Of a stretch of 38,712 bases of DNA, positions 1 through 38,712 are shown piece by piece. Made by a program: the position numbers and the translations under genes. Within the stretch, counting starts at the first letter, position 1. The number at the start of each line of letters is the position of its first letter. The notes under the pieces were generated by a model. It was not told where the DNA came from. It did not search any database and worked only from the letters and a program-made list of their open reading frames with translations. The stretch is from assembly GCF_020850895.1 (NCBI RefSeq), contig NZ_JADZDS010000081.1, forward strand, positions 1-38,712. Direction: 5' to 3'. The DNA comes from Thermomonas sp. (GTDB taxonomy: Bacteria; Pseudomonadota; Gammaproteobacteria; Xanthomonadales; Xanthomonadaceae).

Positions 1-1785
1 AAGGGGATCGACCGGTTCATCGACGAGGACACCGCCGAGGCGCTGGCGCAGTATGGTCGTCCGCTGGCGGTGATCGAGGGGCCGTTGATGGACGGCATGG
101 GAGTCGTCGGCGACCTGTTTGGCGCCGGCCGGATGTTCCTGCCGCAGGTGGTCAAGTCGGCGCGGGTGATGAAGAAGGCGGTGGCCTGGCTGCTGCCCTT
201 CATCGAAGCCGAGAAGGCACGCAGCGGCGATGCGCCCAAGAGCAATGGCAAGATCGTGATGGCCACGGTCAAGGGCGATGTGCACGACATCGGCAAAAAT
301 ATCGTGGGCGTCGTGCTGGCCTGCAACAACTTCGAGGTGATCGACCTCGGGGTAATGGTGCCGGCACAAAAGATCCTCGATACCGCCAAGGCCGAGAACG
401 CCGACATGATCGGCGTGTCCGGGCTGATCACGCCTTCGCTGGAAGAGATGACCCACGTCGCCCGCGAGATGCGCGTGCAGGGCTTCACCACGCCGCTGCT
501 GATCGGCGGCGCCACCACCTCGCGCGCGCATACCGCACTGAAAATTTCACCGAATTACGAAACGCGCACGCTCTGGGTCAAGGACGCCTCGCGCGCGGTC
601 GGCGTGGCGCAGTCGCTGATGTCGCTGGAACAGCGTGACACCGTCCTGAACGCCGCCAACGACGAATACGTGGAAATCCGCGAGCGCCATCGGCTGCGCG
701 GCAATCCACAGAAATTGGTGACCCTGGAACAGGCGCGTGAACGCCGATTCCGCGGCGACTGGGCCAACTACACGCCGCCCGCGCCCCTGCAGCCCGGTCG
801 GCATGTGTTTGATGACTATCCGCTCGCCGAGTTGGTCGAGTGCATCGACTGGACGCCGTTCTTCAATACCTGGGAGCTGGCCGGAAAGTATCCGGCGATC
901 CTGACCGATCCGTTGGTTGGCGCCCAGGCCAGCGAGCTGTACAAGGACGCACGGGCGATGCTTGCGCGCATCGTTGGCGAGAAATGGCTGCGGGCGAAAG
1001 CGGTCTGCGAATTCTGGCCGGCCAACAGTGTGGGTGACGACATCGAACTGTCCCTTCTCCCTCCGGGAGAAGGTGCCCGAAGGGCGGATGAGGGGACGAA
1101 ACGCGAATCATCCAAGCCCCACATCCGGACCCTCACCCCTGCCCCTCTCCCGGAGGGAGAGGGGAAAATCTGGCTTCGCTGCCTGCGCCAACAGGCCGAC
1201 AAGCCGATCGAACGCCCGAACCTGTGCCTCGCGGATTTCATCGCGCCGAAGGACTCAGGCAAGCAGGACTGGATCGGCGCGTTCACCGTCACCGCCGGCT
1301 TGGGCATCGAGCCGCATATCGAGCGCATGCAGGCGGAACACGACGATTACAGCGTGATCCTGCTCAAGGCGCTGGCCGACCGCCTTGCCGAAGCCTTCGC
1401 CGAACGCCTGCACCAGCGCGTGCGCACGGAGTTCTGGGGCTACGCCGCGGACGAGACCCTGGACAACGAGGCCCTGATCGCCGAGGCCTATCGCGGCATC
1501 CGCCCGGCCCCGGGCTACCCGGCCTGCCCCGAGCACAGCGAGAAACGGGTGATTTTCGACCTGCTCGAATCGACGGCGAACACGGGCGTCATCCTGACCG
1601 ACCACTTCGCCATGTATCCTGCATCCAGCGTGTCCGGGCTGTATTTCAGCCATCCGGACAGCAAGTACTTCGTGGTCGGCCGCGTCACCAAGGAACAGGT
1701 CGCGGACTACGCCAAGCGCAAGGGTGTGGACCTGAAACAGGCCGAACGCTGGCTGTCGTTCAACCTCGATTACGATCCGGAGTGA
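1..1785 (+). CDS. metH: Methionine synthase, cobalamin-dependent, 3' part (partial)
   Basis: This is the C-terminal 594 residues of B12-dependent methionine synthase, open at the window edge. The enzyme moves a methyl group from 5-methyltetrahydrofolate through cobalamin to homocysteine in the cytosol. The visible part starts in the cobalamin cap region. It contains the B12-binding motif [10 protein letters not shown], whose lower-ligand His codon is at 283-285, then [11 protein letters not shown] and GGATTS. It ends with the AdoMet-dependent reactivation domain, marked by [12 protein letters not shown] near 1501 and by [11 protein letters not shown]. The substrate-binding N-terminal modules lie upstream of the window or in a separate gene. 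Between GDDIE and LRQQ the protein carries about 30 residues more than I recall for the E. coli enzyme. That extra stretch is encoded by a palindromic repeat (1051-1165) that keeps the frame open. The family assignment is very secure. Confidence 0.97.
1051..1165. repeat. In-frame double-hairpin repeat inside metH
   Basis: Two near-perfect hairpins lie in the coding sequence: CCTTCTCCC/GGGAGAAGG at 1053-1073, and CCCCTCTCCC/GGGAGAGGGG at 1142-1164. They are joined by GGATGAGGGG and CCCTCACCCC tracts. The same modules recur just downstream of the gene at 1825-1877 and 1964-2006. The reading frame stays open and encodes a low-complexity stretch ([13 protein letters not shown], then LPEGEG). This looks like a mobile palindromic repeat that landed in a surface loop of the AdoMet domain. 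Confidence 0.85.
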
Positions 1786-1824
1786 GCGGCCGCATTGGCG
1801 CCCGGTCGCTGAACATCAAAAGCG

Positions 1825-1877
1825 CCCCTCATCCGGCGCTGTGCGCCACCTTCTCCCCATCCGCGATGGGGAGAAGG
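1825..1877. repeat. Palindromic repeat, copy 2 of the metH-type element
   Basis: The sequence CCCCTCATCCGG is followed by a perfect 12-bp hairpin (CCTTCTCCCCAT/ATGGGGAGAAGG, loop CCGCG, 1849-1877). It is the reverse-oriented equivalent of the first half of the repeat inside metH. It lies 40 bases after the metH stop and could also help end transcription, but no T-tract follows. Confidence 0.75.
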
Positions 1878-1963
1878 AAAGCCAATAACCACGTTTCGAC
1901 TTCACCGTGATCGGCTCCACCGCGAACTCGACGGTGCCATGGGCTCGACGACGTCATGAACTC

Positions 1964-2006
1964 GCCCCCTCTCCCCGCAGGCGGGGAGAGGGCTGGGGTG
2001 AGGGGC
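1964..2006. repeat. Palindromic repeat, copy 3 of the metH-type element
   Basis: A perfect 12-bp hairpin (CCCTCTCCCCGC/GCGGGGAGAGGG, 1967-1992) is followed by CTGGGGTGAGGGGC. It matches the second half of the repeat inside metH. With 1825-1877 it forms a split dimer filling much of the 230-base gap between metH and the convergent DUF2058 gene. Confidence 0.75.
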
Positions 2007-2015
2007 GGCGCAGGC

Positions 2016-2624
2016 TTACCAAATCAGATCGTCAGGCACCTGGTACTGCGGATCAGCATACGGGTCATCCGCGGCGAGCGCGTTCGGGTCCACCTTCAAT
2101 GCCACCGCTGGCGCAAAGATAGCCTCGGCCTGTGCCAGCACCTCGGCCGTCACCAGCAGGTAACGACCATTGAGTTGCACCACGCCCAGTTGGCCTGCGT
2201 TGAGTGCCTTGAGCTGGTCGACAGTGACGTGCACGCGCTTGATCTTGCCGCCGTAGTCGAAGTGGCGCACATGCTCGGCATCGGCGGCGTTCAACGCCTT
2301 GTCCTTGAGGAACACCTCGAGCCTGGCGCGCGCCTCGCGGCGCTGGCGCGCGTCTTCCTGCTTGATCCGTTCGGCCTCGATGCGCTCGTCCTTCTCCTTC
2401 TGCGCGCGAATGGCAAAGGCCTTGGCGAGGTCGATCTCCCCCGGCGGCTTGAGCTTGCGATCCTGGCGCGGCCGACCGTCACGCGGTGGCTTGCCGGAGG
2501 CGCTGGCACCGGGTTGGCCGCGCGCTTGCAGGTGCGACCGCGGCGAGGGTTTTGCCGGTGTCGGCGGCTTGGGAGCGGACTTGAAACCCAGCCCCAACAG
2601 CTGGTCGCGCAGGGAATTGCTCAT
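2016..2624 (-). CDS. DUF2058 family protein (YaiL-like)
   Basis: This 202-residue soluble protein belongs to the DUF2058 (YaiL) family, annotated in databases as nucleoprotein or polynucleotide-associated; its function is not established. It opens with the family signature SLRDQLLGLGFK. A basic, proline-rich linker follows (roughly residues 15-60), then a charged coiled coil (AIRAQKEKDERIEAERIKQE). The conserved C-terminal part includes HFDYGGKIKRVHV, LNGRYLLV and the terminal DPYADPQYQVPDDLIW. It is the last gene of a minus-strand run and starts 14 bases after slyX stops, so it is probably cotranscribed with ugd and slyX. The ATG is supported by the family N-terminus, although no strong Shine-Dalgarno is visible. 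Confidence 0.9.
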   Translation of the reverse strand: MSNSLRDQLLGLGFKSAPKPPTPAKPSPRSHLQARGQPGASASGKPPRDGRPRQDRKLKPPGEIDLAKAFAIRAQKEKDERIEAERIKQEDARQRREARARLEVFLKDKALNAADAEHVRHFDYGGKIKRVHVTVDQLKALNAGQLGVVQLNGRYLLVTAEVLAQAEAIFAPAVALKVDPNALAADDPYADPQYQVPDDLIW

Positions 2625-2638
2625 CGTGGTGCAGTGGC

Positions 2639-2866
2639 TCAGTAATGCGGTGGCGGCGGTTCGCTGGCGGCGTCGCCGGTGATCGGGCTGGCGGCCAGCG
2701 CGCTGCGCAATTGTCGCAGGTCTTCCAGCGCGCGATGCAACAGCAGCCCGTTGCGCGATTCGGTATCGCGCGCGGCGGCGAGCGCGTCGCTCAACTCCTG
2801 CAGCGCCTGCTCCTGGAAGGTCAGGCGGGTTTCCAGGTCAATCAACCGCTGTTCGAGATCGGACAC
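2639..2866 (-). CDS. slyX: SlyX family protein
   Basis: A 75-residue SlyX-like coiled-coil protein (DLEQRLIDLETRLTFQEQALQELSD) ending in a proline-rich tail with PPPPHY, as is typical of SlyX. In E. coli the gene lies beside slyD, but its biochemical role is unknown. I place the start at the GTG at 2866, because AAGGG lies six bases upstream and the family begins with residues equivalent to VSDLEQRL. A longer in-frame extension would run into ugd. The GTG is only two bases beyond the ugd stop, so translation is probably coupled to ugd. Confidence 0.88.
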   Translation of the reverse strand: MSDLEQRLIDLETRLTFQEQALQELSDALAAARDTESRNGLLLHRALEDLRQLRSALAASPITGDAASEPPPPHY

Positions 2867-2868
2867 GC

Positions 2869-4215
2869 TCAACCCTTGCGCACCGAACGCCCGCGCCCGA
2901 TCCCGTAATAGGCCACGCCCGCCGCCTCGACCTCGGCAGGACGGTACAGGTTGCGGCCATCGAACAGCACCGCGTCGGCCAATGCGTTCTTCAGCGCGCC
3001 GAAATCCGGGCTGCGGAACTGCTTCCATTCGGTGATCACGATCAGGGCATCCGCCCCGTCCAGCGTCGCCGCGGACGAATCACACAGCACCAGATCGGCA
3101 CGTTGGCCGTAGATCCGCTTCGCCTCGCCGATGGCCTCGGGGTCGAACGCCCGCACCTTGGCGCCGGCATCCCAGAGATGATCGAGCATGCGTCGGCTGG
3201 AGGCCTCGCGCATGTCGTCGGTATCCGGCTTGAAAGCCAGGCCCCACAGCGCCACGGTCTTGCCGCGGATGGCGCTGACGCTGCCGTAATGACGCACCAT
3301 CAGCTCGAACAGATGGCTCTTCTGGGCGTCGTTGACGGCTTCCACGGCATCCAGCAGGCGCGTGCGTACGCCGTGCTGCAAGGCGGTTTTCGCCAACGCC
3401 TGCACGTCCTTGGGGAAGCAGGAACCGCCGTAGCCGGCACCGGGATAGATGAAGCCCCAGCCGATGCGCGGATCCGAGCCTATTCCCTTGCGCACCAGCT
3501 CCACGTCAGCCCCAACCTCTTCGGCGATGCGCGACATTTCGTTCATGAAGCTGATCTTGGTCGCCAGCATCGCGTTGGCGGCGTACTTGGTCAGCTCGGC
3601 CGAACGCACGTCCATCGCCACGATCCGCTCGTGGTTGCGATTGAACGGCGCGTACAGGCGCTTCATGGTGTCCAGCGCGTCGAGGCTGTCGGTGCCGATC
3701 ACGATCCGGTCCGGACGCAGGCAATCCTCGACCGCGGCGCCTTCCTTCAGGAATTCCGGATTGGAGACCACCTCGAAGGCGATGTCCACACCACGCGCCG
3801 CCAGTTCCGCCGCGATCGTCGCGCTCACCTTGTCGGCGGTACCCACCGGCACGGTGGATTTGTCGACCACAACCGCCGACCGGCCGAGATGCTTGCCGAT
3901 GGTCGCGGCCACCGCCAGCACGTATTTCAGGTCGGCGCTGCCATCCTCATCTGGAGGCGTGCCCACCGCGACGAAGATCACTTCACCGTGGGCGACGCCA
4001 GCAGCGGCATCGGTGGTGAACCGCAAGCGACCGGCGGCGTGATTGGCCTGCACCATCGGCGTCAGGCCTGGCTCGTAGATCGGCACGATGCCCGTGTTCA
4101 AGCCTTCGACCTTGGCCGCGTCCACATCCACGCACAGCACCTCATGGCCCACCTCGGCCAGGCAGGTTCCGGTGACCAATCCGACATAGCCGGTGCCGAA
4201 AATACAAACACGCAT
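2869..4215 (-). CDS. ugd: UDP-glucose 6-dehydrogenase
   Basis: A 448-residue full-length UDP-glucose/GDP-mannose dehydrogenase. It oxidises UDP-glucose to UDP-glucuronate with two NAD+, supplying precursors for exopolysaccharide or lipid A modification. The NAD-binding GTGYVG is at residues 7-12. The catalytic Cys266 lies in GGSCFPKD, the central domain has NPEFLKEG, and the C-terminal UDP-binding domain has [15 protein letters not shown]. The ATG at 4215 is preceded by GGGAG at good spacing. It heads a tight ugd-slyX-DUF2058 unit. No other sugar-nucleotide gene is nearby, so the destination polymer cannot be read from this window. Confidence 0.97.
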
Positions 4216-4369
4216 GGATTCGAACTCCCGATCAAACGATGGGAGAAGGCCCCATCACGAATGCAACTCGACACAGTCTGGCGGTCCAAGCCCGCACCGG
4301 CTGATTTCGCCAGTCCTGCAACGGGATGCTGGACAATCTCGCAGGATCGACCATACCCACTCCTGACCA

Positions 4370-4405
4370 GGCCACCGCACGTCATGACGACGCGCGGCGG
4401 TGGCC
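4370..4405. repeat. Hairpin between the FKBP gene and ugd
   Basis: A perfect 9-bp inverted repeat (GGCCACCGC/GCGGTGGCC) has an 18-base loop that itself contains the palindrome GTCATGAC. It starts eight bases past the stop of the minus-strand FKBP gene. A terminator role is plausible, but no T-run follows the stem on that strand. Confidence 0.45.
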
Positions 4406-4412
4406 ATCTGCG

Positions 4413-5279
4413 TCAGTGCGCCGGTGCAGCAGCCGGTGCAGCAGGTGCAGCGGCAGGTGCAGCGGCAGGAGCAGCGGCAGGAGCAGCAGCGGGCACGTCC
4501 GCGGGAGCACCGGGCGGCCGCTTGATGACCTCGAGCAATTCGACTTCGAACACCAGCACCTGATTCGGGCCGATCGTCGGCGGCGCGTCTTCGCCGTAGG
4601 CGAGGCGTGCCGGGATCCAGAAACGGAACTTGCTGCCGGTCGGCATCTGCTGCAGGCCTTCAGCCCAACCCGGGATCACGCCCGCCAGCGGCATGGTCGC
4701 CGGTTCGCCGCGGTCATAGGAGCTGTCGAACTTGGTGCCGTCGAGCAAGGTGCCGACGTAGTTGACCTTGACACCATCCTGCGCGCCGGGCTTGGGCCCG
4801 TTGCCCTGGGTGAGGATCTGGTACTGCAGTCCCGAAGCGGTGGTGACGACGCCCGGCTTCTTCCCGTTTTCGGTGAGGAACTTCTCGCCCTTCTCCTGGT
4901 TGGCGCGGGCCTGCTCCATCATCTGCTGGATCTGCCGGGCCTGCATCTTCTGCCCGAACGCCTGCATGATCTGCTGGGCTTGCGCGTCGGTGAGAAGAGC
5001 GCGGCCACCGCTCATCTGGGTCTTCAGCGCCTTGATGACGGTATTGATGTCGATCTCGTCCTTGATCTCGGTGAGCTGCTTGCCCATCGCCATGCCAATG
5101 GTGTAGCTGATCTGTTCCTTTTCGGTGGGCAAGCCAGGGTATTGGTTCGCCCCAGCAGTGGCGCCATTGGCATTGGCACCGCTCGGCCCCGTGGAAACGG
5201 GCTTGTCGCTGCCCTTGCAAGCGGCAAGCGCAAACAGCATGGCTGCGGTCAGCGCGGTGGTACGGATGATCGGGTTCAT
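4413..5279 (-). CDS. FKBP-type peptidyl-prolyl isomerase, lipoprotein
   Basis: This 288-residue FkpA/Mip-type prolyl cis-trans isomerase probably acts on folding periplasmic or outer-membrane proteins. The start at MNPIIRTTAL gives a signal peptide with lipobox LAAC (Cys21); the longer open frame upstream is not coding-like. Residues about 45-160 form the helical dimerisation domain (ISYTIGMAMGKQL and a Gln-rich helix). The FKBP domain follows, with VNYVGTLLDGTKFDSSYDRG, VIPGWAEGL and RLAYGE. A 36-residue Ala/Pro tail made of PAAA units ends the protein; its DNA is a short GC-rich tandem repeat (4430-4495), so its length is probably polymorphic. It lies 70 bases downstream of a second FKBP gene and is likely cotranscribed with it. 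Confidence 0.95.
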   Translation of the reverse strand: MNPIIRTTALTAAMLFALAACKGSDKPVSTGPSGANANGATAGANQYPGLPTEKEQISYTIGMAMGKQLTEIKDEIDINTVIKALKTQMSGGRALLTDAQAQQIMQAFGQKMQARQIQQMMEQARANQEKGEKFLTENGKKPGVVTTASGLQYQILTQGNGPKPGAQDGVKVNYVGTLLDGTKFDSSYDRGEPATMPLAGVIPGWAEGLQQMPTGSKFRFWIPARLAYGEDAPPTIGPNQVLVFEVELLEVIKRPPGAPADVPAAAPAAAPAAAPAAAPAAPAAAPAH

Positions 5280-5349
5280 CGGTCTGTGGCTCCGGGGTGC
5301 GGGAAAGGACCGGCAGGGGGTGCCGGATGGATCGGGAAAAAGGTTGGAC

Positions 5350-6264
5350 TCATTCGACGCCCAGCAGTTCCACGTCGAAAACCAGGGTTGCATCGCGTGG
5401 AATCGCCGGCGGTGAGCCGGTTTCGCCATAACCAAGCCTGGACGGGATCCAGAAGCGGTATTTCGCTCCAACCGGCATCAGCCCCAAGCCTTCGGTCCAG
5501 CCCGGGATGAGATCGCCGAGACTGAACAACGCAGGTTGGCCACGGTCGTAGGAACTGTCGAACTTGGTGCCGTCGAGCAGGGCACCGAGATAATTGACGC
5601 GGACTTGCTGGCCTGGGCGCGGCCGGATGCCGTTCCCCTGCTGGAGCACCTTGTACTGCAATCCGCTCGGGGTGACGAACACGCCCTGCTGCGTGCGATT
5701 GCCCTCAAGGAAGACCCGTTCGCGTTCCAGTGCGGCTGCATGCTCGGTTGCCCGCGCAGTCACACCGGCAGCCTGAACACGTGCCGCCAGGGCAGTGCGC
5801 ACGCGCTCGATTTCGACAGCCGACAGCGCAGGCGTGATCCGGGCGTTTGCACCATCATGCAGCCCGCGCAGGAACATTGGCATATCGAATTCACCGCGCA
5901 AATTCGCCAGTGTTTGCCCCATGTTGCCACCGACGACAAGCCCTGCCTTGGTACGGTCCACGACAACCGCCGGCTTGCCGGATGCACGCGCCCCAATGCT
6001 GGCCATCAACGTGCGCAGGACGGAGCGCGCCTCCTGTTCGGGAACCAAGGGCGATCCACCCGCCATCGCATTTTCCATCCCACGCACGAACGCAGCTTCA
6101 TCCAGGTCCTGCAAACCGGGCCCGATTGCACGTCCCGCGTCCAGGCCCTTCAGGTATCCAACCTTATCGCGTTCACTGGCAGGCGCAGCGTCTTGAGCAA
6201 GTGCAACGCCCGCAAACAGCGCAGCCGCGAGCAGCGCGCCGAGAATGCGCGTAAGCAGGTTCAT
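5350..6264 (-). CDS. FKBP-type peptidyl-prolyl isomerase, periplasmic
   Basis: This 304-residue second FKBP-type isomerase is a paralogue of the gene immediately downstream. The ATG at 6264 is preceded by GGAG six bases away. It gives a cleavable signal peptide (LLTRILGALLAAALFAGVALAQ) without a lipobox cysteine, so this copy should be soluble where its neighbour is lipid-anchored. Residues about 30-175 form the FKBP N-terminal helical domain, though diverged (GYLKGLDAGRAIGPGL). The FKBP core follows with VNYLGALLDGTKFDSSYDRG, LIPGWTEGLGLMPVG and RLGYGE, and the protein ends directly after VFDVELLGVE. The two cores are much more alike than the N-terminal domains, which suggests an old tandem duplication. 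Confidence 0.94.
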   Translation of the reverse strand: MNLLTRILGALLAAALFAGVALAQDAAPASERDKVGYLKGLDAGRAIGPGLQDLDEAAFVRGMENAMAGGSPLVPEQEARSVLRTLMASIGARASGKPAVVVDRTKAGLVVGGNMGQTLANLRGEFDMPMFLRGLHDGANARITPALSAVEIERVRTALAARVQAAGVTARATEHAAALERERVFLEGNRTQQGVFVTPSGLQYKVLQQGNGIRPRPGQQVRVNYLGALLDGTKFDSSYDRGQPALFSLGDLIPGWTEGLGLMPVGAKYRFWIPSRLGYGETGSPPAIPRDATLVFDVELLGVE

Positions 6265-6382
6265 CCAGATCTCCAACGGCAGCCCGGGGCGTCCGCCCCG
6301 CAGGCCCTATTGTCCTTGTTGGACATGCTTCGGGCAATCCTGAACCGGCGCAGACCATGTCTTTAGTTGGGTGTTTCGGGGC

Positions 6383-6410
6383 TTGACCATTCGAAATGTA
6401 GTGTTATACT
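6383..6410 (+). promoter_or_regulatory. Sigma70-type promoter of the ytrA operon
   Basis: A TTGACC -35 box (6383-6388) and a TATACT -10 box (6405-6410) are separated by 16 bases, 40 bases upstream of the first ORF of the GntR/ABC operon. The match to consensus is good, and the stretch is more AT-rich than its surroundings. Confidence 0.7.
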
Positions 6411-6418
6411 TGCCTACA
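6397..6418. promoter_or_regulatory. Candidate operator of the GntR (YtrA-type) regulator
   Basis: The inverted repeat TGTAG-N12-CTACA (6397-6401 and 6414-6418) straddles the -10 box of the operon promoter. GntR-family repressors usually bind short inverted repeats and often repress their own operon. The position therefore suggests autorepression; binding itself is inferred. Confidence 0.5.
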
Positions 6419-6449
6419 ACACCAGATTCGTGGCCACGGAGATCCCTCC

Positions 6450-6698
6450 ATGAAACACCGACCCAACACCCGCCCGACCCTGGCCTTGCTGGCCTTGGCC
6501 ACCTTGGTCGCCAGTGTCCTTGCAGCGTTTTCCGCTGCAGCAGATCCGAATCCGGGCCAGGCTGTCCATGACCGCCAAGCGTTGTCTGCTGCGCCCCTCC
6601 GTGCCGCCGGCTCGACCACGCCGACTCGCCGCTCTGCCATACGGCGTCAGTTGCATTCGCTGCAAATGCCGTTCTTCTCCTTCCAGCCCCTGGGGTGA
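6450..6698 (+). CDS. Small hypothetical protein with signal-like N-terminus, leader of the ytrA operon
   Basis: An 82-residue ORF starts 40 bases after the operon's -10 box, with GGAG eight bases before its ATG. It ends three bases before the regulator's ATG, so translation is probably coupled. Residues about 8-31 are hydrophobic and alanine-rich (LALLALATLVASVLAAFSAAA) and resemble a signal peptide or membrane segment. The remainder is basic and Ser/Thr/Ala-rich with no recognised domain. It may be a real small exported protein, or a leader ORF that only sets translation of the regulator. The promoter, Shine-Dalgarno and spacing favour translation; the product is unrecognised. Confidence 0.5.
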   Translation: MKHRPNTRPTLALLALATLVASVLAAFSAAADPNPGQAVHDRQALSAAPLRAAGSTTPTRRSAIRRQLHSLQMPFFSFQPLG

Positions 6699-6701
6699 GC
6701 C

Positions 6702-7073
6702 ATGACCACCATCGAATGGAGCGATGGCGCTCCGATCTACCGGCAACTCAAGGAACGCGTCGTGGCGATGATGCTCGACGGCCTGCTCAAACCCGGCGAA
6801 GCCCTGCCCTCGGTTCGGCAAGTCGCCGCCGAGTACCAACTTAACCCGATCACCGTCTCGCGCGCCTATCAGGAGCTCGCTGACGAGCAATTGGTGGAGA
6901 AGCGCCGCGGCCTCGGCATGTTCGTCACCGATGGCGCGACCAAGCGACTGCGCTCCAGCGAGCGCGAACGCTTCCTCAATGAGGAATGGCCGCAGATCCA
7001 GGAACGCATCCAACGGCTGGGTCTGTCCGTCGAAGAACTCCTAGACCCGAAACACAAGTGGGGGCCGAAATGA
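6702..7073 (+). CDS. GntR family transcriptional regulator, YtrA subfamily
   Basis: This 123-residue regulator has an N-terminal winged helix-turn-helix (IYRQLKERVVAMML, then LPSVRQVAAEYQLNPITVSRAYQEL and the wing VEKRRGLGMFV). A short C-terminal helical tail follows, as in the YtrA subfamily, which lacks a large effector domain. Members of this subfamily typically repress an adjacent ABC transporter operon. Here the stop overlaps the start of the ABC ATPase as ATGA, so regulator and transporter are translationally coupled. The inverted repeat over the upstream -10 box is the likely binding site. The signal to which it responds is not evident. Confidence 0.93.
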   Translation: MTTIEWSDGAPIYRQLKERVVAMMLDGLLKPGEALPSVRQVAAEYQLNPITVSRAYQELADEQLVEKRRGLGMFVTDGATKRLRSSERERFLNEEWPQIQERIQRLGLSVEELLDPKHKWGPK

Positions 7074-7945
7074 GCACCAGCACCAACTCAGCCGTTGTCA
7101 CCGCCAAGGGGCTGCGCAAGGCGTACAAGAACAGCCTCGCCCTCGACGGCGCCGATTTCACCATCCCCACCGGCCGCATCGTCGGCCTGATCGGGCCCAA
7201 TGGCGCCGGCAAGACCACCGCGCTCAAGGCCATCCTCGGCCTGATCCCGTTCGACGGTGAGATGAAGGTGCTGGGCAAGGACCCACGTACCGAACGTGAC
7301 GCGCTGATGAATGACGTCTGCTTCATCGCCGACGTCGCCGTGCTGCCGCGCTGGATCACCGTCGATCAAGCCATCGAATTCGTGGCCGGCGTGCATCCGC
7401 GCTTTGATGCCGCCCGCTGCCGCGAGTTCCTCAAGGGCACCCAGCTCAAGCCAAAGCAGAAAGTGAACGAGATGTCCAAGGGCATGATCGTGCAACTGCA
7501 CCTGGCCCTGGTCATGGCGATCGACGCCAAATTGCTGGTGCTGGACGAGCCGACCCTCGGCCTCGACATCCTCTACCGCAAGCAGTTCTACCAGCGCCTG
7601 CTGGAGGACTATTTCGACGAGGATAAAACCATCCTCGTCACCACCCACCAGGTCGAGGAGATCGAACACATCCTCACCGATGTGATGTTCATCCAGCACG
7701 GCAAGGTCGTGCTCGATGCCGCCATGGACACGCTCGGCGAGCGCTATGCCGAGGTGCTGGTGGATGCAGACAAGCTCGACGCCGCACGCGCGCTCAAGCC
7801 CAAGGACGAGCGCAGCCTGCCGTTCGGCAAGACCGTGATGCTGTTCGACGGGGCCGACCCGGCCCGCTTGGCCGAACTGGGCGAAACCCGCACGCCGGGT
7901 CTCGCCGACCTGTTCGTCGCCACCATGAAAGGGAGCTACGCATGA
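7070..7945 (+). CDS. ABC transporter ATP-binding protein
   Basis: This 291-residue ATPase subunit couples ATP hydrolysis to the permease encoded next. Walker A is GPNGAGKTT at residues 42-50 and Walker B is LLVLDEP around 155-161. The signature region reads MSKGM instead of LSGGQ, a divergence seen in YtrB-like exporters. The start is the ATG overlapping the regulator stop (ATGA); an upstream in-frame extension would lie wholly inside the regulator gene. The last 70 or so residues after the nucleotide-binding domain are family-specific. Its stop overlaps the permease start by four bases. The substrate is unknown; related systems are linked to cell-envelope stress or peptide export. Confidence 0.95.
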   Translation: MSTSTNSAVVTAKGLRKAYKNSLALDGADFTIPTGRIVGLIGPNGAGKTTALKAILGLIPFDGEMKVLGKDPRTERDALMNDVCFIADVAVLPRWITVDQAIEFVAGVHPRFDAARCREFLKGTQLKPKQKVNEMSKGMIVQLHLALVMAIDAKLLVLDEPTLGLDILYRKQFYQRLLEDYFDEDKTILVTTHQVEEIEHILTDVMFIQHGKVVLDAAMDTLGERYAEVLVDADKLDAARALKPKDERSLPFGKTVMLFDGADPARLAELGETRTPGLADLFVATMKGSYA

Positions 7946-8985
7946 ACGCCGTCATCGACACCGCCGACCGCGCCCCGGCCCGTCCGGCCGTGACGCATTC
8001 CACCCACAAGCTCAAGCTGCTGCTCAAGCGCGAATTCTGGGAGCACAAGGGCGGCTTTTTCTGGGCACCGATCTGGGCCTCCGCCATCTCGCTGCTGTTC
8101 ACCCTGATGGCGCTGGGCATGGCCGAATACGTGCTGCGCAGCCACAACGGCCTCCACATCAACGGCAAGACCACGATCAATGGCCTCGACCTCGGCGCGT
8201 TGACCTCGCAGATGAGTCCCGAGGACATGGCGCAGCTGAGCCATGGCATCACCATGAGCACCGCCACCGCGATGTTCTGGCCGCTGCTGGTGCTGGGTTT
8301 CGTGGTGTTCTTCTACTGCCTCGGCAGCCTGTTCGACGAACGCAAGGACCGCAGCGTGCTGTTCTGGAAATCGCTGCCGGTCTCCGACCGCGACACCGTA
8401 CTCTCGAAGCTCGCCAGCGCATTGCTGATCGCCCCGGCCATCGCCACCGCAATCGGCATCCTGTGCATGGTGGCCTACCTGTTGCTGCTCAGCGTGTTCG
8501 TGCTGATCCACGGTGCCAACCCGTTCACCCTGCTGTGGAACCCTGGCAACCTGCTGGCCAATGCCGGCGTGGCGATCGCGGCGCTGCCGATCTACGCCCT
8601 GTGGGCACTGCCCAGCGTCGGTTGGCTGATGCTGTGCTCGGCCTGGGCCAAGAGCAAGCCGTTCCTGTGGGCGATCATGATTCCGGTGTTCGCCGGCGTC
8701 CTCGTCAGCTGGTTCGACCTGATGAGTGTCTTCAACCTCGGCAGCAGCTGGATCTGGAAGAACGTGGTCGCGCATGTACTGGGCGGCGTGTTCCCGGGCA
8801 CCTGGATGTTCGAAATGAATCCGACCATGCTGCAAACGCGAACCGACGCCTCACTCGACCATATGGCCGTCCTCAAAGGCATGTACTCGGTCATGGCCAC
8901 GCCGCAACTGTGGGTCGGCGTCATCGCAGGCATCGCCATGATCATCGCCGCCATTCGCCTGCGCCGCTGGCGCGACGAAGGTTGA
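7942..8985 (+). CDS. ABC transporter permease
   Basis: This 347-residue inner-membrane protein is the partner of the preceding ATPase, with which it overlaps at ATGA. After a short cytoplasmic N-terminus (LKLLLKREFWEHKGGFFWAP) come about six hydrophobic segments: around residues 45-65, 110-135, 160-190, 205-225, 240-260 and 315-335. A soluble loop (about residues 66-105) lies between the first two. The ABC-2-like architecture and operon fit an exporter. A charged C-terminus (RLRRWRDEG) ends the protein. Confidence 0.93.
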   Translation: MNAVIDTADRAPARPAVTHSTHKLKLLLKREFWEHKGGFFWAPIWASAISLLFTLMALGMAEYVLRSHNGLHINGKTTINGLDLGALTSQMSPEDMAQLSHGITMSTATAMFWPLLVLGFVVFFYCLGSLFDERKDRSVLFWKSLPVSDRDTVLSKLASALLIAPAIATAIGILCMVAYLLLLSVFVLIHGANPFTLLWNPGNLLANAGVAIAALPIYALWALPSVGWLMLCSAWAKSKPFLWAIMIPVFAGVLVSWFDLMSVFNLGSSWIWKNVVAHVLGGVFPGTWMFEMNPTMLQTRTDASLDHMAVLKGMYSVMATPQLWVGVIAGIAMIIAAIRLRRWRDEG

Positions 8986-9020
8986 TCCCGAACCCACTCC
9001 ATTCTTCAGGAAGCGCCATC

Positions 9021-9701
9021 ATGAACCGTCATCGCATTCTCGCCCTCGCCCTGCTCGCTTCGATCAGCCTGAGTGCCTGCAGTCAACCTGCCTCGACGCC
9101 GGGTTCCACGCCTGCCGCACAAGCCGGCCAACCGGCCAACCGCAGCTTCATCGGCGAGCAGGTGGACCGCGCGATGGACGCGGCGCGCAAGGAATTGCGC
9201 GAGAACAACCTCGCGCTGAATAACGGCGTCCAGATCAACGTCAACGGCCATCGCGTCTCCAGTCCAGGCGACAACCTGCCCAAGGCGGAAATCACTCCGC
9301 AAGGCGACCTGCTGATCGCCGGAAAGCCGGTGACCATCAACGCCGACCAACGCCAGCAACTGCTGACCTACCGCAACCAGATCATCGGCATCGCCGAGGC
9401 CGGCATGGCGATTGGCACGCAGGGTGCCGACATTGCCGGCAAAGCCCTGCAGGGCGTGGGCGAGGCCATCTTCGGCGGCGATCAGGGCCAGAGGAACTTC
9501 GAGGCGCGGATGGAGGCGGAGGGCAAGAAGATCGAAGCCCAGGCCAAGCTGCTCTGCAATCGACTGCCACCGCTGCTGGCCACCCAGAACCAGTTGGCCG
9601 CCTCCCTGCCCGAGTTCAAGCCCTACGCCACCATGACCCAATCCGACATCGACGACTGCGGCAAGGATGGCGACCGCGGCGTGGCCGTGACCAGCGACTG
9701 A
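9021..9701 (+). CDS. YggN-like (DUF2884) lipoprotein
   Basis: This 226-residue exported lipoprotein has the signal sequence MNRHRILALALLASISLSAC with lipobox LSAC, then an Ala/Pro/Gln-rich linker. A domain resembling YggN/DUF2884 follows: ALNNGVQINVNG, GDLLIAGKPVTINADQRQQL, LLTYRNQI and two cysteines near the end (LLCNRL and DDCGK). It starts 35 bases after the permease stop, in the same direction, with AGGAAG upstream. It is therefore probably the last gene of the ytrA-type operon. Function is unknown; an envelope-associated accessory of the transporter is an inference. Confidence 0.85.
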   Translation: MNRHRILALALLASISLSACSQPASTPGSTPAAQAGQPANRSFIGEQVDRAMDAARKELRENNLALNNGVQINVNGHRVSSPGDNLPKAEITPQGDLLIAGKPVTINADQRQQLLTYRNQIIGIAEAGMAIGTQGADIAGKALQGVGEAIFGGDQGQRNFEARMEAEGKKIEAQAKLLCNRLPPLLATQNQLAASLPEFKPYATMTQSDIDDCGKDGDRGVAVTSD

Positions 9702-9987
9702 AACGAGACACGGAATCGACGCAGGGATGCGTGGCGCAGGGACGCGCCAAATTACTCATCACCGCTTCAAGGTCGTGGTGCGCTGCAAAGGCGGCAAGGC
9801 CATGGCGTGACGCGGCGACCTCAGCGACGCGCTGCCCGGCCTGCCGCGCTTGGATCGAAAAAGCCGTCGCGATCCATCGGGGTCGGTCGCGAATGCTGGC
9901 GCAGGACGGTTCCCTTCGCGATGTGGCACCGATCATTGGCGACATCAGGTTCCAACCCCGTCCAGAAGCGAACAACCTCCTCGAAAT
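9702..9987. other. Gap between convergent genes
   Basis: This 286-base stretch lies between the lipoprotein gene and the end of aroA. I see no supported ORF, strong terminator or copy of the window's repeat families. Confidence 0.5.
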
Positions 9988-11292
9988 TCACGTCAGGTTG
10001 AAGCCTGCCTCGCGCGCCAGCGCATCGAAGCCCGGGAACGAGGTCGCCACATTGGCCACGTCGCAAATGTGGATCTCGCCCGTTGCAACTTGCGCCGCCA
10101 CCGCAAACGCCATCGCGATGCGGTGGTCGGCATGGCTGTGCACGATGCCGCCACGCAATGGGGCCGGATGGATCGTCGCACCATCGGGTGTTTCATCGAC
10201 CTGGATGCCCGTTGCCCGCAGGCCTTCAGCCATCACGGCAATTCGATCCGATTCCTTCACCCGAAGTTCGGCGGCACCGCGCACAACGGTGGGGCCTTCG
10301 GCACAGGCCGCGGCAACGAACAGGGCCGGGAATTCGTCGATCATGTCCGGCACCAGGGCCTCGGACACCTCGATCCCGCGCAGTTGCGCGTGGCGCACGC
10401 GCAGGTCGGCGACGGGTTCACCGCCACAGTGGCTGGCGTTCACTTCCTCGATATCCGCGCCCATGTGCCGCAACACGTGCAGCAGGCCGGTGCGACGGGG
10501 ATTCAGCCCCACGGCGCGCAAGCAAAGATCGGAACCGGGCACGATGCTGGCCGCGACCAGGAAGAATGCCGCCGAGGAAAAATCCGCCGGCACCACCACG
10601 TCGGTCGCACGCAGGCGCTGGCCGCCGCGCAGACGTGCGTAACCGGGCGAAAATTCGAGATCGACATCGAATGCAGCCAGCATGCGCTCCGTGTAATCAC
10701 GGGTCGGGTGCGGCTCGACCACTTCCGTGTCCCCCTGCGCGTACAAACCCGCCAGCAGCAACGCCGACTTGACCTGTGCGCTGGCGACATCCAGCGCGTG
10801 CCGCGCGCCATGCAACTGCCGCCCGCCATGGATGTGCAGCGGCGGCAGGCCACCGTCGCTGGCGTCGATCCACGCGCCCATCGCCGCCAACGGATCGGTA
10901 ACCCTTCGCATCGGGCGTTTGCGCAGCGAGTCATCGCCGGTCAGGGTCGAATCAAAGCGTTGCGCAGCCAGCAGTCCGGCCAGCAAGCGCATGCCGGTGC
11001 CGGCATTGCCACAGTCCAGCGGTGCCACGGGTGCGTGCAGCCCGTCGATGCCGACGCCATGCACGATCCGGCGCGATGGTGATGGCGTGTCGATACGCAC
11101 GCCCATGTTGGAAAAAATCGCAGCGGTGGCGCGTGTGTCCTCGCCTTCGAGGAACCCGTCAATCGTGGACACCCCATCGGCCAGCGCAGCCAGCATGATC
11201 GCGCGGTGCGAGACCGATTTGTCACCCGGGATCGACACGCTCCCGTGCAATGCGCTGCCAGCGCCAGCACGCCAATCCATTCGACCGCTCAC
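9988..11292 (-). CDS. aroA: 3-phosphoshikimate 1-carboxyvinyltransferase (EPSP synthase)
   Basis: EPSP synthase joins shikimate-3-phosphate and phosphoenolpyruvate in the step before chorismate. Motifs include IPGDKSVSHRA near residue 21, LDCGNAGTGMRLLAG, and C-terminal KESDRIAVMAEGLR and DHRIAMAFAVAA. I choose the GTG at 11292 (434 residues). GAGGTG lies five bases upstream, it overlaps the hisC stop as GTGA, and the resulting N-terminus aligns with what I recall of Xanthomonas AroA. The ATG at 11280 is the alternative. It is the last gene of the serC-pheA-hisC-aroA unit, the amino-acid part of the arrangement known in pseudomonads and relatives. Confidence 0.95.
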   Translation of the reverse strand: MSGRMDWRAGAGSALHGSVSIPGDKSVSHRAIMLAALADGVSTIDGFLEGEDTRATAAIFSNMGVRIDTPSPSRRIVHGVGIDGLHAPVAPLDCGNAGTGMRLLAGLLAAQRFDSTLTGDDSLRKRPMRRVTDPLAAMGAWIDASDGGLPPLHIHGGRQLHGARHALDVASAQVKSALLLAGLYAQGDTEVVEPHPTRDYTERMLAAFDVDLEFSPGYARLRGGQRLRATDVVVPADFSSAAFFLVAASIVPGSDLCLRAVGLNPRRTGLLHVLRHMGADIEEVNASHCGGEPVADLRVRHAQLRGIEVSEALVPDMIDEFPALFVAAACAEGPTVVRGAAELRVKESDRIAVMAEGLRATGIQVDETPDGATIHPAPLRGGIVHSHADHRIAMAFAVAAQVATGEIHICDVANVATSFPGFDALAREAGFNLT

Positions 11293-12404
11293 GCCTGCAC
11301 CTCGTCCAGCGCCGCCAGCAGGCGGGCATTCTCTTCCGCCGTGCCCACGGTGATGCGCAGGCAATCGCCCAAACCGTAGCCCCCCATCGGCCGCAGGATG
11401 ATTCCGCTCGCGACCAAGGCGGCTTCGATCCAGTCAGTCCCGGCACCGAATTCCACCAGCAGGAAATTCGTCTGCGATGGGCAGACCCATAGACCCCGGT
11501 CGCGCAGCGCATCGGCCAGGGCATGCCGCTGCACGACATTGGCCGCCGCCGTGGCCTGCAAATGCACCGTATCGGCCAACGCCGCCTGCGCCGCCGCCAG
11601 GCCCAAGGCATTGACGTTGAAACTTTCGCGCACGCGCTCCATCACGGCGATGCAGGCCGGATGTGCCACCGCGTAGCCCACCCGCAAGCCGGCCAGCGCA
11701 TAGGCCTTGCTGAAAGTGCGGGTGACGATCAGGTTCGGATACTGCGCGAGCAGGTCCAAGGCGCTGGCGTAGTCAGGCGCATCGACCAGTTCTGCATACG
11801 CTTCGTCCACCACCACCAGCACGTTCGGCGGCACCTGCGCGAGGAATCCGGCGAACGCGTCACGGCCATACCAGGTGCCGGTGGGGTTGTTCGGGTTGGC
11901 GAGGTACACCAGCTTGGTGCGCGGCGTGATCGCAGACAACAGCGCATCCAGATCGTGGCCGCGCGGCATCGCGTGGTCACGCGCATTGGCCGATGCCAAC
12001 CGCAGCGTCGCGCCGGCCGCCTGCGCCGCCAGCGCATACACGGCAAATCCAAACTGCGATGCCACCACCTCGTTGCCCGCTCCGGCAAACACCTGCGCGA
12101 ACTGCATCAGCAGTTCGTGCGAGCCATTGCCCAGCAGCAGCTGCGCGGTCTCGACACCGTGCTTGGCGGCCAGCGCCTGCTTGAGATCACCACCCAGCGG
12201 ATCGGGATAGATGTGCAGACTGGCCAGTGCATCGACCACCGCCTGCCTGGCCTTGGGGCTGGCGCCGTAGGGGTTCTCATTCGAACCCAGTTCCACCAGC
12301 CTCGCCGAGCCCACGGCACGACGCAGGGCAACCAGATCGTGACCGGGATCGTAGGCACGCAGGCCACGGATCCCCGGCTGGGCGAGCGCAACGAAGTCGA
12401 TCAC
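11289..12404 (-). CDS. hisC: Histidinol-phosphate aminotransferase (aromatic aminotransferase context)
   Basis: This 371-residue class I/II PLP-dependent aminotransferase has ELGSNENPYG near residue 38, NPNNPTG near 170, VVVDEAY near 197 and the PLP lysine Lys233 in RTFSKAYALAGLRVGY. It transaminates imidazole-acetol phosphate in histidine synthesis. Copies lying between pheA and aroA are known in other gammaproteobacteria to act broadly on aromatic keto acids, so a role in phenylalanine and tyrosine synthesis is likely here. The start is GTG, overlapping the pheA stop as GTGA; the aroA start overlaps its own stop in the same way. No other his gene is in the window. Confidence 0.95.
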   Translation of the reverse strand: MIDFVALAQPGIRGLRAYDPGHDLVALRRAVGSARLVELGSNENPYGASPKARQAVVDALASLHIYPDPLGGDLKQALAAKHGVETAQLLLGNGSHELLMQFAQVFAGAGNEVVASQFGFAVYALAAQAAGATLRLASANARDHAMPRGHDLDALLSAITPRTKLVYLANPNNPTGTWYGRDAFAGFLAQVPPNVLVVVDEAYAELVDAPDYASALDLLAQYPNLIVTRTFSKAYALAGLRVGYAVAHPACIAVMERVRESFNVNALGLAAAQAALADTVHLQATAAANVVQRHALADALRDRGLWVCPSQTNFLLVEFGAGTDWIEAALVASGIILRPMGGYGLGDCLRITVGTAEENARLLAALDEVQA

Positions 12405-13630
12405 GTGATCGCTACCGGGTAGGAGCCCAGCACCCGCACCTCATCGCCCAATCCACCGATCTCGTCCAGCGCATCCTTGAGCGGCGCCTCATCGCAATGG
12501 CCCGCCACGTCGATGAAGAAGGCGTACTGCCAACGATGGCCGTGCTCCGGACGCGATTCGATCCGGTTCATGCTGATGCCACGCCGCGCCAGCGGTTCCA
12601 GCACGCCATACAGCGCGCCCGGGCGGTCACGGATGAACACCAGCAGGGAGGTGCGGTCATTGCCGGACGGCGGGAACGGCTGCCGCCCGATGACCAGGAA
12701 GCGCGTGGTGTTGTCGCTGCGGTCCTCGATCGGGCCTGCGATCTTTTTCAGCCCGTACACCAGTGCGGCCGATTCGCCAGCAATCGCCGCGGCGTCGTCG
12801 GAATTACGCGCACGGCGTGCGCCTTCGGCATTGCTGGCCACCGGCAATTTTTCCACCCCCGGCAAGTTGGTGCGCAGCCAGCCCGCGGTCTGTGCCAGTG
12901 CCTGTGGATGACCGAAGATGCGCTCGACGTCCTCGATGTGGCCGCTGCGCGACAGCAGGTATTGGTGCACGCGCAGCTCGACCTCGCCGCAGATGCGCAG
13001 CGGCGAGCTCAGGAACATGTCCAAGGTCACCTGGATCGTGCCCTGCCCGGAATTTTCCACCGGCACCACGCCGAAATCGGCGTGTCCCGCCGCCACTTCC
13101 TGGAACACTTCCTCGATGCTGGCCAGCGGCAGGCCGTGCGCGGAATGGCCGAAATGCTTGTGCACCGCCTGCTGGCTGAAGGTGCCTTCGGGGCCGAGGT
13201 AGCCGATTTTCAGCGGCTCCTGCTGGGCGAGGCAGGCCGACATCACCTCGCGGAACAGCCGCACAAGGACCTCGTCCGAGAGCGGGCCGGCATTGCGATC
13301 CACCACCCGTCGCAGCACCTGGGCCTCGCGCTCGGGGCGGTAGTAGTCCACCGCCGCCGCCAGCTTGCCCTTGGCCTTGCCGACCTGGTGCGCCCAGCGT
13401 GCGCGCTCGGCGATCAGGCTCTGGATCTGTTGGTCGATGCCGTCGATCTGCGCACGGACCTGCGAGAGATCGGGCTTGGCCTCGCTTGCCGACGGCTTCT
13501 TTCGTTCGTCACTCCCGCGCAAGCGGGAGTCCATGGACATTGCCTCAACCGCACCAACGTCCTTGGATCCCCGCTTGCGCGGGGATGACGAGTTGGGTGC
13601 GTCTGGCGACTTGCCTTTTTTCTTAGCCAT
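12401..13630 (-). CDS. pheA: Bifunctional chorismate mutase / prephenate dehydratase
   Basis: The P-protein converts chorismate to prephenate and then phenylpyruvate. An AroQ-type mutase domain spans about residues 53-140 ([20 protein letters not shown]). The dehydratase domain spans about 140-320 ([28 protein letters not shown]). A C-terminal ACT regulatory domain follows ([12 protein letters not shown], then ESRP), the site of feedback inhibition by phenylalanine. Residues about 14-43 are an in-frame palindromic repeat (SSPRKRGS then SRLRGSDE), inserted between a basic N-terminus and the mutase domain. The ATG at 13630 overlaps the serC stop (ATGGCTAA). Length is 409 residues, longer than usual only because of the repeat. 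Confidence 0.96.
13506..13590. repeat. In-frame inverted dimer repeat in pheA
   Basis: Two perfect hairpins face each other. ACTCCCGC-GCAA-GCGGGAGT is at 13511-13530, and ATCCCCGC-TTGC-GCGGGGAT is at 13567-13586. Reverse-complementing the second reproduces the first with few changes, including flanks CGTCA and TCCA-GG, so each is one copy of a roughly 30-bp unit in opposite orientation. The unit is unrelated to the repeat in metH. It is read in frame near the PheA N-terminus. Confidence 0.88.
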
Positions 13631-14708
13631 GGGCTTTCCGGAACTCCTGCATGAAATCGACCAAGGCCTGCACGCCGGCTTCCGGCATGGCGTTATAGAG
13701 CGAAGCGCGCATGCCGCCGAGCACGCGATGGCCTTTCAAGGCCACCAATCCGGCGGCCTTGGCTTCCGCAAGGAAGGCCGTGTCCAGCGCCGGATCGTGG
13801 AGGAAGAACGGCACGTTCATGCGTGAACGCGCAGCCGCGGTCACCTCGTTGCGGTAATAGCCACCGGAGCCGTCAATGGCGGCATACAGCAGCGCGGCCT
13901 TGCGGGCATTGCGACGGGCGAATTCTTCCACCCCGCCTTCCGCCAGCATCCACTGCACAGTCAGGCCCAGCACATACCAATTCCAGCTCGGCGGCGTGTT
14001 GAGCATCGACTCCGCCTTGTCCTGCGCGCGGTAATCGAGGATCGGCGCGCGCGGCTGGCCGTCGCGTTGCAGAAGATCGCGGCGCACGATCAGGACGGTG
14101 ATGCCGACCGGGCCGAGGTTCTTCTGCGCACCGGCGTAGACGATGCCGAACTTGCGGATATCCAGCGGCTCGGAGGCGATCGAGGAACTGAAATCGGCGA
14201 TCAGCGGGGCATCGCCAGCTTCGGGAATATCCCGCCATTCCACGCCGTGGATGGTTTCATTGGCAGTGACATGGACATAGGCAGCATCGGCTGAAAGCCG
14301 CCACTGTGCGCGTCCTGGCAGATCATGGAAGCCGCCGGCTTCGCTGCTGGCCGCGATCCGTGCATCCACGCAAGGCGCAGCCTGCTTGAGCGCAGTCTTG
14401 CCCCAGTGGCCGCTGACCACATAGTCACAAGCCTGCCCCGCCGCGGCGAAATTGAGCGGCAGCAGCGCCTGCACGGTGGTCGCGCCGCCAGCGGTGAAGA
14501 TCACCGCGTAGTCGTCGGGGATCGACAGTAGGGTGCGCAGGTCAGCTTCGGCCTGCCGCGCCACCGCCAGGAAATCGGCGCCGCGATGGCTGATTTCAAG
14601 GATCGAGGCGCCGCAGCCGCGGTAATCCAGCAGTTCATCCTGCGCTTGACGCAGGACCGCTTCAGGCAGGGTGGCCGGACCTGGACTGAAATTGTAGGCG
14701 CGCATCAT
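13623..14708 (-). CDS. serC: Phosphoserine aminotransferase
   Basis: This 361-residue class V PLP aminotransferase converts 3-phosphohydroxypyruvate to phosphoserine, and also acts in pyridoxine synthesis in gammaproteobacteria. It has the N-terminal [23 protein letters not shown], the PLP lysine Lys196 in [12 protein letters not shown], and the C-terminal [20 protein letters not shown] chose the first of two adjacent ATG codons (14708), because the resulting [11 protein letters not shown] matches the family start. The ribosome site is weak and preceded by a C-run. It is the first gene of serC-pheA-hisC-aroA, so the promoter should lie in 14709-14915. Confidence 0.96.
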
Positions 14709-14915
14709 GGGGGGGGAATTGGTGGCTCCGGAATCCCGCAGTATGCCGCAGTGCAGCACGTCTGCGTGGCCCCAACGCCACGGCCGGCAGATGACGACCG
14801 GTCATCGGCATAGAATCGCACGCGCCAACGGCCCGCAAAACCAACCAGCCGGCGGCTCAAAGACCCGGCAGGATTCGGCGCCCCAGAGGCGGGACACCCC
14901 ATGGCGAAAGGGATT
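14709..14915. other. serC upstream region
   Basis: This region presumably holds the promoter of the serC-pheA-hisC-aroA unit on the minus strand. I see no convincing -35/-10 pair; the best is a weak TTGCGG/TCTATG pair near 14811-14840 on the minus strand. No ORF here is supported. The rest of the gap up to 15073 is repeat copy A. Confidence 0.4.
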
Positions 14916-15075
14916 GCCCAGGGAAACGCTGATTGAGTCGGCGTTGCCTGCCGACCATGAATGGTCGGCCGTGGATCGATCACCGAAGTGATTGATCCGC
15001 GTGCGCTGCGTCCGGGCATGCACCGGACGCAGCGTGTGCTGACACGTCCAGGAGGGACTTGGTCAGCATGGTCCT
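14916..15075 (+). repeat. Structured ~155-bp repeat, copy A
   Basis: This is one of three copies of a structured intergenic element. In order it contains a GCCGACCAT/ATGGTCGGC hairpin (14950-14969) and a 14-bp helix with loop CGAA. Next is a long GC-rich helix built on GCTGCGTCCGG/CCGGACGCAGC around a GCATGC loop. Last is a nested GCTGAC..GTCC/GGAC..GTCAGC helix. It ends at the stop codon of the PHA-system gene and lies in the same orientation as copy B. No ORF or transposase is inside. Confidence 0.85.
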
Positions 15076-15346
15076 AGAACCGATCGTCCAGTACGCGGCG
15101 GATTTCAGCCTCGATCGGATCCTTGAACATCGCCGCGAAGAAGCCCAGCTTCGCACGCACGTTCAGTGCGTCCTTCTCCAGTTCGATGTGCCCATCCACC
15201 CCCGGGCGCGAAAAATTCAGGACATCGCCGTCCCATCCGTATTCGATCCCGAAACGTTCCGCGAGCTTCGCCGCCACCTCGTCCACAGCTTCACGCGCCC
15301 TGGCCCGGGACAGGGAATGACGATGTCGTATATCGATGCGTGACAT
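15074..15346 (-). CDS. Polyhydroxyalkanoic acid system family protein
   Basis: This 90-residue protein resembles the small polyhydroxyalkanoic acid (PHA) system family (PHA_gran_rgn). It starts MSRIDIRHRHSLSRARAREAVDEVAAKLAERFG, followed by YGWDGDVLNFSRPGVDGHIEL and LGFFAAMFKDPIEAEIRRVLDDRF. Family members are found beside PHA granule genes; their molecular role is not known. It stands alone on the minus strand and is bracketed by two direct copies (A and B) of the structured repeat, copy A touching its stop codon. An in-frame extension upstream would run through copy B and is not credible, so I start at MSRIDI. Confidence 0.88.
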   Translation of the reverse strand: MSRIDIRHRHSLSRARAREAVDEVAAKLAERFGIEYGWDGDVLNFSRPGVDGHIELEKDALNVRAKLGFFAAMFKDPIEAEIRRVLDDRF

Positions 15347-15468
15347 GGGAGTCCGAAACATGGGTGGAAAATGCGACGCAAGGCCAACCCCATGCGCCTT
15401 CGGCCATGCTAACAGCCCGATGCAAGTACACAGAAGCCCCCCAGACTGCAGCGCAGTCGCCCGGGAAT

Positions 15469-15624
15469 GCCCAAGGCCACGCTTGGTCGGCGTTGCCTGC
15501 CGACCATGGATGGCCGGCCACGGATCGATCACCGACGTGATTGATCCGCGTGAGCGGCGTCCGGGCATGCGCCGGACGCTGCGTGTGCTGACACGTCCAG
15601 GAGGGACTTGTTCAGCATGGTCCT
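15469..15624 (+). repeat. Structured ~155-bp repeat, copy B
   Basis: This second copy is in direct orientation to copy A and nearly identical from GCGTTGCCTGCCGACCATG onward. Differences fall mostly in helix arms or loops. Examples are T-to-C at pair 3 of the second helix, which turns a G-T wobble into G-C, and GCTGCGTCC to GCGGCGTCC in the third. It lies upstream of the PHA-system gene on one side and the FHA gene on the other. Confidence 0.85.
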
Positions 15625-15767
15625 GACTGCCCAAGGCGCATTTGATCAATTCAGTGGTTCCCGCCAGCGATGGATGACCGGCTGACAACGCCTGGATGGA
15701 GGGTGATCGTCTTCACACTTGGGCATATCCCGACCCAGCCCGCACGCAACCTGCTAGATTGACCGCG
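15625..15767. other. FHA gene upstream region
   Basis: This is the leader region between repeat copy B and the FHA gene. A -10-like TAGATT lies only eight bases before the ATG, with no matching -35. I see no ORF here. Confidence 0.35.
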
Positions 15768-16538
15768 ATGAGCCAACCGTTACTGCAGTTCTGCGACGAC
15801 AGCCAACCCGACCTGGCCCTGGGGGTCGGAGTCCAGTCGATCGGCCGCAACGGCGGAGGCCTTGCACCGACGGTCAATGGTGCGCCTTGGTTATTGCAGT
15901 TAAGCAATGACCGCCGTGGAATCTGGATGGCGGTTGCGGAAGGACAACACGGAGTCCACGTGAATGGACGTCCGATCCAGCAACTTGCCATGCTTCGTGC
16001 TGGCGACAGCATCCACGTCGACGGCCGCAAGCTGCTTGTGCTCGCCACTGCCGATACCGGGCACCCGCTCGACTCCGCTCCACCACAGGATCCTGCAGCC
16101 AGCGTGCGGCTCGTGCTGCGTGGCATCGGCGGCCGCCACCATGGACGCAGCGTGAGCCTTGGGCAGCCCTGCCGGATCGGCAGCGCGGCAGACGCAAGCC
16201 TGCACATCGAAGGCCATGGCATCCATCCGCAACACGCCGTGATCGAGGAACGCAATGGCCAAGTGCTGCTGCACGCAGCCGCCGGGGATGTCCAGGTCAA
16301 TGGCCAGCCGGTCCGCGATGCCGTGCTGCACGGCGGCGACCAGATCGTGTTCAGCCTCGAACACCGCTTCGTGCTGGAAGCACCGCCGACTTCGGTGCCG
16401 CCGCGCTCACATCCCGAAGTGGATACCCCACCAGCGCCCCCCCAACACGGCTGGATCAGCAGGATTCCGTGGCTGCTGGTGGCTGCCGTGCTGCTCGCCG
16501 CAGGCCTGACCGCCCTACTGGCCTTCGGCCAGCGTTGA
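15768..16538 (+). CDS. FHA domain-containing protein with C-terminal membrane anchor
   Basis: This 256-residue protein appears to carry two forkhead-associated folds. The first (about residues 18-100) has SIGRN and HGVHVNGRPI. The second (about 115-208) has CRIGSAADASLHI, HPQHAVIEE and VQVNGQPV. FHA domains bind phosphothreonine peptides; the second copy retains the usual H and N positions better than the first. A proline-rich linker leads to one membrane helix near residues 232-252 (IPWLLVAAVLLAAGLTALLAF), so the FHA domains probably face the cytosol as a tail-anchored protein. No Ser/Thr kinase or phosphatase is in the window. The patatin gene begins 68 bases later in the same direction. 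Confidence 0.85.
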   Translation: MSQPLLQFCDDSQPDLALGVGVQSIGRNGGGLAPTVNGAPWLLQLSNDRRGIWMAVAEGQHGVHVNGRPIQQLAMLRAGDSIHVDGRKLLVLATADTGHPLDSAPPQDPAASVRLVLRGIGGRHHGRSVSLGQPCRIGSAADASLHIEGHGIHPQHAVIEERNGQVLLHAAAGDVQVNGQPVRDAVLHGGDQIVFSLEHRFVLEAPPTSVPPRSHPEVDTPPAPPQHGWISRIPWLLVAAVLLAAGLTALLAFGQR

Positions 16539-16606
16539 GGCGCCCCGGTGCTTGCTGCACGCCGGGGTCCGCTACACTCGTCCAGTCCAGTCCACGAGGC
16601 CAAGAC

Positions 16607-17842
16607 ATGCTTTCGATTCACTCCGCCCGTGTTCCTGGCCACGGGAGGCGCCGCTCACGCATCGGCCTGGCCATTGCTGGCGGCGGCCCGATCGGGGCGA
16701 TGTACGAATTGGGCGTGCTGCGCGCGCTCGAGGAAGCCTGCGATGGCCTCGACCTCACCCGCCTCGATGGCTATGTCGGGGTCAGTTCCGGCGCGTTTTT
16801 CGCAGCCGGCCTCGCTAACCGCATGGACACCGCCGAGCTGTGCCGGATCTTCCTCAAGGGGGAATGTTCGGACGCGGATTTTCGGCCGGAGATCTTCCTG
16901 CAGCCGGCATTCCGGGAATACCTCAAGCGTGCTGCCGCGATCCCGGAACAGGGCATGCGGTTATTGCACGACCTGGTCGCGCCGGAAACCGGCTCGCGCT
17001 GGTCGGAAGTCCTCAACCGGCTCGGGGGACTGATTCCGACCGGCCTGTTCGACAATGCGCCGGTGGAGCATTTCCTGTGCGAATTGTTCAGCCGCAACGG
17101 CCGCAGCAACGATTTCCGGACCCTCAAGCGCAAGCTGTTCGTGATCGCGGTCGACCTCGACAGCAGCGCAACCACCTGTTTTGGCGGGCCCGACTGGGAG
17201 GACGTGCCGATCTCCCGCGCAGTGCAGGCCAGCTCGGCCTTGCCCGGCTTGTATCCGCCGGTCGAACTGCGCGGCCGACACTTCGTCGACGGCGCCCTGC
17301 GCCGCACCATGCACGCCTCGGTCCTGCTCGACCGAGGCGTCGACCTGCTGCTCGGCATCAACCCGTTGGTGCCGTTCAACCCGACCCACGACGCCCGATC
17401 TCACCGCTTCGGTGACCGCCGGATCGCCCAAGGGGGCTTGCCGGGGGTGCTCTCACAAACCCTGCGCACCATGCTGCAATCGCGCATGCAGGTCGGTCTT
17501 GCACGCTATCCGGAACGCTACCCGCACATCGACCAAATCGTGTTCGAGCCCAATCCGATCGATCGCGACCTGTTCTACACCAACATCTTCAGCTTCTCTG
17601 CACGCCGGCGAATCTCCCAACTCGGCTACCGCAATACCCTGGATGACCTGCGCAACCGACGGGATGCCTTCGAGCCGGTGCTGGCTCAGCACGGCATCAG
17701 CCTGAATGACGAGGTACTCGCCGACAGCGGACGATCCCTGCTCGACGCCCTGCCTCCCGGTGTACGCAGGACCCCGACCACCGCCCAACTCGCGCGCAAC
17801 CTCGACGACCTCGAGCATTCCCTGCGCCACGGCGTGGTGTGA
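16607..17842 (+). CDS. Patatin-like phospholipase
   Basis: This 411-residue serine lipid acyl-hydrolase has a patatin fold. The oxyanion-hole GGGPIG is at residues 25-30, the nucleophile Ser60 lies in GVSSG, and the dyad Asp228 lies in VDGAL. There is no signal peptide, so it should act on internal lipids. The ATG at 16607 is preceded by GAGG eight bases away; the upstream in-frame extension overlaps the FHA gene and is rejected. The phasin gene starts 76 bases downstream in the same direction. A storage-lipid or granule-associated role is therefore an attractive inference, but phospholipid substrates are equally possible. Confidence 0.9.
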   Translation: MLSIHSARVPGHGRRRSRIGLAIAGGGPIGAMYELGVLRALEEACDGLDLTRLDGYVGVSSGAFFAAGLANRMDTAELCRIFLKGECSDADFRPEIFLQPAFREYLKRAAAIPEQGMRLLHDLVAPETGSRWSEVLNRLGGLIPTGLFDNAPVEHFLCELFSRNGRSNDFRTLKRKLFVIAVDLDSSATTCFGGPDWEDVPISRAVQASSALPGLYPPVELRGRHFVDGALRRTMHASVLLDRGVDLLLGINPLVPFNPTHDARSHRFGDRRIAQGGLPGVLSQTLRTMLQSRMQVGLARYPERYPHIDQIVFEPNPIDRDLFYTNIFSFSARRRISQLGYRNTLDDLRNRRDAFEPVLAQHGISLNDEVLADSGRSLLDALPPGVRRTPTTAQLARNLDDLEHSLRHGVV

Positions 17843-17918
17843 AAACTCTAGACAACCGGCGGATGCTGTGCCGCAATCCATCCACCTCATGCGTCGTCTC
17901 GACGTCGGGAAAACCGCC

Positions 17919-18503
17919 ATGGCAAAACTCAAGAAATCCGCAGGCAAGACCTCGTCAGGAGCCAACCAATCCGCTGCGCAGTCCGAAGCCGCGCGCCAGA
18001 GCCGCTCGATCACCGAGTCCGCCCAGCAGATCTGGCTGGCCGGGATGGGCGCGTTCAACCGTGCCCAAGCCGAAGGCAGCCGCCTGTTCGAGAGTCTGGT
18101 CCGCGACGGCCTGTCGCTGGAGCAGACCGCCCGGCGTTTTGCCGGCAACCGTGTCCATGGAGTGAAAGGCGCGATGGAAGACCGCGTCGGCCAGGCCAAG
18201 GAGCGTGCGGCCGACACTTGGGACAAGCTGGAGAAGGTGTTCGAAGAACGCGTCCAGCGTGCGCTGGTCAAGCTCGGCGTGCCCGGTCGTGACGATCTCA
18301 ATGCACTCACCGAGCGCGTGGAGCGCCTGACCGCCACCCTGAAGCAACGCGGCGCATCCGTGACCAAACCCGCCGCGGGCAAATCCGCCAAGGTGGCCCG
18401 GCCTGCCGCGACGAAAAAAGCCAGCTCGGTCAAGCCGAAACCAACCAAGGCAAAACCGGCCGGAAAGACCACGAAAGTCGCCAAGACCGGCAAGTCGGAC
18501 TGA
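17919..18503 (+). CDS. Phasin family protein, PhaF-type, with basic histone-like tail
   Basis: This 194-residue granule-associated protein has a PhaF/PhaI-type phasin domain at about residues 25-145 (IWLAGMGAFNRAQAEGSRLFESLVRDG, coiled coil, then FEERVQRALVKLGVPGRDDLNALTERVERL). The tail from about residue 150 is rich in Lys, Ala and Pro (KPAAGKSAKVARPAATKK). In pseudomonad PhaF such tails bind DNA and help spread granules between daughter cells; the same role is inferred here. The ATG at 17919 is preceded by GGGA. An earlier ATG at 17889 would add ten residues and lacks a good ribosome site. No PHA synthase is in the window. Confidence 0.92.
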   Translation: MAKLKKSAGKTSSGANQSAAQSEAARQSRSITESAQQIWLAGMGAFNRAQAEGSRLFESLVRDGLSLEQTARRFAGNRVHGVKGAMEDRVGQAKERAADTWDKLEKVFEERVQRALVKLGVPGRDDLNALTERVERLTATLKQRGASVTKPAAGKSAKVARPAATKKASSVKPKPTKAKPAGKTTKVAKTGKSD

Positions 18504-18584
18504 CCCACGGTCAGGGATAAAGTGGCTTCCCGGCTTGACGCGAGTCGGATGCCTGTCCAAGCCTGACCACGTCCAGAGGCACCC

Positions 18585-18613
18585 GCCATCCCGGCCAAGC
18601 CGACCGGGATGGC
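18585..18613 (+). terminator. Possible terminator after the phasin gene
   Basis: A perfect 10-bp stem GCCATCCCGG/CCGGGATGGC with a 9-base loop lies 82 bases after the phasin stop. The following sequence (CGTTCTGACTTC) is only weakly T-rich, so termination is plausible rather than certain. Confidence 0.45.
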
Positions 18614-18705
18614 CGTTCTGACTTCAGCGACGAAGACCCTGAATTACGGCCCAAGCAAGCCCCGTCGCGGTATAGTTGCGCCCAATTCAACGCTGCCATT
18701 TCCGC

Positions 18706-19689
18706 ATGATGCCTGTCCTGATTGCCTTGCTCGTCTTCATTTCGGCCGGAATCGGCCTGACCCTGTGGCTCCGCAGCCAACACGGAGGCAGCCAGATCGA
18801 ACCGCAGCGTCGCGGCGCCGACCAGCTTTCGCATCTGCGCTGGCGCGAATTTGCACGCTTGGTCCTGCAGGCCATGCACGGCCGCGGCTACCGTCCGGTG
18901 ATCGGACCGGACGATCCACCCGACGGCATTCCCAGCGACGGCAGCGACATCCTGCTCGAACGCGACGGCCAGCGCGCGCTGCTGTCCTGCCAGTACGGCT
19001 CCGGCTCGACGGTTGCCAGCCAGATCGTTGCCGCCGCAGCCAGCCATGCATCCCTGCGCGGGGCCCGGCGAGTCATCGTGGTGACCCCGGGTAAATTCGA
19101 CGGCGGGGTTGCCGAGGTCGTGGCCCAGCATGACGTGGAACTCATCGATGGCGAAACCCTGTGGCCGGAAGTGCGACCCTACGTTGCCCATCCCGACGCA
19201 CCAGCTGCTGCTCCGACACCGACGACTCCGCCCAAGACGATCGCCTTCGCTTGGCTCGGCGCTGCGCTTGCCGGCGCAATCGCCTTCGTCGCGGTGGACG
19301 CGGTCCTGCCCTCTGCAAACAACGGAAACACCGATCCTGCCGTCGCCGTCGCGCCCACGCCGGTGACCTCGGCACCCCAGGCTGCTGAGCCAGCGGCGGC
19401 CAGCAACGCCCAGAACCCCCAATCCGGCGTTCCCACCGACTTCCGTGAATTGGACCAGCGTCGCAAGGAAGCAGCCAATGCGGTCGCCACCCTGTTCGGG
19501 GTCAGCCGCGCCCTGTGGTCCAGCCAGTCCACCCTGATGGTGTACCTGTCCTCCCCGAATGCAGATCCGATGAACGACATCTGCCCGCTGCTGGAACAGT
19601 ACCCGGAACTGGCGGCATCGCGCATCCAACTGCAACCACCGGAAGGCAGCGACAAGCCGGTGCGCTTCACCCACTGCCGCGCGTATTGA
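18706..19689 (+). CDS. Membrane protein with degenerate Mrr-like restriction endonuclease domain
   Basis: This 327-residue protein starts with a membrane helix (MPVLIALLVFISAGIGLTLWL). A cytosolic domain at about residues 35-160 resembles the Mrr_cat nuclease fold (LRWREFARLVLQAMHGRGY, then SDILLERDGQRALLSCQYG, and RRVIVVTPGKF). The usual D-(x)n-Q/E-x-K ending reads S-C-Q-Y here, so the catalytic Lys appears lost. A second membrane helix near 177-199 leads to an Ala/Pro-rich linker and a C-terminal part with two cysteines (NDICPLLEQYPEL, FTHCRAY). A -10-like TATAGT lies 30 bases upstream. It is probably not an active nuclease; a membrane-tethered nucleic-acid-binding role is speculative. Confidence 0.75.
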   Translation: MMPVLIALLVFISAGIGLTLWLRSQHGGSQIEPQRRGADQLSHLRWREFARLVLQAMHGRGYRPVIGPDDPPDGIPSDGSDILLERDGQRALLSCQYGSGSTVASQIVAAAASHASLRGARRVIVVTPGKFDGGVAEVVAQHDVELIDGETLWPEVRPYVAHPDAPAAAPTPTTPPKTIAFAWLGAALAGAIAFVAVDAVLPSANNGNTDPAVAVAPTPVTSAPQAAEPAAASNAQNPQSGVPTDFRELDQRRKEAANAVATLFGVSRALWSSQSTLMVYLSSPNADPMNDICPLLEQYPELAASRIQLQPPEGSDKPVRFTHCRAY

Positions 19690-19739
19690 GGCCAACGCCG
19701 GTCCGCCGTTAATGCATGGCACCAACGGCGGCCGCGCGA

Positions 19740-20600
19740 TCAATCCTCGATCTGCGCGCGCGCCCAGGCCGCGTCCAGCGTCTCCATCGCATCCAGCGGC
19801 TTGCACTTGCCCGCCTTCTCGTAGGCTTCGGCGGCGGCATCCTCGTTGCGGCGCGCATCCAAGAGCAGCAGCAGGTTGCCGTGTTCGACATGGGCAATCG
19901 GCGATGCCGGCGTGAGTTTGAGCGCCTCGCGGATGTGCTTGTCCGCCTCGGACGCCTTTGCACCGTAGGTCAGACCACCGATCATCGCGCCGATCTTGCC
20001 GACGATCTCGGCGTGGTAGAGCGCCAGCGCCATGTGCGCCTCGGCATGCTTTGGCGCCAGTTCCAGCGCTGTATCCAGCGACGCACGCACCTTGCCGGCG
20101 ATGCCGAGCTTGAGTGCCTTGGCGATCGAAATACCCTGGCTATAGCGCCCGAGTGCAAACGCATGCCGGTAGTGGCTGTTGGCCTCGTCCGGCAAGGCCT
20201 TGACCGCTGCTTCGGCGAGCTTGCCGCCCAGCTCATGCCGACGCAGGCGCTCGTCCTCATCCTCGACCAGATAGGTCGCATGGATCCCCAGCGCCTTCAC
20301 CGCCACCGACGCACCGACCGGACCCAACGCCTCCCCGGCCTCGAAGGCCTGCTGGAAGTCGCCGCGATGGAACGCACGCCACGCATCCTGCAACGCCGCC
20401 GCCAGCGCATCGGCATCGAGCTTGGGTGCCGCCTTGCCCGCGGCCTTGAGCAGTGCTGCCGCGTGCTTGGCATCGGGGTACGGCTCGCAATCACCGGCAT
20501 GCAACTTCGGCCATGCCTTCTTCAGCGCGTCGCCAGCGAACTGGAAGGCTTTTGCGTCATGCGGGAAGGCGGCCCACCCAGCGGATTTTTTCGCAGCCAT
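19740..20600 (-). CDS. Helical-repeat (TPR-like) protein of unknown function
   Basis: This 286-residue predicted cytosolic protein is made of alanine-rich helix pairs. TPR-like segments include AWRAFHRGDFQQAFEAGEALGP, ANSHYRHAFALGRYSQGIS, LDTALELAPKHAEAHMALALYHAE and ALKLTPASPIAHVEHGNLLLL. I start at MAAKKSAGW (20600), which has GGAG ten bases upstream; the longer frame runs into the divergent phasin-like gene's control region. It is transcribed alone on the minus strand and diverges from the basic phasin-like gene at 20735. I do not recognise a specific family beyond the helical repeats. Confidence 0.8.
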   Translation of the reverse strand: MAAKKSAGWAAFPHDAKAFQFAGDALKKAWPKLHAGDCEPYPDAKHAAALLKAAGKAAPKLDADALAAALQDAWRAFHRGDFQQAFEAGEALGPVGASVAVKALGIHATYLVEDEDERLRRHELGGKLAEAAVKALPDEANSHYRHAFALGRYSQGISIAKALKLGIAGKVRASLDTALELAPKHAEAHMALALYHAEIVGKIGAMIGGLTYGAKASEADKHIREALKLTPASPIAHVEHGNLLLLLDARRNEDAAAEAYEKAGKCKPLDAMETLDAAWARAQIED

Positions 20601-20734
20601 GTCAGGGTATCTCCAGCGGTCTGTGTGCCCTGCGAGCATCGGGCCTCGAAGGCGCGATGGCAAGCGCGACGGTAGTGTGAAAGCTCGACATCGAGGCGGC
20701 ATGCTGTCCCCAGTTTCCCACCCAGGAGTCCGCC

Positions 20735-21157
20735 ATGGCTGCCCGCAAGAACGCAACGACCCGCGCTCCCCGCAACGAAATCCTCGATGTCAACCCCCGC
20801 CACGTGTGGCTGGCCGCGCTGGGCGGCTTGGTGGTCGCACGACGTGGCATCGCCGGCGCCCTGCACCAGGCTGGCCTGCGCATGAACGTCGCCAGCGCCG
20901 ACGCACGCGATGCCATGCGTCAATTCGACACCACCGCCCGCGCCGGCATCGAAGGCCTGAATGATCGGATTCAGCCGTTCCTCTGCCCGATCGGCCGCAC
21001 CGTGCAGGCCGGGATCGCGCCGCTCGCCGAGCGGGTCGGGCTCAAGCTCGGCGCCAAGCATGCCGAACGCCGCAAGGCGGCGACCACCAAGACCCGCACC
21101 GGTCGCAGCGCCGCGCGCAAGCCGGTTGCACGCAGGAAGGCTGCGGCTGCCCGCTGA
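20735..21157 (+). CDS. Phasin-like protein with Arg/Lys/Ala-rich tail
   Basis: This 140-residue protein has an N-terminal part (PRHVWLAALGGLVVARRGIAGALHQAGL) resembling the opening helix of PhaF-type phasins. An amphipathic helical region follows, then a basic tail from about residue 105 (RRKAATTKTRTGRSAARKPVARRKAAA). AGGAG six bases before the ATG is strong. The layout matches the larger phasin at 17919 on a smaller scale: a granule-binding helix plus a DNA-binding-like tail. The family call is tentative. It ends 19 bases before the convergent TetR gene stops. Confidence 0.72.
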   Translation: MAARKNATTRAPRNEILDVNPRHVWLAALGGLVVARRGIAGALHQAGLRMNVASADARDAMRQFDTTARAGIEGLNDRIQPFLCPIGRTVQAGIAPLAERVGLKLGAKHAERRKAATTKTRTGRSAARKPVARRKAAAAR

Positions 21158-21176
21158 TCCGCCCCCCCGCACCCAG

Positions 21177-21803
21177 TCAGTCGAGATAGGCGCGGGTCAG
21201 GGTGTTGAGGTGGACGCGCTCGGCATCGCGCAGGAAGGGTGAGATCGACATCATCACCTGCACGATGCCGTCACGGATCGAGGCACGCTCGTCGTGGTCA
21301 CCGCGTGCCGCCGCGTAGTTCATCCAGAACGTCGCGATCACCAGGATATTGGTGGCGGCCGCGTTCATTTCCGCCACCGACGCACGCAGGATGCCGGCCT
21401 GCAGCAGGCCGCGCAGGACCGCATGGGCGCGCTCGTCGGCACGTTTGAGGATGCGTGCAAAGCGCATCCGCAGGCGCCGGTTGCGGGTCAGGATATCGAC
21501 CAGGTCGCGGTACAGGAAGCGGTAATCCCAGATGCACTCGAAGACGAGGTGCAGCTGCAGCCAGACATCCTCCAGCCCCGGCAGCCGACCCTCGGGTGCC
21601 GCCAACGCCGCATCCATCCGCGCCTCGTAGCCCGCGAACAGCTGCTCGATGATGTCGTCCTTGTTGCGGAAGTGGTAATACAGGTTGCCCGGGCTGATCT
21701 CCAGCTCGTCGGCGATGTGGTTGGTGGTGACGTTCGGCTCGCCCTGCGCGTTGAACATCGCAAGCGAAGCATCGAGGATGCGCTGGCGGGTTTGCCTGGC
21801 CAC
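21177..21803 (-). CDS. TetR/AcrR family transcriptional regulator
   Basis: This 208-residue repressor has an N-terminal TetR DNA-binding domain (residues about 5-55: TRQRILDASLAMF, NVTTNHIADELEISPGNLYYHFRNKDDII). A C-terminal helical ligand-binding domain follows (FECIWDYRFLYRDLVDILTRN). The GTG start at 21803 lies 13 bases after the acyl-CoA-binding protein stop, so the two form one unit. Divergent from this unit is the acyl-CoA reductase gene. Regulation of fatty acyl metabolism in response to acyl-CoA is a reasonable inference; the effector is not known. Confidence 0.92.
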   Translation of the reverse strand: MARQTRQRILDASLAMFNAQGEPNVTTNHIADELEISPGNLYYHFRNKDDIIEQLFAGYEARMDAALAAPEGRLPGLEDVWLQLHLVFECIWDYRFLYRDLVDILTRNRRLRMRFARILKRADERAHAVLRGLLQAGILRASVAEMNAAATNILVIATFWMNYAAARGDHDERASIRDGIVQVMMSISPFLRDAERVHLNTLTRAYLD

Positions 21804-21816
21804 GGAAACGCCCCGA

Positions 21817-22074
21817 TCAGCTCGTCAGTTTCTTCACCAGATCGATGTACTTCTGCATCGCCTGCGCCTGGTCGGTGCCCGCAAGCTTGCTCCAGGCCTC
21901 GTATTTGGCGGTGGCGACGAAATCGAAGAATCCCGGCTTGGGCCCACTGACATCGCCCTCGCTGCCCTGCTTGTACAGCGCGTACAGGCGCAGCAGGGTG
22001 TCGTTGTCCGGTTTCTCCGTCAGCCCCTTGATCGCGACTGCAGCCTGTTCGAACGCAGCCTTCAGATCGGCCAT
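21817..22074 (-). CDS. Acyl-CoA-binding protein
   Basis: This 85-residue ACBP (four-helix acyl-CoA carrier) has the family motifs FEQAAVAIKGL, LLRLYALYKQGSEGD, KYEAWSKL and AMQKYIDLV. It binds medium- and long-chain acyl-CoA in the cytosol and hands it to enzymes. ACBPs are uncommon in bacteria but recur in lipid-metabolising gammaproteobacteria. It has GGAGG six bases before the ATG and shares a 134-base divergent region with the fatty acyl-CoA reductase. That suggests it supplies acyl-CoA to that enzyme. Confidence 0.95.
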   Translation of the reverse strand: MADLKAAFEQAAVAIKGLTEKPDNDTLLRLYALYKQGSEGDVSGPKPGFFDFVATAKYEAWSKLAGTDQAQAMQKYIDLVKKLTS

Positions 22075-22101
22075 GACCCACCTCCGTGCTTGGATGCGGC
22101 C

Positions 22102-22130
22102 ATATCAGCACGCGTCGGCGCGGGGGTCAA
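22102..22130 (-). promoter_or_regulatory. Putative promoter of the ACBP-tetR unit
   Basis: On the minus strand TTGACC (22130-22125) and TGATAT (22107-22102) are 17 bases apart, 28 bases upstream of the ACBP ATG. The -35 is good and the -10 moderate. Confidence 0.45.
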
Positions 22131-22172
22131 TACGGCAGAGCATTGTCGCGCGGCCCGCGGTCTGGCAACGTA

Positions 22173-22186
22173 GACGCCACGGCGTC
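22173..22186. promoter_or_regulatory. Candidate TetR operator
   Basis: A perfect palindrome GACGCC-AC-GGCGTC lies in the divergent region, 22 bases before the acyl-CoA reductase ATG. Its position fits a repressor site controlling the reductase; assignment to the neighbouring TetR protein is inferred. Confidence 0.4.
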
Positions 22187-22208
22187 ACATCACGGCAGGG
22201 AACTGGAC

Positions 22209-24200
22209 ATGAGCTATTTCGTCACCGGCGGCACCGGCTTCATCGGCCGGCACCTGATCGACCTCCTCCTCAAGCGCAAGGGCACGATCCACGTGCTGGT
22301 GCGCAAGGAATCGATGAAGAAGTTCAACGCGCTGGCGAAACGACAGGGTTGGGACGGCAAGCGCGTGGTCGCGGTGCCCGGCGACATGACCGCGCCGCGC
22401 TGCGGCCTCACCGCCGCGCAACTGCGCAGCTTGGGTGGAGGGAAGATCAAGCACTTCTTCCACCTCGCCGCGATCTACGACATGGCTGCAGACGCCGAGT
22501 CGCAGCGGGCGGCCAATATCGACGGCACCCAGCACGCGCTCGATCTCGCCGCGGCGCTGAAAGCCGGCTGCTTCCACCACACCAGCTCGATTGCCGCAGC
22601 CGGCATGTATCCGGGCGTGTTCCGCGAGGACATGTTCGATGAGGCCGAAGGCCTGAATAACCCCTATCTGCGCACCAAGCACGATTCGGAAGGCCTGGTG
22701 CGCGCAGAGAAGCGGATCAAGTGGCGGATCTACCGGCCCGGCATGGTGGTCGGCCATTCGCAGACCGGCGAAATGGACAAGATCGACGGGCCTTACTACT
22801 TCTTCACCTTCCTCAAGAAGCTGCGCCAGATGCTGCCGCCGTGGATGCCGACGCTCGGCATTGAAGGTGGCCGGATCAATATCGTGCCGGTCGATTTCGT
22901 CGCCGCAGCGATGGACCACATCGCCCACAAGCCACGCCTCGATGGGCGCTGCTTCCACTTGACCGACCCGGAGCCGATGCGCGCCGGCGAGGTGATCAAT
23001 ACCTTCGCCCGCGCCGGACACACCCCGCAGATGACCATGCGCATCGACGCGCGGATGTTCGCCTTCGTCCCCGGTGGCGTGCGGGCCGCGGTCGGCAGCC
23101 TGCCGCCGGTGCGACGCTTCATCGGCATGTTGCTGCGTGATTTCCGGATCCCGAAGGACGTGCTCGGCTTCATCACCTACCCCACCCGCTTCGACAACCG
23201 CGAAGCCGAACGCGCGCTCAAGGGCAGCGGGATCAGCGTGCCACGGCTGGATGACTACGCCTGGCGGCTGTGGGATTACTGGGAGCGCCACCTCGATCCG
23301 GACCTGTTCGTCGACCACTCGCTCAAGGGCAAGGTGCGCGGCAAGGTGGTGGTGATCACCGGCGGCTCGTCCGGGATTGGCCTGTCCACCGCGCAACGCG
23401 TGGCCGAAGCAGGTGCGATCACCGTGATCGTCGCCCGTGGCGAGGAAGAACTGTTCAAGGCGCGCGACGCCATGGTTGCCGCCGGAGGCAAGGTGTTTGC
23501 CTACACCGCCGACCTCGCCGACCTCGCCGACTGCGACCGCCTGGTCAAGACCGTGCTCGAGAAACACGGCCATGTCGACGTGCTGGTCAACAACGCGGGA
23601 CGTTCGATCCGGCGCTCGATCGCGCTCAGCTTCGATCGCTTCCATGATTTCGAGCGCACCATGCAGCTCAACTACTTCGGCAGCCTGCGCCTGATCATGG
23701 GCTTCATGCCGAAGATGCTCGAACGCCGCAAGGGTCACATCATCAACATCAGCTCCATCGGTGTTCTGGCCAATTCACCGCGTTTCTCGGCCTATGTCGC
23801 CTCCAAGGCGGCGCTCGACGCCTTCAGCCGCTGCGCCCAGGGCGAGCTGTCCGGCAAGAACATCGCCTTCACCACCATCAACATGCCGCTGGTGAAGACG
23901 CCGATGATCGCGCCGACCAAGATGTACGACAGCGTGCCGACGCTCACCCCGGACGAAGCTGCCGATCTGGTGGTCAAGGGGATCATCGAGCGCCCGAGCC
24001 GGATCGCGACGCGCCTGGGCATCTTCTCCGCCCTGCTCAACGCGGTGGCACCGAAGGCCTACGAAGTGGTGATGAGCACCGCCTTCGAACTGTTCCCGGA
24101 CTCCGCCGCCGCCAAGGGCGAAGGCAAGGGCGGCAAGGAGGAAGCGCCGAGCCAGGAACAGATCGCGTTCGCGGCGGTGATGCGCGGGGTGCATTGGTAG
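22209..24200 (+). CDS. Two-domain fatty acyl-CoA reductase (alcohol-forming type)
   Basis: This 663-residue protein is built from two short-chain dehydrogenase modules. The N-terminal extended SDR module has TGGTGFIG at residues 6-13, HTSSIAA near 124-130 and a YLRTK active site (Tyr153, Lys157). The C-terminal classical SDR module has TGGSSGIG at 384-391, NNAG at 461-464, NISSIG and Tyr529/Lys533. Length, order and many stretches (such as RIYRPGMVVGHS and NYFGSLRLIMGF) match my memory of the Marinobacter enzyme that reduces acyl-CoA to fatty alcohol with NADPH. The start at MSYFVTGG has AGGGA upstream. Fatty alcohols feed wax-ester synthesis, but no wax synthase is in the window. Confidence 0.92.
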   Translation: MSYFVTGGTGFIGRHLIDLLLKRKGTIHVLVRKESMKKFNALAKRQGWDGKRVVAVPGDMTAPRCGLTAAQLRSLGGGKIKHFFHLAAIYDMAADAESQRAANIDGTQHALDLAAALKAGCFHHTSSIAAAGMYPGVFREDMFDEAEGLNNPYLRTKHDSEGLVRAEKRIKWRIYRPGMVVGHSQTGEMDKIDGPYYFFTFLKKLRQMLPPWMPTLGIEGGRINIVPVDFVAAAMDHIAHKPRLDGRCFHLTDPEPMRAGEVINTFARAGHTPQMTMRIDARMFAFVPGGVRAAVGSLPPVRRFIGMLLRDFRIPKDVLGFITYPTRFDNREAERALKGSGISVPRLDDYAWRLWDYWERHLDPDLFVDHSLKGKVRGKVVVITGGSSGIGLSTAQRVAEAGAITVIVARGEEELFKARDAMVAAGGKVFAYTADLADLADCDRLVKTVLEKHGHVDVLVNNAGRSIRRSIALSFDRFHDFERTMQLNYFGSLRLIMGFMPKMLERRKGHIINISSIGVLANSPRFSAYVASKAALDAFSRCAQGELSGKNIAFTTINMPLVKTPMIAPTKMYDSVPTLTPDEAADLVVKGIIERPSRIATRLGIFSALLNAVAPKAYEVVMSTAFELFPDSAAAKGEGKGGKEEAPSQEQIAFAAVMRGVHW

Positions 24201-24214
24201 ACCGCGACCGGGTT

Positions 24215-24351
24215 GAAATTGCACGCCGCGATTTGCAACGCGTCGCAGGCCACCCGACCGGGAAGTGCATGGTACGGCTGCGGGACGTCGCGGGTCACCC
24301 GGTGGAAAGTGCATGGCGCGGGCTGCGATGCGTCGCGGGTCGCCCGGTCGG
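24215..24351 (+). repeat. Three imperfect 43-47-bp tandem units
   Basis: Units start at about 24215, 24262 and 24305. Each opens with GAA-(A)-GTGCATGG or a variant and closes with GTCGCGGGTCRCCCGGT or a variant. Units 2 and 3 are the closest pair. Confidence 0.7.
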
Positions 24352-24439
24352 GTTCGCCGCTCAACACTCCGCGTCCGGCTCCGATTCGCGGGCGCAGGCC
24401 ATCCCTGGCCTGCTCGAACCCGACCGGGCAACCCGCGAC
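24332..24439. repeat. Long hairpin with 25-bp arms
   Basis: The arms 24332-24356 and 24415-24439 are complementary over 25 bp with one mismatch. They enclose a second hairpin, GCAGGCCA-TCCC-TGGCCTGC (24394-24413). The left arm is the end of tandem unit 3. The structure begins about 130 bases after the reductase stop. Confidence 0.75.
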
Positions 24440-24555
24440 CTGAGGTCTCTCGCGCCTTGCGGTCTCAACCCGCAGATTCTGTTATCTGCAGCAAGACCGT
24501 CGTTCCGGCTCCCGAAAACGCAAACAAAACCCAGCGTGCCGCGCTGAAACCACAG

Positions 24556-24664
24556 GGCCGCCTGCCTGCGTGATCGGTCCGAGCGGGCCATGGATGGCCC
24601 GCGGCGGCGCATCGAAGCTGGATGCGTAGCCTGCGCGGCGGGCCGAACACGCAGGCAGGCGGCC
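24556..24664. repeat. Perfect 17-bp inverted repeat with nested hairpins
   Basis: The arms 24556-24572 (GGCCGCCTGCCTGCGTG) and 24648-24664 are perfect reverse complements. Between them lie GCGGGCCA-TGGA-TGGCCCGC (24583-24602) and a smaller CGCATC/GATGCG stem. It ends 37 bases before the M1 peptidase stop. Confidence 0.75.
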
Positions 24665-24700
24665 GGCGCGGACGCAAGCAATACCCCGAAAGACCCGGTA

Positions 24701-26416
24701 TTACGGCCGCGCTGCCGCGCGCGCGCGTTCGGCCATGTCGCGTTGGTAGTCGGCCATGTAAGGCAGATCACGCAGCACCCGAGAACGTGGATCGAGGGTG
24801 TAGCTCTCATCCGCAGCGATGGCGACTTCGCCCTGCCCGTTCGTCATCGGCAGGTCGACCACGCGCTGGCCAACGCGCACCTGCACCGGCATCGGGAAGG
24901 GCTTGTCGCCTTCGGTCTTCCAGTGCAGCACCAGCCGGTCGCCCTTGCGTTCGGCCAGCAGTTGCGGCAACTGCACCGAGCGCAGGTAGACATCGAAGAA
25001 CCAGCCGTAATCCTTGCCCGTCACGCGATTGACGATCTTGATGAAGTCATCGGTGGAGGCGTAGCGCGGATGGAAATTGCCGGGGCGCGGGGTGTCGGTG
25101 CCGTACACCAATTCACGGGTGGCGCGAAAGAAGGCCTCGTCACCGATCAGGCCGCGCAAGGTGTGCAGCATCAGCGCGCCCTTGTAATAGACATCGTTGC
25201 CGGGGCCGCGGCTGGCATCGCTCACATCCTTTTCGGTCATCGGATGCCCAGTCACGATCGGGTAGCGCAACATCAGCACCGTACGCATCTTCATCAGCGC
25301 CGCCATGTACTCCATGTCGCCGCGTAGCCACTGCAGGTACAGCGGCTGCATGTAGGTGCCGAAGCCCTCGTGCAGCCAGAAGTCGTCCCAATCGACATTG
25401 GTGAGCTGGTTGCCGAACCATTCGTGCGCGAACTCGTGCTGCAACAGCCAGTCGTAGCCGGTTTCCGCCTTCTTGTAATCGTTGCCGTAGGCATTGACGG
25501 TCTGGTGCTCCATGCCGAGGTAGGGCGTTTCGACCACGCCCATCTTTTCATCGGCGAACGGATACGGGCCGATGTTCTCCTCGAAGAAATCCAGCATCGG
25601 GGTGAACTCGGCGAACAGGCCTTCGGCCTTGGCCCGGTTGCCCTTCAGGTACCAGTAGCGCAACGGGATGACATTGCCGTAGCGCGATTTGTAATCGGCC
25701 TGCAACAGCTCGTAAGGGCCGATATTGAGGGTGACGGCATAGGTGTCGAGCTGCTTGGCGCGCCAGGTGTAGGTGCGCCAGCCATCGTGCTCCTGCATGC
25801 CTTCGGCCACGCCATTGCCGACCGCAACCAAGGGCGCGGGCACGGTGACCCGCTCCACCACCTCCAGCGGCTCAGCCATCGGGTGGTCGATGCAGGGCCA
25901 GAGCAGGTCGCAGCCCTCGCCCTGCACCGCTGTTGCCACCCACAGCTCACCCGTGGGAGCCTTGGCCCAGACGATCCCACCATCCCAAGGAGCCCGCTTG
26001 GCAACGTGTGGATGCCCGCCATAACGAATGCGCAGGACGACCTGCGCGCCAGCCGGCAGCGGTTTGGCGAGCTCGACCGTCATCCGTCCATCCGGATTGC
26101 TCCAGCGCGCCGGCGTCCCGTCCACCGTGACGGAGGCAACCGTGTAGTTGCGGTCCAAATCAACCACCAGACGCGCCACTGGCTTGTCCAAGCGCAGGTG
26201 CAGGCTGGCATCGCCCTCCAGCCATTGCCGCGCAGGATCGACCTTGAACGACAGATCGGCCAAGGCAATGGTCGACGCCAACTGTTCGGGCGTGCGCGGC
26301 AACCCGGTTGCGGCCGTGATGGTGGTCAGGGCAGGCTGTACCGGCTGCTCGGCCTGAACAGGAAGCAACGGTGCAAGCAGCAGCGCCGCAACCCGTGCGT
26401 GCGTGAATGAGGGCAT
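24701..26416 (-). CDS. M1 family zinc aminopeptidase, exported
   Basis: This 571-residue M1 metallopeptidase removes N-terminal residues from peptides. Residues 1-22 form a signal peptide, so it is periplasmic or secreted. The zinc site is HEFAH (His327, His331) with Glu350 nineteen residues on. The substrate-recognition exopeptidase motif reads GMEH (301-304) instead of GAMEN. A beta-rich N-terminal domain precedes the catalytic domain. The C-terminus ends soon after the catalytic region, so the large helical C-terminal domain of PepN is missing, as in shorter secreted M1 members. GGAGG nine bases upstream supports the ATG at 26416. Confidence 0.93.
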   Translation of the reverse strand: MPSFTHARVAALLLAPLLPVQAEQPVQPALTTITAATGLPRTPEQLASTIALADLSFKVDPARQWLEGDASLHLRLDKPVARLVVDLDRNYTVASVTVDGTPARWSNPDGRMTVELAKPLPAGAQVVLRIRYGGHPHVAKRAPWDGGIVWAKAPTGELWVATAVQGEGCDLLWPCIDHPMAEPLEVVERVTVPAPLVAVGNGVAEGMQEHDGWRTYTWRAKQLDTYAVTLNIGPYELLQADYKSRYGNVIPLRYWYLKGNRAKAEGLFAEFTPMLDFFEENIGPYPFADEKMGVVETPYLGMEHQTVNAYGNDYKKAETGYDWLLQHEFAHEWFGNQLTNVDWDDFWLHEGFGTYMQPLYLQWLRGDMEYMAALMKMRTVLMLRYPIVTGHPMTEKDVSDASRGPGNDVYYKGALMLHTLRGLIGDEAFFRATRELVYGTDTPRPGNFHPRYASTDDFIKIVNRVTGKDYGWFFDVYLRSVQLPQLLAERKGDRLVLHWKTEGDKPFPMPVQVRVGQRVVDLPMTNGQGEVAIAADESYTLDPRSRVLRDLPYMADYQRDMAERARAAARP

Positions 26417-26618
26417 GACTTGAAACCTCCAGACGGCACGATTGCTTGCAATGCAGGCAATTGCGCGTGTCGATGGTCACGGCCTCGCATGGACCATAAC
26501 CTGAATGGGAGCTTGCATTGTGTCGGAAAACGGGCGAACGTCAGCATCGATTCATTCAAGCAATTGTCAACTGCATGCCACAGGCGCAAATGGTTTGCGC
26601 CCCGGGGAGAGTTCAACA

Positions 26619-28064
26619 ATGAGCCGCACGCCCGCCACCCGCACCCTGACGGTTGCACTGCTAGGCGCCCTGCTTGCCGTGGGTTATGTGTCAACGGCCT
26701 TTGCACAGCAGGACCAGAACCAGCGATTCCGCCGTGGTGATCGACAGCAGAATTCCAGCCAGAGCCAGTCCAACGACAGCGGCAATTCGAACAGCGACCA
26801 AGAGTCGTCACGCCGCAGCAACGAAAATGCAGGCTTTCTTCGTGGCGAGCCGTCCCCAGCCCGCAATGAAGGCGGCGAGGCGCGTCGGGAGATGCCGACT
26901 CGCTCCGAACCGCAGGCCCCGGTGTTCCAGCGCCAGGACCGCCCGCAGCGGCAGGATTTCCCGCGCCAGCAGCGTGACGCCAGCGAGGACCGCCAGGCCC
27001 CGGTGTTCCAGCGCCAGGACCGCCCGCAGCGTCAGGATTTCCCGCGTCAGCAGCGTGATGCCAGCGAGGACCGCCAAGCCCCGGTGTTCCAGCGCCAGGA
27101 CCGCCCGCAGCGTCAGGATTTCCCGCGTCAGCAGCGTGACGCCAGCGAGGACCGCCAGGCCCCGGTGTTCCAGCGCCAGGACCGCCCGCAGCGCCAGGAT
27201 TTCCCGCGTCAGCAGCGTGATGGCCGCGAAGACCGCCAGGCCCCGGTGTTCCAGCGCCAAGACCGTCCGGAACGCCCGGAAATCCAGCGCCCGCAACGCC
27301 CAGGCCGCGAAGACCGGCAAGCCCCGGTATTCCAGCGCCAAGACCGTCCCGGCCAGACGCCGCGCCCGGAACTCCTGCGTCCAAATCGCCCGGAACCGCA
27401 GCGCCCGGTCGCGCAGCTTCCTCGTCCGGAACTCCAGCGCCCCGTCGTCAACCCCCCGCCGATGCCACGCGTGCAGCAGCAGCGTCGCGTGGACCAGCAG
27501 GTCCAGATGCACAACCAGTGGCAACGCCAGCAGTCCTATCAGCGCTCGCAGTACAACCGCTACGATGCGCAGTATCACCGTCACAATCGGCATGAAGGCT
27601 CGCGCTACATGCGTGATTACTGGCGGCGCTGGCTGGCCCAGCAGTTGCTCTGGAGGTCCTACCGCTTCGACTACTACAACAACGGTTTCTTCTACACCCC
27701 GTACAACTACCGCTATCGCTACGGCAACGGCTGGGGCTACACCAACAGCTACGGCATCAGCTTCCTGCAGCAGGCAATCCGTGACGGCTATCAGGAAGGG
27801 TTGTACGCCGGCCGCGCCGATCGCAGGGACCACTGGCGATTCGACTACCGCAACAGCTTCGGCTACATGGATGGCAGCTACGGCTATTACGGTTACTACA
27901 CCGACCTTGGAACGTACCAGTACTACTTCCGCCAAGGCTTCGAGCGCGGTTACCGCGATGGCTACTACGACCGCTACCAGTACGGTCGCTACGACTATAA
28001 CAGCGGTTCGGCCACGATCCTCCCAGCGTTCCTTGCAACCATCCTCACCGTGGCGATGTTCTGA
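26619..28064 (+). CDS. Secreted protein with 27-residue tandem repeats and Tyr-rich C-terminus
   Basis: This 481-residue protein has a signal peptide (LTVALLGALLAVGYVSTAFAQ) and a Gln/Ser/Asn-rich stretch. Six tandem 27-residue units follow from residue 100, each starting APVFQRQDRP and most containing QRQDFPRQQRDASEDRQ. The first four or five are nearly identical; later ones turn into PERP/PQRP-rich variants. After a Pro/Arg/Gln region, the C-terminal 180 residues are rich in Tyr, Gly and Arg. They carry two related segments, GYQEGLYAGRADR and GFERGYRDGYYDR. The protein is strongly basic and probably disordered in its middle. I do not recognise a family; surface or extracellular polymer binding is only a guess. 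A strong terminator follows at 28091. Confidence 0.82.
   Translation: MSRTPATRTLTVALLGALLAVGYVSTAFAQQDQNQRFRRGDRQQNSSQSQSNDSGNSNSDQESSRRSNENAGFLRGEPSPARNEGGEARREMPTRSEPQAPVFQRQDRPQRQDFPRQQRDASEDRQAPVFQRQDRPQRQDFPRQQRDASEDRQAPVFQRQDRPQRQDFPRQQRDASEDRQAPVFQRQDRPQRQDFPRQQRDGREDRQAPVFQRQDRPERPEIQRPQRPGREDRQAPVFQRQDRPGQTPRPELLRPNRPEPQRPVAQLPRPELQRPVVNPPPMPRVQQQRRVDQQVQMHNQWQRQQSYQRSQYNRYDAQYHRHNRHEGSRYMRDYWRRWLAQQLLWRSYRFDYYNNGFFYTPYNYRYRYGNGWGYTNSYGISFLQQAIRDGYQEGLYAGRADRRDHWRFDYRNSFGYMDGSYGYYGYYTDLGTYQYYFRQGFERGYRDGYYDRYQYGRYDYNSGSATILPAFLATILTVAMF
26916..27401 (+). repeat. Six 81-bp tandem repeats (coding)
   Basis: Units begin at 26916, 26997, 27078, 27159, 27240 and 27321, exactly 81 bases apart, so the frame is kept. 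The first four differ by only a few bases, whereas the last two have drifted. Near-identity at DNA level, silent sites included, points to recent expansion or homogenisation. Confidence 0.92.
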
Positions 28065-28090
28065 TCGCCACATTCATCGAAGGCACCTTG

Positions 28091-28118
28091 ACGCCCGGCT
28101 CAACGCCGGGCGTTTTTT
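28091..28118 (+). terminator. Rho-independent terminator
   Basis: A perfect 9-bp stem ACGCCCGGC/GCCGGGCGT with loop TCAAC is followed by a run of six T (28113-28118). It lies 26 bases after the stop of the tandem-repeat protein gene. It is the clearest terminator in the window. Confidence 0.92.
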
Positions 28119-28125
28119 CGTGCAT

Positions 28126-28392
28126 TCACCGCAACTGGCTGTCCTTGCAGCCGCGGCGGTTGTAGCCGGAATACATCGCCTCCTCGCGATCACGCGCCGT
28201 TTGACACGCCACGCACAGACGCACGCCGGGCACCGCACGACGACGCGCTTCCGGAATCGGCGTATCGCATTCCTCGCATTGGTCGAGCCCCGGCCCCTGC
28301 GGCAGGCGGCTGCGCGCACGCGCGATACCGTCCTTCACAGTTGCGTCGATTTGCTCCTGTACCGCGCCGTCTTGCGCCCAGCCGGTGGCCAT
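28126..28392 (-). CDS. DksA/TraR family C4 zinc-finger protein (YbiI-like)
   Basis: This 88-residue protein has the same length as E. coli YbiI, which it closely resembles from memory (MATGWAQDGAVQEQI through GYNRRGCKDSQLR). The zinc ligands are Cys39, Cys42, Cys60 and Cys63 in CEECDTPIPEARR and LCVACQ. The DksA/TraR family binds RNA polymerase; the role of this short member is not established. I start at the ATG at 28392, which has GAGGG upstream and matches the family N-terminus, rather than the ATGs six or more codons earlier. Confidence 0.93.
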   Translation of the reverse strand: MATGWAQDGAVQEQIDATVKDGIARARSRLPQGPGLDQCEECDTPIPEARRRAVPGVRLCVACQTARDREEAMYSGYNRRGCKDSQLR

Positions 28393-28490
28393 GCTCATGC
28401 CCTCGCCCACGTAGCACCGACCATACGCCTTTCACGCGGGTGATGTGAGGCACGAGTAAGCTCGAGGCCTCGCCCCATGGATCGACGCCC

Positions 28491-29060
28491 ATGCGCACGC
28501 TGCTTGCCCTCGCCCTGACCGCTACGCTCTGCCTGCCTGCGCTGGCCGCGCTCAAGCCCGGCGCGGCTGCCCCCGCGTTTACCGCACCTGCGTTTCTGGC
28601 CGGCAAACCCTTTACCTACGACCTGAAGGCCGCGCTGAAGCAAGGGCCGGTGGTGGTGTATTTCTTTCCGGCGGCGTTCACGCCAGGCTGCAACGCCGAA
28701 GCCGCGGCGTTCTCGCGTGCGATCGACCGTTTCAAGGCACAGGGCGCCACCGTGATCGGCGTCACCGCGGGCAATACCGAGCGTTTGGCGGCGTTTTCGA
28801 GCGATACCGAAAAATGCGCTGGCAAATTCCCGGTCGCCGCCGATCCAGGCGCCAAGATCGCAGCCACCTTTGACGCCACCATGGCGCTGAAGTCCGATCT
28901 GGCCAGCCGCACGTCCTACCTGATCGGACGCGACGGCAAGGTGGTCGCGGTCTACGATGCGATGAACCCGAACCAGCACGTCCAGCGAATGCTGGATGCG
29001 CTGGCGACGCTCAGGGCACGCCCCGCATCCACGCGTGTGCCCGCTTCTCCAAGGCATTGA
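28491..29060 (+). CDS. Exported peroxiredoxin (AhpC/TSA, Bcp-like)
   Basis: This 189-residue thiol peroxidase reduces hydrogen peroxide and organic hydroperoxides. Residues 1-19 form a signal peptide (LLALALTATLCLPALA), placing it in the periplasm, which is less usual for Bcp-type enzymes. The peroxidatic Cys67 lies in PAAFTPGCNAEA, and Cys109 (DTEKC) could resolve it. The thioredoxin fold continues with VIGVTAGN and the C-terminal YLIGRDGKVVAVY. The last 15 residues or so are a loosely conserved basic tail. It stands alone between the divergent YbiI-like gene and the convergent M13 peptidase gene. Confidence 0.93.
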   Translation: MRTLLALALTATLCLPALAALKPGAAAPAFTAPAFLAGKPFTYDLKAALKQGPVVVYFFPAAFTPGCNAEAAAFSRAIDRFKAQGATVIGVTAGNTERLAAFSSDTEKCAGKFPVAADPGAKIAATFDATMALKSDLASRTSYLIGRDGKVVAVYDAMNPNQHVQRMLDALATLRARPASTRVPASPRH

Positions 29061-29080
29061 AGCGATCGGCGAATACGGCC

Positions 29081-31150
29081 TCACCAGATCCGCACGCGCT
29101 GTTCCGGCGGCAGGTAGAGCGCATCACCCGGCTTCACGCCGAAGGCCTCGTACCACGCGTCGAGGTTGCGCACCGGGCCATTGGTCCGGTACGCCGGTGG
29201 CGAGTGCGGGTTGGTGCGGATCAGGTTCAACATCGCTTCGTCGCGGTACTTGCCGCGCCAGACCTGGGCCCATGACAGGAAGAAGCGCTGGCTGGCGCTG
29301 AAGCCATCGACCACCGGCGCCGGCTGGCCGTGCAAGCTGAGCTGGTACGCCGTCCAGGCCATCGACAGGCCACCGAGGTCGCCGATGTTCTCGCCCATGG
29401 TCAACCCGCCGTTCACGCACTGGCCCGGCAGCGGGCAATAGCCGTTGTACTGCGCACCCAGCGCCTTGGTGCGCTGTTCGAAGCGGGCACGGTCTGCATC
29501 CGTCCACCAGTTGCGCTGGATGCCGTCGGCATCCGACTTGCTGCCCTGGTCGTCGAAACCGTGACCCATCTCGTGGCCGATCACCGCGCCGATGCCACCG
29601 TAGTTCACCGCCGGATCGGCGTTCACGTCGAAGAACGGTGGCTGCAGGATCGCCGCCGGGAACACGATCTCGTTGAAGGTCGAGTTGTAATAGGCATTGA
29701 CCGTCTGCGGGGTCATGAACCATTCGTCGCGGTCGGTCTTCTGACCGACGCGGCGGTTCTGGTCATCGCGGTTGTAGCGACGCAGCGCCATCACGTTGGC
29801 GATGAGGTCATCCGGCGTGATCGTCACGCTGGAGTAATCGCGCCACTTCGTCGGGTAGCCGATCTTGGGCCGGAAGGTGGACAGCTTGCGGTAGGCCTCG
29901 GCCTTGGTCTCCGCACCCATCCAGTCAAGTTGTTCGATGTTCCGGCGCAGCGCGGCGCGCAGGTTCTCGACCAGCTGGTCCATCGCCGCCTTGGCTTCGG
30001 GCTTGAAGTAGCGAGCCACGTACAGCTCGCCGACCGCATCACCGAGGCCACCACGACCACCAACGAAGGCCACCGCCCGCTTCCAGTCGTCGCGCTGGGC
30101 CTGCTGGCCGGACAGCACCTTGCCGTTGAAGGCGAAAGCGGCATCGTCGATCTCGTGACTGAGCAGGGACGCATTGCCGTCGACGGCATGGAAGGTCAGG
30201 TAATCGCGCCAGGTCGAAAGCGGGGTGGCGTCGATCAGGGCGATCACCGGCTGGATCACGTCCGGGGTGCTGATGTTGAGGTCGGTCGGCTGCGGCATGC
30301 CCTGCGCGCGCAGCTGCGCCGCCCAGTCGTAGCCCGGGTACTGCTCCTGCAACTGGGCAAAGGTGCGCACGTTCCAGGTCTTGTCCCGATCGCGCAGCTT
30401 GACCTTGTCCCACTGCGGCCGCGCCAGCGCGGTTTCAAGCTGAAGCACCGCCTCGGCGCGAGCTTTCGCGTCGGTTCCGGTGACGCCCGCGAAACCGAGC
30501 ATGCGCTGGATATGGTCGAGGTAAGCCGCGCGGATCTTGACGAAACGCGCATCGCCGTCGAGGTAGTAATCGCGGTCCGGCAGGCCCAGACCACCCACGC
30601 CGAGGCTGACCTGATAGCGGTCGGGATCCTTGCGGTCGGTGCCAACGTACAGGCCGAACGGCGCAGTGCTGCCATCGATCCCGGCGCGGCCGAAGGCGTC
30701 GATCAGGGCCGCCTTGGAGTCGATCGCGGCGATCCGGTCCAGCACCGGCCGCAATGGGGTGATGCCGGCGGCGTCGCGGGCGCTGCGGTTCATGTAGCTG
30801 GCGTACAGATCGCGGATCTTGCGGCCATTGCTGCCGGGGGCAAGATCGGCGCGCGACTGCAGGCCTTCGATCAGGCCACGCACCTGTTCGTCGGCCTGAT
30901 CGCGCAGCGCATTGAAACTGCCGTACGAGGTTTCGTCGGGCTTGAGCTGATAGCTGGCAATCCAGTGCCCGCTGGCGTAGCGATTGAAGTCATCGCCCGG
31001 ATCGACAGACAGGTCGCGGGAACTCAGGTCGATCCCGAACTCGCCGAGTTGGGGCTTGTCTGCAGGCACGACAGGGTCAACGGCAGGCGCGGCGGCAGCG
31101 GCCAGCGACAGCGACAGGGCAAGACACAGACCAGACAAGCGCAGTTTCAC
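29081..31150 (-). CDS. M13 family metallopeptidase (neprilysin/PepO-like)
   Basis: This zinc endopeptidase of about 689 residues cleaves short peptides. I place the start at the GTG at 31150, which has GGAG seven bases upstream and directly gives a signal peptide (LRLSGLCLALSLSLAAAAAP). A GTG ten codons earlier is the alternative. The catalytic region has the M13 features NAYYN and FPAAILQPPFF, the zinc site HEMGH (in VIGHEMGHGFDDQG), the ENIGDLGGL motif supplying the third ligand, and a C-terminal CxxW-equivalent ending RVRIW. It is exported and shares a divergent promoter region with the DUF885 peptidase gene. Confidence 0.94.
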   Translation of the reverse strand: MKLRLSGLCLALSLSLAAAAAPAVDPVVPADKPQLGEFGIDLSSRDLSVDPGDDFNRYASGHWIASYQLKPDETSYGSFNALRDQADEQVRGLIEGLQSRADLAPGSNGRKIRDLYASYMNRSARDAAGITPLRPVLDRIAAIDSKAALIDAFGRAGIDGSTAPFGLYVGTDRKDPDRYQVSLGVGGLGLPDRDYYLDGDARFVKIRAAYLDHIQRMLGFAGVTGTDAKARAEAVLQLETALARPQWDKVKLRDRDKTWNVRTFAQLQEQYPGYDWAAQLRAQGMPQPTDLNISTPDVIQPVIALIDATPLSTWRDYLTFHAVDGNASLLSHEIDDAAFAFNGKVLSGQQAQRDDWKRAVAFVGGRGGLGDAVGELYVARYFKPEAKAAMDQLVENLRAALRRNIEQLDWMGAETKAEAYRKLSTFRPKIGYPTKWRDYSSVTITPDDLIANVMALRRYNRDDQNRRVGQKTDRDEWFMTPQTVNAYYNSTFNEIVFPAAILQPPFFDVNADPAVNYGGIGAVIGHEMGHGFDDQGSKSDADGIQRNWWTDADRARFEQRTKALGAQYNGYCPLPGQCVNGGLTMGENIGDLGGLSMAWTAYQLSLHGQPAPVVDGFSASQRFFLSWAQVWRGKYRDEAMLNLIRTNPHSPPAYRTNGPVRNLDAWYEAFGVKPGDALYLPPEQRVRIW

Positions 31151-31291
31151 GGGCAGGCTCCGGGCAGGTGAAGCAGGCACGCTAACCGACCCCGCGCAGC
31201 GCCGCCTGTGCCGTTGGATGGGTCAAGCCGAACCCTGTCGCCGGAACCGCAGGCGTTGTACCGTGGCGTTTTCCGCCTGTTGGATCACCCC

Positions 31292-33118
31292 ATGCGCCGC
31301 ACCCTGATCGCCACCGGCCTGACCGCCCTGCTAGTCGCCAGCACCGCCATGGCCACATCCGCCAGTGCGCTGGCTGCCACGGCCACCGGTACGGTGACCG
31401 ATGCCGCGAACGATACCCGCGCCAGCGCCGACGCCCGCTTCGCCGCACTGTCGCAACAGACGCTGGATGCGTGGATGCGACTGTCACCGGTGTCCGCCAC
31501 TCAGACCGGCGATCATCGATTTGATGACCGCCTTGATGACCTGAGCACCGCAGGTCGCCAGCAGCGCGAGGCGACCGAGCAGGCCCTGCTCGACGCATTG
31601 AATGGCATCGACGCCACGCAACTGTCGCGGGAGAACCAGGTCGATGCCGCGATCCTGCGCAACCAGCTGCAGTCCGACCTTTGGAACACACGGGTGCTGC
31701 AGTCCTGGGCTTGGGACCCGCAGGTCTACAACGACCTCGCGGGCAGTGCGATCTACGGCCTGATGGCACGCGAGTTCGCGCCGCTGCCGCAGCGCATCCG
31801 CGCCGCCACCGCGCGGATGGAGCTGATCCCGGCGCTGTTCGCGCAGGCCCGTACCAACCTCGACCCGGCGCGGGTGCCGTTGATCCATGCGCAGACCGTG
31901 GCACGCCAGAACAAGGGCATCCTGTCGATCGTCGAGACCTTCATCACCCCGCACCTGTCCGAACTGCCGGCCGCCGATGCCGCACGCACCCGCGCCGCCA
32001 TCGAACAACTGAAGACCGCGGTGGCGCAGCAGCAGGCATGGCTGGACACCACCCTGGTACCGAACGCGCGCGGCGAATTCCGCCTCGGCGCGGAGAAGTA
32101 CGACCAGAAGCTGCGCTTCTCGCTGTCGTCCGACCTCAGCCGTACCGAGATCAAGCAGCGCGCGCAGGCTGAGATCCGGCGCGTGCGCGGGGTGATGTAT
32201 GGCATCGCCCGCGACGTGCTCAAAGACAAGCCCAATGCACCGGCGCTGCCGGAAGCGCCCAGCGACGATCAGCAGCAGGCCGCGATCGAAGCCGCGCTGG
32301 CACTGGCCTATGCCCACCGTCCGGCACGCGACGGCGTGGTCGATGCGGCCAAGGCGGCCTTGCAGGAAGCCACCGACTTCGTGCGCCAGCGCGATCTCGT
32401 CACCCTGCCCGACGCCCCGGTGGACGTGATCCTGATGCCGGAATTCCAGCGCGGCGTGGCGGTGGCCTACTGCGACTCGCCGGGGCCGCTGGACAAGAAC
32501 CTCAAGACCTTCTTCGCGATCTCACCGATCCCGGACGACTGGACCCAGGCGCAGACCGATTCCTTCCTGCGCGAATACAACGATTCGATGATCCAGCTGC
32601 TGGCGATCCACGAAGGCGTGCCCGGCCACTATCTGGAAGGTTGGCACTCGGCCAAATATCCGTCGGTGCTGCGCGGCGTGCTGCGTTCGGGCCTGTTCGC
32701 CGAAGGCTGGGCGGTCTACACCGAGCGAATGATGCAGGAACAGGGCTACCTCGCGAATGATCCGCTGTTCCATCTGGTCCAGCTCAAGTTCTACCTGCGC
32801 ACCGTCGCCAATGCCATCCTCGACCAGGGCGTGCACGTCGATGGCTGGAGCCGCGAACAGGCCATGCGATTGATGACCCACGACACCTTCCAGCAGGAAA
32901 GCGAAGCCGCCGGCAAATGGACCCGCGCCCAGCTCACCTCGGCGCAGTTGCCGACCTACTTCGTCGGTGTGCAGGAACAGCTCGACCTGCGCGAGGCCGT
33001 GCGTGCGCGTCAGGGTGCCGCCTTCAACCTCAAGGCCTACCACGACCAGGTGCTGTCCTACGGCGCGCCACCGGTGCGCTATGTGCGCGCATTGATGTTG
33101 GACGAACCGATCCGGTGA
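31292..33118 (+). CDS. DUF885 family putative metallopeptidase, exported
   Basis: This 608-residue protein of the DUF885 family has a signal peptide (TLIATGLTALLVASTAMA). The family is predicted to hold zinc metallopeptidases or carboxypeptidase-like enzymes. The zinc-binding motif HEGVPGHYLE starts at His440, followed about 35 residues later by the conserved FAEGWAVYTE. The N-terminal half is helical. It lies head-to-head with the M13 peptidase gene with about 140 bases between, so the two may be coregulated in periplasmic peptide breakdown. Confidence 0.92.
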   Translation: MRRTLIATGLTALLVASTAMATSASALAATATGTVTDAANDTRASADARFAALSQQTLDAWMRLSPVSATQTGDHRFDDRLDDLSTAGRQQREATEQALLDALNGIDATQLSRENQVDAAILRNQLQSDLWNTRVLQSWAWDPQVYNDLAGSAIYGLMAREFAPLPQRIRAATARMELIPALFAQARTNLDPARVPLIHAQTVARQNKGILSIVETFITPHLSELPAADAARTRAAIEQLKTAVAQQQAWLDTTLVPNARGEFRLGAEKYDQKLRFSLSSDLSRTEIKQRAQAEIRRVRGVMYGIARDVLKDKPNAPALPEAPSDDQQQAAIEAALALAYAHRPARDGVVDAAKAALQEATDFVRQRDLVTLPDAPVDVILMPEFQRGVAVAYCDSPGPLDKNLKTFFAISPIPDDWTQAQTDSFLREYNDSMIQLLAIHEGVPGHYLEGWHSAKYPSVLRGVLRSGLFAEGWAVYTERMMQEQGYLANDPLFHLVQLKFYLRTVANAILDQGVHVDGWSREQAMRLMTHDTFQQESEAAGKWTRAQLTSAQLPTYFVGVQEQLDLREAVRARQGAAFNLKAYHDQVLSYGAPPVRYVRALMLDEPIR

Positions 33119-33217
33119 GAGGCAATCCCGGCGTGATTGGAATTGCGGATGCGGATGTGCGCAAATTTCTGCAATGCCTGCGTCGGGATCGTTGACCCGA
33201 GCGCAGGCCCTCAGGAC

Positions 33218-33454
33218 TCAATCCTCATCCGCGTCACCGGAGTCCTCAGGACCGTCGACATGCCCCAGCAGGTCGCCCGGTTCGCAGCGTAATGCCGCGC
33301 AAAGCCTTGCCAGCGTGCGGAAGCGAATGCCCTTGACCTTGCCGCTGCGAAACAGTGACATCTGGGTTTCGCTGAGGCCCACCCGCGCGGCCAGTTCACG
33401 CGCGGTCATGCCGCGTTTGGCCAGCATCGCATCGAGCGTCACCTGGATCGGCAT
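33218..33454 (-). CDS. XRE family helix-turn-helix regulator (YozG-like)
   Basis: This 78-residue small Cro/XRE-type DNA-binding protein has its helix-turn-helix near residues 16-45 (MTARELAARVGLSETQMSLFRSGK, then IRFRTLARLCAALRCEPGDLL) and an acidic tail. Its ATG overlaps the stop of the upstream DUF2975 gene by one base (TGATG), so the two are translated together. This pairing of a short XRE protein with a DUF2975 membrane protein recurs in many bacteria; the working hypothesis is that the membrane partner modulates the regulator. Confidence 0.92.
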   Translation of the reverse strand: MPIQVTLDAMLAKRGMTARELAARVGLSETQMSLFRSGKVKGIRFRTLARLCAALRCEPGDLLGHVDGPEDSGDADED

Positions 33455-33966
33455 CAGAGAATCTCGTCCAGTTCGGCCTGCACCGCGCGCGCTCGGTCGA
33501 TGACCCTCGCCAGCAACACCAGCGCCGCGCCGACCACGCCCAGCACGATCCCGGACAAGTCGAAATAGGCGTAGCCGCCCTGTCCGCCTTCGATCCAGCG
33601 CGACAGGTTGGTGATCGCGAACACGCTGAGCAAGGCACCGATCAGCACGCCGATGCCGATCTGGCGCAACGCCCGACCCAAGGTGGCGTGGAACAGGCGG
33701 CCCACGGCGAGATCCGCCAGCGCACGCTGCACCGCCCACAACGCCCACAGATAGCCCAGCCCCGGCAGCAGGCGCACCAGCCGCAACAACAGCAGTGTTC
33801 CGTCATCGGTGCTCGCGGCTGAAGGTCGCCACGGCAAGCCGCTCGCGCCCAACGCCAGCAGCAGGAACAAGCCGGCGAACACCACCAGGGTGGCCACGCG
33901 CAGCAGGCGGCACTGGTGACGGAAACGGGCGTGGTCAGGTGCGGGCATGGGCGGGAATCCGGGCAT
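33454..33966 (-). CDS. DUF2975 family membrane protein
   Basis: This 170-residue inner-membrane protein has four hydrophobic segments: near residues 22-43, 63-82, 100-120 and 138-158. It matches DUF2975 in size, topology and pairing with a downstream XRE gene. The ATG at 33966 is used; the ATG at 33948 is equally possible, as neither has a strong ribosome site. The gene begins 15 bases from structured repeat copy C and points away from the ABC operon at 34212. Its promoter must therefore lie within or beyond the repeat. Confidence 0.82.
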   Translation of the reverse strand: MPGFPPMPAPDHARFRHQCRLLRVATLVVFAGLFLLLALGASGLPWRPSAASTDDGTLLLLRLVRLLPGLGYLWALWAVQRALADLAVGRLFHATLGRALRQIGIGVLIGALLSVFAITNLSRWIEGGQGGYAYFDLSGIVLGVVGAALVLLARVIDRARAVQAELDEIL

Positions 33967-33980
33967 GAATCTCGGGCTGC

Positions 33981-34132
33981 GCTGAACAAGTCCATCCAGG
34001 ACTTGTCAGCGCGCGCACCGTCCGGCACATGTCCGGACGGCGCTCTCGGGAATCAATCACTTGGGTGACTGGTTCCCGGCCGATCGTCCATGGTCGGCAG
34101 GCAACGCCTAATAAATCAACGTTGCCCTAGGC
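33981..34132 (-). repeat. Structured ~155-bp repeat, copy C (inverted)
   Basis: This third copy is on the opposite strand, more diverged, and lies between the XRE/DUF2975 unit and the ABC operon. Read on the minus strand it keeps all the helices of copies A and B. Changes come in pairs: G-C to A-T at pair 5 of the 14-bp helix, G-C to C-G in the third helix, and GCATGC to ACATGT in its loop. It also has a clear outer stem GGCAACG/CGTTGCC. Confidence 0.82.
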
Positions 34133-34135
34133 TGG

Positions 34136-34158
34136 AAATTTAATCTTGACTTAAATTT
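34136..34158. promoter_or_regulatory. AT-rich palindrome upstream of the ABC operon
   Basis: A perfect 8-bp inverted repeat, AAATTTAA-N7-TTAAATTT, lies directly beside repeat copy C and 54 bases before the ABC ATPase start. Its AT content contrasts with the GC-rich window. It is a good candidate binding site for the adjacent XRE-type regulator, though this is inferred. Confidence 0.55.
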
Positions 34159-34198
34159 TTCATTCGAGCAAACTTTATCTATTACTTAAATTTTCATT
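34149..34198 (+). promoter_or_regulatory. Direct repeats in the ABC operon control region
   Basis: ACTTAAATTTTTCATT (34149-34164) and ACTTAAATTTTCATT (34184-34198) are direct repeats 35 bases apart. TTGACT at 34146-34151 could serve as a -35 box, but no -10 is at ideal spacing. The region most likely carries the promoter and regulator sites of the ABC genes. Confidence 0.55.
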
Positions 34199-34211
34199 AC
34201 GGATAAAGCCC

Positions 34212-35135
34212 ATGCCCCTCGCCATCGAAACCCAGGGACTGACCCGCCGCTTCGGCGAGCGCATCGCTGTCGATGCCGTCGATCTGCGCGTCCCCGAGCG
34301 CAGCGTCTATGGCTTTCTCGGCCGCAACGGTGCCGGCAAGACCACCACCATCAAGCTGCTGCTGGGCCTGCTCAGGCCCGATGCCGGGCTGGCGCGGATC
34401 GTCGGGATCGATGTCGCAAAGGATCGCCTTGCGGCCGCCCGCAATGTCGGTGCACTGCTGGAAGCGCAGGGCTTCTATCCGAATTTGAGCGGCCGCGAAA
34501 ACCTCGATCTCTGCCGTCGCCTGCTCGGCCTGCCCGCCAGCGAGCCCGAGCGCGTGCTGGACGTGGTCGAGATGCGCGCACATGCGCTACGCAAGGTGGC
34601 CGATTATTCGCTGGGCATGCGCCAGCGCCTTGGCATCGCCCGCGCGCTGTTGGGGAACCCGCCGGTGCTGGTGCTGGACGAGCCGACCAATGGGCTGGAT
34701 CCGGAGGGCATTGCCGACATGCGTCGCTTCCTGCGCGACCTGCCCGAGCAGGCCAATGCCACCGTGCTGGTGTCCAGCCACCTGCTCGGCGAGATCGAAC
34801 AGGTGGCCACCCATATCGGTGTCCTCAGCCACGGCAAGCTCATGTTGCAAGGCGCGCTGGAGGACCTCAAGGCCGGGCTGGGCGCCGCGCTGGAGATCGG
34901 TACCGATGCGCCGACGCAGGCCGCGGCCGTCCTGCATGCGCAGGGGTTCGAGGCGACGCAGCACGCGGCCGGGCTGGTCGTGCGACTTGCCGCCAATGCG
35001 CAGGAACAGGACGCCGCTGCGCACATCAATCGGATGTTGTGCGAAGCCGGCGTGCGCGTGCACGCCCTCGTCCCGCAACGCCGCTCGCTGGAAACCCTCT
35101 ATCACCAGGCCGCTCAATCCGCGGCCCTGTCCTGA
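34212..35135 (+). CDS. ABC transporter ATP-binding protein (BcrA/CcmA-like)
   Basis: This 307-residue ATPase of an ABC-2 type exporter has Walker A GRNGAGKTT at residues 37-45, signature YSLGMRQRLGIARAL and Walker B VLVLDEPTNGLDPEG, then the switch His in VLVSSH. After the nucleotide-binding domain, a C-terminal domain of about 80 residues resembles those of bacitracin or lantibiotic immunity ATPases. The permease follows 14 bases after its stop. The gene is preceded by the AT-rich operator-like region. The substrate is unknown; antibiotic peptide resistance is a family-based guess. Confidence 0.94.
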   Translation: MPLAIETQGLTRRFGERIAVDAVDLRVPERSVYGFLGRNGAGKTTTIKLLLGLLRPDAGLARIVGIDVAKDRLAAARNVGALLEAQGFYPNLSGRENLDLCRRLLGLPASEPERVLDVVEMRAHALRKVADYSLGMRQRLGIARALLGNPPVLVLDEPTNGLDPEGIADMRRFLRDLPEQANATVLVSSHLLGEIEQVATHIGVLSHGKLMLQGALEDLKAGLGAALEIGTDAPTQAAAVLHAQGFEATQHAAGLVVRLAANAQEQDAAAHINRMLCEAGVRVHALVPQRRSLETLYHQAAQSAALS

Positions 35136-35149
35136 AAGGCACGCCCACC

Positions 35150-35902
35150 ATGTCGAACCATCAGGCACCTCGTTTCGCCACCGTGCTGGCAGTCGAGCTG
35201 TACAAGCTGCGCCGTTCGCTGGCCCTGTTGCTGGTCGTCGTCGCGCCCTTGCTGATCGCGGTGTTCGCGTTCTTCAACCTGCTGCGCACGAACAAGCCGA
35301 TGGCGTGGGATCTCTGGCTGACGTCCTCGGCCGCCATCTGGGCCTTCTTCATGTTGCCGATGAGCGTGACCGCGCTGACCGCCCTGCTGGCGCAGACCGA
35401 GCACGGTCCGCGTAGCTGGGACACTCTGCGCGCGCTGCCGCTGCCGCGTTGGCATCTGTACGCCGCCAAGGCGGTGTGCGCACTCGCACTGGTCGTGGCA
35501 ATGAGCCTGCTACTGGCGAGCCTGACACCGTTGGCGGTATTCACCGCAGGCCTGATCAAGCCGGTGGCGGCGGCGACCGCTACGCCGGATGTCCATGCAT
35601 TCCTGCTCTTGCTCGGCCGCATCTTCCTTGCCGCGTGGCTACTGGTCGCGGTGCAGCTGTGGGTGGCGCTGCGTCAGGCCAGTTTCGTGCCGGCGCTGGC
35701 ACTGGGCATCGGCGGTACCTTTTTTGCGGTGGTCGCCACCTCGGCCAAGGCCGGACTGGCGCTGCCCTGGCAGATTCCGGTGAATCAGTTGGCCAGCGAC
35801 CCCGCGCGCGCCGACATCGCCCTGCTGCTGGGGTTTGTCGGCGGCCTGGTCGTGTTCGCGTTGATGCTGTGGCGGATGGACAAACGCGAAGTGCTGGACT
35901 GA
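35150..35902 (+). CDS. ABC-2 type transporter permease
   Basis: This 250-residue inner-membrane protein is the partner of the preceding ATPase. It begins with the short cytosolic helix typical of this type (FATVLAVELYKLRRSLALLL). Six hydrophobic segments follow, near residues 25-45, 62-85, 105-135, 145-175, 180-200 and 222-242. The ATG at 35150 is used because the longer frame overlaps the ATPase. Its stop is 10 bases from the convergent M14 gene's stop, with no visible terminator. Confidence 0.92.
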   Translation: MSNHQAPRFATVLAVELYKLRRSLALLLVVVAPLLIAVFAFFNLLRTNKPMAWDLWLTSSAAIWAFFMLPMSVTALTALLAQTEHGPRSWDTLRALPLPRWHLYAAKAVCALALVVAMSLLLASLTPLAVFTAGLIKPVAAATATPDVHAFLLLLGRIFLAAWLLVAVQLWVALRQASFVPALALGIGGTFFAVVATSAKAGLALPWQIPVNQLASDPARADIALLLGFVGGLVVFALMLWRMDKREVLD

Positions 35903-35912
35903 AAGCGCGCTC

Positions 35913-36839
35913 TTATCCTGCGTTCGCCAGCGCGTAATCCAACCCCGCGCACACCGCCGTCGCCTGCGCGTCATTGCACTGCTGCGGGCTGGCGCGCGGG
36001 CTGTCGGGGTAGACCTCGGTGGTGGTGGTGTAGCGCGCGCCAGTGGTACCCGCGCACAACCCCAGCTTCGCCAACGCATAGCGGATCACGCCTTCTGCCA
36101 CCACCGGCGAACCAATGAGGGTGCCGTCCATGTCCGACATCGCGATGTGGGTGACCTTGGCCACCGCCTGGATGATCGCCTCCTGGAACGCCGGTTGCGG
36201 GTCTTCGCTGTTGTCGACCAGATAGAAGCCATCGGGGATGCTGCCGGGCGTATGCGGCTTGCCATCGCGCGCGGCCAGTGCCGGGCGGAATTCGGATTCG
36301 TCGCTGTCGGTGGTTTCGTGCAGGTCGATGTGCATCAGCACGCGGCCATGCAGCGGCCGCGCCATTGCCCACAGCGCCGCAGACTCCGGCGCCGGACTGT
36401 CAGCGTGGAAACAGCGGTTCGGATCGAGTGCCAGCGGGTTCCAGCGTTGGATACGTTCATAACCCCAAGGCGAAACGCATGGCGCCACCAGCAGGTTGAC
36501 GCGCCCGGCATAGGCCTCGGCGTGGCGTTCAAGGAACTGCAGCGCGCCATGCACGCCACTGGTCTCGTAGCCATGCACGCCGCCAGTCACCAGCGCGATC
36601 GGAAGCGAGTCATCCCAAGTGCGGCTGCGCACGGCAAACAGGGGATAGCGACCGTCGGAGCCGTAGTCGAGTTCGCCGTACTGCTCGACATCGAAACGCG
36701 AGCGCAAGCCTTCGATGCGGACGACCACTTCGTCCTGGTAGCTGCGCCGCTTGGTCTGCAGCGCGCGCCACTGGCGCTTCTCATCCTCGCCCCAAGCTTG
36801 GCCCGGGGTGCCGATGGCGTGGAACGGTGCTGACGACAT
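35913..36839 (-). CDS. M14 family zinc carboxypeptidase
   Basis: This 308-residue M14 metallocarboxypeptidase has zinc ligands His89 and Glu92 in GGVHGYET and a third His in LMHIDLHET. The probable catalytic Glu is in TTTTEVYPDSP near the C-terminus. There is no signal peptide, so it should be cytosolic. I start at MSSAPFHAIG (36839), which has AGGA seven bases upstream, rather than 13 codons earlier. The compact size and motif spacing suggest a peptide- or amino-acid-conjugate hydrolase related to succinylglutamate desuccinylase-like enzymes; the substrate is unknown. Confidence 0.9.
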   Translation of the reverse strand: MSSAPFHAIGTPGQAWGEDEKRQWRALQTKRRSYQDEVVVRIEGLRSRFDVEQYGELDYGSDGRYPLFAVRSRTWDDSLPIALVTGGVHGYETSGVHGALQFLERHAEAYAGRVNLLVAPCVSPWGYERIQRWNPLALDPNRCFHADSPAPESAALWAMARPLHGRVLMHIDLHETTDSDESEFRPALAARDGKPHTPGSIPDGFYLVDNSEDPQPAFQEAIIQAVAKVTHIAMSDMDGTLIGSPVVAEGVIRYALAKLGLCAGTTGARYTTTTEVYPDSPRASPQQCNDAQATAVCAGLDYALANAG

Positions 36840-36952
36840 GCCTGCTTCCTGACGATTGCGAACCTGCAACTCTAGCACCGCAATGCGGCCTGACGACTCC
36901 GCACTGTGCGGGTGTGCGTCACGGATTCAGCACGAGCCGACACCACATCCCA

Positions 36953-36968
36953 CCCGCCGACCGGCGGG
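36953..36968 (-). terminator. Possible terminator after the 81-residue hypothetical gene
   Basis: A compact hairpin CCCGCC-GACC-GGCGGG starts eight bases beyond the minus-strand stop at 36977. No T-run follows, so the assignment is weak. Confidence 0.35.
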
Positions 36969-36976
36969 CATCGGCA

Positions 36977-37222
36977 TCAATCGCGGATCACCAGCGCCGC
37001 GGCTTCGTTCAACGTGCCGTCCGCTTCGAGGACGGCGTACTTCTTCCGGTCCGGGTCGAACACCACCGGGATCAAAGGCTGGAACATGGGGTGGCGGATG
37101 AACTTCAGCTCCCAACCGAACTTCTCGAGGCTCGCCAGCGTCAACCGCTGCGCCTCGTTGAGCTCACGCTGCAATTCGCGCGAGGAGTGCGTTTCGCCGG
37201 TACGATGTTCCTTGTCGGCCAT
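36977..37222 (-). CDS. Conserved hypothetical protein, 81 residues
   Basis: This small soluble protein starts with a charged helix (SSRELQRELNEAQRLTLASLEKFGWELKFIRHP). A compact beta-like part follows (PVVFDPDRKKYAVLEADGTL, then LVIRD). Similar short proteins with FGWELKFIR and a YAVLE-like strand are, as I recall, common in gammaproteobacteria; no function is known to me. The ATG at 37222 is preceded by GGGATG. The in-frame extension upstream looks unlike coding sequence and is left out. Confidence 0.78.
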   Translation of the reverse strand: MADKEHRTGETHSSRELQRELNEAQRLTLASLEKFGWELKFIRHPMFQPLIPVVFDPDRKKYAVLEADGTLNEAAALVIRD

Positions 37223-37377
37223 GTGACCATCCCCGTTCGCGTGACTGGCGGCAGTCGGGCACCTTGCCATTCGGGCGAAGGGTACACGATGCGACGCGGC
37301 GGGCAACGGGCCTCGCCCGGAAAAGCAAACGTGGCCATCCACACCGGCAATCTCAATCTGCCTGGATCGCGCGGGGT

Positions 37378-37611
37378 TCAGCCGCTGCATTCACCGCAGC
37401 AATTGGAGGCTTGCTGTTCCACCACGATCGGCGGGTAGCCGACCTGGGCCAGGGCCAGGCGCAGCTCCTCGCCATCCATCCAGACCGTGGCCCGCAGGCT
37501 GCCATCACGCGGATCACGATCAACGATCGCCGCCGGATCGGCTTGCTGCAGTGCATCGGTGATGACTGCCAAGTCCGGCACGTCGGTTGCCAGCCTGATG
37601 CGATATTCCAT
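37378..37611 (-). CDS. Small HMA-like protein with Cys-rich C-terminus
   Basis: This 77-residue protein has a sequence pattern suggesting the ferredoxin-like heavy-metal-associated fold: YRIRLATDVPDLAVITDALQ, then DPAAIVDRDPRDGSLRATV, then ELRLALAQVGYPP. The usual N-terminal metal-binding CxxC is absent; instead the protein ends with a CCGECSG tail. Metal binding through that tail is possible but unproven. I start at MEYRIRL (37611). It lies 93 bases downstream of the cytochrome b561 gene on the same strand. Confidence 0.75.
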   Translation of the reverse strand: MEYRIRLATDVPDLAVITDALQQADPAAIVDRDPRDGSLRATVWMDGEELRLALAQVGYPPIVVEQQASNCCGECSG

Positions 37612-37704
37612 TGGATCCACCGCTTTGGTCTGCGTTGTCGCGTATGGCTCGCATGCTGCGCTTATGGGCGTCAACCCTGCGTGATTCCGATCAGGCCAAG
37701 ACGA

Positions 37705-38253
37705 TCAAAGCATGCGCTCCAACACGTTGTCGCGCTTGATCCAGTGGTGCCAGAGCGCGGCCAGCACGTGCAGGCCGATCACCCAGTAGAAAACGGTTCC
37801 GATCGTCCCGTGGATGTCTTCGAGCTGGTGGCCGAAATCCTTGTCCACCGTCACCGGCACGGGCAAGGCGATCTGGGTGAACGGAATAAAGACTTGTTTG
37901 CCCTCGTAGGCCGCGGTCAGGCAGCCCAGGATCGGCATCACGATGAAAAAAGCGTACAGGGACAGATGGATGAGCTTGGACAAGGCCGCAGTGAACTTGT
38001 CCAGCGGTGGCACGATCGGCGGTGTGCCGCCGCGTGCACGCCCGGCAAGACGCAGCCAGACCAGCAGGAGGACCGCGATGCCGGCCCAATAGTGCCCCTG
38101 CATCATCGCACTGCGCGGCGCACTGCCGCGCGGGAACGACCCGTGAAACTCGACCAGGACATAGACCGCCACGATCAAAAGCGCCATCCACCAATGCAGC
38201 CGGCGAACCACGGCGACATAACGCGGACGGGTCAGAATATTGACGGTTTCCAT
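37705..38253 (-). CDS. Cytochrome b561
   Basis: This 182-residue inner-membrane dihaem cytochrome of the CybB/b561 type is thought to pass electrons from ubiquinol. Four membrane helices carry the expected histidines: His19 in RRLHWWMALL, His54 in QGHYWAG, and the pair of histidine-bearing segments LIHLSLYAFF and VIGLHVLAALWHHW. The ATG at 38253 gives a short cytosolic N-terminus. It lies downstream of the acyltransferase gene with a gap of about 100 bases. Confidence 0.94.
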   Translation of the reverse strand: METVNILTRPRYVAVVRRLHWWMALLIVAVYVLVEFHGSFPRGSAPRSAMMQGHYWAGIAVLLLVWLRLAGRARGGTPPIVPPLDKFTAALSKLIHLSLYAFFIVMPILGCLTAAYEGKQVFIPFTQIALPVPVTVDKDFGHQLEDIHGTIGTVFYWVIGLHVLAALWHHWIKRDNVLERML

Positions 38254-38355
38254 GGACCCCTCGGAAAGTACGGGAGCGCCAGAAGCGCGCCTCGATGCGC
38301 AAGCGACACACGGTGGACCCGCGAAGTCTACATGTGCGTGGTTGCGTCTGCTTGG

Positions 38356-38712
38356 TCAGGGACCCGTGGGGCCCAACATCAGGTCCAAGTCGGCATCCTT
38401 TTCCAACCACAGCCCGTTCATCCAGTGCTGGAAGCGAACTCGGAACTCGCGGTCATTCTGGTAGTCGCCGCCGGCCAGCTCGGCCGGGATCGGCCGCTGC
38501 CGCACCTGCGCCCGCACCTCCGGCACGCGGTTGGCCAACAGATCGAACAGCGAGGGCACGCCGCCCGGATAGGCGATGCTGACATCGAGGATCGAATGCA
38601 GGCCCTGCCCCATCGCGTCCAGTACGAACGCAACCCCGCCGGACTTGGGCTTGAGCAGGTGCCGGTAGGGTGAAGTTTGGCGGCCGTGCTTTTCCGCCGT
38701 GAAGCGGGTGCC
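38356..38712 (-). CDS. Acyltransferase, 1-acylglycerol-3-phosphate type (YihG-like), 3' part (partial)
   Basis: The last 118 residues of a PlsC-family acyltransferase run off the window edge. The visible start contains GTRFT, KHGRQTSPY, LLKPKSGGVAF and DAMG, matching the acceptor-binding motif EGTRFT and following block of lysophosphatidate acyltransferases, especially YihG. The end has DVSIAYPGG and IPAELAGGDYQND, then a short C-terminal helix. The enzyme acylates lysophospholipid at the inner membrane. Confidence 0.88.
   Translation of the reverse strand, partial: GTRFTAEKHGRQTSPYRHLLKPKSGGVAFVLDAMGQGLHSILDVSIAYPGGVPSLFDLLANRVPEVRAQVRQRPIPAELAGGDYQNDREFRVRFQHWMNGLWLEKDADLDLMLGPTGP

Follow-up and report, generated by a model that had tools for sequence, protein, structure and literature searches.

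Bacterial MITEs are usually viewed as stripped insertion sequences (ISs) that require their ends alone, and repeats of the NEMIS type are known to fold end to end. YTAR is the reported target duplication of IS5 (PMC10359306), MITE transcripts are known to form stable stem-loops (PMC10969869), and REPs are GTAG/CGTC-tagged units of 20-40 bp that are tied to RAYT enzymes and, in the case of GTAG REPs, give stop codons to adjacent open reading frames (ORFs; PMC3733652). A review describes ANGGAN hexaloops as the target of RsmE, CAGGA(U/A/C)G as the repeat of CsrB, RUACARGGAUGU as the SELEX consensus and 10-63 nt as the reported CsrA bridging distance (PMC7652899). Finally, gyrA was listed in 2010 among the probable RNAs of Pseudomonas (PMC2864571); the corresponding Rfam family is RF01740.

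Three copies (A, B and C) of an element that can be compared with these systems lie in the window, i.e., the whole stretch of 38,712 nucleotides of Thermomonas sp. DNA that was analysed. With IS5-family MITEs the element shares the absence of a conserved frame, terminal repeats of IS5-family ISs, 4-bp YTAR duplications and presence in many copies. Unlike these MITEs, it adopts a five-hairpin fold that covaries across many genera, also beyond the class, its terminal repeats fold locally and not together, and one core is combined with several end sequences. The decoy RNAs CsrB and RsmX/Y/Z resemble the element in the GGA in hairpin loops, the C-G-closed ANGGAN hexaloop and the CAGGA(U/A/C)G motif, yet the element has two sites per copy, is mobile and multicopy, and its copies A and B lack promoter-like sites in their vicinity. 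REP/BIME, NEMIS/Correia, ERIC and RUP repeats are likewise extragenic and palindromic. RF01740 corresponds to H4 and H5, with the GUGAG linker, in the same order; in contrast to the element, GGA is irregularly kept at gyrA loci.

Table 1. Positions of the element copies, the hairpins and flanks of copy A, and the adjoining ORFs in the window.
Feature	Position	Strand	Details
Copy A, whole element	14922..15073	+	152 bp; covariance model R1, 151.4 bits, E 2.3e-41
H1 of copy A	14922..14948	+	left terminal repeat and its own inverted copy; model alignment
H2 of copy A	14950..14969	+	7-bp stem, loop ATGAAT; model alignment
H3 of copy A	14970..15001	+	14-bp stem, loop CGAA; model alignment, loop table
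H4 of copy A	15005..15033	+	11-bp stem, loop GCATGCA; model alignment
H5 of copy A	15038..15067	+	12-bp stem that extends into the right terminal repeat; GGA loop, AGGAG; model alignment
Left flank of copy A, CCAG	14918..14921	+	4-bp target duplication, decayed on this side; sequence
Right flank of copy A, CTAG	15074..15077	+	YTAR target; gives TAG stop to the minus-strand gene
ORF with PHA_gran_rgn domain	15074..15688	-	Pfam PF09650, E 2.8e-28; TIGR02610
Copy B, whole element	15475..15622	+	148 bp, H1 shorter by 4 bp; R1, 136.0 bits, E 4.9e-37
DUF2975 ORF	33454..33966	-	Pfam PF11188, E 8.8e-7
Copy C, whole element	33975..34126	-	152 bp; R1, 151.1 bits, E 2.7e-41

An initial annotation of the window had described three copies of a repeat that folds into four helices in a common order. 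All three copies were recovered with slightly shifted borders; there are five hairpins instead of four, H1 being the extra first one. On the plus strand, hairpins of 11 bp (H1), 7 bp (H2), 14 bp (H3), 11 bp (H4) and 12 bp (H5) are followed by the end TTGCC. In H1, the left terminal repeat GGCAACGCTGA pairs with an inverted copy of itself, while the outer part of H5 belongs to the right terminal repeat, and thus each terminal repeat folds locally. The loops of H2 and H5 read ATGGAT and AGGAG in copy B, and ATGGAC and TGGAT in copy C; the H2 loop of copy A has lost the GGA (ATGAAT vs the family consensus ANGGAN). The H3 loop is a GNRA in 73 of the 132 family-level matches. Copy C represents a subfamily other than that of copies A and B, and the differences previously listed for it were found again by eye: in the 14-bp helix, pair 3 changes from T-G to G-C and pair 5 from G-C to A-T, with one mismatch, and in the following helix a single G-C becomes C-G, while the loop changes from GCATGC to ACATGT.

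The length of the element is 150-153 bp in 114/132 family-level, 38/45 class-level and 13/20 phylum-sample copies, with an overall range of 128-175 bp. At about 152 bp it is, as had been stated, far longer than REP units, for which 20-40 bp are given (PMC3733652). The statement that it contains no ORF needs qualification. Out of the six frames, even the one with the most uninterrupted copies reads through only 55/132, 14/45 and 5/20 of them, respectively; since no frame is open through most copies, there is no conserved reading frame, but accidental ORFs do run across copies. In the Thermomonas genome, deletion variants that keep both ends consist either of H1-H2-H5 (e.g., L313, L314 and L318) or of H4-H5 with a shortened H1 (e.g., L304-L308 and L319). 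These subfamilies lack hairpins and yet comprise several copies each, and the inner hairpins are therefore dispensable for movement. At two places, a different repeat, of the CAGAGCCTGCC...GATCCGGGGATGG type, lies within the H5 loop region or takes its place (L312:1230-1360 and L315:1279-1464). A hybrid copy (L289:1212-1362) combines a left end of the GGAACCTC type with a right end of the ATTGCC type, and subfamilies may thus recombine.

The covariance model R1, derived from 17 copies in eleven genomes, retrieved relatives in genomes of the family, the class and a phylum sample. In the own genome (2.53 Mb), at least 90 R1 matches at E <= 0.001 were obtained upon scoring the best 150 of 1905 candidates, a number far above chance expectation. 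By hand count these correspond to about 81 places, after nine matches that overlap a stronger one on the opposite strand were dropped; such double-strand overlaps occur because the hairpins are palindromic, and the weakest of the 81 places may be chance matches. BLAST with copy A gave at least 49 matches in the same genome (40 of 80 candidates scored). At the family level, the element was present in 21/149 genomes by BLAST and in 60/247 genomes (25/54 genera) by R1; the corresponding R1 figures are 51/321 genomes (40/243 genera) for the class and 43/398 genomes (17/213 genera) for the phylum sample, where 39 of the 43 lie outside the class. These counts include the own genome. The absence of a match from 355 phylum-sample genomes speaks in favour of the specificity of R1. 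In the wide searches, scoring was limited to the best 5 to 12 candidates of each genome, and the copy numbers there are therefore lower bounds. A scan of genome contigs for 17-mers yielded 86 stretches, seven of which were inspected: four, all from the MAG SZAS-112, hold the element (one of them shortened) and three do not. The plasmid collection searched gave no element match.

The 132 family-level matches comprise 102 from 24 genomes and 30 from the own genome, including four weak second matches; the 45 lower-scoring own-genome matches entered only one strand-asymmetry count. The class set contains 48 matches, of which the three weakest were dropped for flanks, loops and strand counts and kept for covariation and RNAalifold. 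Copies taken from other genomes are the best-scoring among the matches listed. Identical sequences were counted once in the family flank and loop counts, the family right-end count, and the strand-asymmetry, loop-conservation and consensus counts.

Flanks and ends make it almost certain that the element is transposable and non-autonomous. Of the 132 family-level matches (25 genomes), 39 have the same 4-mer on both sides, compared to 7.5 upon shuffling (sd 2.4, maximum 16, 2000 shuffles), and the consensus of these flanks is YTAR on both sides. Identical flanking 4-mers were also found in 21/45 class-level copies and in 7/20 copies of the phylum sample, or 12/20 if the right border is allowed a one-base shift. 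In the window, copies B and C are flanked by CCAA/CTGA and CTAG/CGAG, respectively. A genome of the same genus (G107) harbours a 1160-bp IS (L330) with GGAAGGTCTGAACAAC ends and TTAG on either side, the transposase of which is of the IS5 family (NF033581, 355 bits, cut-off 140); a further case is L359 in another genome of the genus. Among the 48 transposase loci scanned, 13 feature GGANNNTCTG ends between YTAR duplicates, L330 and L358 being the same place. The 16-base IS end is matched at 13 or more positions by 89/197 element right ends vs 1/17,730 internal positions, and element ends of the GGAANNTCTGA type are terminal repeats held in common with IS5-family ISs. For the own subfamily, with its GGCAACGCTGA ends, no corresponding IS was found; the only PF01609 match of the own genome is a contig-end fragment with the right end GTTCAGACCTTCC-CTAA, and two copy-rich genomes of the genus (G051 and G183) gave no PF01609 transposase match. 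That a transposase acts on the element is an inference.

R1 produced only five weak matches at the 48 transposase loci, the best at 21.4 bits, and therefore no IS was seen to carry the fold itself. The ends of most copies seen resemble GGAANNTCTGA or GGCAACGCTGA. Others are CAGGCTGTTGAAAA-like (L411, L435, L427 and L428, with CTAG on either side of L435) or GAGAGCTTGTGAA-like (L403 and L406), or read GAGCCTGTCGCA (L448 and L460). In copies with swapped ends, an inverted copy again adjoins the left end and H2-H5 are retained; the H4 tip GTCCGGACATGCGCCGGAC is common to L411 and family copies such as L036 and L037. Left and right ends show a similarity of 7.94/12 vs 7.13 for shuffled pairs (maximum 7.38, 1000 shuffles), an excess which is only modest, as it should be if most ends are alike.

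Many copies of the element are located at stop codons. In 62/132 family-level matches, a border has within 8 bp the stop codon of an open frame that spans 100 or more codons, vs 7% of 2,609 random flank positions, a control that was matched neither for YTAR nor for intergenic location, and a stop codon is near the border in 21/45 class-level copies. Copy A is an example, as the CTAG on its right contains the stop codon of the PHA_gran_rgn gene. The YTAR target together with the purging of insertions inside genes may account for this bias. No clear bias was found in the orientation towards the neighbouring gene (28 left and 41 right in the family, 15 and 13 in the class), and a crude gene caller gave 75:75, i.e., no preference.

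The proposal that pairing-preserving substitutions reflect selection on structure is supported by covariation across the family, the class and the phylum sample, and the scores of the further copies exceed both shuffled and slid controls. In a MAFFT alignment of 17 sequences from 11 genomes, for which the structure was assigned by the analyst, 24/55 pairs are changed on both sides (score 0.299 vs 0.125 shuffled and at most 0.079 slid). Among 46 distinct class-level rows, this applies to 53/55 pairs and 586 cells (0.659 vs 0.172 shuffled and at most 0.132 slid), and among 20 phylum-sample copies, 17 of which come from outside the class, to 48/55 pairs (0.607 vs 0.190 shuffled and at most 0.093 slid). 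The latter two alignments were made to the model and hence lean towards it; RNAalifold on the model-fitted class-level rows returned essentially the same five helices. The picture within the own genome is different: in 26 BLAST-chosen copies and part-copies, single-sided changes are strand-symmetric (26 G-T vs 29 A-C), and no Watson-Crick compensatory double change occurs. This set represents 26 of 30 own loci, with L020, L024 (copy C), L027 and L030 excluded. Given that such doubles are missing from own sister copies, the covariation lies between subfamilies and lineages, and single copies, with symmetric changes only, look unmaintained. In other genomes, some copies differ from the genome consensus by isolated paired changes (mixed subfamilies). 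Our reading is that copies decay neutrally after insertion while selection acts on the source lineages, which argues against rapid template-switch correction as well as against the idea that a host function maintains every copy. Selection on source copies has very probably maintained the fold.

The structural evidence does not settle whether RNA or a DNA hairpin is the selected form. The plus strand folds better than the minus strand in 118/132, 41/45 and 18/20 copies (RNA parameters, model-selected copies), and G-T changes outnumber A-C changes by 71:46 in model-selected copies (p 0.026; unpaired columns 44:52), by 58:30 in a further such set and by 16:4 for the genome consensus. Both the G-T excess and the better fold of the plus strand may be partly due to the model's own preference. 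As a proof of RNA, strand asymmetry was discarded: it is suggestive in model-chosen copies and absent in the BLAST-chosen own copies. In the absence of expression data, RNA rather than DNA seems to us the somewhat likelier functional form.

Judged by their sequence, the loops of H2 and H5 match the CsrA/RsmA recognition motif. The H2 loop is ANGGAN in 112/132 family-level and 42/45 class-level copies, and occurs as CANGGANG in 16/20 phylum-sample copies. The H5 loop is xGGAx in 117/132 family-level copies and, by alignment, in 34/45 class-level copies (in several others GGA is displaced by one base); in the phylum sample, the H5 region of 17/20 copies contains GGA. Since R1 was trained on GGA-bearing copies, a bias control was performed on 60 near-invariant training positions: across 43 copies from the class, conservation is 0.98-1.00 at the six GGA positions and averages 0.665 at the other 54. 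Only four of the latter reach 0.98, three of them being the C, A and G of C-ANGGAN-G. The motif CANGGANG occurs 49 times on the plus strand of these 43 copies and never on the minus strand, and ACARGGATGT is found in 11 of them, likewise never on the minus strand. In linear sequence, about 92 nt separate the two GGA sites, with the closed stems H3 and H4 in between, as compared to the published bridging distance of 10-63 nt; the stems of the element are also longer than those preferred in SELEX (PMC7652899). The own genome contains one csrA match (E 3.1e-26). The co-occurrence with csrA, which is present in 48/51 element-bearing vs 224/270 other class genomes, was dropped as a test since it does not discriminate. 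No binding data are available, and CsrA stands an even chance of being the partner of the element RNA.

No described family was found that accounts for the element. The initial annotation would have been refuted by a match to an already described repeat or an IS-derived family; this condition is half fulfilled, as the ends are indeed of the IS5 type, but no described repeat or Rfam family was found to cover the element, and its two suggestions, a structured RNA or a mobile element, are supported at once by YTAR duplications, IS5-type ends, copy number and covariation. The length, the YTAR duplications and the IS5-type ends do not fit a REP/RAYT identity. No description of the element was found in the open-licence literature (preprints being outside its coverage), and the window gave no Rfam match at the gathering score. 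A permissive Rfam search on element copies returned only sub-threshold RF01740 matches and one 21-bit naRNA4 match on the minus strand (E 4.5); outside the elements it returned tRNA, asX1 and a weak Plastid-ycf2 match. The asX1 sRNA (RF02235) is above the gathering score at L239:7-121. The nearest Rfam model, RF01740, covers the 3' half of the element (H4 and H5) and matches 11 places of the own genome at 29.1-41.5 bits, below the gathering score of 45; two matches in the window score 30.6 and 29.5 bits. Over 229 class genomes, RF01740 matches were found in the own genome only, which weakens the link to the gyrA RNA. RF01740 is present in all six Pseudomonas genomes tried, and R1 scores at most 15.0 bits at Pseudomonas gyrA loci. 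A second RF01740 match in Pseudomonas veronii (L400:1515-1641, 62.1 bits), upstream of a gene which we take to be dnaJ, scores 21.9 bits with R1 (E 3.4e-5) and looks like a decayed element copy. A shared origin of the element and RF01740 is a lead, not a result.

The reading that best explains these data, to which we give even credence as a whole, is that of an IS5-mobilised element, the transcript of which is a CsrA-binding RNA; there is direct evidence for mobility and for the conserved fold, while transcription and CsrA binding are both inferred. A MITE-class element of about 152 bp would be moved in trans by IS5-family transposases, which are presumed to recognise the terminal repeats and to insert the element at YTAR, with stop codons of YTAR form as favoured surviving insertion sites. 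Unlike ordinary MITEs, the propagating copies keep the demonstrated five-hairpin fold. The plus strand would most likely be transcribed by read-through and work as a folded RNA. On the strength of motif and conservation, the H2 and H5 loops are predicted to be a pair of CsrA/RsmA sites by which a transcribed copy can bind CsrA. A CsrA-bound copy might then titrate the protein as a decoy, or be a target in cis if it is part of the leader or tail of the neighbouring gene.

The fold might instead be irrelevant. The element would then be an ordinary MITE, the hairpins of which are by-products of palindromic DNA matched by template-switch (quasi-palindrome) correction, with neither fold nor RNA having a function. 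Templated mutation can perfect palindromes, changes between own sister copies are symmetric, the loss of hairpins has not kept subfamilies from spreading, and some copies elsewhere differ from their genome consensus mainly by a paired change, as one templated event would give. Yet templated correction predicts paired changes between sister copies, and the 26 own copies and part-copies contain none; moreover, neither the near-constant length of 150-153 bp despite complete stem change nor the conservation of the loops above that of the stems is explained, and we regard this possibility as unlikely. The loops also bear on a role of the fold as single-stranded DNA or cruciform, the latter having been allowed for by the initial annotation. 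The reader of such a fold could be, e.g., a nucleoid protein, a transposase or an enzyme of the replication fork, by analogy with REP and IS200/IS605 systems. GNA and GNNA loops are unusually stable in DNA as well, and the H5 (GGA) and H3 (GCAA) loops fit these types. However, ends, target duplications and the matching IS point to the DDE-type IS5 family, which acts on double-stranded ends, and the plus strand folds better in most copies (with the reservation that RNA parameters and model-selected copies were used); a DNA fold therefore appears improbable to us.

The clustering at gene ends raises the further possibility of an mRNA tail element without a CsrA role, the hairpins of which, placed at stop codons, protect the upstream transcripts or are themselves processed, in the manner of REP, ERIC or NEMIS repeats. 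The stop codons near the border, in 62/132 family-level matches vs 7% at random and in 21/45 class-level copies, are what such an element would show. Both orientations are about equally frequent, however, the stop bias may come from YTAR and purging, no terminator-like site was found in copies A and B (copy C was outside the scan), and the conservation of the loops is again left unexplained; we give this account little credence.

If the best-supported reading, an IS5-mobilised element with a CsrA-binding transcript, is extended to a family of selfish transposable CsrA/RsmA-binding RNAs throughout the Pseudomonadota, including end swapping, host load and leader takeover, it becomes doubtful in its entirety and is offered only tentatively. 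A five-hairpin core with two GGA loops would be carried by any available YTAR-targeting IS family through swapping of the terminal hairpins, many copies (about 81 here) would burden the host with CsrA sites, and leaders might have arisen from some copies after decay, RF01740 gyrA RNA and the Pseudomonas dnaJ locus being candidates. The interior of the element is a folded molecule, the stems of which change completely between genera while the lengths and two loops stay nearly fixed; the question of whether small transposons carry functional RNAs thus becomes directly testable. If CsrA binding proves true, mobile DNA would be a source from which sites for a global regulator can be drawn, with plasmids that carry CsrA-like proteins (RsmQ; PMC9928087) as a parallel on the protein side. 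The element could also explain the origin of some leaders annotated as candidate structured RNAs.

Within the window, two element copies of the same orientation flank the PHA_gran_rgn gene (14922-15622). The PHA_gran_rgn domain comprises residues 118-203 of the 204-residue ORF, and the real start of the gene is probably near 15345, which places copy B upstream of the likely start. No promoter-like or terminator-like sites were detected in or near copies A and B (copy C was outside the scan). The right end of copy C is located 8 bp from the first ATG of the DUF2975 ORF in sense orientation. Copy C would thus lie in the 5' leader of this ORF if the first ATG or a later start is used, and it is a candidate for element-based leader control (33966-34126). 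The window features other repeats as well: a palindrome with two 37-bp arms of the CACTCCCGCGCAAGCGGGAGTCC type (13506-13591), probably a separate repeat family; an 81-bp tandem repeat of 5.5 copies within long ORFs (26909-27351), probably a repetitive protein segment; and a 45-bp tandem repeat of 2.4 copies (24241-24348).
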